Shown here: positions 1-48,331 of the stretch, piece after piece
Layout: every line of letters begins with the position of its first letter
Numbering within the stretch: the stretch's first letter is position 1
From: Candidatus Zixiibacteriota bacterium
Lineage (GTDB): Bacteria; Zixibacteria; MSB-5A5; JAABVY01; JAHJOQ01
Length of the DNA stretch: 48,331 nucleotides
Direction: 5' to 3'
Assembly: GCA_018820315.1 (NCBI GenBank)
Contig: JAHJOQ010000011.1
Coordinates: 1 to 48,331, forward strand
Program-made: the position numbers and the translations under genes
The notes under the pieces: generated by a model
The model's input: only the letters and a program-made list of their open reading frames with translations
What the model was told of the DNA's origin: nothing
The model's database searches: none

Positions 1-53
1 CGTTTCAGTCTATCACGCTCCTCCTTCGATAATCGAACGATGTACTTTTTCAT
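1..53 (-). CDS. 5' end of an IS630-like transposase (cut by window edge)
   Basis: On the minus strand an ATG at 53 opens a frame reading MKKYIVRLSKEERDRLK before the window ends. From family knowledge, this start is typical of IS630-type transposases, whose N-terminal helix-turn-helix begins with a Lys-Lys-Tyr strand and a Glu-Glu-Arg helix. An AAGGAG Shine-Dalgarno lies at 66-61, and a promoter lies at 104-76. Only 17 codons are visible, so the family call rests on N-terminal resemblance. A different DNA-binding protein cannot be excluded. Confidence 0.55.
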   Translation of the reverse strand, partial: MKKYIVRLSKEERDRLK

Positions 54-75
54 CGACCACCTCCTTGTTTGCACA

Positions 76-104
76 AATATAGCGCAAACAATTTCGGAAG
101 TCAA
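76..104 (-). promoter_or_regulatory. Promoter of the edge transposase, with overlapping palindrome
   Basis: On the minus strand TTGACT (104-99) and TATATT (81-76) are separated by 17 bases, a near-consensus sigma-70 promoter. The inferred transcript starts near 69, giving a leader of about 16 nt that holds the AAGGAG. The perfect inverted repeat TTGTTTGC/GCAAACAA (65-72 and 84-91) straddles the -10 and the start point, where a repressor would block transcription. Repressor control, perhaps autoregulation, is an inference from position. Confidence 0.55.
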
Positions 105-108
105 TGAC

Positions 109-438
109 ATGCCCAATAATATCATGTTGACGGGACACTACGGTGACGGACGATATGCCGACGCTCGATTTGAAGACCCCATGCGTACCGGCTTCGTCGA
201 TCATGAGCGGCGCATACATTTCGTAAATCTCCCAGCGCAATGCAAGATCAGCATATTCACTCTTGATGGCGATTTGGTGCGCGAGTTGGATCATCCGGGG
301 AGATTCAGCGACACCGATTCGAAGCTGACATGGAACGTGAGGTCGGTCAACAATGAGATAGTCACAAGTGGGATATATCTGTTTGTCGTGGAATCAGAAT
401 GGGGGAATCAGATTGGGAAGTTGGTTATCATTCTCTGA
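109..438 (+). pseudogene. 3' remnant of a secreted protein with FlgD-like C-terminal domain
   Basis: The frame ending at 438 carries an FlgD-like or sorting-type beta domain. It has a strand motif RIHFVNLP, then ISIFTLDGDLVREL, then W-V-V-SGIYLFVVES and IGKLVIIL at the end. In many Gram-negative candidate phyla this is the last domain of large secreted proteins. Here nothing belonging to a large protein precedes it. Within about 60 bases upstream the sequence becomes the promoter and start of an oppositely oriented transposase, although the frame stays open to the window edge. The likeliest reading is a gene whose 5' part was removed by insertion or rearrangement. The exact junction cannot be placed. 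Confidence 0.5.
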
Positions 439-520
439 CGGCCACAAAAGAGAGAGTCGGCGACTATTGCCACCGACTCTATACAGAGAAAGGGTTGGAG
501 CTTCCTCTAATCAATGATCG

Positions 521-670
521 TTCCGTTGTCAGTCCGTTGTCATTCGAGTTGTCAATCCGCTGTCGATCTGTTGAAAAACCCTGGTGTAAAGCCGTTGTCA
601 TGCCCCGGTGTCAACGTGCTGCGCGCCCCGAAGTCAATCCCTGTTGACATCCAAGATGTCAGACCGTTGT
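521..670. repeat. Degenerate CCGTTGTC short repeats in a gene-free stretch
   Basis: Between 439 and 741 there is no convincing gene. The stretch holds several imperfect copies of an 8-mer: CCGTTGTC at 523-530, 534-541, 592-599 and 663-670, with a near copy CCGCTGTC around 558. Spacing is irregular, and there are no full-length repeat units or spacers as in a CRISPR. They may be decayed tandem repeats. Confidence 0.4.
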
Positions 671-713
671 CTTAGTGGGGAATATCGGTGTTTTGCAGGA
701 ATTGGCAAGGCGG

Positions 714-737
714 CAAAAATACGCACTGAGGACGTAT
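714..737 (-). terminator. Weak intrinsic terminator after the PAS/LuxR gene
   Basis: Just past the stop codon at 742, the minus strand reads ATACG, a 9-nt loop, CGTAT, then a run of T (719-715). The stem is short, at 5 bp, but the position and U-tract suit a terminator for the regulator gene. Confidence 0.4.
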
Positions 738-741
738 GCTT

Positions 742-3700
742 TTATACGCCCTTGAAGCCCTTGAGAAAGGCCGAAAGATTTATGTTCTTGTTAGCCAATT
801 TGAGCTTTTTTCTAACCTTTTCGCGGTGTTTCTTGACTGTTCCGAGCGAAATAAAGAGCGCATCTGCAATCTCCTGCGAGGTTGCGCCATTTCTGATAAG
901 ATTGCATATCTCGACCTCACGAGGAGATAATCGAGAATATAGGTAGAGTATCTCGTCAGACGTCGAGGCCAGATCCTGCAGGCTGTTCTTAAGCAGATCG
1001 AGGAAGCTCCGATTTACTGTGCCATCGCTATTGACCAGCCTGTTCATAGCCGGTGTGAGCACTTGATCCACAGTCTCGGCGATTTTCGCTCTGATCTGCT
1101 TTCGCTCGTCATCGATATGCTCCAGGACCTCTCGCAGCGCTATGTTCTTCTCTACGAGCGCCTTACGTTCGACACTCAATTGTTCGTATGCTGATCTCAG
1201 GGCCTCGTCGGCGCGTTGACGATCCGTAATGTCTTCTCCGGAGCTTAGCGTCGCCACGATTCTCCCTTTATCATTGACAAGCAGAGCATTGTGCCAAGCG
1301 ATCAGTCTCTCCTCACCGAATCTGTTCAGTATTGGATTCTCATAATATTCTGCTGGTTCGATGTGTCCCGCCATGAGTTCTTCGAATGTCGCCTTAGTCT
1401 CCGTCCTGCTGCTTTCGGGGACGAAGTTATTGAACCAGTTTCTGTTCAGGATATCGCGCTCTTCGAAGCCGAGAATCTCGCATCCCTTTCTATTGATTAG
1501 TGTAACCTCACCCCTATTGTTCAGCACCACAAATATTGCTCCAGCGATATCGAGATAGTTTTGCGCCCTGTCTCGCTCCTTCTGAACCTCCAGCTCCGCG
1601 CGTTTGCGTTCGGCGATTTCTGCTTTCAGCTGGGCCAGGTGCTCTGCATTTGACATCGCCAGCCCGATGGATCTCCCGATAGAGAGCAGGGTCTCACGTT
1701 CACGCTGGTCGAGAGGGTGTTCTTCTCTGAAGATAAGAACCATTGCTCCCTTAACTTCGTCCTGATGCGAGATTGGCACAGAAACTATGGTCACAAAGCC
1801 CTGGTCTGCGAGATGCTTCTGAACTCCGGTATATACGCGATTATCTTCGGTCAACTCTGGGGACACCATGATATCATTTTGCAGGACCGCCTTCCCTGTA
1901 AGGCTGCTTTCGATTGGCATGGTCTCCGCTGCTTTGACGGTTGCATCGGTAAATCCACGTGCATGCAGCAGCTCCAGTCGGTTAGCCTCCCTGTTGACAG
2001 AGAACATGCCGACAGATGGTGACTGACTATAGCGCATCATGGCCTCCACGGCGGCCTTGACGACATCATCAAAATCGAGGGAACGGTGCAGAGATCCGGA
2101 GACATCGATCATTGACACGAGCGCCATGTTTCGAGCTTCCAGTTCCGCCTGTGACTTTTTCAGCGCGTCTTCAGCCTTCTTTCGGTCTGTTATATCTGAG
2201 AAAGTCGAATAGACCTGAAACGGCTTGTCATCGCCCGGCTTGAATTGAGGCACTGCATTGACGCTTATCCATACCCAGTCTTCTATTCTGGGATTGAATA
2301 TACCCATCACGACCTTATGCACTTCCTTTCCAGTACTCAGCGCCACTGTCGAAGGATAAGCATCGCGGGTGAATTCCGAACCATCCTCATGAATGGCTCT
2401 CCAGCCGGAGTCATGCGATGTCCTGCCGCTCATTTCGTCGAAAGACAGTCCCAGAATCCTCTCAGCCGTAGGATTGACTGATGTGATTCTGCCATCAGCA
2501 TCCTGATAGACAACACCCTGAGCCATAGTCTCATACAGTGTGCGATATCTCTCCTCACTCTCCCGTAGCGCAACGATTGCGCGTTCTCGCGTCGTGATAT
2601 CTCTGATTGCCGTAATTCTTGCCTTTGCTCCACCATATTGGACTATCTTGCCGCACGCCTCTACCGGGAATGTCGTTCCGTCTTTGCGCTTACAAACCGA
2701 TTCATATGGAGAATCATAATCTGCCTCTATCTTTGCTGAGACGTCTTCCCTTTGCTCAGGTGCAAAGAGATCAATCACATTCATCCCGATCAGCTCTGTC
2801 ATTTGGTAGCCGAAAAGCTCGGCGAACCGCTCACTTGCCTCAGCGACTTTGCTCGCTGTGCTGATCGCGTATCCGCCAAATGCAACCTCTGTCAACTTTC
2901 GATATCTCTGCTCGCTGTCTTCAAGAGCCTTATGAGCCTGCTTTCGTTCGGTGATGTCCCGAATGATCGCCAGCACTTCATTCTCCCCGGTAGCGTTCAT
3001 CCTGCACTCGAAATTTCTCAGTTCGCCAGATATCAGCAATTCATATTCACATGTCTGCATCACGTTTGTTCTCAGAGCATTCTCAATAGCGTGCAAACTG
3101 ACAGTGGCAACTTCAGGGGGCATGACATCCTGAACATTCTTGCCCAGGAACGCGCGCTCTTCCACGTACAAGTCCTCTGTCGGTGCGATGTAATCCAGAA
3201 ATGTACCGTCCGAAGAGAACTGGAACATCAAGTCCGGATAAGTCCTGAGGATGGCACGTGTCCGCGCCTCGCTCTCCCGCAGGTCTTTCTCGACCTTCTT
3301 GCTGTCAGTTATGTTGCGAAGCGTGCCGATCATTCCGATGACTTCACCCGAATCGTCGCGGAGCAGAGAATTGTGCATCGCAGTTGGGAATTCGGTTCCG
3401 TCACGTTTGACATGCCATATCTCGCCTGTGAATTCTCCGGTGTCTGCAATCTGCTTGTTTGCAGCATTCACGGCAGCCATCTGCCCCGGCGTGTGGAAGA
3501 CTGAAACGTGCCTTCCGAGAAGCTCATCCGGCTTGTAGCCGTGCATTTCCGCAAAAGCGTTGTTTATGAATTGCAGATGACCTTCCATATCGATCACCGC
3601 TATCCCTTCGGTACTCTGCGTGGCAATGGACGAGAGTATCTGCGACTGCCTGTCGGCGCTCCGCCTGCTCTCGGATGGCTTCAGGAGAAGCGCGGCCTGC

Positions 3701-4059
3701 CTTCCCGTTTGATTTGTCAGTGGCACAATCGTAATATCGGCGCTAAATACATCCTCTCCTGCAGCGCTGAATGGGATATCTCTGAAGTGAAGCTGTGTCT
3801 TGCTGGAAGTCCAGCTCATCAGTTCGTCTGCACGTGAGAAATCCTGTGAGGAAAGAAGTGAGGTCAACGTTGCCGACTTCAGATCACTTTCTGATCGGCC
3901 GAGCATCGAACAGGCAGACTTGTTCACATGAATAACCGAGGCTGAAGCGCCATCGACGACAATGATACCGTCAGACAAGACATCACAGATCAATCGAAGT
4001 TCTGGCGCTACCTCGTGAATCCCATCCGCTGGATTTCCTGATTGATCGCTGCTCTTCAT
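742..4059 (-). CDS. Multi-PAS/GAF sensor with C-terminal LuxR helix-turn-helix
   Basis: This 1105-residue protein has about five N-terminal PAS domains (roughly residues 20-130, 140-255, 260-370, 375-490, 500-630). The second to fifth end with the usual PAC motif such as RDITERK or SDITDRK. Next come a GAF domain (about 650-800), a sixth PAS (about 825-945), a helical segment and a LuxR-type helix-turn-helix (LSPREVEICNLI...SQEIADALFISLGTVKKH). There is no histidine-kinase domain, receiver or membrane segment. It is therefore probably a cytoplasmic one-component regulator that senses small ligands or redox state and binds DNA directly. The ligand and targets are unknown. The ATG at 4059 has only a weak purine-rich upstream sequence. 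It is transcribed divergently from the symporter gene. Confidence 0.85.
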   Translation of the reverse strand: MKSSDQSGNPADGIHEVAPELRLICDVLSDGIIVVDGASASVIHVNKSACSMLGRSESDLKSATLTSLLSSQDFSRADELMSWTSSKTQLHFRDIPFSAAGEDVFSADITIVPLTNQTGRQAALLLKPSESRRSADRQSQILSSIATQSTEGIAVIDMEGHLQFINNAFAEMHGYKPDELLGRHVSVFHTPGQMAAVNAANKQIADTGEFTGEIWHVKRDGTEFPTAMHNSLLRDDSGEVIGMIGTLRNITDSKKVEKDLRESEARTRAILRTYPDLMFQFSSDGTFLDYIAPTEDLYVEERAFLGKNVQDVMPPEVATVSLHAIENALRTNVMQTCEYELLISGELRNFECRMNATGENEVLAIIRDITERKQAHKALEDSEQRYRKLTEVAFGGYAISTASKVAEASERFAELFGYQMTELIGMNVIDLFAPEQREDVSAKIEADYDSPYESVCKRKDGTTFPVEACGKIVQYGGAKARITAIRDITTRERAIVALRESEERYRTLYETMAQGVVYQDADGRITSVNPTAERILGLSFDEMSGRTSHDSGWRAIHEDGSEFTRDAYPSTVALSTGKEVHKVVMGIFNPRIEDWVWISVNAVPQFKPGDDKPFQVYSTFSDITDRKKAEDALKKSQAELEARNMALVSMIDVSGSLHRSLDFDDVVKAAVEAMMRYSQSPSVGMFSVNREANRLELLHARGFTDATVKAAETMPIESSLTGKAVLQNDIMVSPELTEDNRVYTGVQKHLADQGFVTIVSVPISHQDEVKGAMVLIFREEHPLDQRERETLLSIGRSIGLAMSNAEHLAQLKAEIAERKRAELEVQKERDRAQNYLDIAGAIFVVLNNRGEVTLINRKGCEILGFEERDILNRNWFNNFVPESSRTETKATFEELMAGHIEPAEYYENPILNRFGEERLIAWHNALLVNDKGRIVATLSSGEDITDRQRADEALRSAYEQLSVERKALVEKNIALREVLEHIDDERKQIRAKIAETVDQVLTPAMNRLVNSDGTVNRSFLDLLKNSLQDLASTSDEILYLYSRLSPREVEICNLIRNGATSQEIADALFISLGTVKKHREKVRKKLKLANKNINLSAFLKGFKGV

Positions 4060-4323
4060 AATCTCTCAATCAAAAGAGTAGTTTTCAGGTCTCCCCACTT
4101 TTTCGATCGTCTCGAGATTGAAAAGCCCAGGTGGCGGTTGCAGCTCTATGCCAGCATTCCCTTTCTCACAGACAGTATCACAAATTTGGACGGACTAGGC
4201 AAGACTTTTGTTGTGTTATTCTGAATTCTGTCTTTCGATCGAGATATAGTTCTTCTGTCTCTATTCTTACGCAATTCATATTGTCAGCGGTCACAACAGA
4301 CGGGAGTTAATTGGATTACGTAT

Positions 4324-4353
4324 TTGACAAACACATGCCGCACATATTATATG
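4324..4353 (+). promoter_or_regulatory. Promoter immediately before the symporter ATG (possible leaderless start)
   Basis: TTGACA at 4324-4329 is followed, 17-18 bases on, by TTATAT/TATATG (4347-4353). Transcription would then start at about 4360, on the ATG at 4361, where no Shine-Dalgarno is present. The remainder of the 300-base gap between the regulator and the symporter shows nothing else recognisable. Confidence 0.6.
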
Positions 4354-4356
4354 TGC
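4340..4356. promoter_or_regulatory. 17-bp perfect palindrome over the symporter -10 box
   Basis: GCACATAT-T-ATATGTGC is a perfect inverted repeat with a single central base. It covers the -10 element and ends 4 bases before the start codon. This is a good operator candidate for a dimeric repressor. The divergent PAS/LuxR protein is one possible regulator, but nothing in the sequence proves it. Confidence 0.55.
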
Positions 4357-4360
4357 CGTC

Positions 4361-5755
4361 ATGGTCTATTTCTGGACAATCATCGCCTACCTGCTATTGC
4401 TGATCGCTGTGGGGGCTTACCGCAGCACTCGAGTCAAAACGCAGGATGACTTCATGGTGGCAGGCAGAAGGCTGTCGGCGCGGGTGCTGGTCGGAACCCT
4501 TCTGGCGACATGGATCGGGTCAGGCTCCATAATCGCAGGAGCCGGTCTCGCATACGATAAGGGCTTTTCCGCACTTTGGTTCGATGCCGGAGTCTGGATA
4601 GCTATCATCATCTTGTATCTGATTGCCGGAAGGGCGCGGAAACTCGCGCAGTACACCGTGCCTGACATTCTGGAGATTCGATACAATAAATATGCCAGGG
4701 TGCTGGGAACGATTGTTACGGTAGTGGCTTACACGGCTATTGTAAGCTACCAATTCCGCGCGGGTGGGATGGTACTGAATTTGATAACCGGCATCTCTGT
4801 CGATTATGGGATAATTATCACCGCTGCTTTTGTGATAGGTTACACGGTCCTTGCAGGGATGATCTCGGTGGCCTATACCGACGTTGTCAACGGCATTATC
4901 ATGATAATCGGTCTCTTTCTTGCCTTGCCTTTTCTGATTAATGATGCTGGCGGTCTCAGCGAAATTGTGAAGAGATTGCCCGAGACTCACCTCGATCTTC
5001 TCGGCGATATGTCACTTCTGGAGGCGCTCGGGTACACGCTCCCCACTATGCTGCTCTTGCTCGGGGAATCCGGTATGTATCAGAGATTCTTCTCAGCGAA
5101 GGATGAGCAGACGGCGAAAAAATCGGTAGTCGGCTGGTTAATCGGCACGATTATTATCGAGACTTTGATAGTTGTCGTAGCAATTGTTGGCAGGTCGATC
5201 TTCAGCGATATCGACGGAGAGAAAGTCATTCTATATTCGGTGAGAGATGCACTGCCTGTCGCCATCGGCTGTCTCTGTCTTGCAGCAATTGTGGCGATCA
5301 TAGTATCCACGGCAGATTCGTTCCTGCTGGTGCCCTCGACGAATTTGATGCGTGATATCTATCAGCGATTCATCAATCCTGGTGCCTCGCAGAAGCGAAT
5401 TCTGCTCTATTCGCGGATTGTGGTTGTCATTCTCGGTATCTTTGCATTTGTGCAGGTGAGGTTTTTTGAAAAAGTACTCGAAATGGCAATATATGCTTAC
5501 ACCATGTACGGAGTCGGTATTACACCGGCGGTTATGGCGGCGTTCTTCTGGAAGAGGGCTACTGCTGCGGCGGGTGTCAGCTCGATAGCCGCCGGAATGA
5601 CGGTCACCATCCTGTGGGAAGCCCTGAGTCAACCGTGGGGTTTGCCCACCGTCTATCCAGCGCTCGGACTGTCGCTGTTTTGCCTTATCTTCGTGAGCTT
5701 TGTGACCCCGAAACCTGACAGGGCGAAGGTGGAGCCCTTTTTCGAAAGGTGTTAA
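4361..5755 (+). CDS. Sodium:solute symporter (SSS/SLC5 family)
   Basis: The 464-residue protein is almost entirely hydrophobic, with about 12-13 membrane helices. It opens like SSS-family members: a first helix, then the TQDDFMVAGRRL loop and the GTLLATWIGSGSIIAGAGLAY helix. A later SVAYTDVVNG segment and the TADSFLLVPSTNLMRDIYQ helix, which carries the Na+-site Ser/Asp-type residues of this fold, agree. It should couple inward Na+ movement to uptake of an organic solute. The substrate cannot be told, though the overall character is closest to general solute or proline/pantothenate-like members. It starts without a Shine-Dalgarno right after its promoter and is followed 37 bases later by the cupin gene, probably in one transcript. 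Confidence 0.85.
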   Translation: MVYFWTIIAYLLLLIAVGAYRSTRVKTQDDFMVAGRRLSARVLVGTLLATWIGSGSIIAGAGLAYDKGFSALWFDAGVWIAIIILYLIAGRARKLAQYTVPDILEIRYNKYARVLGTIVTVVAYTAIVSYQFRAGGMVLNLITGISVDYGIIITAAFVIGYTVLAGMISVAYTDVVNGIIMIIGLFLALPFLINDAGGLSEIVKRLPETHLDLLGDMSLLEALGYTLPTMLLLLGESGMYQRFFSAKDEQTAKKSVVGWLIGTIIIETLIVVVAIVGRSIFSDIDGEKVILYSVRDALPVAIGCLCLAAIVAIIVSTADSFLLVPSTNLMRDIYQRFINPGASQKRILLYSRIVVVILGIFAFVQVRFFEKVLEMAIYAYTMYGVGITPAVMAAFFWKRATAAAGVSSIAAGMTVTILWEALSQPWGLPTVYPALGLSLFCLIFVSFVTPKPDRAKVEPFFERC

Positions 5756-5792
5756 CTGTGAGAGAGCTCCAGTGACCAAGGAGTAAATTGAG

Positions 5793-6176
5793 ATGTCCAA
5801 TGAAACCAATCACTATTTCATCAGTCCGGAAGAAATTCGATATATCGAGTTGATGCCCGGGGTAAAGTCAAGAATCCTGACCGGCTTGCTCGGCGAGAAG
5901 ATGATGATGGTACTGACCACTGTCGAACCGGGCGAGACTGTGCCGTCGCACGCACATCCGCATGAGCAAATCGGGATGGTCTATTCCGGCAAGGCGTCAT
6001 TTCGAGTCGGAAACGAGGAACGGGAGGTTTCGAGAAACGATTTTTTCTCGATCCCTGCCAATGTCGATCACGAAGCAACCTGCATTAGCGCCGAACCGTT
6101 TGTCGCTCTCGACATCTTTTGTCCGGTGCGAGAGGATATGGCTGAAAAGGCGAGAAAACTGGAATTGCCGAGGTAA
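5793..6176 (+). CDS. Small cupin-fold protein
   Basis: This 127-residue single-domain cupin has motif 1 as PSHAHPHEQIGMVYSG (His-His-Glu, with a later Gly) and motif 2 as FFSIPANVDHEA (Pro and His). The set HxH...E...H can bind one divalent metal. Such proteins may be isomerases, dioxygenase-like enzymes or small-molecule sensors. The substrate is probably related to whatever the upstream symporter imports. An AAGGAG lies 10 bases before the ATG, and the gene follows the symporter by 37 bases. Confidence 0.75.
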   Translation: MSNETNHYFISPEEIRYIELMPGVKSRILTGLLGEKMMMVLTTVEPGETVPSHAHPHEQIGMVYSGKASFRVGNEEREVSRNDFFSIPANVDHEATCISAEPFVALDIFCPVREDMAEKARKLELPR

Positions 6177-6200
6177 TCGACTTGTTGACAGCGAGAATGT

Positions 6201-6268
6201 TGCGCCGTTAGGAATCCCTTCCTGACGGCAGGATGGTTCGGGCAGGAAAGGATTCCTGTCCGCGCGAT
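6201..6268. repeat. REP-like hairpin doublet, family A copy 1
   Basis: Two tandem hairpins: GGAATCCCTTCC with flanking pairing bases, then GGGCAGGAA-AGGA-TTCCTGTCC. Related copies lie at 8141-8206, 8221-8262, 22341-22404 and 26299-26333. It occupies the gap upstream of the phosphoesterase gene and ends about 30 bases before its start. Confidence 0.7.
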
Positions 6269-6298
6269 GAGGGGAATTTCTTGGAGGAGGAGCAATCC

Positions 6299-8053
6299 AT
6301 GTGTTATCAGATTTCGTTTCGTGAAACTGCGTCAGCGCTGCTTGTGATTGTTGCGCTCGCATATTCTGGCTTTGCTGCGGTCGGTGACTGTGCGGTAAAT
6401 TTCGCGGTTATTGGCGATCGTACCGGCGATCACATTGAAGGTATCTATGGTCAAATAATCGAACAGGTCGAAAAGCTTCATCCTGATTTCGCAATCACCG
6501 TTGGCGATCAGATCGAGGGATATGTTGAGGATGCCGCTATACTGGATACAGAGTGGGCCGAATACGATTCTATCGTTGCCGCGTTGAGTGTTCCGCTCTT
6601 TATCACGCCCGGAAACCACGACATTACGAACAGTTTTATGGGGGAGTACTACCAGGCTCACAGAGGCGAACCGTATTATTCAGTCGACCAGAACGGAATC
6701 CATCTGATCGTACTCGACAACAGCCGCTACAATACGACAACTGATTTCTCATCGGAGCAGCTCGATTGGCTGGCGGATGATCTCGAGAAGAATCGGGATG
6801 CCGAGTATACATTTGCGTTTATGCACAAGCCGTTCTGGTTTGATACCGTAGCAGATGGCAATCCCGATACGCTTCACAGCCTGTTTGTGAAATTCGGTGT
6901 GGACGGTGTCTTCTCGGGTCATTTTCATAGCTATTTCAATGGCACATTTGACGGCATCAATTACACCAGTGTGGGAAGTTCCGGTGGCGATGCGGATCCG
7001 GCGCCGACCGGCATGCATTTCCATTTCGTTTCTGTGACAATCGACGACAGCGGATTCTCGATCAATCCGATCACTCTCGATGGTGCGGTGCACCCGTGGG
7101 ATGAGGTCACCGTATACGATGTCAAATTCGGCAATCAGATAAGATACCGGGGGGTCGAGATAGTGCGTCCTCTCGAAATAGGACAAGATCTGAATCTTGA
7201 AACGCAGACACTTGAAGTGTCGGTGACAAACCTAAACGAGGGACTCGAGATTTCCGATACGATTCGATGGGATTTGCCGGAGGGTTGGTCTGTCGAGCCG
7301 CAGATGCTGCCGTTCACCGTGCCGGTAGGGGATAAGCTGACTGCAGAATTCAAATTCTCGGTCGAAGGCGAATTGTATCCATTGCCCTCTTTCTCATTGA
7401 CCTATCCCTTTGGTTCGAATAAGGTGTACACTGTCAAGAAGTATGCAAGAGCTGTTAGATCTGCAGAGTGCCTCCCCGCTACAGAAGCCCCGGTGATCGA
7501 TGGCATTGTCAATGACGCGGCATGGGGCAGCCCGGTCAGCCGATTGTTTTCACCAGACGGTGGGATCGCTATCACAGATCCAGTCAATTTCTATTTCGCA
7601 TACGACACCGACAATATCTACCTTGCAGCATATTGCTCCGAGCCGTTTGTTGATTCGATGAAGTCCGGGACCACCGAACGTGATGGCATGCTCTTCGGAG
7701 ATGACTGCGTCGGATATTTCATTCAGCCGGATATCGACGAGGGTAAGGCATATATGATATATGTCAATGCAATTGGCACGGTATTCGACCAGGAGCTTGT
7801 CGTCGGTTACGATGGTTTCACGGACTACGATCCGAAATGGGATGGCTCTTATGAAGTCGTGGCCGGCAGGGGAGGGGATCATTGGAGTGTAGAAATCGCT
7901 ATCCCGCTTGCGCAGTGGGGAGCGAAGGCAGAATCGGGTCAGAAATGGGGAATCAATTTCCGTCGCAAACAACCGAGATTTGGATCTGCAGCCGATTGGC
8001 AAACTCCGATAGATTACGCTCCCGATTCATATGGGAATCTGATAATGAAATAG
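6299..8053 (+). CDS. Secreted calcineurin-like phosphoesterase with CBM9-like C-terminal domain
   Basis: The 584-residue precursor starts at the ATG at 6299, which has a strong GGAGGAGG upstream. An earlier in-frame start at 6233 lies inside a repeat and is rejected. A signal peptide (ASALLVIVALAYSGFAA) ends near residue 26. The metallophosphatase domain (about 32-270) shows VIGDRTGDH, VGDQIEG, TPGNHD, HKPFW and GHFHSY, the metal-ligand set of the family. The first motif is GDR instead of the usual GDxH. A middle beta region follows. The last 190 residues resemble the CBM9/DOMON-like domain (VIDGIVNDAAWG...FYFAYDTDNIYLAA...WSVEIAIPL), known to bind sugars in xylanases. It is probably a periplasmic or extracellular phosphodiesterase/phosphatase acting on a surface or polysaccharide-linked substrate. 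The substrate is unknown. Confidence 0.8.
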   Translation: MCYQISFRETASALLVIVALAYSGFAAVGDCAVNFAVIGDRTGDHIEGIYGQIIEQVEKLHPDFAITVGDQIEGYVEDAAILDTEWAEYDSIVAALSVPLFITPGNHDITNSFMGEYYQAHRGEPYYSVDQNGIHLIVLDNSRYNTTTDFSSEQLDWLADDLEKNRDAEYTFAFMHKPFWFDTVADGNPDTLHSLFVKFGVDGVFSGHFHSYFNGTFDGINYTSVGSSGGDADPAPTGMHFHFVSVTIDDSGFSINPITLDGAVHPWDEVTVYDVKFGNQIRYRGVEIVRPLEIGQDLNLETQTLEVSVTNLNEGLEISDTIRWDLPEGWSVEPQMLPFTVPVGDKLTAEFKFSVEGELYPLPSFSLTYPFGSNKVYTVKKYARAVRSAECLPATEAPVIDGIVNDAAWGSPVSRLFSPDGGIAITDPVNFYFAYDTDNIYLAAYCSEPFVDSMKSGTTERDGMLFGDDCVGYFIQPDIDEGKAYMIYVNAIGTVFDQELVVGYDGFTDYDPKWDGSYEVVAGRGGDHWSVEIAIPLAQWGAKAESGQKWGINFRRKQPRFGSAADWQTPIDYAPDSYGNLIMK

Positions 8054-8098
8054 CCGCACGACAGTTGGGCTGTTAGGCAAGTCCGTTGTGAGTTGTAG

Positions 8099-8136
8099 TC
8101 GTCATCGCGAGGAGCGAAGCGACGTGGCGATCTCCG
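8099..8136. repeat. Family B repeat, half copy
   Basis: GTCATCGCGAGGAGCGAAGC followed by GACGTGGCGATCTCC is one arm of the long inverted element seen complete at 25544-25710, 26351-26461 and 31484-31581. Very similar sequences are scattered through many unrelated bacterial genomes (general knowledge). Confidence 0.65.
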
Positions 8137-8140
8137 ACAC

Positions 8141-8262
8141 TGCGCTGTCAGGAATCCCTTCCTGACAGCTTGATAATACGGGCAGGAAAGGATTCCTGCC
8201 TGCGCAAAACAGCTTCACACCGCGCTGTCGGGAATCCTTTGCTGACAGCCGAGTAATACGAG
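8141..8262. repeat. REP-like family A copy 2 plus a left-half copy 3
   Basis: 8141-8206 carries both hairpins, GTCAGGAAtcccTTCCTGAC and GGCAGGAAaggaTTCCTGCC. 8221-8262 repeats only the first hairpin with its flank. Together with the family B half copy they fill the 229-base gap between the phosphoesterase and EamA genes. Confidence 0.7.
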
Positions 8263-8282
8263 GGTGCATTGGGGCCGCAGCT

Positions 8283-9173
8283 ATGAGCGACAGCAAAAAC
8301 ATTCGGAATATATCCTCGCACATCGGCTTGATCTATGCTGCGGCGATATGGGGATCAACGTTTATCATCGTCAAGGCGAGTCTCGACAATATCGATCCGG
8401 TCATACTTGTCGGATACCGCTTCACTTTCGCCGCGCTGGTGCTTGCCGGATTTCTGATCTATGAGCGAAAGCCGCTGTTCGCCCAGATCGGCAGAGGATG
8501 TGTGCTTGGGTTTTTCCTGTGGATGCTCTATGTTCCGCAGACCATTGGACTCGGATACACGACAGCCTCGAATTCGGCGTTCATCACCGGACTCTTCGTG
8601 GCATTTGTGCCGTTGTTCTCGCTACTGCTGTTTAAGAAGAAACCTGCAATCCGGGATTATCTTGCCGTTACCATTTCTCTAGCCGGGCTGTGGTTTCTGA
8701 CCGGCGGGTTGGTCAATGCGAATCTTGGCGATATGCTGACTCTGATTACGGCGATGACATACGGGCTGCACATTCTGCTTGTCGACAAGTACGCGAAGTT
8801 CGGGTTTGACCCGTACTTGATGGCATTTCAGCAGTTTCTGTTTGTAGGTGTCGCAAGCTTGATCGCGGGTGTCGTGTTTCAGCTTCCGTTTGGTATCGGT
8901 ACGACCGAAACCGCGATTGCAGTCTTGTTTCTTGCACTGCTGCCAACACTCTCGGCGTTTGTGATTCAGATGGTCGCGCAGAAGATTGTGCCGCCGGTGC
9001 GAGTGTCGCTGATATTCGCGCTGGAGCCGGTGTTTGCGGCGCTGTTCGCGTGGACTGTCGGCGGCGAGGAGTTCTCTACATATCGCGCAATCGGTGGTTT
9101 GCTGATAGTCGCCGCAATGATCGTCTCAGCCATCCCATACCGGAGGTTTGTGCTGAGACGAGCGTGTATGTGA
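8283..9173 (+). CDS. EamA/DMT-family transporter
   Basis: This 296-residue protein has ten predicted membrane helices in two EamA repeats. The family signature is IYAAAIWGSTFIIVK in helix 1, the first-repeat end YTTASNSAFITGLFVAFVPL, and the second-repeat end RVSLIFALEPVFAALFAW. DMT exporters move amino acids, metabolites or drugs out of the inner membrane. The substrate is not predictable here. The gene begins 20 bases after a REP-like repeat and has only a weak GGGG before its ATG. The repeat hairpins may separate it from the upstream gene. Confidence 0.85.
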   Translation: MSDSKNIRNISSHIGLIYAAAIWGSTFIIVKASLDNIDPVILVGYRFTFAALVLAGFLIYERKPLFAQIGRGCVLGFFLWMLYVPQTIGLGYTTASNSAFITGLFVAFVPLFSLLLFKKKPAIRDYLAVTISLAGLWFLTGGLVNANLGDMLTLITAMTYGLHILLVDKYAKFGFDPYLMAFQQFLFVGVASLIAGVVFQLPFGIGTTETAIAVLFLALLPTLSAFVIQMVAQKIVPPVRVSLIFALEPVFAALFAWTVGGEEFSTYRAIGGLLIVAAMIVSAIPYRRFVLRRACM

Positions 9174-9223
9174 GAGATGCGAATTGCATTGCGACAGCAG
9201 GGTGCAACAATTATCCTATTCCC

Positions 9224-9240
9224 AGGAGGTGATCGCAGTG
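9224..9240 (+). promoter_or_regulatory. Shine-Dalgarno that fixes a GTG start
   Basis: AGGAGGT at 9224-9230 stands 7 bases before GTG at 9238-9240, so the CoA-binding protein starts at that GTG and not at the in-frame ATG 54 bases earlier. Confidence 0.75.
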
Positions 9241-9672
9241 GATAGCAGAGCAGAAAACATCACAGCTTCCAAACACATCGCTGTTGTCGGTGTGTCGAAT
9301 CGCAAATTCGGCGGGGCAATATACAAAGAGCTGAAGAAACGCGGCTATAATGTCTACGCGGTGCATCCCACAATGGAGTCTTTCAACGGCGACCCATGCT
9401 ACGACAGCCTGAAATCAGTGCCGGCTGATGTCGAGGCAGCAGTGGTGGCCGTATCGCCCGCCAGTGCAGAGAAGGTTGTCGATGACGCGCTGGGGCGCGG
9501 CATTAAGAGGCTCTGGTTTCAGCGGGGGTCGGATTTTACGAGAGTAGTAGAAAAGGCGGAGGCGGCCGGCATACAAACCATCAGCAGGAAGTGCATTCTG
9601 ATGTACACGCAGCCGGTAACCGGTATCCACGCATTCCATCGCTTCCTCGCACGGGTTTTCGGTTCAGTCTGA
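9238..9672 (+). CDS. CoA-binding domain protein (YccU-like)
   Basis: This 144-residue Rossmann-fold protein shows HIAVVGVSNRKFGGAIYKELKKRGY, then VYAVHP and an AAVVAVSP strand, followed by LWFQRGSD and a C-terminal CILMYTQP. The arrangement matches the stand-alone CoA_binding family related to the nucleotide-binding domain of succinyl-CoA synthetase. Members bind CoA or acyl-CoA, and their physiological role is poorly known. The start is a GTG chosen by its AGGAGGT. It is followed by a repeat region and a strong terminator. Confidence 0.8.
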   Translation: MDSRAENITASKHIAVVGVSNRKFGGAIYKELKKRGYNVYAVHPTMESFNGDPCYDSLKSVPADVEAAVVAVSPASAEKVVDDALGRGIKRLWFQRGSDFTRVVEKAEAAGIQTISRKCILMYTQPVTGIHAFHRFLARVFGSV

Positions 9673-9682
9673 GCCGAAGCAA

Positions 9683-9791
9683 GGGCAGGATTGCCCCAAG
9701 CCTGCCCTACGCTCTTATTCAATGCGTCAGGATCTCCTCACTGCCGTTCGGACCTGCTCTTCGCTTCGCTCGATCATGCAGGGATCCTGAC
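9683..9791. repeat. Two imperfect hairpins between convergent genes (repeat family C)
   Basis: GGGCAGG...CCTGCCC (9683-9689/9701-9707) is a hairpin with an 11-nt loop. GTCAGGATC (9726-9734) pairs with GATCCTGAC (9783-9791) across 48 bases. The words GGCAGG and GTCAGGA are shared with the family A doublets, so this may be a diverged relative. Confidence 0.5.
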
Positions 9792-9835
9792 CTACAAGAT
9801 GCTCGAACAGGCAACGGTCATGAGGTACAGACAGC

Positions 9836-9866
9836 AACGCCGCCGCGGAAATCGCGGCGGCGTTTT
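9836..9866 (+). terminator. Strong intrinsic terminator
   Basis: AACGCCGCCGCG (9836-9847), a 5-nt GAAAT loop and CGCGGCGGCGTT (9853-9864) form a perfect 12-bp GC-rich stem followed by TT. It sits between the plus-strand CoA-binding gene and the minus-strand flavoprotein gene, ends the former, and could act on both. Confidence 0.8.
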
Positions 9867-9890
9867 AGTACGCTCGAATTAAAGGGAAAC

Positions 9891-11561
9891 TTATCGGAGC
9901 GTGCCAACATAGCGTGTGGTAAGTTGCTTCTCGCGTGTGCGCGGATCGGTGTAGTCCGGAAGGATCATTGGGGCTACACGGCCATCCGCAACGCCGGCGT
10001 CATCAACTTCTTTATTGTATTTGACCGCATGCTCAATAGTGAGCTTGCCATCCTTGAAGGTCTCTTTTATGTAATTCGCGGCGCTCTTGCCGGCAATCCG
10101 ACCGAACACCATGATATCCAGCAGCGAATTGCCCATCAGGCGGTTCTCGCCGTGGATGCCTCCGCCTACCTCGCCAGCGACAAACAGACCTGGAAGCTGC
10201 GTGGAACCATCACTCTTGAATTCGAGTCCGCCATTCTGATAATGCAATGTCGGGTAAATCAGCATCGGCTCTTTCGCGATGTCGATCCCGAAACGGTCAT
10301 ACAGAATGTGCTTGCCGGGGAATTCGCGCTCGACTGTGCCCTCGCCCGCTAGCATCTCGATCATTGGTGAGTCAAGCCAGACACCGAGCTTGCCCGTCGG
10401 TGTCGGAACGCCTTTGCCTTTCACAACACACTCTTTGATGATCGAAGCAGCCTCGACATCGCGCGGCTCGCGCTCGTTCACAAACTGCTGGCCGTCGATG
10501 TTAACGAGATTTGCACCCGATCCGCGAAATTTCTCGGTGATCAGGATGCCTTCGGCCTGCTCCGGAAACACGACACCGGTCGGGTGATACTGGACCGTAT
10601 GCAGAAAACAGATTGGAACTCCGGCACGATACGCCATGACGATACCATCACCCGTAGCACCGTAGTGGTTGGTGGTCATGAAACCCTGGATGTGCAGCCG
10701 ACCGCTTCCGCCGGTTGCCATCACAACCGCTTTGGCCTTGACTACGAGATATTCCTCGGTCTCAAGATTGTAGAGAACAGCTCCTGCGCACTGACCATGC
10801 TCGTTGAGTAACAACTCGACTGCGGGCGAGAATTCCATCAGCGTAATTTCGCCGGGAGAGTTTCGCGCTTCGTCGCGGACCGTACGCATCATCTCGGCAC
10901 CGGTAATGTCAGCGGCGTAATGCATTCTCTTGCGACATGTACCACCGCCATGAATCGTTTTCAGAGTGCCGTCATCAAACTTGGAAAAATTACATCCAAG
11001 ACTCTCGAGCCACTTGATCACGCCCGGGGCTTCGGTGACAAGCGTTTCGACAAGCTCCGGAGTATTCCCGAAATGCCCCCCTCCCATAACATCGAGATAG
11101 TGATAGTATGGTGAATCCTTGTGGCCTTTGGTCGCCGCCTGAATTCCACCCTCGGCCATCATAGTGTTGGCGTCACCGTGGCGCAGCTTGGTTGCGATTA
11201 TGACTTTCGCGCCGTTGGCCTGAGCGAGCAGAGCCGCGGATGTTCCCGCGCCGCCACCACCGATCACCAGCACGTCAGTCTCATAGTCGATCTTCGACAG
11301 ATTGATAGCTACGGGATCGACACGGGATTTGGCTTCAAGAAGATCGGCCATTTCGTGGGCAATGTGATAGCCTTTGCTCGGGCCGACTTTTACCTCGCGA
11401 CGTCCTTCTTCTTTGACGTCGGGGTGATACCGGAGCATCTCCTTGCGTTCATCAAGTGACAGGAATGGAACTTCCTCGTTCTTTTTCTTGCGCTCGACTC
11501 TTTCCGCACGGGTGCTCTCTACTACTTTGATCAGTTTCTTCAATTCTTCTGGGTATGGCAT
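9891..11561 (-). CDS. Fumarate reductase/succinate dehydrogenase-type flavoprotein subunit
   Basis: This 556-residue protein belongs to the FAD-dependent family of FrdA/SdhA, NadB and thiol:fumarate reductase TfrA. The dinucleotide fold DVLVIGGGGAGTSAAL starts near residue 96, after an unusual 90-residue N-terminal extension. Substrate-site motifs are present: QYHPTGVV, NEREPRDVEAA and HGENRLMGNSLLD. The position that carries the covalent flavin histidine in classical FrdA/SdhA (SHTVAAEGG) is Asn132 here (ANTMMAEGG), so FAD should be non-covalent as in NadB. It is the last gene of the four-gene module. With no cytochrome b, electrons probably come through the HdrCB-like subunits. The direction (fumarate reduction or succinate oxidation) cannot be read from sequence. 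Confidence 0.85.
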   Translation of the reverse strand: MPYPEELKKLIKVVESTRAERVERKKKNEEVPFLSLDERKEMLRYHPDVKEEGRREVKVGPSKGYHIAHEMADLLEAKSRVDPVAINLSKIDYETDVLVIGGGGAGTSAALLAQANGAKVIIATKLRHGDANTMMAEGGIQAATKGHKDSPYYHYLDVMGGGHFGNTPELVETLVTEAPGVIKWLESLGCNFSKFDDGTLKTIHGGGTCRKRMHYAADITGAEMMRTVRDEARNSPGEITLMEFSPAVELLLNEHGQCAGAVLYNLETEEYLVVKAKAVVMATGGSGRLHIQGFMTTNHYGATGDGIVMAYRAGVPICFLHTVQYHPTGVVFPEQAEGILITEKFRGSGANLVNIDGQQFVNEREPRDVEAASIIKECVVKGKGVPTPTGKLGVWLDSPMIEMLAGEGTVEREFPGKHILYDRFGIDIAKEPMLIYPTLHYQNGGLEFKSDGSTQLPGLFVAGEVGGGIHGENRLMGNSLLDIMVFGRIAGKSAANYIKETFKDGKLTIEHAVKYNKEVDDAGVADGRVAPMILPDYTDPRTREKQLTTRYVGTLR

Positions 11562-11592
11562 CTATGACCTCAACTTCGAATCTGTTCTCGAT

Positions 11593-12348
11593 CTACAGGT
11601 TAGCCGCTTCTTTGGGAGTCCAGTCTTCACCAGCGGTGGCCGGCTCCATCTCACGTTCCTGATATGTACTCTTCAAGGCCGCCTCATCCATTGCCTTGAG
11701 CTTATCGAGACCCTCTTTGAATCGACCTGCCTCGATATTCGCGACCATAGTCTTGAGATGCTCCGCCGGAATTGTCAGATATCTGCCGTTGAGCCGCCTC
11801 GCCAACTGTGCGATATGATACTGCGGCATCTCCGCGAAGCATCTGCTGGCACACAGCCCGCACTGAATGCAGTCGAATGATATCTCGGCGGCTTTCTTGA
11901 TATCGCCGCGCTTGAGTGCTGAGATATAATCGAGTACCTGCACATCCATCGGGCAGACCTTGGTGCAGGCGTTGCAGGCTACACACCTCATAAGTTCGGG
12001 ATAGAGTACGAAGATTTCTTCCGGCTTACCTTCAAGAGACTCGAAATCGTATACCGCACGATTTGCCGGATAGAAGGGTATCTGCGTGAGGTACATCTCC
12101 GGCTCGACTACTGTCTGGCATGCGAGTCCGGTATAGATTTTGTAATCCCCCGGTTTACGGTATACAGTCGAGCATGCGCCGCAGACGCCGCCGCGACATC
12201 CGCATCCTCGAATGTACTTGTAACCGGAGTATTCGATCGCCTTCATTATTGTCAGCGTCGCAGGCACATCATATCTCTTGCCCATAACGTATATGGGGAT
12301 CAACTGTGCCGCGACTTCCGCTGTCACTTCTTCAGTTTTAGTGCTCAT
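11593..12348 (-). CDS. Fumarate reductase/succinate dehydrogenase-type iron-sulfur subunit
   Basis: This 251-residue protein has an N-terminal plant-ferredoxin-like [2Fe-2S] domain (Cys51, Cys56, Cys59, Cys77, with Cys49 nearby). Two C-terminal four-cysteine motifs follow: Cys122/125/128/132 (CVACNACTKVCP) and Cys160/163/166/170 (CIQCGLCASRC). This is FrdB/SdhB/TfrB-like wiring that passes electrons to the flavoprotein. The ATG at 12348 is preferred over a TTG 15 bases upstream because GAGG lies just before it. The flavoprotein gene starts 31 bases downstream. The usual [3Fe-4S] cluster may be a second [4Fe-4S], because no residue is seen to break the motif. Confidence 0.85.
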   Translation of the reverse strand: MSTKTEEVTAEVAAQLIPIYVMGKRYDVPATLTIMKAIEYSGYKYIRGCGCRGGVCGACSTVYRKPGDYKIYTGLACQTVVEPEMYLTQIPFYPANRAVYDFESLEGKPEEIFVLYPELMRCVACNACTKVCPMDVQVLDYISALKRGDIKKAAEISFDCIQCGLCASRCFAEMPQYHIAQLARRLNGRYLTIPAEHLKTMVANIEAGRFKEGLDKLKAMDEAALKSTYQEREMEPATAGEDWTPKEAANL

Positions 12349-12395
12349 GTTGACCTCGTCCAATTTCTATAGACAAATTGTTGTTTTCATTGTAC

Positions 12396-13280
12396 TCAGG
12401 CAGTCGCAATCAGATTTCTATTCTTCAGAAGCTCGACTGTACTGCTACGATTAAGTTCGAAATGGCAGACATCCGCAGGCAGCCCGAGTGCCACCGCAAG
12501 AAGCTGTGTGAAATAGAGAACGGGAACATCAGTTGCACCTTCGTATTTCTGCAGCATCGCGTCCTGCCTGCGCCCGAGATTGTAATCGCACAATGGACAG
12601 GTCAGCACGAGTGCATCTGCACCTCGCGAAACCGCATCGCTTAGAATATCGAATGACACTTTGAGCGCAGCATCCGGATTGACGAGAACCTGGTAGGAAC
12701 CGCAGCAAACCGTCGATGACGGAAATTCGATTACTTCCGCCCCGAGAGCATCCATGAACTCGCCGAATATGGTCGGACTATCCGGGTGATCGATCGCCAC
12801 GTCTTCAGGACGAAGAAGTGTGCAGCCATAGTAGGGTGCTACTTTCAGTCCATTCAGCGGGGACTTAATTTTCTCTTTGAGCTTATCCCATCCGATCTCA
12901 TCGCGCAGGAAATCGAGGAAGTGAACGACCTTGAGATCACCGAAGTAATCCGGCTCTTCATCCATGAAATCGTTAATGGTGTTCCGTTTTGCTTCGTCGG
13001 CTTTCATCAACTCATTGGCGCGGGCGAGAGTGTTGTAACACATCGAGCAGAGAGTAACGACTGTGTCGCTGTCGAGCTCTTTAGCTCTGACAAGATCTCT
13101 GACTGGCGCGACCATGTGTATCAAATCATCATCTGCCAGCGAAAAAACTGCACCGCAGCAATTCCATCGAGGAAGCTCCTCCCAATCGATTCCGAGAGCA
13201 TCAAACACCGCAAGTGCCGACTTTTCGAGGTTTTTAGCTTTCGTCTTCAGCGTGCAGCCCGGATAATAACTTACCTTCAT
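12396..13280 (-). CDS. HdrB-like CCG-domain protein
   Basis: This 294-residue protein holds two CCG domains. The first has Cys9, Cys41-Cys42 and Cys78/Cys81. The second has Cys153, Cys192-Cys193 and Cys228/Cys231. In heterodisulfide reductase HdrB such cysteines hold the noncubane [4Fe-4S] clusters that cleave disulfides. In Sdh/Mfr type E complexes the equivalent subunit replaces the membrane cytochrome. Full retention of both sets argues for active cluster chemistry. It follows the HdrC-like gene by 8 bases and precedes the Fe-S gene by 47 bases. Confidence 0.85.
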   Translation of the reverse strand: MKVSYYPGCTLKTKAKNLEKSALAVFDALGIDWEELPRWNCCGAVFSLADDDLIHMVAPVRDLVRAKELDSDTVVTLCSMCYNTLARANELMKADEAKRNTINDFMDEEPDYFGDLKVVHFLDFLRDEIGWDKLKEKIKSPLNGLKVAPYYGCTLLRPEDVAIDHPDSPTIFGEFMDALGAEVIEFPSSTVCCGSYQVLVNPDAALKVSFDILSDAVSRGADALVLTCPLCDYNLGRRQDAMLQKYEGATDVPVLYFTQLLAVALGLPADVCHFELNRSSTVELLKNRNLIATA

Positions 13281-13288
13281 ATCCTACC

Positions 13289-13696
13289 TCACGATGTCAT
13301 CTTGCGAAAACCGGAAACCAATGCAATCTGCGGGAGATCCACGATCTCTTCAGGTTGCAGGTTTGACGGCTCTATGTGGTTGACGTTCTGGCGCAGCTTC
13401 ATCTGGCGCAGCATTTCCATGATCCTTGTGATATCCACACCTCTCGGGCAGCGAACCATGCAGGTGTGGCACGATGCGCAGACCCACGGTGTGTTGATTT
13501 CCTGGAGAGCTTCGACATTTCCGAGCTGCAGCAGCGCCATCACCTTCCGTGGGAAAGCATCGAGATGCTCTGTCATCGGACAGGAACCAGTGCACGTGCC
13601 GCACTGGTAACACTTCATGAATTCCTGACCGCTGATCTCTCTCGCCTTTTCTCGAAACTTGTCGTCTGATGTCCGGCGTGATATGATAAGTGGCAT
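13289..13696 (-). CDS. HdrC-like 4Fe-4S protein
   Basis: This 135-residue protein has two [4Fe-4S] motifs, Cys29/32/35/39 (CYQCGTCTGSCP) and Cys73/76/79/83 (CASCHTCMVRCP), the layout of HdrC. The ATG at 13696 has GAGGT 4 bases upstream. A longer in-frame extension to 13777 lacks such a site and reads as non-protein. It is the first gene of the module and should relay electrons between an unknown donor and the HdrB-like subunit. It has no membrane helix, so the complex appears soluble or peripherally bound. Confidence 0.8.
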   Translation of the reverse strand: MPLIISRRTSDDKFREKAREISGQEFMKCYQCGTCTGSCPMTEHLDAFPRKVMALLQLGNVEALQEINTPWVCASCHTCMVRCPRGVDITRIMEMLRQMKLRQNVNHIEPSNLQPEEIVDLPQIALVSGFRKMTS

Positions 13697-13816
13697 TAGA
13701 ACCTCATATATAGAAACAGTTAGACCTATCGACTCCAGACGTGTTACCGAAGAGTATCCGCGCAGCAGAATTCTCACCGGCGACGCAATTCGCTATCCGG
13801 CACACTGGGAAACCTC

Positions 13817-13830
13817 GTGAAACCTTTCAC
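13817..13830. promoter_or_regulatory. Palindrome GTGAAA-CC-TTTCAC in the operon leader
   Basis: This perfect inverted repeat lies about 20-35 bases downstream of the predicted start of the Hdr-like operon. It could be a repressor site or roadblock. No regulator gene is adjacent. Confidence 0.4.
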
Positions 13831-13857
13831 AAGGAATGTCGGATAAATACACTTCTC

Positions 13858-13885
13858 AATATATATAAAAGATATTGAAATTCAA
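13858..13885 (-). promoter_or_regulatory. Candidate promoter of the Hdr-like/flavoprotein operon
   Basis: On the minus strand TTGAAT (13885-13880) and TATATT (13863-13858) are 16 bases apart in AT-rich DNA. The predicted start near 13851 gives a leader of about 155 nt. Confidence 0.4.
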
Positions 13886-14032
13886 CCCTTTTGTGAATTT
13901 TCTCACTTAATTTGCAGGATGAGCCTGGGTAGTATGAGGCTCTGTCAGGCAGGTCGGGCATAATCGAGTTCAAGATAGATCTAATCTATTTTATACTAAA
14001 AAGATGGACATGCTGTTCATGCGAAGACGCGG

Positions 14033-14086
14033 CTCAGGATGCTATTGGATGCGGAGTCGCCAACCGCAGAATAGACTGATCCTGAG
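14033..14086. other. Long interrupted stem-loop in a 510-base gene-free gap
   Basis: CTCAGGAT pairs with ATCCTGAG, CTATT with AATAG, and GCGG with CCGC, separated by small internal loops and closed by a 9-nt loop. That gives 17 pairs in 54 bases. The rest of the gap from 13886 to 14207 shows no gene. No U-tract follows, so it is not an obvious terminator. It could be a small RNA, a leader element or a decayed repeat. Confidence 0.4.
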
Positions 14087-14207
14087 AAGTATACTATTAC
14101 TTCTGGAAAAAGGGGCACTCCCGAATGCATGATTGATCTTCATAGAGCTTTAGCGATGCGCCTTGAAAGGTATAATCATGTCAACCACACCAGGGATGCA
14201 TCCGTCT

Positions 14208-14621
14208 CTATCGAGAAATCGCTACAAAGACCCCAATGCTGCCCCCGATTAAAACCAGGATGCCGAGAACCACGGCTAATAAGGTTGCATTCACTGAACT
14301 GACCTGAGTTCTGTATGGATCAATGTCGAGATGGCGGTCGCCGGCTCGTTTTTCGATTCGTCTCTTGAATCTAATCCGGGTGTCATCGAATTTCTCCACC
14401 AGCTCCCACCCCGCCTTAGACTCTTCCTGACAGAGCTTCTGCACTGCCTCAGCAGTCTTGAACTTGCGTGTACAAGCCCGGACAATCTTGAACTCCCAGC
14501 CTTTAAGATCGTTACCATTGTATGATGTCATCTCTTCTTCCTCTTTTCTCCGCTGTTCTGCTGCCGCCGCTGCAATTGCAGCAGCCACGGCCCCGGAGGA
14601 TGCAGCTACCGCACCCGACAT
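14208..14621 (-). CDS. Tail-anchored small protein of unknown function
   Basis: The 137-residue protein begins with an Ala-rich stretch (GAVAAAIAAAAAEQRRKEEEE). A compact alpha/beta region follows (KGWEFKIVRA...AVQKLCQEESKAGWELVEKFDDTRIRFKR), then a linker and one C-terminal membrane helix (LLAVVLGILVLIGGSIGVFVA). The GWE...GWELVEK pattern recalls DUF4177-like domains. The ATG at 14621 is chosen because GGAGG lies 4 bases upstream. It is probably anchored in the inner membrane with its domain in the cytoplasm. The role is unknown. Confidence 0.65.
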   Translation of the reverse strand: MSGAVAASSGAVAAAIAAAAAEQRRKEEEEMTSYNGNDLKGWEFKIVRACTRKFKTAEAVQKLCQEESKAGWELVEKFDDTRIRFKRRIEKRAGDRHLDIDPYRTQVSSVNATLLAVVLGILVLIGGSIGVFVAISR

Positions 14622-14873
14622 ACTGCCTCCATTTCTGTCTGTTTCGAACAATATACATCTAATTAGCCCCTAAATTCAATCAAAATGAGATCGTCTGCAT
14701 CGGAGCTACTGCATATCGATCAGTGATGAAGCTTTTCGAATCCTGTGCCCACCTTACGGGAACAGGATTGGCAGAATAGCATTCTGATAGTCAAAGCGAC
14801 GATAGCCTCGTCAGGACTGCTGCATGCGGGGCGTTCGCAATGGAACGAAGCCACAGTAGGAAGGGATCAGATT

Positions 14874-15236
14874 ATGGCGATGCAGTCAGGGAGCGATCCT
14901 CAAGTCGGTGCATTCATTGAGAAGCTCGATCCTGAATTCCGCGAGATCGCATCGAGAATTCGGAAACTGATTATCGAGGTAATACCTGATGTGTCCGAGA
15001 CATTCAAGTGGAATCAGCCGGTCTACGAGAGAGACGGCCTCATTTGCTATATAGGATCATTCAAAGAACATATCTGTCTCGGCTTCTACCATGGAGCTTT
15101 CCTCGCTGATCCGGAAAAACATCTTCAGGGTGACGGAAGACAACTCCGTCATATCAAGATCAATAGCGTTGAGGACTTGCAGAGCAAACCTCTACGGAAG
15201 CTGCTTGAGCAAGCAGCCAGTCTTCAGCTTCGTTGA
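14874..15236 (+). CDS. DUF1801 (YdhG-like) domain protein
   Basis: This protein of about 120 residues has the DUF1801 pattern: an N-terminal helix pair (FIEKLDPEFREIASRIRKLI), then ETFKWNQPVYERDGLICYIGSFKEHICLGFY, and a C-terminal HIKINSVEDLQSKPLRKLLEQA. Members are small and soluble. Some are linked to iron or stress responses, but no reaction is established. The ATG at 14874 follows AGGAAGGGA, whereas upstream in-frame sequence does not look coding. It ends 6 bases from the convergent VanZ-like gene. Confidence 0.75.
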   Translation: MAMQSGSDPQVGAFIEKLDPEFREIASRIRKLIIEVIPDVSETFKWNQPVYERDGLICYIGSFKEHICLGFYHGAFLADPEKHLQGDGRQLRHIKINSVEDLQSKPLRKLLEQAASLQLR

Positions 15237-15242
15237 TGCCGG

Positions 15243-16214
15243 TCACTGAATTCTGAAGTTGTCCAGGTAGACTTCGATCGTGTCTTGAATGTCGAATGCA
15301 AAGAGATGAATTGCCCATATCTTTGTCATATCCATCTCTCGTGATACGGGAGCATTTCTTACTTTCTTGAGCGGTACGGAAATCCTGTTGAGCCCGGGTT
15401 GAATCTTGACAACGAAATTGAATCTGTCCGGGTAACCTCCGTCATGCCACAGATCGTCGATTCTGACAGCGAGTTGGACTGTTGTGTCAAGCTCCGAATA
15501 AGCTTCAAAACGAAAGTAGCTGTATCCTGACCAATCCGGAAACGGTTCATCAATTCGCATTCCGGGATAGGTCGCAGGCAGCATTATCAGCTTGCCGACA
15601 GATTCACCGCCGGCATCGATGAATCCGTCGGGTGGTTTTACGATTTCCAGCTCTGCATCGATAACGGTGACGTATTTCTCTTCCCACACGGACTCGAATG
15701 TCAGAATGTTTGGAATTGCCTTGTCACGTTGCAGGTCGGCTACAATCCAGAGGGCTGAGGGGACAAGTGTGGCGGCGAGGAGCAGTACTGCGATAACAAT
15801 CAGCGCAATCCTGAGCCAATCGAACCTGGCGCGAATCTGCCTCACTGCCGGGTCAATTGCCATGTAGAGTGCCAGGAATGATATTGTACCAGCCACATCC
15901 CTGATCAGGTCCCAGGTATCGGCGTCACGTTGCTGCGGAATCTGACTAATCTCGGAAATAGCTCCAATTGATACGGTTAGGGTGAGAGCAATCACATAGT
16001 GGGCGATGGGGTTTCTGATCCTTGTTTCGAGCACCATCTTCGATATACCGAGTAACGCGAGGGCCAGAATCCCCGACAGCGGAGCATGTCCGGCATTGTG
16101 GATCTCTCGCCAAGAATGAGTATCGTGCGGGAGTCGAAGGTATTCAAGAACCAGCAGAACTCCTGCAGCGCAGGCAAGCAAAAGCAATAGAGATACGTAC
16201 TTATTGATTCTCAT
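15243..16214 (-). CDS. VanZ-like membrane protein with C-terminal beta-sandwich domain
   Basis: The 323-residue protein has five or six membrane helices in its first 190 residues. VanZ-type polar motifs are present: HNAGHAPLSGILALALLG, then a conserved SEISQIPQQRDADTWDLIRDVAGTI. A C-terminal extramembrane domain (about 200-323) resembles CIA30/CBM-like beta-sandwiches: a FPDWSGYSYFRFEAY strand, VRIDDLWHDGG, then the end motif WAIHLFAFDI...VYLDNFRI. VanZ proteins are linked to teicoplanin resistance and membrane stress. The extra domain suggests binding of an envelope glycan. The ATG at 16214 is preferred over an upstream TTG. Confidence 0.7.
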   Translation of the reverse strand: MRINKYVSLLLLLACAAGVLLVLEYLRLPHDTHSWREIHNAGHAPLSGILALALLGISKMVLETRIRNPIAHYVIALTLTVSIGAISEISQIPQQRDADTWDLIRDVAGTISFLALYMAIDPAVRQIRARFDWLRIALIVIAVLLLAATLVPSALWIVADLQRDKAIPNILTFESVWEEKYVTVIDAELEIVKPPDGFIDAGGESVGKLIMLPATYPGMRIDEPFPDWSGYSYFRFEAYSELDTTVQLAVRIDDLWHDGGYPDRFNFVVKIQPGLNRISVPLKKVRNAPVSREMDMTKIWAIHLFAFDIQDTIEVYLDNFRIQ

Positions 16215-16293
16215 AGCATCCAATGACTTACTGTGCACACAATCTGTCAAGTAGAAAGCTTATGTCACCTGAATGACAATCGAGATAAAAGAC

Positions 16294-16322
16294 TTGACGA
16301 ATGCATACTTGAACTGGATATT
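16294..16322 (+). promoter_or_regulatory. Candidate promoter of the mevalonate operon
   Basis: TTGACG (16294-16299) is followed after 17 bases by GATATT (16317-16322), a 4-of-6 match to the -10 consensus. It lies about 107 bases before the isomerase start. The leader contains the hairpin TCGGTCT-ATTCGA-AGACCGA at 16380-16399. Confidence 0.35.
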
Positions 16323-16428
16323 GTGCGGTTGCGGGAGTATGCCGGCGCATTTCCGGGAACTCCGGCATGAATGAACCGTTCGGTCTATTCGAAGACCGAG
16401 ATCGATCAAGGAATCGGAGTTTTAATCT

Positions 16429-17547
16429 GTGCCGATGCGGAAATCAGATAAATCGCTGAAGGAATCGGGTAGGTCCACTGAGACTATCCGGCGTAAGAGC
16501 GAGCATCTTAGAATTGTCGCCGACAAGGATGTGATTCATGCCGGAAGCACTCTTCTTGAGGATGTCATTCTCATCCACCAGGCGCTTCCCGAACTGAATC
16601 TTGACGAAATCGATCTTTCTACGAAGTTCTTTGGCAAGAGTCTTGCCGCCCCACTGATGATAACCAGCATGACCGGAGGTGCTGAATTCTCCGAAGAGAT
16701 GAATCGCGGTCTTGCGGAAGCAGCGGAGCGCGAGTCCATTGCATTTGCTGTCGGAAGCCAGCGAGTTATGCTCCGGCATCCGGAAGTTGCAGATCACTTC
16801 GCGGTACGCAAGTACATTCCGAATGGTGTGTTGCTCGGGAATATCGGCGCTGTCCAGCTTGAAGAGTATCCGCCTGATGTTATTGTTGGGCTTGTGGAGC
16901 AGATCGAAGCCGACGGGCTCTGCATCCATCTGAATGCGGCACAGGAACTGGTGCAGACCGAAGGCCATCGTCATTTCCGCGGGATACTGGACAATATCGC
17001 CAGACTGCTGGATCATCTGGGTGGCAAATTGCTCGTCAAGGAGACTGGCGCCGGAATGTCAATCGAGACGGCAGCCAAACTGAAGTCTATTGGCGTGCCA
17101 TACATTGACGTTTCCGGATCGGGAGGTACTTCCTGGACGAAAGTCGAGATGTTCCGAGCCAACTCCGGCCTTCTACGGCAGGTCGGATCGACGTTCGCCG
17201 ACTGGGGAGTGCCAACCGCATTCGGCGTGATGGCGACACGGGATGTGTGCGGCTCAGATATTACAATTATAGCGTCGGGTGGAATAGAAAACGGTCTCGA
17301 TGTTGCCCGATCTATTGCTATAGGCGCGGATATCGGTGGTCTCGCGAGGCCAATTCTGCTTTCATTCCTGGAAGGTGGTTCCGACGGCGCGTCTGATTAT
17401 ATTGGAAGAATCAAGGAAGAATTACGGATAGCCATGCTGCTGACGGGCGCGGGCAATGTCTCGGCACTTTCGAAGATCCCACGCGTATACAGAGAAGGGC
17501 TCCGTGAGTGGCTGTCCCATTTCGGATTGTCTGAGGAGACAGAATAG
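16429..17547 (+). CDS. fni: Type 2 isopentenyl-diphosphate isomerase
   Basis: This 372-residue FMN- and NAD(P)H-dependent enzyme interconverts IPP and DMAPP. Visible family signatures are KSEHLRIVADKDV, the FMN-binding MITSMTGGAEFSEEMNRGLAEAAE, HLNAAQELVQTEGHRHF with the catalytic Gln region, VKETGAGMS, and DVSGSGGTSWTKVE near the C-terminal half. Length is normal for the family. The GTG at 16429 has GGAG 9 bases upstream. An ATG two codons later is an alternative. It is the first gene of the mevalonate operon, 5 bases before the fusion gene, so the pathway's last step is encoded first. Confidence 0.9.
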   Translation: MPMRKSDKSLKESGRSTETIRRKSEHLRIVADKDVIHAGSTLLEDVILIHQALPELNLDEIDLSTKFFGKSLAAPLMITSMTGGAEFSEEMNRGLAEAAERESIAFAVGSQRVMLRHPEVADHFAVRKYIPNGVLLGNIGAVQLEEYPPDVIVGLVEQIEADGLCIHLNAAQELVQTEGHRHFRGILDNIARLLDHLGGKLLVKETGAGMSIETAAKLKSIGVPYIDVSGSGGTSWTKVEMFRANSGLLRQVGSTFADWGVPTAFGVMATRDVCGSDITIIASGGIENGLDVARSIAIGADIGGLARPILLSFLEGGSDGASDYIGRIKEELRIAMLLTGAGNVSALSKIPRVYREGLREWLSHFGLSEETE

Positions 17548-17552
17548 CAACA

Positions 17553-19853
17553 ATGAAGAAGACTCGTACTCTTAAGAACAAACCAGCCTCAAGGCCGGAG
17601 CTCAGAACCTCACGAATCCCGGGATTCTACAGGCTTTCGATCGAGCAGCGCCTTGCGTACTTGGCCAGGACTTTTGGCCTGACAGATGAACAGATATCTC
17701 AGATGCGCGATGGAACAGCGCTGAGCGTCGATCACGCTGTGAACATGGTGGAGAATACCATAGGTGTGCTTGGGCTGCCGCTCGGACTGGGACTCAACTT
17801 CATGGTTGATGGTCGCGAGCATCTTGTGCCTATGGCAATCGAGGAGGCTTCGATCATTGCTGCCGTCTCCAAGGGAGCGTTGCTGATCAGGCGAAGCGGA
17901 GGGTTCACCAGCGAGGTTGACGATCCGATTATGATTGGACAGGTGCAGATTCTCGATCTGGATGATCCCGACAAAGCGTCTGAATTGCTTCTGGAGCGCA
18001 AACAGGAAGTGATCGACAGCGCCAACCGTTCTGACTCCAGGATGGTGACAAGAGGCGGCGGAGTCAAAGATTTGGAGACGCGGGTCCTGTATGGTGGCCG
18101 TGATGTCGGTCCAATGCTGATAGTACATCTGCTTTACGATGTCTGTGAGGCGATGGGCGCTAACGCAGTTAACTACGCCTGCGAAGCTGCAGGACCGAAA
18201 ATCGCTGAATTAGTTGGCGGGAGAGTGAATCTTCAAATTCTCTCGAACCTTGCTGATAAGCGGATCGCTCGGGCAGAATTCCACTTGCCGTTCGAAATGC
18301 TCAAGACTGAGAAGATTGATGGACGGTCCGTCGCAACCAGAATGGTCGAAGCGAGTAGATTTGCGCAAGTAGATCCATATCGTGCGGCGACTCACAATAA
18401 AGGAATCTTCAACGGCATATGCGCCGCTGCGCTTGCCTTCGGACAGGACTGGAGAGCGATCGAGGCGGGCGGTCATGCGTATGCTGCCCGAGACGGACAG
18501 TATCGTGGACTGGCGACCTATGAAATCTCAGACGAATCATTGATCGGACAGATCGAAATACCTCTGCAAGTCGGTTGGGTTGGCGGAGCTGTTGATTCGC
18601 ATCCCGGAGTGAAAGTCCTTCGTGCGATCAGCGGTGTACAGAATTCTCGCGAATTGTCAGGTTTGCTGGCGTCGGTTGGATTGGCACAAAACTTCGCCGC
18701 ATGCCTTGCACTCTGCACTGAAGGCATCCAGCGAGGGCATATGGCGCTGCATGCTCGCAGCGTGGCGGTCAGCGTCGGCGTGGAACCCGAAAATGTCGAG
18801 AAAGTCGCGCTTGAGATGATTCGACGTGGTGAGGTGAAGGTCTCGGTCGCTGAAGATATTCACCGAGGCATGCGAGACACCGTGCCTGAAAAGTCCGGCG
18901 AGCATGAACTTCCCGTAAGATCGTTTGCCCGAGGCAAGGTTGTGTTGTTCGGCGAACATGCTACCGTGTATGGATATCCCGGAATCATCTCGACCATTGA
19001 CCTCGGACTGACTGTCAAAATTAAGAGCGATTCGCACGGCCCAAGGTTCTTGCATCCTAATTTCAAGCAAGCATTTCCCATCCCGAATACGGATAAAGAT
19101 GTCAGGCTATTTTCCCGCGCTGCGGATGCCGCATTTGAGCTCTACGGATTGCTGCAGGAGCCGATTGCGATTGAAGTCGAATCGAATCTGGTTCCCGGAA
19201 TGGGACTCGGATCGTCGGCAGCTTTCTCTGTGGCGTTGTGTTCTGCTCTCAGACGATATAAGGGAATGAATCTCGACCAGCAGTGGAACGGCGAGTTGTT
19301 CGGTGAAGCTCAGCAGCTTGAAGCCGTATTCCACGGTAATCCGAGCGGTATGGATGCCGCCACGGTGCTTTCAGGCGGTGTGATTTGGTTTCGCAAAGGA
19401 CCGCCGAGGGAGATTCTACCGATACGACTTCCAAAACCTATGACCGGCATTGTCTGCATCGTCGAACCGGGTGCCCGCACAATCGAAATGGTTGAGCTTG
19501 TGAAGAATAACCGCAAGCATGATCCCGAGAGTGTCGATGCAATTTTCGAAGAGATCGGTAATCTGACGGTTGATGCCGGAATCGCGCTCGGAACAGGCGA
19601 CGCCCACGCTACGGGCAAACTAATGCAGAAGAACCACGACTTGCTTGCGAAACTTGGCGTATCGACGCCTCAACTCGATAAGGCGGTTGACCTGCTTCTC
19701 GATCGCGGTGCTCTCGGCGCCAAACTGACCGGTGCCGGAGGTGGCGGTGCAGTTGTTGCGCTGGTCGATCCGGATAAACGTCAGGAACTGATGGAAGAGC
19801 TCTCTGCGAAGTTCGCGCTCGTCTATCCTTTCACGCTTGGAGCCGCGACATGA
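17553..19853 (+). CDS. HMG-CoA reductase (class II)/mevalonate kinase fusion
   Basis: One uninterrupted 766-residue frame joins two enzymes. Residues about 20-443 are class II HMG-CoA reductase: catalytic Glu97/98 (AIEEAS), Lys283 (HNKGIFNG), Asp299 (DWRAIEAGGHAYAARDG) and His396 (IQRGHMALHA), plus NAD-site SRMVTRGGGVKDLE. Residues about 456-766 are mevalonate kinase of the GHMP family: KVVLFGEHATVYGYP, the ATP loop PGMGLGSSAA (548-557), catalytic Asp601 in HGNPSGMD, and KLTGAGGGGAV. The linker is only about 12 residues. It should convert HMG-CoA to mevalonate and then 5-phosphomevalonate. Enterococcal MvaE fuses the reductase to thiolase, which is a different pairing. It overlaps the decarboxylase gene by 4 bases. 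Confidence 0.9.
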   Translation: MKKTRTLKNKPASRPELRTSRIPGFYRLSIEQRLAYLARTFGLTDEQISQMRDGTALSVDHAVNMVENTIGVLGLPLGLGLNFMVDGREHLVPMAIEEASIIAAVSKGALLIRRSGGFTSEVDDPIMIGQVQILDLDDPDKASELLLERKQEVIDSANRSDSRMVTRGGGVKDLETRVLYGGRDVGPMLIVHLLYDVCEAMGANAVNYACEAAGPKIAELVGGRVNLQILSNLADKRIARAEFHLPFEMLKTEKIDGRSVATRMVEASRFAQVDPYRAATHNKGIFNGICAAALAFGQDWRAIEAGGHAYAARDGQYRGLATYEISDESLIGQIEIPLQVGWVGGAVDSHPGVKVLRAISGVQNSRELSGLLASVGLAQNFAACLALCTEGIQRGHMALHARSVAVSVGVEPENVEKVALEMIRRGEVKVSVAEDIHRGMRDTVPEKSGEHELPVRSFARGKVVLFGEHATVYGYPGIISTIDLGLTVKIKSDSHGPRFLHPNFKQAFPIPNTDKDVRLFSRAADAAFELYGLLQEPIAIEVESNLVPGMGLGSSAAFSVALCSALRRYKGMNLDQQWNGELFGEAQQLEAVFHGNPSGMDAATVLSGGVIWFRKGPPREILPIRLPKPMTGIVCIVEPGARTIEMVELVKNNRKHDPESVDAIFEEIGNLTVDAGIALGTGDAHATGKLMQKNHDLLAKLGVSTPQLDKAVDLLLDRGALGAKLTGAGGGGAVVALVDPDKRQELMEELSAKFALVYPFTLGAAT

Positions 19854-20821
19854 TCAGCCGGGTCAAGGCCCGCGCACACGCGAATATCGCATTAGTCAAG
19901 TATTGGGGTAAAAGGGAAGGGGCCGGCAATGTCCCGGCAACTCCCTCTATCTCGCTCACACTCGATTCACTCGTAACAGATACAGAAGTACTGCGCATAG
20001 ATGGCAAGACTGACAGTGTTAGTCTTGATGGCCTTCCCGCCGACGTAAATGCTCACAAAAGAATTGTCTGCTATCTCGATCACTGGCGCGCGAGCGGTCT
20101 GATCGACGGGCATTTCCAGATCAAATCAGCAAACAGTTTCCCGACCGCAGCCGGGCTAGCATCGAGCGCATCCGGATTCGCAGCGCTTGCGACAGCTCTC
20201 AGAGAGTTCTCAGAGACACGAATCAGCAAATCGGTACTGTCCCGTCTCGCCAGGCGAGGCAGCGGATCGGCTGCGAGATCGATTCCGGGTGGGCTGGCAG
20301 CGATGCCAACCGGAACTGATCCAGCCGCGCGCTTGCTGATGCCTGCATCCGATATACAATGGGGAATGGTTGTCGCAATCGCTCAAGAGACCGAAAAAGA
20401 AATCGGCTCGCGCACCGGCATGGAAATGAGCCGCAAGAGTTCACCGTATTATTCTGCGTGGCTTGCATGCGCAAAACGCGATTACAGGTCTATGCTCCGA
20501 GCCATTTCGCAGAAGAACTTTACCGAGATTGGTCAGATTGCCGAGCAGAATGCACTCGCAATGCATGCCTGCATGATTGCGACTCGGCCGCAGTTGATCT
20601 ACTGGAATGAGACGACGGTGAGACTCATAAAGAACGCTCATGAGTATCGGAAGGGGGGCATCGAAACGTATATCACGATTGATGCAGGTGCGAATGTCGT
20701 ATTTTTCTGTCGACTTGACAGCATAGATGATGTGAAAAACGAAGTTGAAAAGACAGATGGTGTTAAATCGGTCATCAAGGCTGGTCCGGCACCGGGAGCG
20801 GAGGTGCTCGAATGGGAGTGA
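19850..20821 (+). CDS. mvaD: Diphosphomevalonate decarboxylase
   Basis: This 323-residue GHMP-superfamily enzyme performs the ATP-dependent decarboxylation of mevalonate 5-diphosphate to IPP. Signatures are AHANIALVKYWGKR at the N-terminus, NSFPTAAGLASSASGFAAL as the phosphate-binding loop, RRGSGSAARSIPGGLA (catalytic Ser/Arg region), and TIDAGANVVF with the conserved Asp near the end. The length is normal. The ATG overlaps the stop of the fusion gene (ATGA), and its end overlaps the next kinase gene, so the three are translationally coupled. Confidence 0.92.
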   Translation: MISRVKARAHANIALVKYWGKREGAGNVPATPSISLTLDSLVTDTEVLRIDGKTDSVSLDGLPADVNAHKRIVCYLDHWRASGLIDGHFQIKSANSFPTAAGLASSASGFAALATALREFSETRISKSVLSRLARRGSGSAARSIPGGLAAMPTGTDPAARLLMPASDIQWGMVVAIAQETEKEIGSRTGMEMSRKSSPYYSAWLACAKRDYRSMLRAISQKNFTEIGQIAEQNALAMHACMIATRPQLIYWNETTVRLIKNAHEYRKGGIETYITIDAGANVVFFCRLDSIDDVKNEVEKTDGVKSVIKAGPAPGAEVLEWE

Positions 20822-21735
20822 CATCGGTACGGGTTCCGGGAAAAGTAATGCTAACCGGTGAATATTCGGTTCTGCACGGAGGTACGGCGGTAGTGCTGCC
20901 GGTGCCGCGATATCTGACCGTGACAGAGTCGGATCATACCGATCCGTCGAAGTACTCGCCGGTGATTCGAGCTGCCGCAGGATTTCCGATTGAAGAGATT
21001 CAGGAATTCGAGTGCGAGCAGAAGCTGCCCGGGATTGAAGTCGATTACACGGAATTTTATCACAAAAACTCTGCCGGTAAAATCACCAAGCTCGGGCTCG
21101 GATCGTCAGCTGCTGAGGCTGTCGGCGCGGTTGCGCTGCGATTCGAGAGAGCCGGTTTGTCGTGGGACGATCACGCAGAGATGATAGCCGCGTACGCCGA
21201 CCATATTCATCGAGGAGTCCAGGGCGGGATCGGCAGCGGCGCGGACGTAGCAACGTGCGCATTTCGCAGGCCGATAAAATTCAAGCACAGTCACCAGGAA
21301 ATCCTCGTCGATCAGATAGAATACTCACCCGATGCAGACAGACTGCCGCTTAATCTTGTCTGGAGCGGACATCCGGCGAACACGCGCGACATGGTCGACC
21401 GATTCGAGTCATGGCTGCGAAGCGGAGATGAGAACGCGGGGAAGCTGATGCGACAACTCAACAAAGCGGCCAGCGATGTTGCCCACCTTTGGTTCAGGTC
21501 GAAGACCGACAAGTTGTTCACGCATCTGGATAAATTCGTTGCGACGCTGATAGCGTGTGCGATGGCGGCTGACATACCGCTCATTCTCCCGATCCACGCA
21601 GAACTTGCTGATTGGGCGGAAAAGCATGGCGGTCGCGCAAAACCGACCGGTGCCGGCGGTGGCGACATGATTCTTCTCGTAGGCGATCTGCCGGTCGATC
21701 AACTCGAATATCCGGTCATTCCGCTCGAATACTGA
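20812..21735 (+). CDS. GHMP kinase, probably phosphomevalonate kinase
   Basis: This 307-residue GHMP kinase has the N-terminal motif VRVPGKVMLTGEYSVLHGG, the ATP loop KLGLGSSAAEAVGAVAL, a middle QGGIGSGADVATCAF region like that of phosphomevalonate kinases, and a C-terminal AKPTGAGGGDMILLV. The pathway context fits, because the step from phosphomevalonate to diphosphomevalonate is otherwise missing from the operon. Sequence alone does not separate it from other GHMP kinases with certainty. It may start at ATG 20812 or at the GTG at 20818, which overlaps the mvaD stop. It is the last gene of the operon. Confidence 0.8.
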   Translation: MGVTSVRVPGKVMLTGEYSVLHGGTAVVLPVPRYLTVTESDHTDPSKYSPVIRAAAGFPIEEIQEFECEQKLPGIEVDYTEFYHKNSAGKITKLGLGSSAAEAVGAVALRFERAGLSWDDHAEMIAAYADHIHRGVQGGIGSGADVATCAFRRPIKFKHSHQEILVDQIEYSPDADRLPLNLVWSGHPANTRDMVDRFESWLRSGDENAGKLMRQLNKAASDVAHLWFRSKTDKLFTHLDKFVATLIACAMAADIPLILPIHAELADWAEKHGGRAKPTGAGGGDMILLVGDLPVDQLEYPVIPLEY

Positions 21736-21757
21736 TAGCTTGATTTTCTTCGTGCTC

Positions 21758-21786
21758 TTGTATGCGGTCGCGATTTGGATTATATT
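21758..21786 (+). promoter_or_regulatory. Promoter of the RelA-ZFD/winged-helix gene
   Basis: TTGTAT (21758-21763) and TATATT (21781-21786) are exactly 17 bases apart. The ATG at 21795 is 8 bases beyond the -10, so transcription would start at the start codon or one or two bases before it, with no Shine-Dalgarno. Confidence 0.6.
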
Positions 21787-21794
21787 ACTGCATC

Positions 21795-22316
21795 ATGTCA
21801 TCTAAGGACAAGATTCAAATCAGGGAAGAGTATACGCTCGCGAATTGCTGCAAGCCGTCCACCGACGAAGCAATCGTCGGTTATCACAGCTATGGCGAGT
21901 TAATCAAGATACACACTAAAGACTGCCCGAACCTTGCCAACGTCGAGAGTAATCGTCTTGTCGAACTCGATTGGCACGACGTTGTCGTCATCGAAGGGTT
22001 CACCCCGAATCGAAAATACCTCTCACTCGGAGAAAACGATTTCAGGATTCTCGCATTGCATCTCAAAGTTGGTCTCGATTACTCACACAAAGTCGCGCGT
22101 ATGCTGCATCTCGAGAAGCAGGAAGTCTTCGACCGCCATATCAAACTGCGAGAGATTGGCCTGCTGAGACGCGTTCCTAAAGTGATGATTCGATATCGCA
22201 AAGGTGTTGTCGACAACAAGTGGATCAAGCACAGAAATCACACCTATTACGAGTTGACCGAAGAGGGCAGGAAATTCGCCGAGCATTATGTCGGGCAACG
22301 TGGCCGCGACCTCTGA
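21795..22316 (+). CDS. RelA-type zinc-finger-like domain fused to a winged helix
   Basis: Residues about 10-62 of this 173-residue protein match the Cys-Cys/His/Cys domain (ZFD) of long RelA/SpoT proteins: YTLANCCKPSTDEAIVGY, IKIHTKDCPNL, then LVELDWHD (Cys18, Cys19, His40, Cys44). In RelA it contacts the ribosome near the A-site tRNA. No ppGpp synthetase, hydrolase or TGS domain is present. The rest (about 75-165) resembles the winged-helix family DUF2250: ILALHLKVGLDYSHKVARML, VFDRHIKLREIGLL, YYELTEEGRKFAEHY. It may be a nucleic-acid- or ribosome-binding regulator. That function is inferred only. The ATG at 21795 is chosen because of the promoter. An in-frame ATG at 21762 lies in the promoter spacer. 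Confidence 0.75.
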   Translation: MSSKDKIQIREEYTLANCCKPSTDEAIVGYHSYGELIKIHTKDCPNLANVESNRLVELDWHDVVVIEGFTPNRKYLSLGENDFRILALHLKVGLDYSHKVARMLHLEKQEVFDRHIKLREIGLLRRVPKVMIRYRKGVVDNKWIKHRNHTYYELTEEGRKFAEHYVGQRGRDL

Positions 22317-22340
22317 GCGCGGTTCACGAAACAATGTTCT

Positions 22341-22404
22341 GCGCTGTCAGGAATCCTTTCCTGACTGCTGAGTGAGTCGGGCAGGAAAGGATTCCTGCCC
22401 GCGC
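22341..22404. repeat. REP-like family A copy 4 between convergent genes
   Basis: GTCAGGAATCCTTTCCTGAC followed by GGGCAGGAAaggaTTCCTGCCC forms two hairpins. Lying between genes that converge at 22316 and 22457, it may also stabilise or terminate both messages. Confidence 0.7.
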
Positions 22405-22456
22405 AAATAGAGTCCCCCAGTGGTTGGCGTACATCCTCGTGCGCCAACAAGAAACA

Positions 22457-24838
22457 CTACTCTATAAATGCCATCCCGATATCGAGCGAGAATTTCTCGG
22501 TGTTGTGGTCTGATAACCGCCATGTGAAATCAACAGTGAAATTCAGCGGCGAGATCCTCCTGATCTGGAATCCGATCTCACTATATGCTTTAGGGGAGAA
22601 CAGAATCAGATTGTCGCCCGGCTGATATTTGTGATTCTTGAAATCTGTCCAGAACGCACCGCCGAATACGCCTACCGAGAACGGGATGTCTCTGATCAAT
22701 GGAATGCCGCTGGCGATGAAGAGCCGCCTGCCGAAATCGTGCGTGGCATAAACCGCAGCAGCGCGGTTGCCGCTGAAATTCTTCTCACCGAGAGTCTTGA
22801 AATATATGTCACTGGTGAGAAGTCCGGCGCCGTAGTCGACAGTGAAGTGTTTTTGTGGCGGCAGGTCTCCATCTGATGCTCCCGTATACAACGATAGTGA
22901 CGAGAAACCGAATCCGAGCGTGCTCTGAGTTCTGTAGAATCTTGCATAATAGCGCCTGAAGTCAAAGTCGTTGCCAACTAGATCGGGAGATGCGACCTCC
23001 ATTCCAGCCTGTAGTGTTGAGTACGACGCGGCAGGCTCTCTATATACACGGCGGCCGAATTTCATCAGATTTCTCGAGTCCCAGCCTACTTCTGCCGTCA
23101 GAGACCGAAGCTTGCCATCTACGATTGCGGGGTTATCTCTATGCTTCTTCTCCTGCTCAAATACCGCGAACTCCGTATTCTTGGTTACCGAATGCTGATT
23201 GTAATCATGATATCCGACAGTAGCAGTCGTTTTCCTCAGCAGCTTTGAACTCAGTGTCAGGTCGAATCCCGTTTCATGGAAGTAGTCGAACGGATCCGAT
23301 TTTGTCGTAGCGGCGGCGACAGTCGGATTGGCGTCGGGTCCGGATACGATTGTCAGTCGGTGAACGATCTTGTCATGGTATCTTGCACCGAACTTCAGTC
23401 TGCGTCTCTCGTGCAATTCCGTGACTATGCCGTAGTCATGCTGCCAGTATTCACCGGTGATCGCATAGCCGGATTTGATGGCCAGGTCTGTCCTCGGCAA
23501 AATGTCGCGCAGATTGACTGCCGCTCCCAGATAGGTGCCCTCGACTCGATTGAAGTGAAAGAAATCAGGTGCAGCGGATGCGATATACATGGCACCGAAA
23601 GAGAGGCTCAGCAGGCGTTTCTTGAACGGCATAGGAGCTTGTGCGATCGAGTCTATCAACTCATAGCCACCGATCTCCTCATGCGTCAGCGGGATCATCT
23701 GCCCCTCATTCCAGGTTGCCGAGTCGACTTCGAGAGCATTCTCCGCGACTTCAAGCACATAATCATCGAATATGTCCTTATCATGTACCAAATTAATGTC
23801 GTATTTGTGGAGAGCCACTACGTAGTCAATGAAGTAATTCGATATCCCGGGAATTCCGAGTTCAATGTCGATTTCAAACCTGATTTCGATCGGCATCCAG
23901 AATGAATCACGAAAGAGCTCATACTTCTGACTGAAGCGGGGGTTCTTCAGGTACTGCCAGTCGAATGCCTCACTGAACTCGACATCGACACCGACAACAT
24001 CATATGTCGAATCTGCGATCAGAATCTCTCCCGCAAACAGCGGATGCAGAGCGCTCTTCGGTTCTATCTCGAGCCGGAATACCGGTCTGTTATCTACAAA
24101 TATCGTATCGAGAAGATAGTAGTTGTAGAAGTCGAGCGCATCCTCTGCCGCCGGTGCAACGACTGAATTCCCCTGGAGGTCCAGACGATTCTGGTTGAAA
24201 TCAAGCAGCCCGTTTAGCGCGCCGGTACCCTCGACACCCTTGACATTCTGTGAGTGCCTCTGGGCATTCACAATAGTCTTATACTTGCCCGGCTGCTCCC
24301 AGTACGATTTCTGCTGTGACTCGTTGATGAAAGCGATGCTGGTCGAATCATCTTTACCCTCTTCTCGGATCACCATCTTGGTGTAGGCTTCGAACGTGTA
24401 GCTTTGAATCCGCGAGAGAATCTCCGCTTTCCGCTTGATAGCTTCAAGAATAATCCTCTGGCCGGGACCGTAGGCGCGCGCCGACACGGTAATACCGGGC
24501 ACCTCAATTCGCGAAGGTTTGAGACGAATGTCGTATAATACTGCCGTATCAGGAATCTCGACTGCCAGTTTCTCGGAGTAATAAGCAAGATGGCTGAATT
24601 TCAACTCGTAACTTCCACGTCTTAGTCTCAGACGATACTCACCATCTTTGTTCGCCGAAATCGACTGTCCCGAAATATCGTCGCGAACAGTAGCATATGA
24701 GATGGGCTCTCCGGTATTGGCATCGAGGATAGTCCCTTTGATTGTACCTGCCAACGCTGTCGCGCCTGGAAGTAAGATGAATATCAGTGCCGGCAGGATG
24801 GCTGCCATCGCAATTCTGAACGTCCTGAATCTGTCCAT
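22457..24838 (-). CDS. DUF5686-type outer-membrane protein with CarboxypepD-reg-like N-terminus
   Basis: The 793-residue precursor has a signal peptide (AAILPALIFILLPGATALAG). A carboxypeptidase-regulatory-like beta domain (GTIKGTILDANTGEPISYATV...YELKFSHLAYYSE) follows, then a region with EAIKRKAEILSRIQSYTFEAYTKM. The C-terminus is a long beta-barrel-like part rich in alternating aromatic strands. This matches the DUF5686/CarboxypepD_reg family found mainly in Bacteroidota and relatives. It should sit in the outer membrane. The cargo or function is unknown. The ATG at 24838 follows GGGA, and a GTG 15 bases upstream is the alternative. It reads towards the 22316 gene. Confidence 0.75.
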   Translation of the reverse strand: MDRFRTFRIAMAAILPALIFILLPGATALAGTIKGTILDANTGEPISYATVRDDISGQSISANKDGEYRLRLRRGSYELKFSHLAYYSEKLAVEIPDTAVLYDIRLKPSRIEVPGITVSARAYGPGQRIILEAIKRKAEILSRIQSYTFEAYTKMVIREEGKDDSTSIAFINESQQKSYWEQPGKYKTIVNAQRHSQNVKGVEGTGALNGLLDFNQNRLDLQGNSVVAPAAEDALDFYNYYLLDTIFVDNRPVFRLEIEPKSALHPLFAGEILIADSTYDVVGVDVEFSEAFDWQYLKNPRFSQKYELFRDSFWMPIEIRFEIDIELGIPGISNYFIDYVVALHKYDINLVHDKDIFDDYVLEVAENALEVDSATWNEGQMIPLTHEEIGGYELIDSIAQAPMPFKKRLLSLSFGAMYIASAAPDFFHFNRVEGTYLGAAVNLRDILPRTDLAIKSGYAITGEYWQHDYGIVTELHERRRLKFGARYHDKIVHRLTIVSGPDANPTVAAATTKSDPFDYFHETGFDLTLSSKLLRKTTATVGYHDYNQHSVTKNTEFAVFEQEKKHRDNPAIVDGKLRSLTAEVGWDSRNLMKFGRRVYREPAASYSTLQAGMEVASPDLVGNDFDFRRYYARFYRTQSTLGFGFSSLSLYTGASDGDLPPQKHFTVDYGAGLLTSDIYFKTLGEKNFSGNRAAAVYATHDFGRRLFIASGIPLIRDIPFSVGVFGGAFWTDFKNHKYQPGDNLILFSPKAYSEIGFQIRRISPLNFTVDFTWRLSDHNTEKFSLDIGMAFIE

Positions 24839-24944
24839 CTGGAGTCCCGTCACCTTCCTAATCGTGTTTCAATCTATCATCCAGTTAGGGACTTATACGT
24901 GGAGTCACGGATAGGTTTTCATAAAAAACAGACACGCTGACCAC

Positions 24945-24985
24945 AAGCGAAAAAACAAATAGCCCCTTCCATTACAGAAGGGGCT
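24945..24985 (-). terminator. Intrinsic terminator of the RRM gene
   Basis: On the minus strand AGCCCCTTC, a 7-nt loop and GAAGGGGCT (24985-24961) are followed by ATTTGTTTTTTCG. It starts 36 bases after the RRM stop and separates it from the DUF5686 gene. Confidence 0.8.
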
Positions 24986-25021
24986 TGAAGTTTGAGTCAG
25001 TTTGTCGGTTTGCCAGATATC

Positions 25022-25303
25022 TTAATATCTGCGGTAACCTTCGCCGCCGCCGCCTCTGCGTTCTCTGTTTCTCGGCGGACGAGCCTCGTCAACTCTCAGG
25101 GTGCGCCCTTCGAAATTCGAGCCATCGAGAGCTTCCTTCGCGGCTTCTGCCTCGGTCGAGCTACCGAGTTCAACAAAACCAAAACCTTTGCCTTCGATGA
25201 CGTTAACCGAACGCACTTCCCCGTAGGCGCCAAACAGCTCCTGAAGCTGTTCGTTGGTTACTGAATAGGCAAGATTACCAACGTAGAGCTTACTACCCTG
25301 CAC
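25022..25303 (-). CDS. RRM-type RNA-binding protein
   Basis: The 93-residue protein is a single RNA-recognition motif with RNP2 KLYVGNLAY and RNP1 GKGFGFVEL, followed by a short Arg/Gly-rich tail (RRGGGGEGYRRY). It resembles the cold-inducible Rbp proteins of cyanobacteria and other bacteria, which bind single-stranded RNA and may act as chaperones. The start is a GTG with GGAGG 5 bases upstream. It is transcribed alone, from a promoter at 25434-25462 that gives a leader of about 124 nt. Confidence 0.9.
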   Translation of the reverse strand: MQGSKLYVGNLAYSVTNEQLQELFGAYGEVRSVNVIEGKGFGFVELGSSTEAEAAKEALDGSNFEGRTLRVDEARPPRNRERRGGGGEGYRRY

Positions 25304-25433
25304 TCCAACCTCCGTGAAAGAATAGTTGTACTGTCTAATACTGTTTCATTCGGGGGCAGAAATGACGTCGGTTCTCTTGATCCGCCAGCGAAAACATTAT
25401 TAAACGAGCGTACCAAAGCATTAATGCACAGAT

Positions 25434-25462
25434 ATTTTAGCTCACAATGGCGATTCTGTCAA
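25434..25462 (-). promoter_or_regulatory. Near-consensus promoter of the RRM gene with long leader
   Basis: On the minus strand TTGACA (25462-25457) and TAAAAT (25439-25434) are separated by 17 bases. The predicted start near 25427 leaves a leader of about 124 nt before the GTG at 25303, long enough for thermosensor-type control like that of cold-shock mRNAs. Confidence 0.65.
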
Positions 25463-25543
25463 GGGGAAATTCTCGGAATTGGCAGCAGGAAAGAGAGTTA
25501 GGTGGCGGATTCTGACAGGGCAGGTGCTGTCATCCTCGCCTTC

Positions 25544-25710
25544 AGGCTTGTTGAGAAACCTTTGAAATCGTCATTGCGAGCGACCAGAGGGAGCGTGGCA
25601 ATCTCCGCATTTCAGGATAGCATCGATTGACATAGAGATCGCCACGTCGCTCGAAGACTCGCTCCTCGCGATGACGGGTTTTGTACTTGCAGGACTTCTT
25701 CAACAAGCCT
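25544..25710. repeat. MITE-like element (family B) with terminal inverted repeats
   Basis: AGGCTTGTTGA (25544-25554) and TCAACAAGCCT (25700-25710) are perfect 11-bp terminal inverted repeats. They enclose a long imperfect palindrome: CGTCATTGCGAGCGACC...GCGTGGCAATCTCC against GAGATCGCCACGTCGCTC...GCGATGACG. It has no coding capacity and lies in the 472-base gap between the RRM and doxX genes. The remainder of the gap holds the RRM promoter and nothing else recognised. Confidence 0.7.
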
Positions 25711-25775
25711 CTTCGCGGGAATGGCACGGTTGGACGGGAATGACATTGGTAGGTGTCGATGCGCGATCTGAGAGA

Positions 25776-26210
25776 TTACTTCTTGCCGAGCAATCCATCC
25801 ATCGAATACCTGCCCGGTCCGGCAATCAAGATGGCTGTGTAGGAAGCGAGATACATCAACGCCAGTTCTTTCTTACCGAAAGGATCATCGCTGTGGATCA
25901 CGAGCGCCGCCATTAGCATCGTAAACGCCAACGGAATCACAACTCCGCGTGTCAGCAATCCCAATATGAGAGCGAGTGAGCAGAAGAACTCGGCGGATAC
26001 GGTGAGTGAGAGAGAGAGTTGGCTGCCGATTCCGAGCGGGTCGGAAAAACTGGATGCACGCTCTGAGAAAGTCGTCAGCTTTCCCCACCCATGACCGAAT
26101 GCCATCGTCAAGCCGATGCAGACTCGCAGTATCAGTAAGCTGACTGATCCGGCAACCGATGTGTTTGTTATCTGCTTGCGACTCAGAAGCCAGTCTATCA
26201 CACTCTTCAT
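25776..26210 (-). CDS. DoxX-family membrane protein
   Basis: This protein of about 144 residues has four hydrophobic helices and the DoxX pattern: LLILRVCIGLTMAFGHGWGKL, then a PLGIGSQLSLSLTVSAEFFCSLALILGLLTR segment and IPLAFTMLMAALVIHSDDPFGKKELALMYLASYTAILIAGPG. The HSDDPF...K-E pattern is usual. DoxX proteins are linked to quinone/thiosulfate oxidation or redox stress in different bacteria. The role here is open. The ATG at 26210 follows GGATGG. It is flanked by two family B repeats in opposite orientation. Confidence 0.8.
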   Translation of the reverse strand: MKSVIDWLLSRKQITNTSVAGSVSLLILRVCIGLTMAFGHGWGKLTTFSERASSFSDPLGIGSQLSLSLTVSAEFFCSLALILGLLTRGVVIPLAFTMLMAALVIHSDDPFGKKELALMYLASYTAILIAGPGRYSMDGLLGKK

Positions 26211-26298
26211 CGACCCATCCTTCATGTGTAAGCGTTATTGAACGTGTTGCTATTACAAACAGAATCGATGCAGAATTGTTCATGCGGATATGTGGGTT

Positions 26299-26333
26299 GC
26301 GCAATGTCGTCAGGAAGGGGTTCCTGACGACGC
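26299..26333. repeat. Diverged REP-like hairpin, family A copy 5
   Basis: GTCGTCAGGAA-GGGG-TTCCTGACGAC is a perfect 11-bp hairpin that keeps the core of one half of the doublet. Confidence 0.6.
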
Positions 26334-26350
26334 AGTAAATACGCCCATCG

Positions 26351-26461
26351 TCGTCATCGCGAGGAGCGAGTCTTCGAGCGACGTGGCGATCTCTATGTCA
26401 ATAAAGGCTATTGTGAAAGGTTGAGATTGCCACGCTCCCGTTGGTCGCTCGCAATGACGAA
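26351..26461. repeat. Family B MITE-like copy, inverted relative to the one at 25544
   Basis: It begins GTCATCGCGAGGAGCGAG and ends GCTCGCAATGACGA, with the arms GACGTGGCGATCTC and GAGATTGCCACGCTCC between. TTTCCAACAGGCT about 10 bases past its right end corresponds to the terminal repeat of the 25544 copy. Confidence 0.65.
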
Positions 26462-26499
26462 TTCAAGGGCTTTCCAACAGGCTCTTTGTCTGGTGTGTC

Positions 26500-26585
26500 G
26501 AAACCACGCTCTGCGCTGTGCGCCTCGCTCAGTGGTTTCTAGCAACCGAGGTTATCAGAGTCGGTGCACATACATGTGCACCGAC
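26500..26585. repeat. Two hairpins after glnS, one a 26-bp perfect palindrome
   Basis: GAAACCAC (26500-26507) pairs with GTGGTTTC (26532-26539). GTCGGTGCACAT-AC-ATGTGCACCGAC (26560-26585) is a near-continuous palindrome just past the glnS stop. Neither has a U-tract. With the repeats to the left they fill the 386-base gap between doxX and glnS. Confidence 0.6.
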
Positions 26586-26596
26586 CATAATACGAT

Positions 26597-28348
<1,752 letters not shown>

Positions 28349-28639
28349 GGCCTTTCTCGATTCAGGAGAATGTTTATCGCTGCCGTATATTTCATAATGA
28401 GACAACCCGGCGGCTCTATTGTTCCAAGTGTCAGAGTACGAAGCTAATACAAATTGGTTGCTCCTTCAACCCCAATCTTCAGGACTCGGTAAGATATATC
28501 TCGGTTTTCGATTCGAGCATCCGATAACGTAAATACGACCGGAACAAATATTTGAGAAACCGGTTACAGCTTCACGAAGAGGGGCACACTCCGCGAACGA
28601 CATCCAGACAGTCAAAACATGTATTGTGAGGTGCTGGAA

Positions 28640-28921
28640 ATGAAGGCAATATGGAATGGTGCGGTGATCGCCGATTCCGAAGATACTGTCGTTCTTGCTG
28701 GCAGCAGTTATTTTCCGCCGGAGTCAGTAAAAAACGAATTCCTGAGAAAGAGCCTGAGAACATCAATATGTCCATGGATAGGCGAGGCCACGTATTACGA
28801 TGTGGTTGTAGATGGAGTTGCGGTGAAAGATGCAGCCTTGTCTTATCCGGACCCGAAACCGAAAGCAGTCTGTGTTCGAAATTACATAGCGTTCTTGAAA
28901 GGCGTGCAACTGGTTCTGTAG
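28640..28921 (+). CDS. DUF427 family protein
   Basis: This 93-residue protein matches DUF427 (MKAIWNGAVIADSEDTVVLAG, then YFPPESV, and TYYDVVVDG with AALSYPDPKPKA). These are small, mostly beta proteins of unknown reaction, often stand-alone. The ATG at 28640 has GAGGTG upstream. A start 21 bases earlier has none. The gap of about 290 bases to glnS shows nothing else. It ends 22 bases from the convergent response-regulator gene. Confidence 0.8.
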   Translation: MKAIWNGAVIADSEDTVVLAGSSYFPPESVKNEFLRKSLRTSICPWIGEATYYDVVVDGVAVKDAALSYPDPKPKAVCVRNYIAFLKGVQLVL

Positions 28922-28943
28922 TCAGTCAGCATACAGCAACGGG

Positions 28944-30314
28944 CTATTCGATTGTTGCGGAATCGCTCGTGATGTCGTACTTCTTCATTCTATAGATGAG
29001 CACATGACGTGGCATCTTCAAGTATTTGGCTGCTTTGGTTCTATTCCAACCGCAGTTGTTGAGGGCATCGACTATGATCTTCCGGGTCGCTTCGTGATAA
29101 GTCAGTCTTTCCGGCTGGAGACTCGTACGCTCCGACGCACCGCCCGGTTTTGACATATCGAAATCATCAGGCAAGTCGCGGATTGTCAATGTATCCTCAC
29201 CGCGCAAAATCACCATCCGCCCGATCAGATTCTCTAGTTCTCTGATATTGCCGGGCCAACTGTAGTTCGAGAGCGCTTCAACGAGGTCATCTTCGATACC
29301 GACAGGTTTGTCAGGACTATGCTTCCTCAGGAACTCCCTGATCAAAAGCGGTATGTCTTCTCTTCTCTCGCGAAGACTCGGTACATGCAGCGGGATTACA
29401 TTCAGTCTGTAATACAAATCTTCTCTGAACCTTCCGTTGTCGATCGACTTCTTGAGATCGACATTTGTCGCAGCGATCACTCTGACATCGATATTGATCT
29501 TTCTCTCCGATCCAACCGGCTCGATGACTCGCTCCTGCAACACCCGGAGAAGTTTCACCTGCAATTCGGTTTCGAGTTCGCCGATCTCATCGAGCATGAT
29601 TGTGCCGCCATCTGCGAGTTCGAATTTCCCTCTCTTATCACGGATAGCGCCGGTGAAGGCGCCTTTGACATGGCCGAACAGCTCCGATTCGATCAGGTCT
29701 CGTGGAATCGCGGCACAGTTGACTGCAACGTATTTCTTCGTAAGTCTCGGACTGAGATGGTGAATCTGCCGTGCAATCACTTCCTTGCCGGTGCCGGACT
29801 CTCCGGTCAACAGCACTGTAGCGTCATACGGCGCGATCTTCTCAACAGTTCTCATCAGCTCCTTGTATGATCTGGATACACCAACGATGTGCTTGAATTC
29901 GTCGCGCCCGCGCAGTTCTTCTCTGAGCTGCTTGTTTTCATCTTCGAGATTCCGAAACTTAAGAGCCTTTTCAATCGCCACGAAGAGCTCATCGTCATCG
30001 AATGGTTTCGTGAGATAATCAAACGCACCGAGTTTGACCGCCTTAACCGCCTGTGAAACGTCAGCGAACGCAGTGATGAGGATTACTTCGAGCTCAGGCT
30101 GGACTTTCTTTGCCCTCTCCAGAAGCTCGATGCCGTTCAGCTTCGGCATTTTCATATCCGTGAGAAGCACATCATAGCGGCTTTTGCCCAGCTCATCGAG
30201 CGCAACCTGCCCATCGGCAACGGCGGTCACATCAAACCCCTTGCGACGGAGCTTGAATTGAATCACGCGCCTTAGGGCGTCGTCATCATCTGCAAGCAAC
30301 ACTCTGACAGCCAT
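28944..30314 (-). CDS. NtrC-family sigma-54 response regulator (ZraR-like)
   Basis: The 456-residue regulator has a receiver domain with phospho-acceptor Asp53 (LLTDMKMP) and acidic residues 9-12. The AAA+ domain carries Walker A GESGTGKE, the sigma-54 contact loop GAFTGA and LDEIGELE. The C-terminus is a Fis-type helix-turn-helix (NNCGWNRTKAAKYLKMPRHVL). It should activate sigma-54 promoters when phosphorylated by the adjacent kinase. Its start codon shares a base with the kinase stop, so the two are co-translated. The divergent metal-efflux operon, with its sigma-54-like promoter, is the obvious target. Confidence 0.92.
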   Translation of the reverse strand: MAVRVLLADDDDALRRVIQFKLRRKGFDVTAVADGQVALDELGKSRYDVLLTDMKMPKLNGIELLERAKKVQPELEVILITAFADVSQAVKAVKLGAFDYLTKPFDDDELFVAIEKALKFRNLEDENKQLREELRGRDEFKHIVGVSRSYKELMRTVEKIAPYDATVLLTGESGTGKEVIARQIHHLSPRLTKKYVAVNCAAIPRDLIESELFGHVKGAFTGAIRDKRGKFELADGGTIMLDEIGELETELQVKLLRVLQERVIEPVGSERKINIDVRVIAATNVDLKKSIDNGRFREDLYYRLNVIPLHVPSLRERREDIPLLIREFLRKHSPDKPVGIEDDLVEALSNYSWPGNIRELENLIGRMVILRGEDTLTIRDLPDDFDMSKPGGASERTSLQPERLTYHEATRKIIVDALNNCGWNRTKAAKYLKMPRHVLIYRMKKYDITSDSATIE

Positions 30315-31387
30315 TATGTCTCCTCGGATGGCGGAAACGAAATTCTAACCTCGGTACCCTTTCCCGATTTGCTCTCGATCCGTATCGCGCCGCCGTGGTC
30401 GTCAACAATGCTCCTTGCGATCGCAAGACCGAGACCGGTGCCTGCCGACTTGGTAGTATAGAACGGTTCGAACACTTTCTCCAGATCAAGCTGGTCAATC
30501 CCTTGTCCCGAGTCTTTGACGACCAGTTCAACGCGGTCTCCCGAACCGACTGCGAGCTTCACCTGAATCGTCGAACCCGAATTTGACGCCTCCAGAGCGT
30601 TGAGCATGAGATTCAGCATTAATTGGTGGATTTTTTCGGCATCGCCTTTGATGTGAATACTATCTGTAATCACGACATCTGTTGCCACGCCTGCTGACTC
30701 AATTTGCGCATCGATTTGACGCAGACTTGCCACGACTGTTTTGCTGAGATTGATGCTTGTGAGTTCGGTCTTCCTCGGTCGCGCGAATGTCAGAAAGTCT
30801 CTAACCGTGCCGTCCACCCTCCTGATTTCCTTGAATGCAATCTCTCTGAATTCGTCCCTATCATTAGAGGGTGTAGTCTCGTCGGACATTATTTCGAGAG
30901 CGCCCTTGATCGAGGCGAGCGGGTTCTTGATCTCATGAGCAACTCCGGCCGCCATCCGGCCGATTGTCGAGAGCCGCTGCGCGCGTTCGAGTTCTAATTT
31001 GGTCTCACCGTGGCGACGGCGGATGTGCAGTTCCCGTTCGGTCAACGCTCCGGTCAGCAGAGCGATAGCAAAGTAGAAAACGATTTCGACCAGTTCACCG
31101 GAAAGATCAGTAGGATGCTGTCTGGGCAGAAAGATAAATGGCATCACTGCAGCCGATATGATTGCTGCAGTCACGAGTCCCCCTCGCACGCCGAACCAGA
31201 CAGCGGCTATCGCGATCGGGATATAGCAGAATCTGCCATGGATAGCATGTATCCAGCCTGCGTGGCCAAAGATATTCTCAAGTACCAGGCCGTAGTGGAT
31301 CGCAAGAGTCAACGCGACCAGCAGGCCGAGGAAACCTATCTTGTAATACTTGACTTTCAATGCTACTTTGGTCAGATCATCTCCCAT
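30314..31387 (-). CDS. Membrane sensor histidine kinase, partner of the sigma-54 regulator
   Basis: The 357-residue kinase has four N-terminal membrane helices (about 15-115) with almost no periplasmic loop. A short coiled linker leads to the HisKA domain with His151 (GVAHEIKNPLASIKG) and the HATPase domain (LNLMLNALEASNSG, DSGQGIDQ, FYTTKSAGTGLGLAI). The sensor region resembles DUF4118/MASE-like membrane sensors and lacks an obvious metal-binding loop, so the signal may be sensed in the membrane. Overlap with the regulator gene is 1 base. Its promoter is at 31396-31425. Confidence 0.9.
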   Translation of the reverse strand: MGDDLTKVALKVKYYKIGFLGLLVALTLAIHYGLVLENIFGHAGWIHAIHGRFCYIPIAIAAVWFGVRGGLVTAAIISAAVMPFIFLPRQHPTDLSGELVEIVFYFAIALLTGALTERELHIRRRHGETKLELERAQRLSTIGRMAAGVAHEIKNPLASIKGALEIMSDETTPSNDRDEFREIAFKEIRRVDGTVRDFLTFARPRKTELTSINLSKTVVASLRQIDAQIESAGVATDVVITDSIHIKGDAEKIHQLMLNLMLNALEASNSGSTIQVKLAVGSGDRVELVVKDSGQGIDQLDLEKVFEPFYTTKSAGTGLGLAIARSIVDDHGGAIRIESKSGKGTEVRISFPPSEET

Positions 31388-31395
31388 GCATCACA

Positions 31396-31425
31396 GTGAT
31401 AGTAAATTCTGTGCCAGAAGATCAA
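31396..31425 (-). promoter_or_regulatory. Candidate promoter of the kinase-regulator operon
   Basis: On the minus strand TTGATC (31425-31420) is followed after 18 bases by TATCAC (31401-31396), which ends 8 bases before the ATG at 31387. No Shine-Dalgarno is seen, so the message may be leaderless. Confidence 0.4.
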
Positions 31426-31483
31426 TACACTCGCCAGGGTCTCTCTATGATCTTTCCTGCATGTGTGTTGAAGGGGCCCAGAC

Positions 31484-31581
31484 ATCGTCATCTCTGAGAG
31501 CGAAGCGTGGCAATCTCCACGTTCACTATAGCTTTGATCGACATTGAGATCGCCACGTCGCTCCACTCCTCGCGATGACGG
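31484..31581. repeat. Family B MITE-like copy
   Basis: This is an imperfect palindrome starting CGTCATCTCTGAGAGCG and ending CTCCTCGCGATGACGG, with the internal arms GTGGCAATCTCC and GAGATCGCCACGTC. It lies in the gap between the divergent two-component and efflux operons, outside the putative regulatory boxes. Confidence 0.65.
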
Positions 31582-31678
31582 ATTTTGCGATGCGCATGAC
31601 CGTTTCAACCAGCCCGCGCGCAAGCCTCCTGCAAGGGCAACCTCTCGGATCTGTATCTCAGCTGGCAACTCTATCCCT

Positions 31679-31728
31679 CAATATTGAAGAAAAATGAACA
31701 ATATTCTGTACTCAATCAACAATATTCT
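31679..31728 (+). promoter_or_regulatory. Three phased CAATATT boxes upstream of the metal-efflux operon
   Basis: CAATATT occurs at 31679, 31699 and 31720, the last two within AACAATATTCT. The spacing is 20 and 21 bases, two helical turns. They lie about 80-125 bases upstream of the sigma-54-like promoter, where enhancer sites for NtrC-type activators are expected. Binding by the adjacent regulator is inferred. Confidence 0.55.
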
Positions 31729-31805
31729 TCACTCTACAGTTCCTCGATAGAATAGTAAATTCGTAACCCATTGATATACAACGGATATTGCAGCGATTCT
31801 TGTAT

Positions 31806-31821
31806 TGGCACGCTTGTTGAT
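31806..31821 (+). promoter_or_regulatory. Sigma-54-like promoter of the metal-efflux operon
   Basis: TGGCACGCTTGTTGAT closely matches the -24/-12 consensus TGGCACN5TTGCW. The GG at 31807-31808 is in place, and the -12 GC is GA here, at the right distance. The predicted start is near 31831, about 10 bases before the ATG. Confidence 0.6.
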
Positions 31822-31840
31822 CTTATGTCTTGGCGTGATG

Positions 31841-33223
31841 AGATACGCAATATCAAGAAGACTGGCCTCTGCATTAGTTTTGGCTCTCGCAGTCATCAAC
31901 TTCGGCTTGGCCGATACGAGTGCCGCGTCGGAGAAAGATGATGCGATGGCACTCGCGAGAGAAACCGGTTCCGGCTACTCCGATTCGAAGGCAGCGATGC
32001 TTCGACCGGGTGTATCACTCAACGATTTTCTCATCTACGGTGCACTCAACAATCCCGGTCTGAAGGCAGCTTATTACAATTGGGTTTCGGAGTTGGAGAA
32101 GGTCGCTGTTGTTGGAGGATTGCCTGATCCGACCGTCTCATACGGTTACTTCATAAAGAATGTCGAGACGAGAGTCGGCCCGCAGAACCAGCGTTTCGGG
32201 ATTAAGCAATCAATACCATGGTTCGGAACACTCGGGAAGAGGGGAGATGCCGCATTCGAGTTGGCACAGGCAGCGTATCAGAATTATCAGTCCGAAAAGC
32301 TGCGGCTTTTCTATAGTATCACCCGTGCCTATAACGATTACTACTATCTTGGAAGAAATGTCGAGATTGCGTCAGACAATTTGGAGTTGCTCAAACTCTG
32401 GGAGTCTGTTGCGACGACCAAGTACAAGGCTGGGATCAGTCCGTACGCCGATCTCATCAAGATCCAGGTGGAGCTCGGAAAGCTCGACGATCAATTGACA
32501 AGCCTGGAGGAGATGAAGCGACCGCTGGAGTACAAGCTTCGCTCGGCGTTAGGGCTTCCTGACTCGTTGCCCCTGCCTGCTCCGACCTCAATTGCAAACA
32601 GCGAGTTTATTGCAGAGAGAGATTCTGTAACGATCTGGGCGCTCCGGCACAATCCGAACCTGAATGCCCTAAATCATCTGTTGAGCAAGGAGAAAATAGA
32701 GATCAGCCTTGCGAACATTGCACGTCTGCCCAATTTCACACTGGGAGCCGACTACATAGAGACGGGCGAGGCAGTGAATCCGGGGCTCGCTGAGAGTGGA
32801 AAAGATCCATGGATGGTCAGTGTTAGTCTCAATGTGCCCATCTGGTTCGGCAAGAACAATGCCCGCGTCAGGCAGGCTCAGGCGCGCAGAGATGCCGCCG
32901 AGAACCGGCTCGCAGACTCCAGGAATCAGATCGAAGCATATATCAGCCGGGTGTTGTTCGAATATGAAGATGCTGTCAGGAAGATCGGATTGTATGAGGA
33001 TGGTCTGATTCCGAAGGCGGAACAATCTCTTAACGCATCCTATACCGCTTACCAATCTGGTGAATCAGATTTCCTGAACCTCCTCGACGCACAGCGCGAG
33101 TTGCTTGAATTTCAACTGAATCTCGAAAAGGCGAGAACTGACGCATCCACAAAACTAGCAGAAATCGAAATGACAATCGGAAAAGACATAAGTAACCCAA
33201 TCAGTAAATCTCCAATCAAGTAG
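31841..33223 (+). CDS. TolC-family outer-membrane efflux channel (CusC-like)
   Basis: The 460-residue precursor has a signal peptide (RLASALVLALAVINFGLADTSAA). Two TolC-type repeats follow with conserved features: GALNNPGLKAAYYNW, LPDPTVSYGYFI, IKQSIPWFGTLGKRGDAA, and in the second repeat WMVSVSLNVPIWFGKNNARVRQA and the coiled YQSGESDFLNLLDAQRELLEFQL. It should form the outer-membrane duct for the pump encoded downstream. The ATG at 31841 is preferred over a TTG at 31805 inside the promoter. It has no clear Shine-Dalgarno. It is the first of four genes separated by 16, 27 and 3 bases. Confidence 0.88.
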   Translation, partial: RYAISRRLASALVLALAVINFGLADTSAASEKDDAMALARETGSGYSDSKAAMLRPGVSLNDFLIYGALNNPGLKAAYYNWVSELEKVAVVGGLPDPTVSYGYFIKNVETRVGPQNQRFGIKQSIPWFGTLGKRGDAAFELAQAAYQNYQSEKLRLFYSITRAYNDYYYLGRNVEIASDNLELLKLWESVATTKYKAGISPYADLIKIQVELGKLDDQLTSLEEMKRPLEYKLRSALGLPDSLPLPAPTSIANSEFIAERDSVTIWALRHNPNLNALNHLLSKEKIEISLANIARLPNFTLGADYIETGEAVNPGLAESGKDPWMVSVSLNVPIWFGKNNARVRQAQARRDAAENRLADSRNQIEAYISRVLFEYEDAVRKIGLYEDGLIPKAEQSLNASYTAYQSGESDFLNLLDAQRELLEFQLNLEKARTDASTKLAEIEMTIGKDISNPISKSPIK

Positions 33224-33239
33224 CGAAAGGAAGACTGCT

Positions 33240-33740
33240 ATGAGAAAGTCCCAAATCATGATTCTGATGCTCTCTATGTTTGCTCTTCTTGCAGTATCTG
33301 CATTTGCAGGAGAGGTAAAGAAAGAGAGTGCGGAGAAGAAGCCGATCGAGCTGCATGCTCAGACTCTTTGTCCGGTGATGGGCGGCAAGGTTGATTCGAC
33401 GGCATATACAGATATTCAGGGACAGCGCGTGTACCACTGCTGCCCGGCATGCTCAAAGACTCTGAAGTCTGATCCTGACAAGTATTTCAAGAAGGCTGCC
33501 GCTGAAGGCGTGCTCTTTGAGAATGTTCAGGCGACCTGTCCGGTGTCGGGTAAGGAGCTCGGCGAAAAGAGCGTGTTCACAGATTACGAAGGCCGTCGCG
33601 TCTATTTCTGCTGTGAAAAATGCCCGGTGGAATTCGCCAAAGATCCGCAGAAATGTCTGGCCAAGCTCGATCAACCGGTAGAGACCGAAAAGGCGAGCAA
33701 AGCAGAGAAGACACAGAGTCACGAAGGACATGATCACTAA
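33240..33740 (+). CDS. Secreted double-YHS metal-binding protein
   Basis: The 166-residue precursor has a signal peptide (MILMLSMFALLAVSAFAG). Two YHS/TRASH-like repeats follow, each with CPVMGGK or CPVSGKE, a Y-x-GxRVY strand and a Cys-Cys pair (VYHCCPACSK; VYFCCEKCPV). The tail is acidic and His-rich (SHEGHDH). The paired cysteines suit Cu(I)/Ag(I) binding in the periplasm, so it may deliver metal to the adaptor or pump in the manner of CusF, to which it is unrelated. AAAGGAAG precedes the ATG. Confidence 0.8.
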   Translation: MRKSQIMILMLSMFALLAVSAFAGEVKKESAEKKPIELHAQTLCPVMGGKVDSTAYTDIQGQRVYHCCPACSKTLKSDPDKYFKKAAAEGVLFENVQATCPVSGKELGEKSVFTDYEGRRVYFCCEKCPVEFAKDPQKCLAKLDQPVETEKASKAEKTQSHEGHDH

Positions 33741-33767
33741 TATTTTGTTGCAGGTAGGGAGAAAGCG

Positions 33768-35675
33768 ATGACAGACTCAGATAAGAAGAGATTCTCAGAC
33801 TGGATATCACTCATACCACGTCGAGGTGCGGGCCTCGTCGTATTTATCCTGATAGTCGTCATTGCTTTCTCCCTTGGTCTTATGCTTTCCGGTGGCGACG
33901 ACGGACAGCTTGCGCAATCAGCAGTGCACGATCACGATGGCGAAGTCGCCAAGCAGCCCACCATCTGGACATGTTCGATGCACCCGCAGATCAAACTCCC
34001 GAAGCCGGGCAAGTGCCCGATTTGCTTCATGGATCTCATTCCGCTTGAATCTGGCTCCGGTGACGGTCTCGATCCGAATCAACTGAGAATGACAGAGGCT
34101 GCCAAGCAACTGGCGCGTATCGAGACAACACCCGTCGTGCGCGATTATGCGTCAGCCGAAATCAGGATGGTCGGCAGGATAGCGTATGACGAGACCAAAG
34201 TAGCCGTCATTTCCGCAAGAATTCCGGGGCGTATCGACCAGCTCTACGCCGACTACACCGGCCTCAGGGTTGCGAAGGGCGATCACTTGGTGAAGCTTTA
34301 CTCGCCGGAACTTCTCAGCGCGCAGGAGGAACTGATTCAGGCAAAGAGAAGCGTCGAGGGACTGCGCGTCAGAGGTGGAGTGCTCTTGTCGACGGCAATC
34401 ACTACTCTCGATGCAGCTCGCGAAAAGCTGAGCCTCTACGGCCTGCCCAAATATCAGATCGACGAAATCGAGGAGAGAGGAACAGCCGCTGAGAATTTGA
34501 CAATCTATGCCCCGATCGGTGGTACCGTTATTCACAAGAATGCAACCGAAGGAATGTATGTTCAGACAGGAACAGATATCTACACGATTGCCGATTTGAA
34601 GAAGCTCTGGGTTCTGTTCGATGCCTATGAATCCGACCTGCCATGGCTTCGTATTGGACAGACGGTCAAATTCGCGTCACCATCATTCCCCGGTGAACAA
34701 TTCGACGCAACGATTTCATTCATTGATCCAATCGTAGATCAGAAAACCCGTACGATCAGTGTGCGCGCGATAGCAGATAATACTGGTGATAGACTGAAGC
34801 CCGATATGTTCGTCAGCGGTGTTGTTAAGTCAAGTCTCGATGAGCATGGCAAGGTTGCCGACCAAAGCGATCGAGCACTTGTAATTCCGGCATCGGCACC
34901 GCTTCTCACCGGCAGCAGGGCAATTGTATATGTTCAAGTATCGGATGACGATGGTCCGGTGTTCGAAGGACGCGAGGTCGTACTCGGACCGAGAGCCGGT
35001 GAGCTCTACACCGTCAAATCGGGATTGGTCGAAGGAGAGCTTGTTGTCAGCAACGGCGCCTTCAAGATCGACAGCGAACTTCAGATACATGCAAAACCGA
35101 GCATGATGTCGCCTTCCGGAGGAGGTGCGCTGCCGCATGAGCATGATCAGTCAGCACCCATGGCTGCAGATATGATGGATCCCGAGGCTGTGTCGCACAT
35201 AATAGAATCTCCGGCATTGGAGACTCTAACTCCCGTCTTCGATGCTTACTTCGAAGTGCAAATGGCGCTGGCATCCGATGATCCAGTGGCTGCATCAGAA
35301 TCATACGCGAAACTCAGGGGAGAGGTTAGCTCGGTCGATATGTCGCTGTTTGATGGGGAAACACACATGCAGTGGATGTCACTCTCGGACAGCATCGTCA
35401 CCTACTCCAGGAAGGCCAGTGAGACTAAAGATATTGATCAATTGCGTGATGCGTTTTATCACGTCTCCAAAGCCATGATTGATTTGGAAGAGGGCTTCGG
35501 CCATTCTGACAATCGAGATTACTTCCTCACTTTCTGTCCGATGGCGCGTGACAACAGAGGTGCGTACTGGTTGCAGACAGTCGACACAGTCTACAATTCT
35601 TTCTATGGTGCAATGATGCTTCGCTGTGGTGAAATCAAGGGAGCGTTACCTTCCAATCCGGCGAGTGACAAGTAG
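33768..35675 (+). CDS. RND efflux periplasmic adaptor, CusB-like, with DUF3347
   Basis: The 635-residue adaptor has one N-terminal anchor helix (AGLVVFILIVVIAFSLGLML). A heavy-metal-binding domain follows, with WTCSMHPQIKL and GKCPICFMDLIPL. Next are the membrane-fusion core (RIDQLYADYTGLRVAKGDHLVKLYSPELLSAQEEL; IYAPIGGTVIHKNATEGMYVQTG) and a C-terminal DUF3347 domain (about 480-625) with FCPMARDNRGAYW. It should link the inner-membrane pump to the TolC-like channel and capture metal. It is longer than E. coli CusB (about 400 residues) because of the extra N- and C-terminal metal domains. Confidence 0.9.
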   Translation: MTDSDKKRFSDWISLIPRRGAGLVVFILIVVIAFSLGLMLSGGDDGQLAQSAVHDHDGEVAKQPTIWTCSMHPQIKLPKPGKCPICFMDLIPLESGSGDGLDPNQLRMTEAAKQLARIETTPVVRDYASAEIRMVGRIAYDETKVAVISARIPGRIDQLYADYTGLRVAKGDHLVKLYSPELLSAQEELIQAKRSVEGLRVRGGVLLSTAITTLDAAREKLSLYGLPKYQIDEIEERGTAAENLTIYAPIGGTVIHKNATEGMYVQTGTDIYTIADLKKLWVLFDAYESDLPWLRIGQTVKFASPSFPGEQFDATISFIDPIVDQKTRTISVRAIADNTGDRLKPDMFVSGVVKSSLDEHGKVADQSDRALVIPASAPLLTGSRAIVYVQVSDDDGPVFEGREVVLGPRAGELYTVKSGLVEGELVVSNGAFKIDSELQIHAKPSMMSPSGGGALPHEHDQSAPMAADMMDPEAVSHIIESPALETLTPVFDAYFEVQMALASDDPVAASESYAKLRGEVSSVDMSLFDGETHMQWMSLSDSIVTYSRKASETKDIDQLRDAFYHVSKAMIDLEEGFGHSDNRDYFLTFCPMARDNRGAYWLQTVDTVYNSFYGAMMLRCGEIKGALPSNPASDK

Positions 35676-35678
35676 ATC

Positions 35679-41396
<5,718 letters not shown>

Positions 41397-41410
<14 letters not shown>

Positions 41411-43763
41411 GATGACCGTTCTTGCCGAAGACGATCCTCAGTACTTCCGAAGCTGTTCTGACTTTATGGATCTTAAGCCCGCTCAGGAGTTCCTTCGGGA
41501 GTTCCTTTATGTCTTTCTCATTCTTTCTGGGACAGATTATCTCTTTGATACCCGCGCGTTTGGCGGCGATAAATTTCTCGTTAAGTCCACCGACAGGGAG
41601 CACGTCACCCATCAGCGTGATCTCGCCGGTCATTGCAACATCGGTCCTGACCGGTTTCTCGGAAAACGCCGACACGAGCGCTGTCAGGAGCGAGATTCCC
41701 GCAGAGGGTCCGTCCTTTGGCACAGCGCCTTCAGGGATGTGCACGTGCACTTCTCTATCTTTGTAGAAATCCGGTTTCAGCTTCAGTTTGCGAGAATTGC
41801 TCCTGATGTAGGACAGCGCCGCATTCGCCGACTCTTTTATCACATCGCCAAGTTTGCCGGTTAGGGTCAGTTTCGAAGCCCCATCCATCAGCGAGACTTC
41901 TATTGGCAGAATCTCACCGCCGTGCGATGTCCACGCGAGTCCGACCGCTCTTCCAACTCTCGGCCTCACGCCAACTTCGAGTTCTGTATAGCGGGGTGCT
42001 CCGAGATACCGCGTGAGGTCCTGCTTTCGTATTGTGAATGCTTTCCGATTCCGGGAGATAACATGTTTCTCAGCGATCTTTCTGAATAAAGACGCGATCA
42101 GTCTTTCCAGTTCACGCACACCGGCTTCGCGCGTATAATCGCGCACAACAGTCATGATAGCGTTATCAGGGATGTTGATCTTGAGCTTCTCTACACCGAG
42201 TTCGAATCTCAGCTTGGGGATCAGATATTTCTTGGCGATCTCGAGTTTCTCGAAATCAAGATAACCCGGAAGATGAATTACTTCCATCCTGTCGAGCAGT
42301 GCGACAGGGATTCCGTGCAGTGTGTTGGCGGTTGTCAGAAATAACACCTTCGATAAATCATACTCGACTTCAAGGAAGTGATCGACGAAGGTGCTGTTCT
42401 GCTCAGGATCGAGCACTTCAAGCAGCGCAGACGACGGGTCTCCTCTGAAGTCAGCGCCAATCTTGTCGACTTCATCGAGAAGGAACACTGGATTCGAAGA
42501 TTCGGCCTTCTTCAAAGATTGAATGATCCGTCCGGGAAGGGCGCCGATGTATGTGCGTCTGTGCCCACGAATCTCGGCCTCATCGCGCACGCCTCCAAGC
42601 GACATGCGAACGAATTTCCTGTTGAGCGCACCCGCTATCGACTTCCCGACAGATGTCTTGCCGACTCCGGGAGGTCCAACGAAACAGAGAATCGGTCCCT
42701 TGGCGGAACGAATCAGCTGCAGCACGGCGAGATGTTCCCGGATTCGTTTCTTCGCCTTATCCAGACCGAAATGATCGGCATCGAGTATCGCCGACACTGC
42801 CCTAAAGTCAGTCCTGTCTTCAGTATGAATTCCCCATGGCATTCCAAGCAGCCAGTCAAGATACGATCTGACGACTGTGGCTTCCGCCGAATAGGGGTGC
42901 ATCTTTCTAAGTCTGTCTATTTCATCAGTGGCCTTTTCCATCGCCTGGTCGGTTACACTGAGCTTCTTGAGCTTACGAACATATTCATCCGCCTCGGCTT
43001 GGTTATCTTCACTCTGGCCGAGTTCTTCCTTGATAGCGCGCAACTGGTGCTGAAGGTAGAATTCGCGCTGGCTCTTGGACAATGACTCCCTGACCGAACC
43101 ATCAATCTTCTCCTCGATTTTCAGGATCTCGATTTCAGACTTGAGGATGTCTGTCAGTAGCTTCAGATGCGTTCTAAGATAATTCACTTCGAGGAGCTTC
43201 TGCTTGACACTGACCTTGAGGAGGGCGTGCGCACTGACAGTATCACCTAACCTCTGAGGGTCCTCGATATTCGAGAGATACAGCAAGACTTCATCGGGTA
43301 TTCGACGGTTTAGTTTGATGTATTCTTCAAAGTGCGTCACCATTAGTCTGGCGAGAGCTTCGATTTCAGATTCAGCTTTGCCGACCTTGGGGGTGAATGG
43401 CGTGCCTCGGATAACAGCGAAATGCTCGGTATCCAGGTACTCAGTCACCTTGGCCCGTGTAATTCCTTCCACAAGCACCTTAAGCATGCCGTTGGGTAGC
43501 TTCATAACCTGAAGAATCCGGGCTATGGTTCCGACGCGATAGATGTCTTTTTCGGCAGGCTCCTCTACCGATGAACGCTTCTGCGTGCAGAGAAAAACCA
43601 GTTTCTCCTTGACCATCGCCTCTTGCAGGGCGTCGATTGAAAAGTGACGCCCAAGAAGCAGCGGATAGACCATATAGGGGAATATCACCACATCCCTGAG
43701 CGGGAGCAGCGGCAATAGGGGCGGAATCTTTATCTCTTCTGAATTATGTGTGATTTGCATCAT
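41397..43763 (-). CDS. lon: ATP-dependent protease Lon
   Basis: This 788-residue LonA protease has the N-terminal substrate domain (LPLLPLRDVVIFPYMVYPLLLGR). The AAA+ domain carries Walker A CFVGPPGVGKTSVGKSIA and Walker B NPVFLLDEVDKI. The protease domain has the catalytic Ser in KDGPSAGISLLTALVSA and Lys in GGLNEKFIAAKRAGIKEI. It degrades damaged and regulatory proteins. The start is one of two adjacent ATG codons, 3 bases after the clpX stop, so the two are a transcription and coupling unit. Confidence 0.95.
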
Positions 43764-43766
43764 TCA

Positions 43767-44996
43767 TCACGCGCTTTTGCGCTGCCGCTTTCTCGGCTCA
43801 AGGATCGGCGGCTTCTTCTCTTTGACAACTTCTTCAGTAATGATGCACTTGCCAATGCCCTTGTGCGACGGGATATCATACATAATCTCGAGCATTGTCT
43901 CCTCGATGATCGATCTCAATGCGCGCGCACCTGTCTTCCGCTTCTCTGCGAGCTTCACGATGGCATCCAGCGCCTCCGAGGTAAATTCGAGTTTCACGTT
44001 TTCCATCTCGAAAAGCTTCTCGTACTGTTTTACGAGAGCGTTCTTCGGTTCTGTGAGAATCGCCAACAGCGCCTCTCTCGGCAATTCGTGAAGCGCACTT
44101 ACGATCGGCAGTCGCCCTACCAGCTCAGGAATCAAGCCGTACTGAAGCAGATCCTCTGGCTCCGTCATTTCAAGAAGTTCGCCAATGTTCTTGTTCACGA
44201 GATTCGTGGATGGCGCATTGAATCCGAGTTGCTTTCTGCCAGCACGCCTCGCCACTATTTTCTCAAGGCCGTCGAACGCCCCGCCACAGATGAACAGGAT
44301 ATTTCTTGTGTCAACCTGGATGAATGCCTGCTCCGGGTGCTTGCGCCCCCCCTTCGGTGGTATGGAAGCGACTGTCCCTTCAAGTATCTTCAGCAAAGCC
44401 TGCTGCACTCCCTCGCCAGAGACATCACGTGTGATTGACGGATTCGCGTCCCTGCGGGAAATCTTATCTATCTCATCAATGTAAATAATACCGCGCTCTG
44501 CCTTGGAAACATCGTGATCCGCCGCCTGCAGCAAACGGACTATTATGTTCTCGACATCCTCACCGACATACCCAGCCTCGGTCAACACAGTGGCGTCGGC
44601 GATAGTGAACGGCACTGACAGCATCTTTGCAAGTGTCTGCGCCATCAGCGTTTTACCGGTCCCGGTTGGCCCTATCAGCAGAATATTACTCTTGTCCAAT
44701 TCTACTTCGGCCGACTTGTCCGGAAAGAAAACACGCTTATAGTGGTTGTAGACTGCCACGGCTATGGTCTTTTTCGATTTGTCCTGTCCAATAATATACG
44801 TGTCGAGGAATTCCTTGACCTCCGCCGGCTTGGGCAATTTAAACGGCTCAGTCCTGGTTGCCTTCTGCTTCTCGGTCGTAAGTACATCAGTGCAGAGACC
44901 GACGCACTCATCGCAAATGAACGCATTGTAGCCGGAGAAGAGCCTCTGAACACTCTGGGCAGGCTTGCCACAGAAATTGCAGCGTTTTTCTTCCAT
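43767..44996 (-). CDS. clpX: ATP-dependent unfoldase ClpX
   Basis: The 409-residue AAA+ unfoldase has the N-terminal zinc-binding domain (Cys6, Cys9, Cys28, Cys31) for substrate and adaptor binding. Walker A is [18 protein letters not shown], Walker [12 protein letters not shown], with sensor and arginine-finger region [13 protein letters not shown] Leu-Gly-Phe loop ([10 protein letters not shown]) fills the place of the IGF loop that docks ClpP. A ClpP partner must be encoded elsewhere, because neither clpP nor tig is upstream. AGAGGTG precedes the ATG. A terminator-like hairpin lies 28 bases before the gene. Confidence 0.95.
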
Positions 44997-45023
44997 TTTA
45001 GATCACACCTCTACTAAGCTCAC

Positions 45024-45060
45024 AAAAAACTGGGCAGACCGTCTGGTGGTCAGCCCAGTT
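45024..45060 (-). terminator. Intrinsic-terminator-like hairpin in the clpX leader
   Basis: On the minus strand AACTGGGC-t-GACC, a loop, GGTC-t-GCCCAGTT is followed by TTTT. It is strong enough to stop transcription. It lies only 28 bases before the clpX ATG, so it either ends an upstream transcript or attenuates clpX. Confidence 0.7.
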
Positions 45061-45064
45061 GATA

Positions 45065-45093
45065 AATCTACAGATGTCCTAGCCCGGAATCAA
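45065..45093 (-). promoter_or_regulatory. Candidate clpX promoter directly before the leader hairpin
   Basis: TTGATT (45093-45088) and TAGATT (45070-45065) on the minus strand are 17 bases apart. The predicted start near 45058 would place the hairpin at the very 5' end of the message. Confidence 0.4.
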
Positions 45094-45540
45094 GCCTTTT
45101 TTTCGAAAACCTTTCTTTCTCATACTGAACTGATCTCAACTGCCATAATGAGCTTTCTACGTATCGCAAAGAAAGATGCGTCCGGTATGGGGCCGATTTG
45201 TTCCACTACTTATCCATCGCTTTGCTCACTTGCAGAAGATCATTTGTCCGTCCACGGGATGTTCGCGCCACTGCACCTAATGATAAAGCCGGAAGACCAG
45301 GAGATTCCTGAACTTCTCTCAGTAAGAAGTCAGCTTTGTATCTACTCTGCAGTTCTAAAATAGTCCACTACGACCAGCTTGTAACTTATTGCGTCACTTA
45401 TAGTTATTGCACTTTTACAAAAAGGGGAGCAATTAGTTCGAACCATTATCCGCCTCAGGTGACGTTGCATGTCCTTTTTCGAGAGGCGGATTCACTTGGC
45501 TGTGAATTCATAGATTACCGAACGCACACTGGCTTCCGAA

Positions 45541-45705
45541 ATGTATGCCTTACTATACCTGCACATTCAGAGAATTCTTCAATCAAAGCTGATACTACAT
45601 CGCTCTGGGCGTAATGTTTCTCATTCTGTAGACATTGTCGACTCCGGTCCACTGGCGATTCACGCCCTGCAGATCACATCACAACTGAAACAACTGATTG
45701 AATAA
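45541..45705 (+). CDS. Possible 54-residue ORF of unknown function
   Basis: The frame starting MYALLYLHIQRILQS and ending IHALQITSQLKQLIE looks protein-like in composition. There is no Shine-Dalgarno, and a stop lies 24 bases upstream of the ATG. It may be the end of a decayed gene. The surrounding 44997-46180 stretch contains no clearly functional gene. Confidence 0.2.
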   Translation: MYALLYLHIQRILQSKLILHRSGRNVSHSVDIVDSGPLAIHALQITSQLKQLIE

Positions 45706-45726
45706 TCACATCCGTTCGTGCCAAGA

Positions 45727-45935
45727 TCATATCGACCAGCTCTTAGCATCAAAGCCCGGTTGGATCTTAAAACACTCTCCAAAATCCTTCTGACCGGCCA
45801 AGATCGTCGGAACGCTTAAGTACTCCCAGAGGTCTCGGTTAGTTTCCGCAAACAATGGCGCAAGCTCCTCTCGGTAACCTAAGTCTTACCATCGAGTTTA
45901 ACCTCGAATCTAGTCGGCTTCAGGGTGAAGCGCAT
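45727..45935 (-). pseudogene. Possible small gene broken by a one-base frameshift
   Basis: On the minus strand an ATG at 45935 with GAAGG 6 bases upstream opens MRFTLKPTRFEVKLDGKT and then meets TAG at 45881-45879. If one T is added at that point, the frame continues LGYREELAPLFAETNRDL and runs to a stop at 45727, a protein of about 69 residues. Neither part is recognised. It may be a genuine pseudogene, a sequencing error, or chance. Confidence 0.3.
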
Positions 45936-46041
45936 TCAATGCCTTCAAATAAAGTACGCAGCTAAGGAAACACCACTTAATACACTACCCATCGCGTTGC
46001 CTCATAGCAAAAGGTAACCGAGGGGTCATTGACAATACCTC

Positions 46042-46070
46042 TTGACACTTATTGCGGGCTTGGGTATTTT
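46042..46070 (+). promoter_or_regulatory. Promoter of the dockerin-like protein gene
   Basis: TTGACA (46042-46047) and TATTTT (46065-46070) are 17 bases apart. A second TTGACA lies at 46029-46034. The leader of about 104 nt contains the perfect hairpin AAACCGAT-GGTAG-ATCGGTTT (46118-46138). Confidence 0.6.
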
Positions 46071-46180
46071 GAAATAGCGTAATCCTCACAGATATAGCAC
46101 CGCACTTTCATCTCATCAAACCGATGGTAGATCGGTTTCTGTGCCCAGATACTGTTCACACCATTTTCAAGGAGTTTATT

Positions 46181-48124
46181 ATGTACTGCAATTGGAACAA
46201 GAAATGGGAGCAATATGGAATTGTAGGTCGTATACTGCTCATTATGATCGCCTGTGCTTTTTGGCTTCACACCGATACTGTATTCGGACAATATGAGATC
46301 TCGCTGGAGATTCCGACAGAGCTGAAACACCTGATGATCAACAATACAGTGACAGGCGTTTACGAGATGGTCGACTACAACACTGTTACCTTGCGGGTAA
46401 GGCTGGTAGCGGAGGTAAATACCTATGTGACGTCTCCGAATCACACAAACATTGGCAGCTATGCGATAAGAAATCAAGCGGTCACGTTTCACATCCAGAG
46501 AGAAGACGGAACAGAGCGGCCGACGCAGACAGCCCACACCGATGCCGACGGTTGGGCAGAAGATACAGTCTGGAATCTACCAGTCGAGCAGGACTGCGCG
46601 ATTCCACCATGCTGGGAGATGTATACTTTCTGGGCCGAATATGATGGCAGTGAATGCACTTATACAGCCAGCTATCCGATATACTATGGACCTTCCACAT
46701 CAGACCCCGACTCCATGCTTCTGGCTGACTACAACGCTCCGATGCCACTGCCACCCGAGCTTGATTGGGCTGGTGGTATTGTGCATAGCACTGTTGGAGC
46801 AACGCTTATAGTCCCGGGCGGCGCAATCGCCTTCGGAGACACCATGATCGTGACTATAGATCCAGTCTTGAATATTCCCCCACCTTATGGCATACCGCCG
46901 CAATTTGAGCCTGTGGCTTACGCGCGCGACCTAAGCGAGACTGGGAATCTCTTTGAAAAGAAGGTTCTCTGCGTGATACCCTACGGCCCGTCCGATATAT
47001 GGAACGTGGGTGAACTGAGTCAGATGATGTTCTTCTTCGACCCGAATTTGCCTGCCTGGCTGCCATTTACAGACTACTGGATCGACCCTGACAACCATTC
47101 GATCACTTTTTTGACAGATAACTTCACAGTTTTCGGAGCCGCTGGCGAACCGGACGGAGACTTCGATAACGTCTCGAATGATGACGAGGAGACTCTTCAC
47201 AACACAAATCCAGATCTGGCCGACACGGACGGTGATCTCCTCAGCGATGGTGAGGAGTTGCTTACATATCATACAAATCCTACAAATGTTGATAAAGACG
47301 GCGACGGTTACAGCGACAGCGACGAAATCGCTACCGGCTCGGATCCTAACAACAAATACCACACCGAGGTATGCCCTCCGGTTTTCACTGACGCTTTCAC
47401 AGATTGTTCCATTGACAACTGGCAAGTGTCGCAATCAGAGGGCACCATCCAGGCAACCGAAGATGCATTCGTGACCTATGGCTGTGGAGTAAGGATGAAT
47501 TCCAAAGGCAGTGGATATGCATACGCCAGGAGTCCCGACATTGGCCTGAACACGGAACAGGAATACCACGTAGTGCTTCACTTCATGGTGCCAGAGGCTG
47601 ACAACCACTGGTTTATGGTAATGGATAATGGGCACGTTCATTTAGTCATAGATTACGGCACAGATCTCCGGGCATGGCAGGGAAGCTCGGGCGGGATCAT
47701 GCATCTACGTACGCTGCAAGCAGCGCAGTGGTACTACATCGCGTGCAAAGTCTATCCAAGCCTTGGGAAGTATGATATCTTCGTCGGCAGCGATTCGCTC
47801 GGCAGAGCAAATTTCCTCAGTTCGAGTGCCAGCCCGAGATTCAGAATCGGAGATATTCACGATGGGTCAATCGACTATGGTGAAGCGTTTTGGGACGACA
47901 TTGCCATATACGGTGATGTCACATTCATACGGGGAGATGCAGATTCGAGCGGCGGCATCGATATCGATGATGTCGTTTATCTTATCGCGTACATTTTTGG
48001 CGGTGGGTCAGCACCCGATCCATTAGAAGCTGGTGATGCTGACTGCAGCGGAGCGATTGATATCGATGATGTTGTTTACTTGATTGCTTACATCTTCTGC
48101 GGAGGCGATCCACCCGGCTGCTGA
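46181..48124 (+). CDS. Secreted calcium-binding protein with dockerin-like C-terminus
   Basis: The 647-residue precursor starts at the ATG at 46181, 7 bases after AAGGAG. The earlier in-frame 46124 start has none. After a signal peptide (ILLIMIACAFWLHTDTVFGQ) come beta-rich Ig-like regions and then thrombospondin-3-like calcium repeats (DTDGDLLSDGEELLTYHTNP; DKDGDGYSDSDEIATGSDP). A lectin/LamG-like domain follows (about 425-580). The end is two EF-hand-like dockerin repeats, GDADSSGGIDIDDVVYLIAY and GDADCSGAIDIDDVVYLIAY. It is probably extracellular or cell-surface. The dockerin pair is usual at the ends of secreted proteins in related candidate phyla, where cohesin partners are often not evident. 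Confidence 0.8.
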   Translation: MYCNWNKKWEQYGIVGRILLIMIACAFWLHTDTVFGQYEISLEIPTELKHLMINNTVTGVYEMVDYNTVTLRVRLVAEVNTYVTSPNHTNIGSYAIRNQAVTFHIQREDGTERPTQTAHTDADGWAEDTVWNLPVEQDCAIPPCWEMYTFWAEYDGSECTYTASYPIYYGPSTSDPDSMLLADYNAPMPLPPELDWAGGIVHSTVGATLIVPGGAIAFGDTMIVTIDPVLNIPPPYGIPPQFEPVAYARDLSETGNLFEKKVLCVIPYGPSDIWNVGELSQMMFFFDPNLPAWLPFTDYWIDPDNHSITFLTDNFTVFGAAGEPDGDFDNVSNDDEETLHNTNPDLADTDGDLLSDGEELLTYHTNPTNVDKDGDGYSDSDEIATGSDPNNKYHTEVCPPVFTDAFTDCSIDNWQVSQSEGTIQATEDAFVTYGCGVRMNSKGSGYAYARSPDIGLNTEQEYHVVLHFMVPEADNHWFMVMDNGHVHLVIDYGTDLRAWQGSSGGIMHLRTLQAAQWYYIACKVYPSLGKYDIFVGSDSLGRANFLSSSASPRFRIGDIHDGSIDYGEAFWDDIAIYGDVTFIRGDADSSGGIDIDDVVYLIAYIFGGGSAPDPLEAGDADCSGAIDIDDVVYLIAYIFCGGDPPGC

Positions 48125-48189
48125 CGTCGGACCAGAAGATACAACGAAGTGGGCAGCATCAAGTATCTACTACCGACAGCATTCTGTGC

Positions 48190-48331
48190 CCTAGGAGTCT
48201 GTCGGAATACCCTACCTGGATTTCGAATTTATGTGGTTTAGATTTGTGATTTTGACTGGATTGTGGGATTTTTCGTTGGGAAGGTAAGTTTCAGCCTGAT
48301 TGCACTTCGGATGAATCTCTCCCCGGCAGGC
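48190..48331. mobile_element. Possible end of an insertion sequence at the right edge
   Basis: From GGAGTCTGTCGGAATA onward the sequence changes character, running through TTTATGTGGTTTAGATTTG and a GGAAGGTAAG stretch, and no gene is visible. From memory, GGAGTCTGTCGG-like termini occur at ends of IS1182-type elements. Neither transposase nor opposite end is in the window, so this is weak. Confidence 0.22.

Follow-up and report, generated by a model that had tools for sequence, protein, structure and literature searches.

The window (the whole stretch of 48,331 nucleotides that was analysed) holds a Cus-type metal efflux operon that faces away from genes for a sensor kinase and an NtrC-type activator, and this raises the question of how the pump is switched on. 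An earlier note, made from the letters alone, had proposed a sigma-54 control region between the two gene sets. We believe that the locus is best read as an enhancer-driven sigma-54 two-component switch for a Cus-type pump, given the synteny, boxes, promoter and helical phase that more than 30 related loci share, and we put the probability that positions 31679-31837 are the enhancer and promoter of the operon at about 85%.

Genes and predicted control elements of the locus

The genes of the locus are as follows.

28944..30314, minus strand: NtrC-type response regulator (Pfam Response_reg, Sigma54_activat, HTH_8; GAFTGA)
30314..31387, minus strand: membrane histidine kinase with a DUF4118-like sensor (Pfam HisKA, HATPase_c, DUF4118)
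30968..31387, minus strand: sensor part of the kinase, with the motif HxxHxRxC
31838..33223, plus strand: TolC/CusC-like outer membrane efflux protein, first gene of the operon (Pfam OEP)
33240..33740, plus strand: YHS/TRASH metal-binding protein (Pfam YHS), present in nearly all loci
33768..35675, plus strand: CusB-like adaptor with an N-terminal HMBD heavy-metal binding domain (Pfam HlyD_D23, HMBD, DUF3347)
35679..39509, plus strand: CusA/CzcA-family RND pump (TIGR00914, 785.5 over a cut-off of 701.45)

The kinase and the GAFTGA-bearing activator that had been named as divergent partners of the pump were both recovered, by Pfam domains and by alignment. The order of domains in the regulator (receiver, AAA+ with GAFTGA, Fis-type HTH) is that of group I, the NtrC type, and its recognition helix, PRHVLIYRMKKY, is conserved in the regulator alignment. 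The genome also has one copy of rpoN (E 2.5e-54), on which the earlier proposal depended. On the other side of the gap, the TolC/CusC-like protein begins MRYAISRRLASALVLALA, a signal-peptide-like N terminus. The adaptor scored 126.9 of 390 bits with the NCBIfam model PRK09783, below the cut-off, yet CusB was the best-scoring named adaptor. When the pump was aligned to E. coli CusA (3k07 chain A, with a numbering offset of 8), Met was found at all three positions of the Met triad, M573, M623 and M672, whose role in CusA is established.

Between the two gene sets we assigned the following elements.

31679..31685, plus strand: box 1, a CAATATT of the earlier note; weak, with the AATATT core only and inverted flanks
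31685..31700, plus strand: possible left half-site TGAAGAAAAATGAACA, 11/16 to the family consensus, between boxes 1 and 2
31695..31710, plus strand: box 2, putative palindromic activator site TGAACAATATTCTGTA, 13/16 to consensus, about 104 bp to -24
31716..31731, plus strand: box 3, putative palindromic activator site TCAACAATATTCTTCA, 14/16 to consensus, about 83 bp to -24
31806..31821, plus strand: predicted sigma-54 -24/-12 promoter TGGCACGCTTGTTGAT, with A at -12
31832, plus strand: predicted +1, placed by its geometry relative to the -12 element, with the ATG at 31838 following 6 nt later

The three CAATATT copies, at 31679, 31699 and 31720, lie exactly where they had been reported. The 7-mer itself is ordinary in the window (5 copies, 4.75 expected), and the spaced triplet occurs once there, whereas 100 shuffled versions of the window gave none. 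As activator sites the three copies fared differently: boxes 2 and 3 fit a 16-bp palindrome derived from the orthologous gaps, and box 1 retains only the core, lying about 125 bp from -24 in a phase that matches the other boxes. A search of the genome for the combined box-plus-promoter pattern returned only three matches, and the other two are inside open reading frames.

Conservation and helical phase in related genomes

Among 133 genomes from the same phylum, orthologs of the regulator (at a threshold of about 51% identity or more) turned up in 47. In 34 of the 46 ortholog loci that were mapped, the kinase gene is divergent from metal genes, facing the TolC-YHS-CusB-CusA operon in 26 cases and a YHS metal-protein gene in 8. 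The divergent arrangement is therefore conserved across many genera, which belong to several families of the class. In other groups, a scan of contigs gave only more distant regulators (best 47% identity), and only 1 of the 80 distant regulators listed had an RND match nearby, a weak one at 22% identity.

A -24/-12 element was found in all 34 divergent gaps, as compared with 0.45 of 34 in shuffles, and palindromic boxes lie upstream of 36 of 37 candidate promoters. The boxes, for which the earlier note had advised a look at related genomes, total 65, where dinucleotide shuffles gave 1.15 on average; these counts are to be read with the knowledge that the box and promoter scores were drafted after about nine loci had been viewed, and that the orthologs are not fully independent. 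The consensus from the orthologous gaps is the 16-bp palindrome TGAAGAATATTCTTCA. The bases outside the scored 14, which took no part in scoring, are themselves symmetric, with T at 82% on the left and A at 78% on the right.

The locus of genome G006 (L043/L238) offered a blind test, in that its cus operon is unlinked from the kinase start and is not divergent from it. The region upstream of its tolC gene, fetched afterwards, carries a box, TGTAGAATATTCCACA, about 73 bp before -24 and in the same phase as elsewhere, with a degenerate second box, TGGAGAATAGTCTGCA, about 20 bp further up. The promoter there is TGGCATGCAATTTGAC, again with A at -12, and in-frame ATGs follow the predicted +1 at 4 and 7 nt.

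Across the loci, the distances from box centre to -24 fall at 71-75, 81-86, 91-95, 101-106, 116 and 126-127 bp, with a single box at 62, and thus cluster near 73, 83, 94, 104, 116 and 126 bp; neighbouring boxes are mostly 20 bp apart. At a period of 10.5 bp, the phase of the boxes relative to the promoter gave a Rayleigh R of 0.76 (p of about 3e-17, nominal and ignoring shared descent), and the nearest box taken by itself gave 0.80 (p of about 1e-10, nominal in the same sense). When the boxes were measured to the kinase start or to the next gene start as a control, R was 0.29 and 0.11, respectively. From locus to locus the distance between box and promoter shifts by whole turns and leaves the helical phase unchanged, and because the loci differ in this way, shared descent alone does not explain the phase. 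The boxes are therefore helically phased as had been proposed, and they are so relative to the promoter as well.

Several loci depart from this common plan or have further genes nearby. In order-level relatives and in L046 (L042, L043, L045 and L046), a box (GTAGAATATTCAAC or similar) is instead found close upstream of the kinase start, directly at that gene, hinting at autoregulation. The regulator orthologs of L034 and L036 have an adjacent sigma-54 promoter (TGGCACGCCATTTGTG and CGGCACGATATTTGTT, respectively) that faces other genes, which in L034 encode a lipoprotein-like protein, an HMBD-like protein and YHS proteins. Within about 1-5 kb downstream of their YHS genes, L106, L115, L117 and L105 carry cytochrome bd oxidase-like genes, which in two of these loci (L115 and L117) are preceded by genes for a second YHS-like protein and an Ig-like lipoprotein; these oxidase genes are possibly part of a copper-stress regulon with a copper-free oxidase.

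The predicted promoter, its -12 base and its start

The predicted promoter has the architecture TGGCAC-N5-TTGA. It carries GG at -25/-24 and the correct spacing to the -12 element, and of the GC at -13/-12 the G is kept and the C is replaced by A. The earlier description of a near-consensus sigma-54 promoter is thus right as to the site and needs amendment at the -12 element, which is TTGAT, not TTGCW. We considered whether A at -12 marks a broken promoter; this was ruled out, as 34 of 37 loci retain A or T there (the candidate promoters have A in 23 cases, T in 11 and C in 3). Elsewhere in the window's genome, the loci examined include 12 other intergenic TGGCAC-N5-TTG sites, and the base is C at 10 of them. 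Counts across the class, set against a reversed-pattern control that is crude, were 192/86 for C, 213/58 for A and 182/62 for T, so that the excess of TTGA and TTGT over this crude control is at least equal to that of TTGC. That A or T at -12 is unique to the Cus-operon promoter is not proven by these figures.

The predicted +1 leaves a 6-nt leader, and no Shine-Dalgarno-like sequence precedes the tolC ATG in the window; the YHS, CusB and regulator genes do have such a sequence. In 18 of 34 loci, the window among them, the predicted +1 is followed within 0-6 nt by an in-frame ATG, and the ATGs inside this interval number 20 in-frame versus 4 other. For several loci no alternative start is plausible (for example L033, L037, L041, with GTG, L044, L108, L109, L114 and L122), and in others a Shine-Dalgarno site accompanies a later start. 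The near-+1 ATGs suggest that transcripts are leaderless in a number of these loci, including the one studied here. A leader of 6 nt is too short to be of the conventional type and fits a leaderless message, a kind known in bacteria such as Sinorhizobium meliloti (PMC3616915). The window gave no Rfam match that would point to a structured RNA in the leader.

A proposed switch and its alternatives

We propose that excess periplasmic or membrane Cu(I)/Ag(I) would be sensed by the divergent kinase, probably via a cluster of invariant His, His and Cys residues at its first membrane turn. The kinase would phosphorylate the NtrC-type regulator, whose dimers, on palindromes of the consensus type about 20 bp apart, would assemble into an AAA+ ring. 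Bending of the DNA would carry this ring to a sigma-54 RNA polymerase presumed to be waiting at the -24/-12 element, and ATP hydrolysis would open the promoter. The transcript would begin only a few bases from the start codon of tolC, and the first gene would therefore probably be read from a nearly leaderless message.

The cluster in question is H47-x2-H50-x-R52-x-C54 at the kinase N terminus, invariant in 38 of 38 matched sequences and preceded by H31, which is also invariant, in order-level relatives as well. As a set, the motif is absent from the more distant paralogous sensors that we compared. We regard it as a candidate intramembrane Cu(I)/Ag(I) site. Because the pump keeps the CusA Met triad and the kinase has the His/His/Cys motif, copper or silver appears to be the likeliest substrate and signal, an assignment that the triad, the YHS and HMBD domains and the kinase motif support only indirectly.

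How far might other explanations account for the same sequence? A skeptic could point out that single copies of CAATATT are about as frequent in the window as chance predicts, and that the promoter motif alone is weak evidence, since 26 of 100 shuffled versions of the whole window also contain a match, so that both elements would be chance matches in AT-rich spacer DNA. For boxes and promoter taken together, chance is ruled out by their conservation in relatives, where the shuffle tests were made, and by the blind find at the unlinked operon of G006; we regard this explanation as refuted, with a negligible probability. A different objection accepts the boxes, as sites for the regulator or another protein, and supposes that transcription starts from a sigma-70-type promoter with an ordinary leader, the sigma-54-like element being no promoter at all. 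The off-consensus A or T at -12 would sit well with such an arrangement, as would a predicted start that leaves almost no leader. Against it, a search of 31380-31850 found no sigma-70-like site, the element is in every divergent gap at a fixed phase from the boxes, and the class of the regulator works through sigma-54. Moreover, the E. coli pspA sigma-54 promoter, TTGGCACGCAAATTGTA, has T at -12, so A or T there does not exclude sigma-54, and we judge the sigma-70 arrangement to be very improbable.

More serious is the proposal that the sigma-54 enhancer switch operates as described above and answers to zinc or general envelope stress, as has been argued for ZraSR in E. coli. ZraR, which offers the nearest studied logic, is now viewed as a zinc-activated regulator of envelope stress (PMC7657598). 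One family model covers both CusA and CzcA pumps, and in some loci the cytochrome bd-like genes stand slightly downstream of the YHS genes. The retained Met triad speaks against zinc or general stress, as does a kinase His/His/Cys motif suited to Cu(I)/Ag(I), and copper systems commonly contain HMBD and YHS domains. We consider a zinc or stress signal unlikely, though clearly a better contender than the two explanations above.

Returning to the copper- or silver-responsive sigma-54 switch, we tentatively extend it to a lineage-specific copper response with leaderless sigma-54 messages, a mostly non-C base at -12, a kinase that would sense Cu(I) intramembrane through the His/His/Cys cluster, and an enhancer distance that varies only by whole turns; for this combination as a whole we give rather less than even odds. 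A whole uncultured lineage appears to have placed its pump under an enhancer switch, and enhancer switches in general leak very little and are strongly inducible. The many species concerned amount to a natural experiment on enhancer geometry, with boxes 73 to 126 bp away and in phase, and the dependence on helical phase at close range becomes testable with natural promoters.

In the copper pumps of model bacteria, control is by OmpR-type or MerR-type regulators at sigma-70 promoters. We found no description of a sigma-54-controlled Cus system in open-access full texts, which is weak evidence of novelty. The CusRS-CusCFBA system of E. coli is alike in that an adjacent, divergent two-component pair controls a copper/silver RND pump with the Met triad. 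In E. coli, CusR belongs to the OmpR-type activators and acts at a sigma-70 promoter, whereas the locus described here has an NtrC-type enhancer protein and a predicted sigma-54 promoter, and its operon includes a YHS protein, with no CusF seen.

The earlier analogy to ZraSR is sound as a matter of logic: in the E. coli ZraSR/ZraP system, too, a metal-linked kinase and an NtrC-type, sigma-54-dependent regulator are divergent from a periplasmic target. Membership of that system fails, because the curated cut-offs for ZraR and ZraS are missed by far (NCBIfam equivalog models, 370.6 of 760 bits and 199.9 of 479 bits, respectively). The divergent target here is not the ZraP chaperone but a CusCBA-type pump of TolC, CusB and CusA with a YHS protein, and the sensor is a small membrane domain with the His/His/Cys motif. 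The PspF-pspA system of E. coli resembles the locus in its promoter, TGGCACGCAAATTGTA, which is also non-C at -12, and in placing a stress operon under an AAA+ activator; PspF has neither a receiver domain nor a kinase, and the pspA leader is longer and has a Shine-Dalgarno site. Finally, NtrC1 and NtrC (group I) share the receiver-AAA+-HTH plan, with 4l4u and 1ny5 as the best solved relatives of the regulator, and differ from it in their targets, kinase sensor and DNA box.
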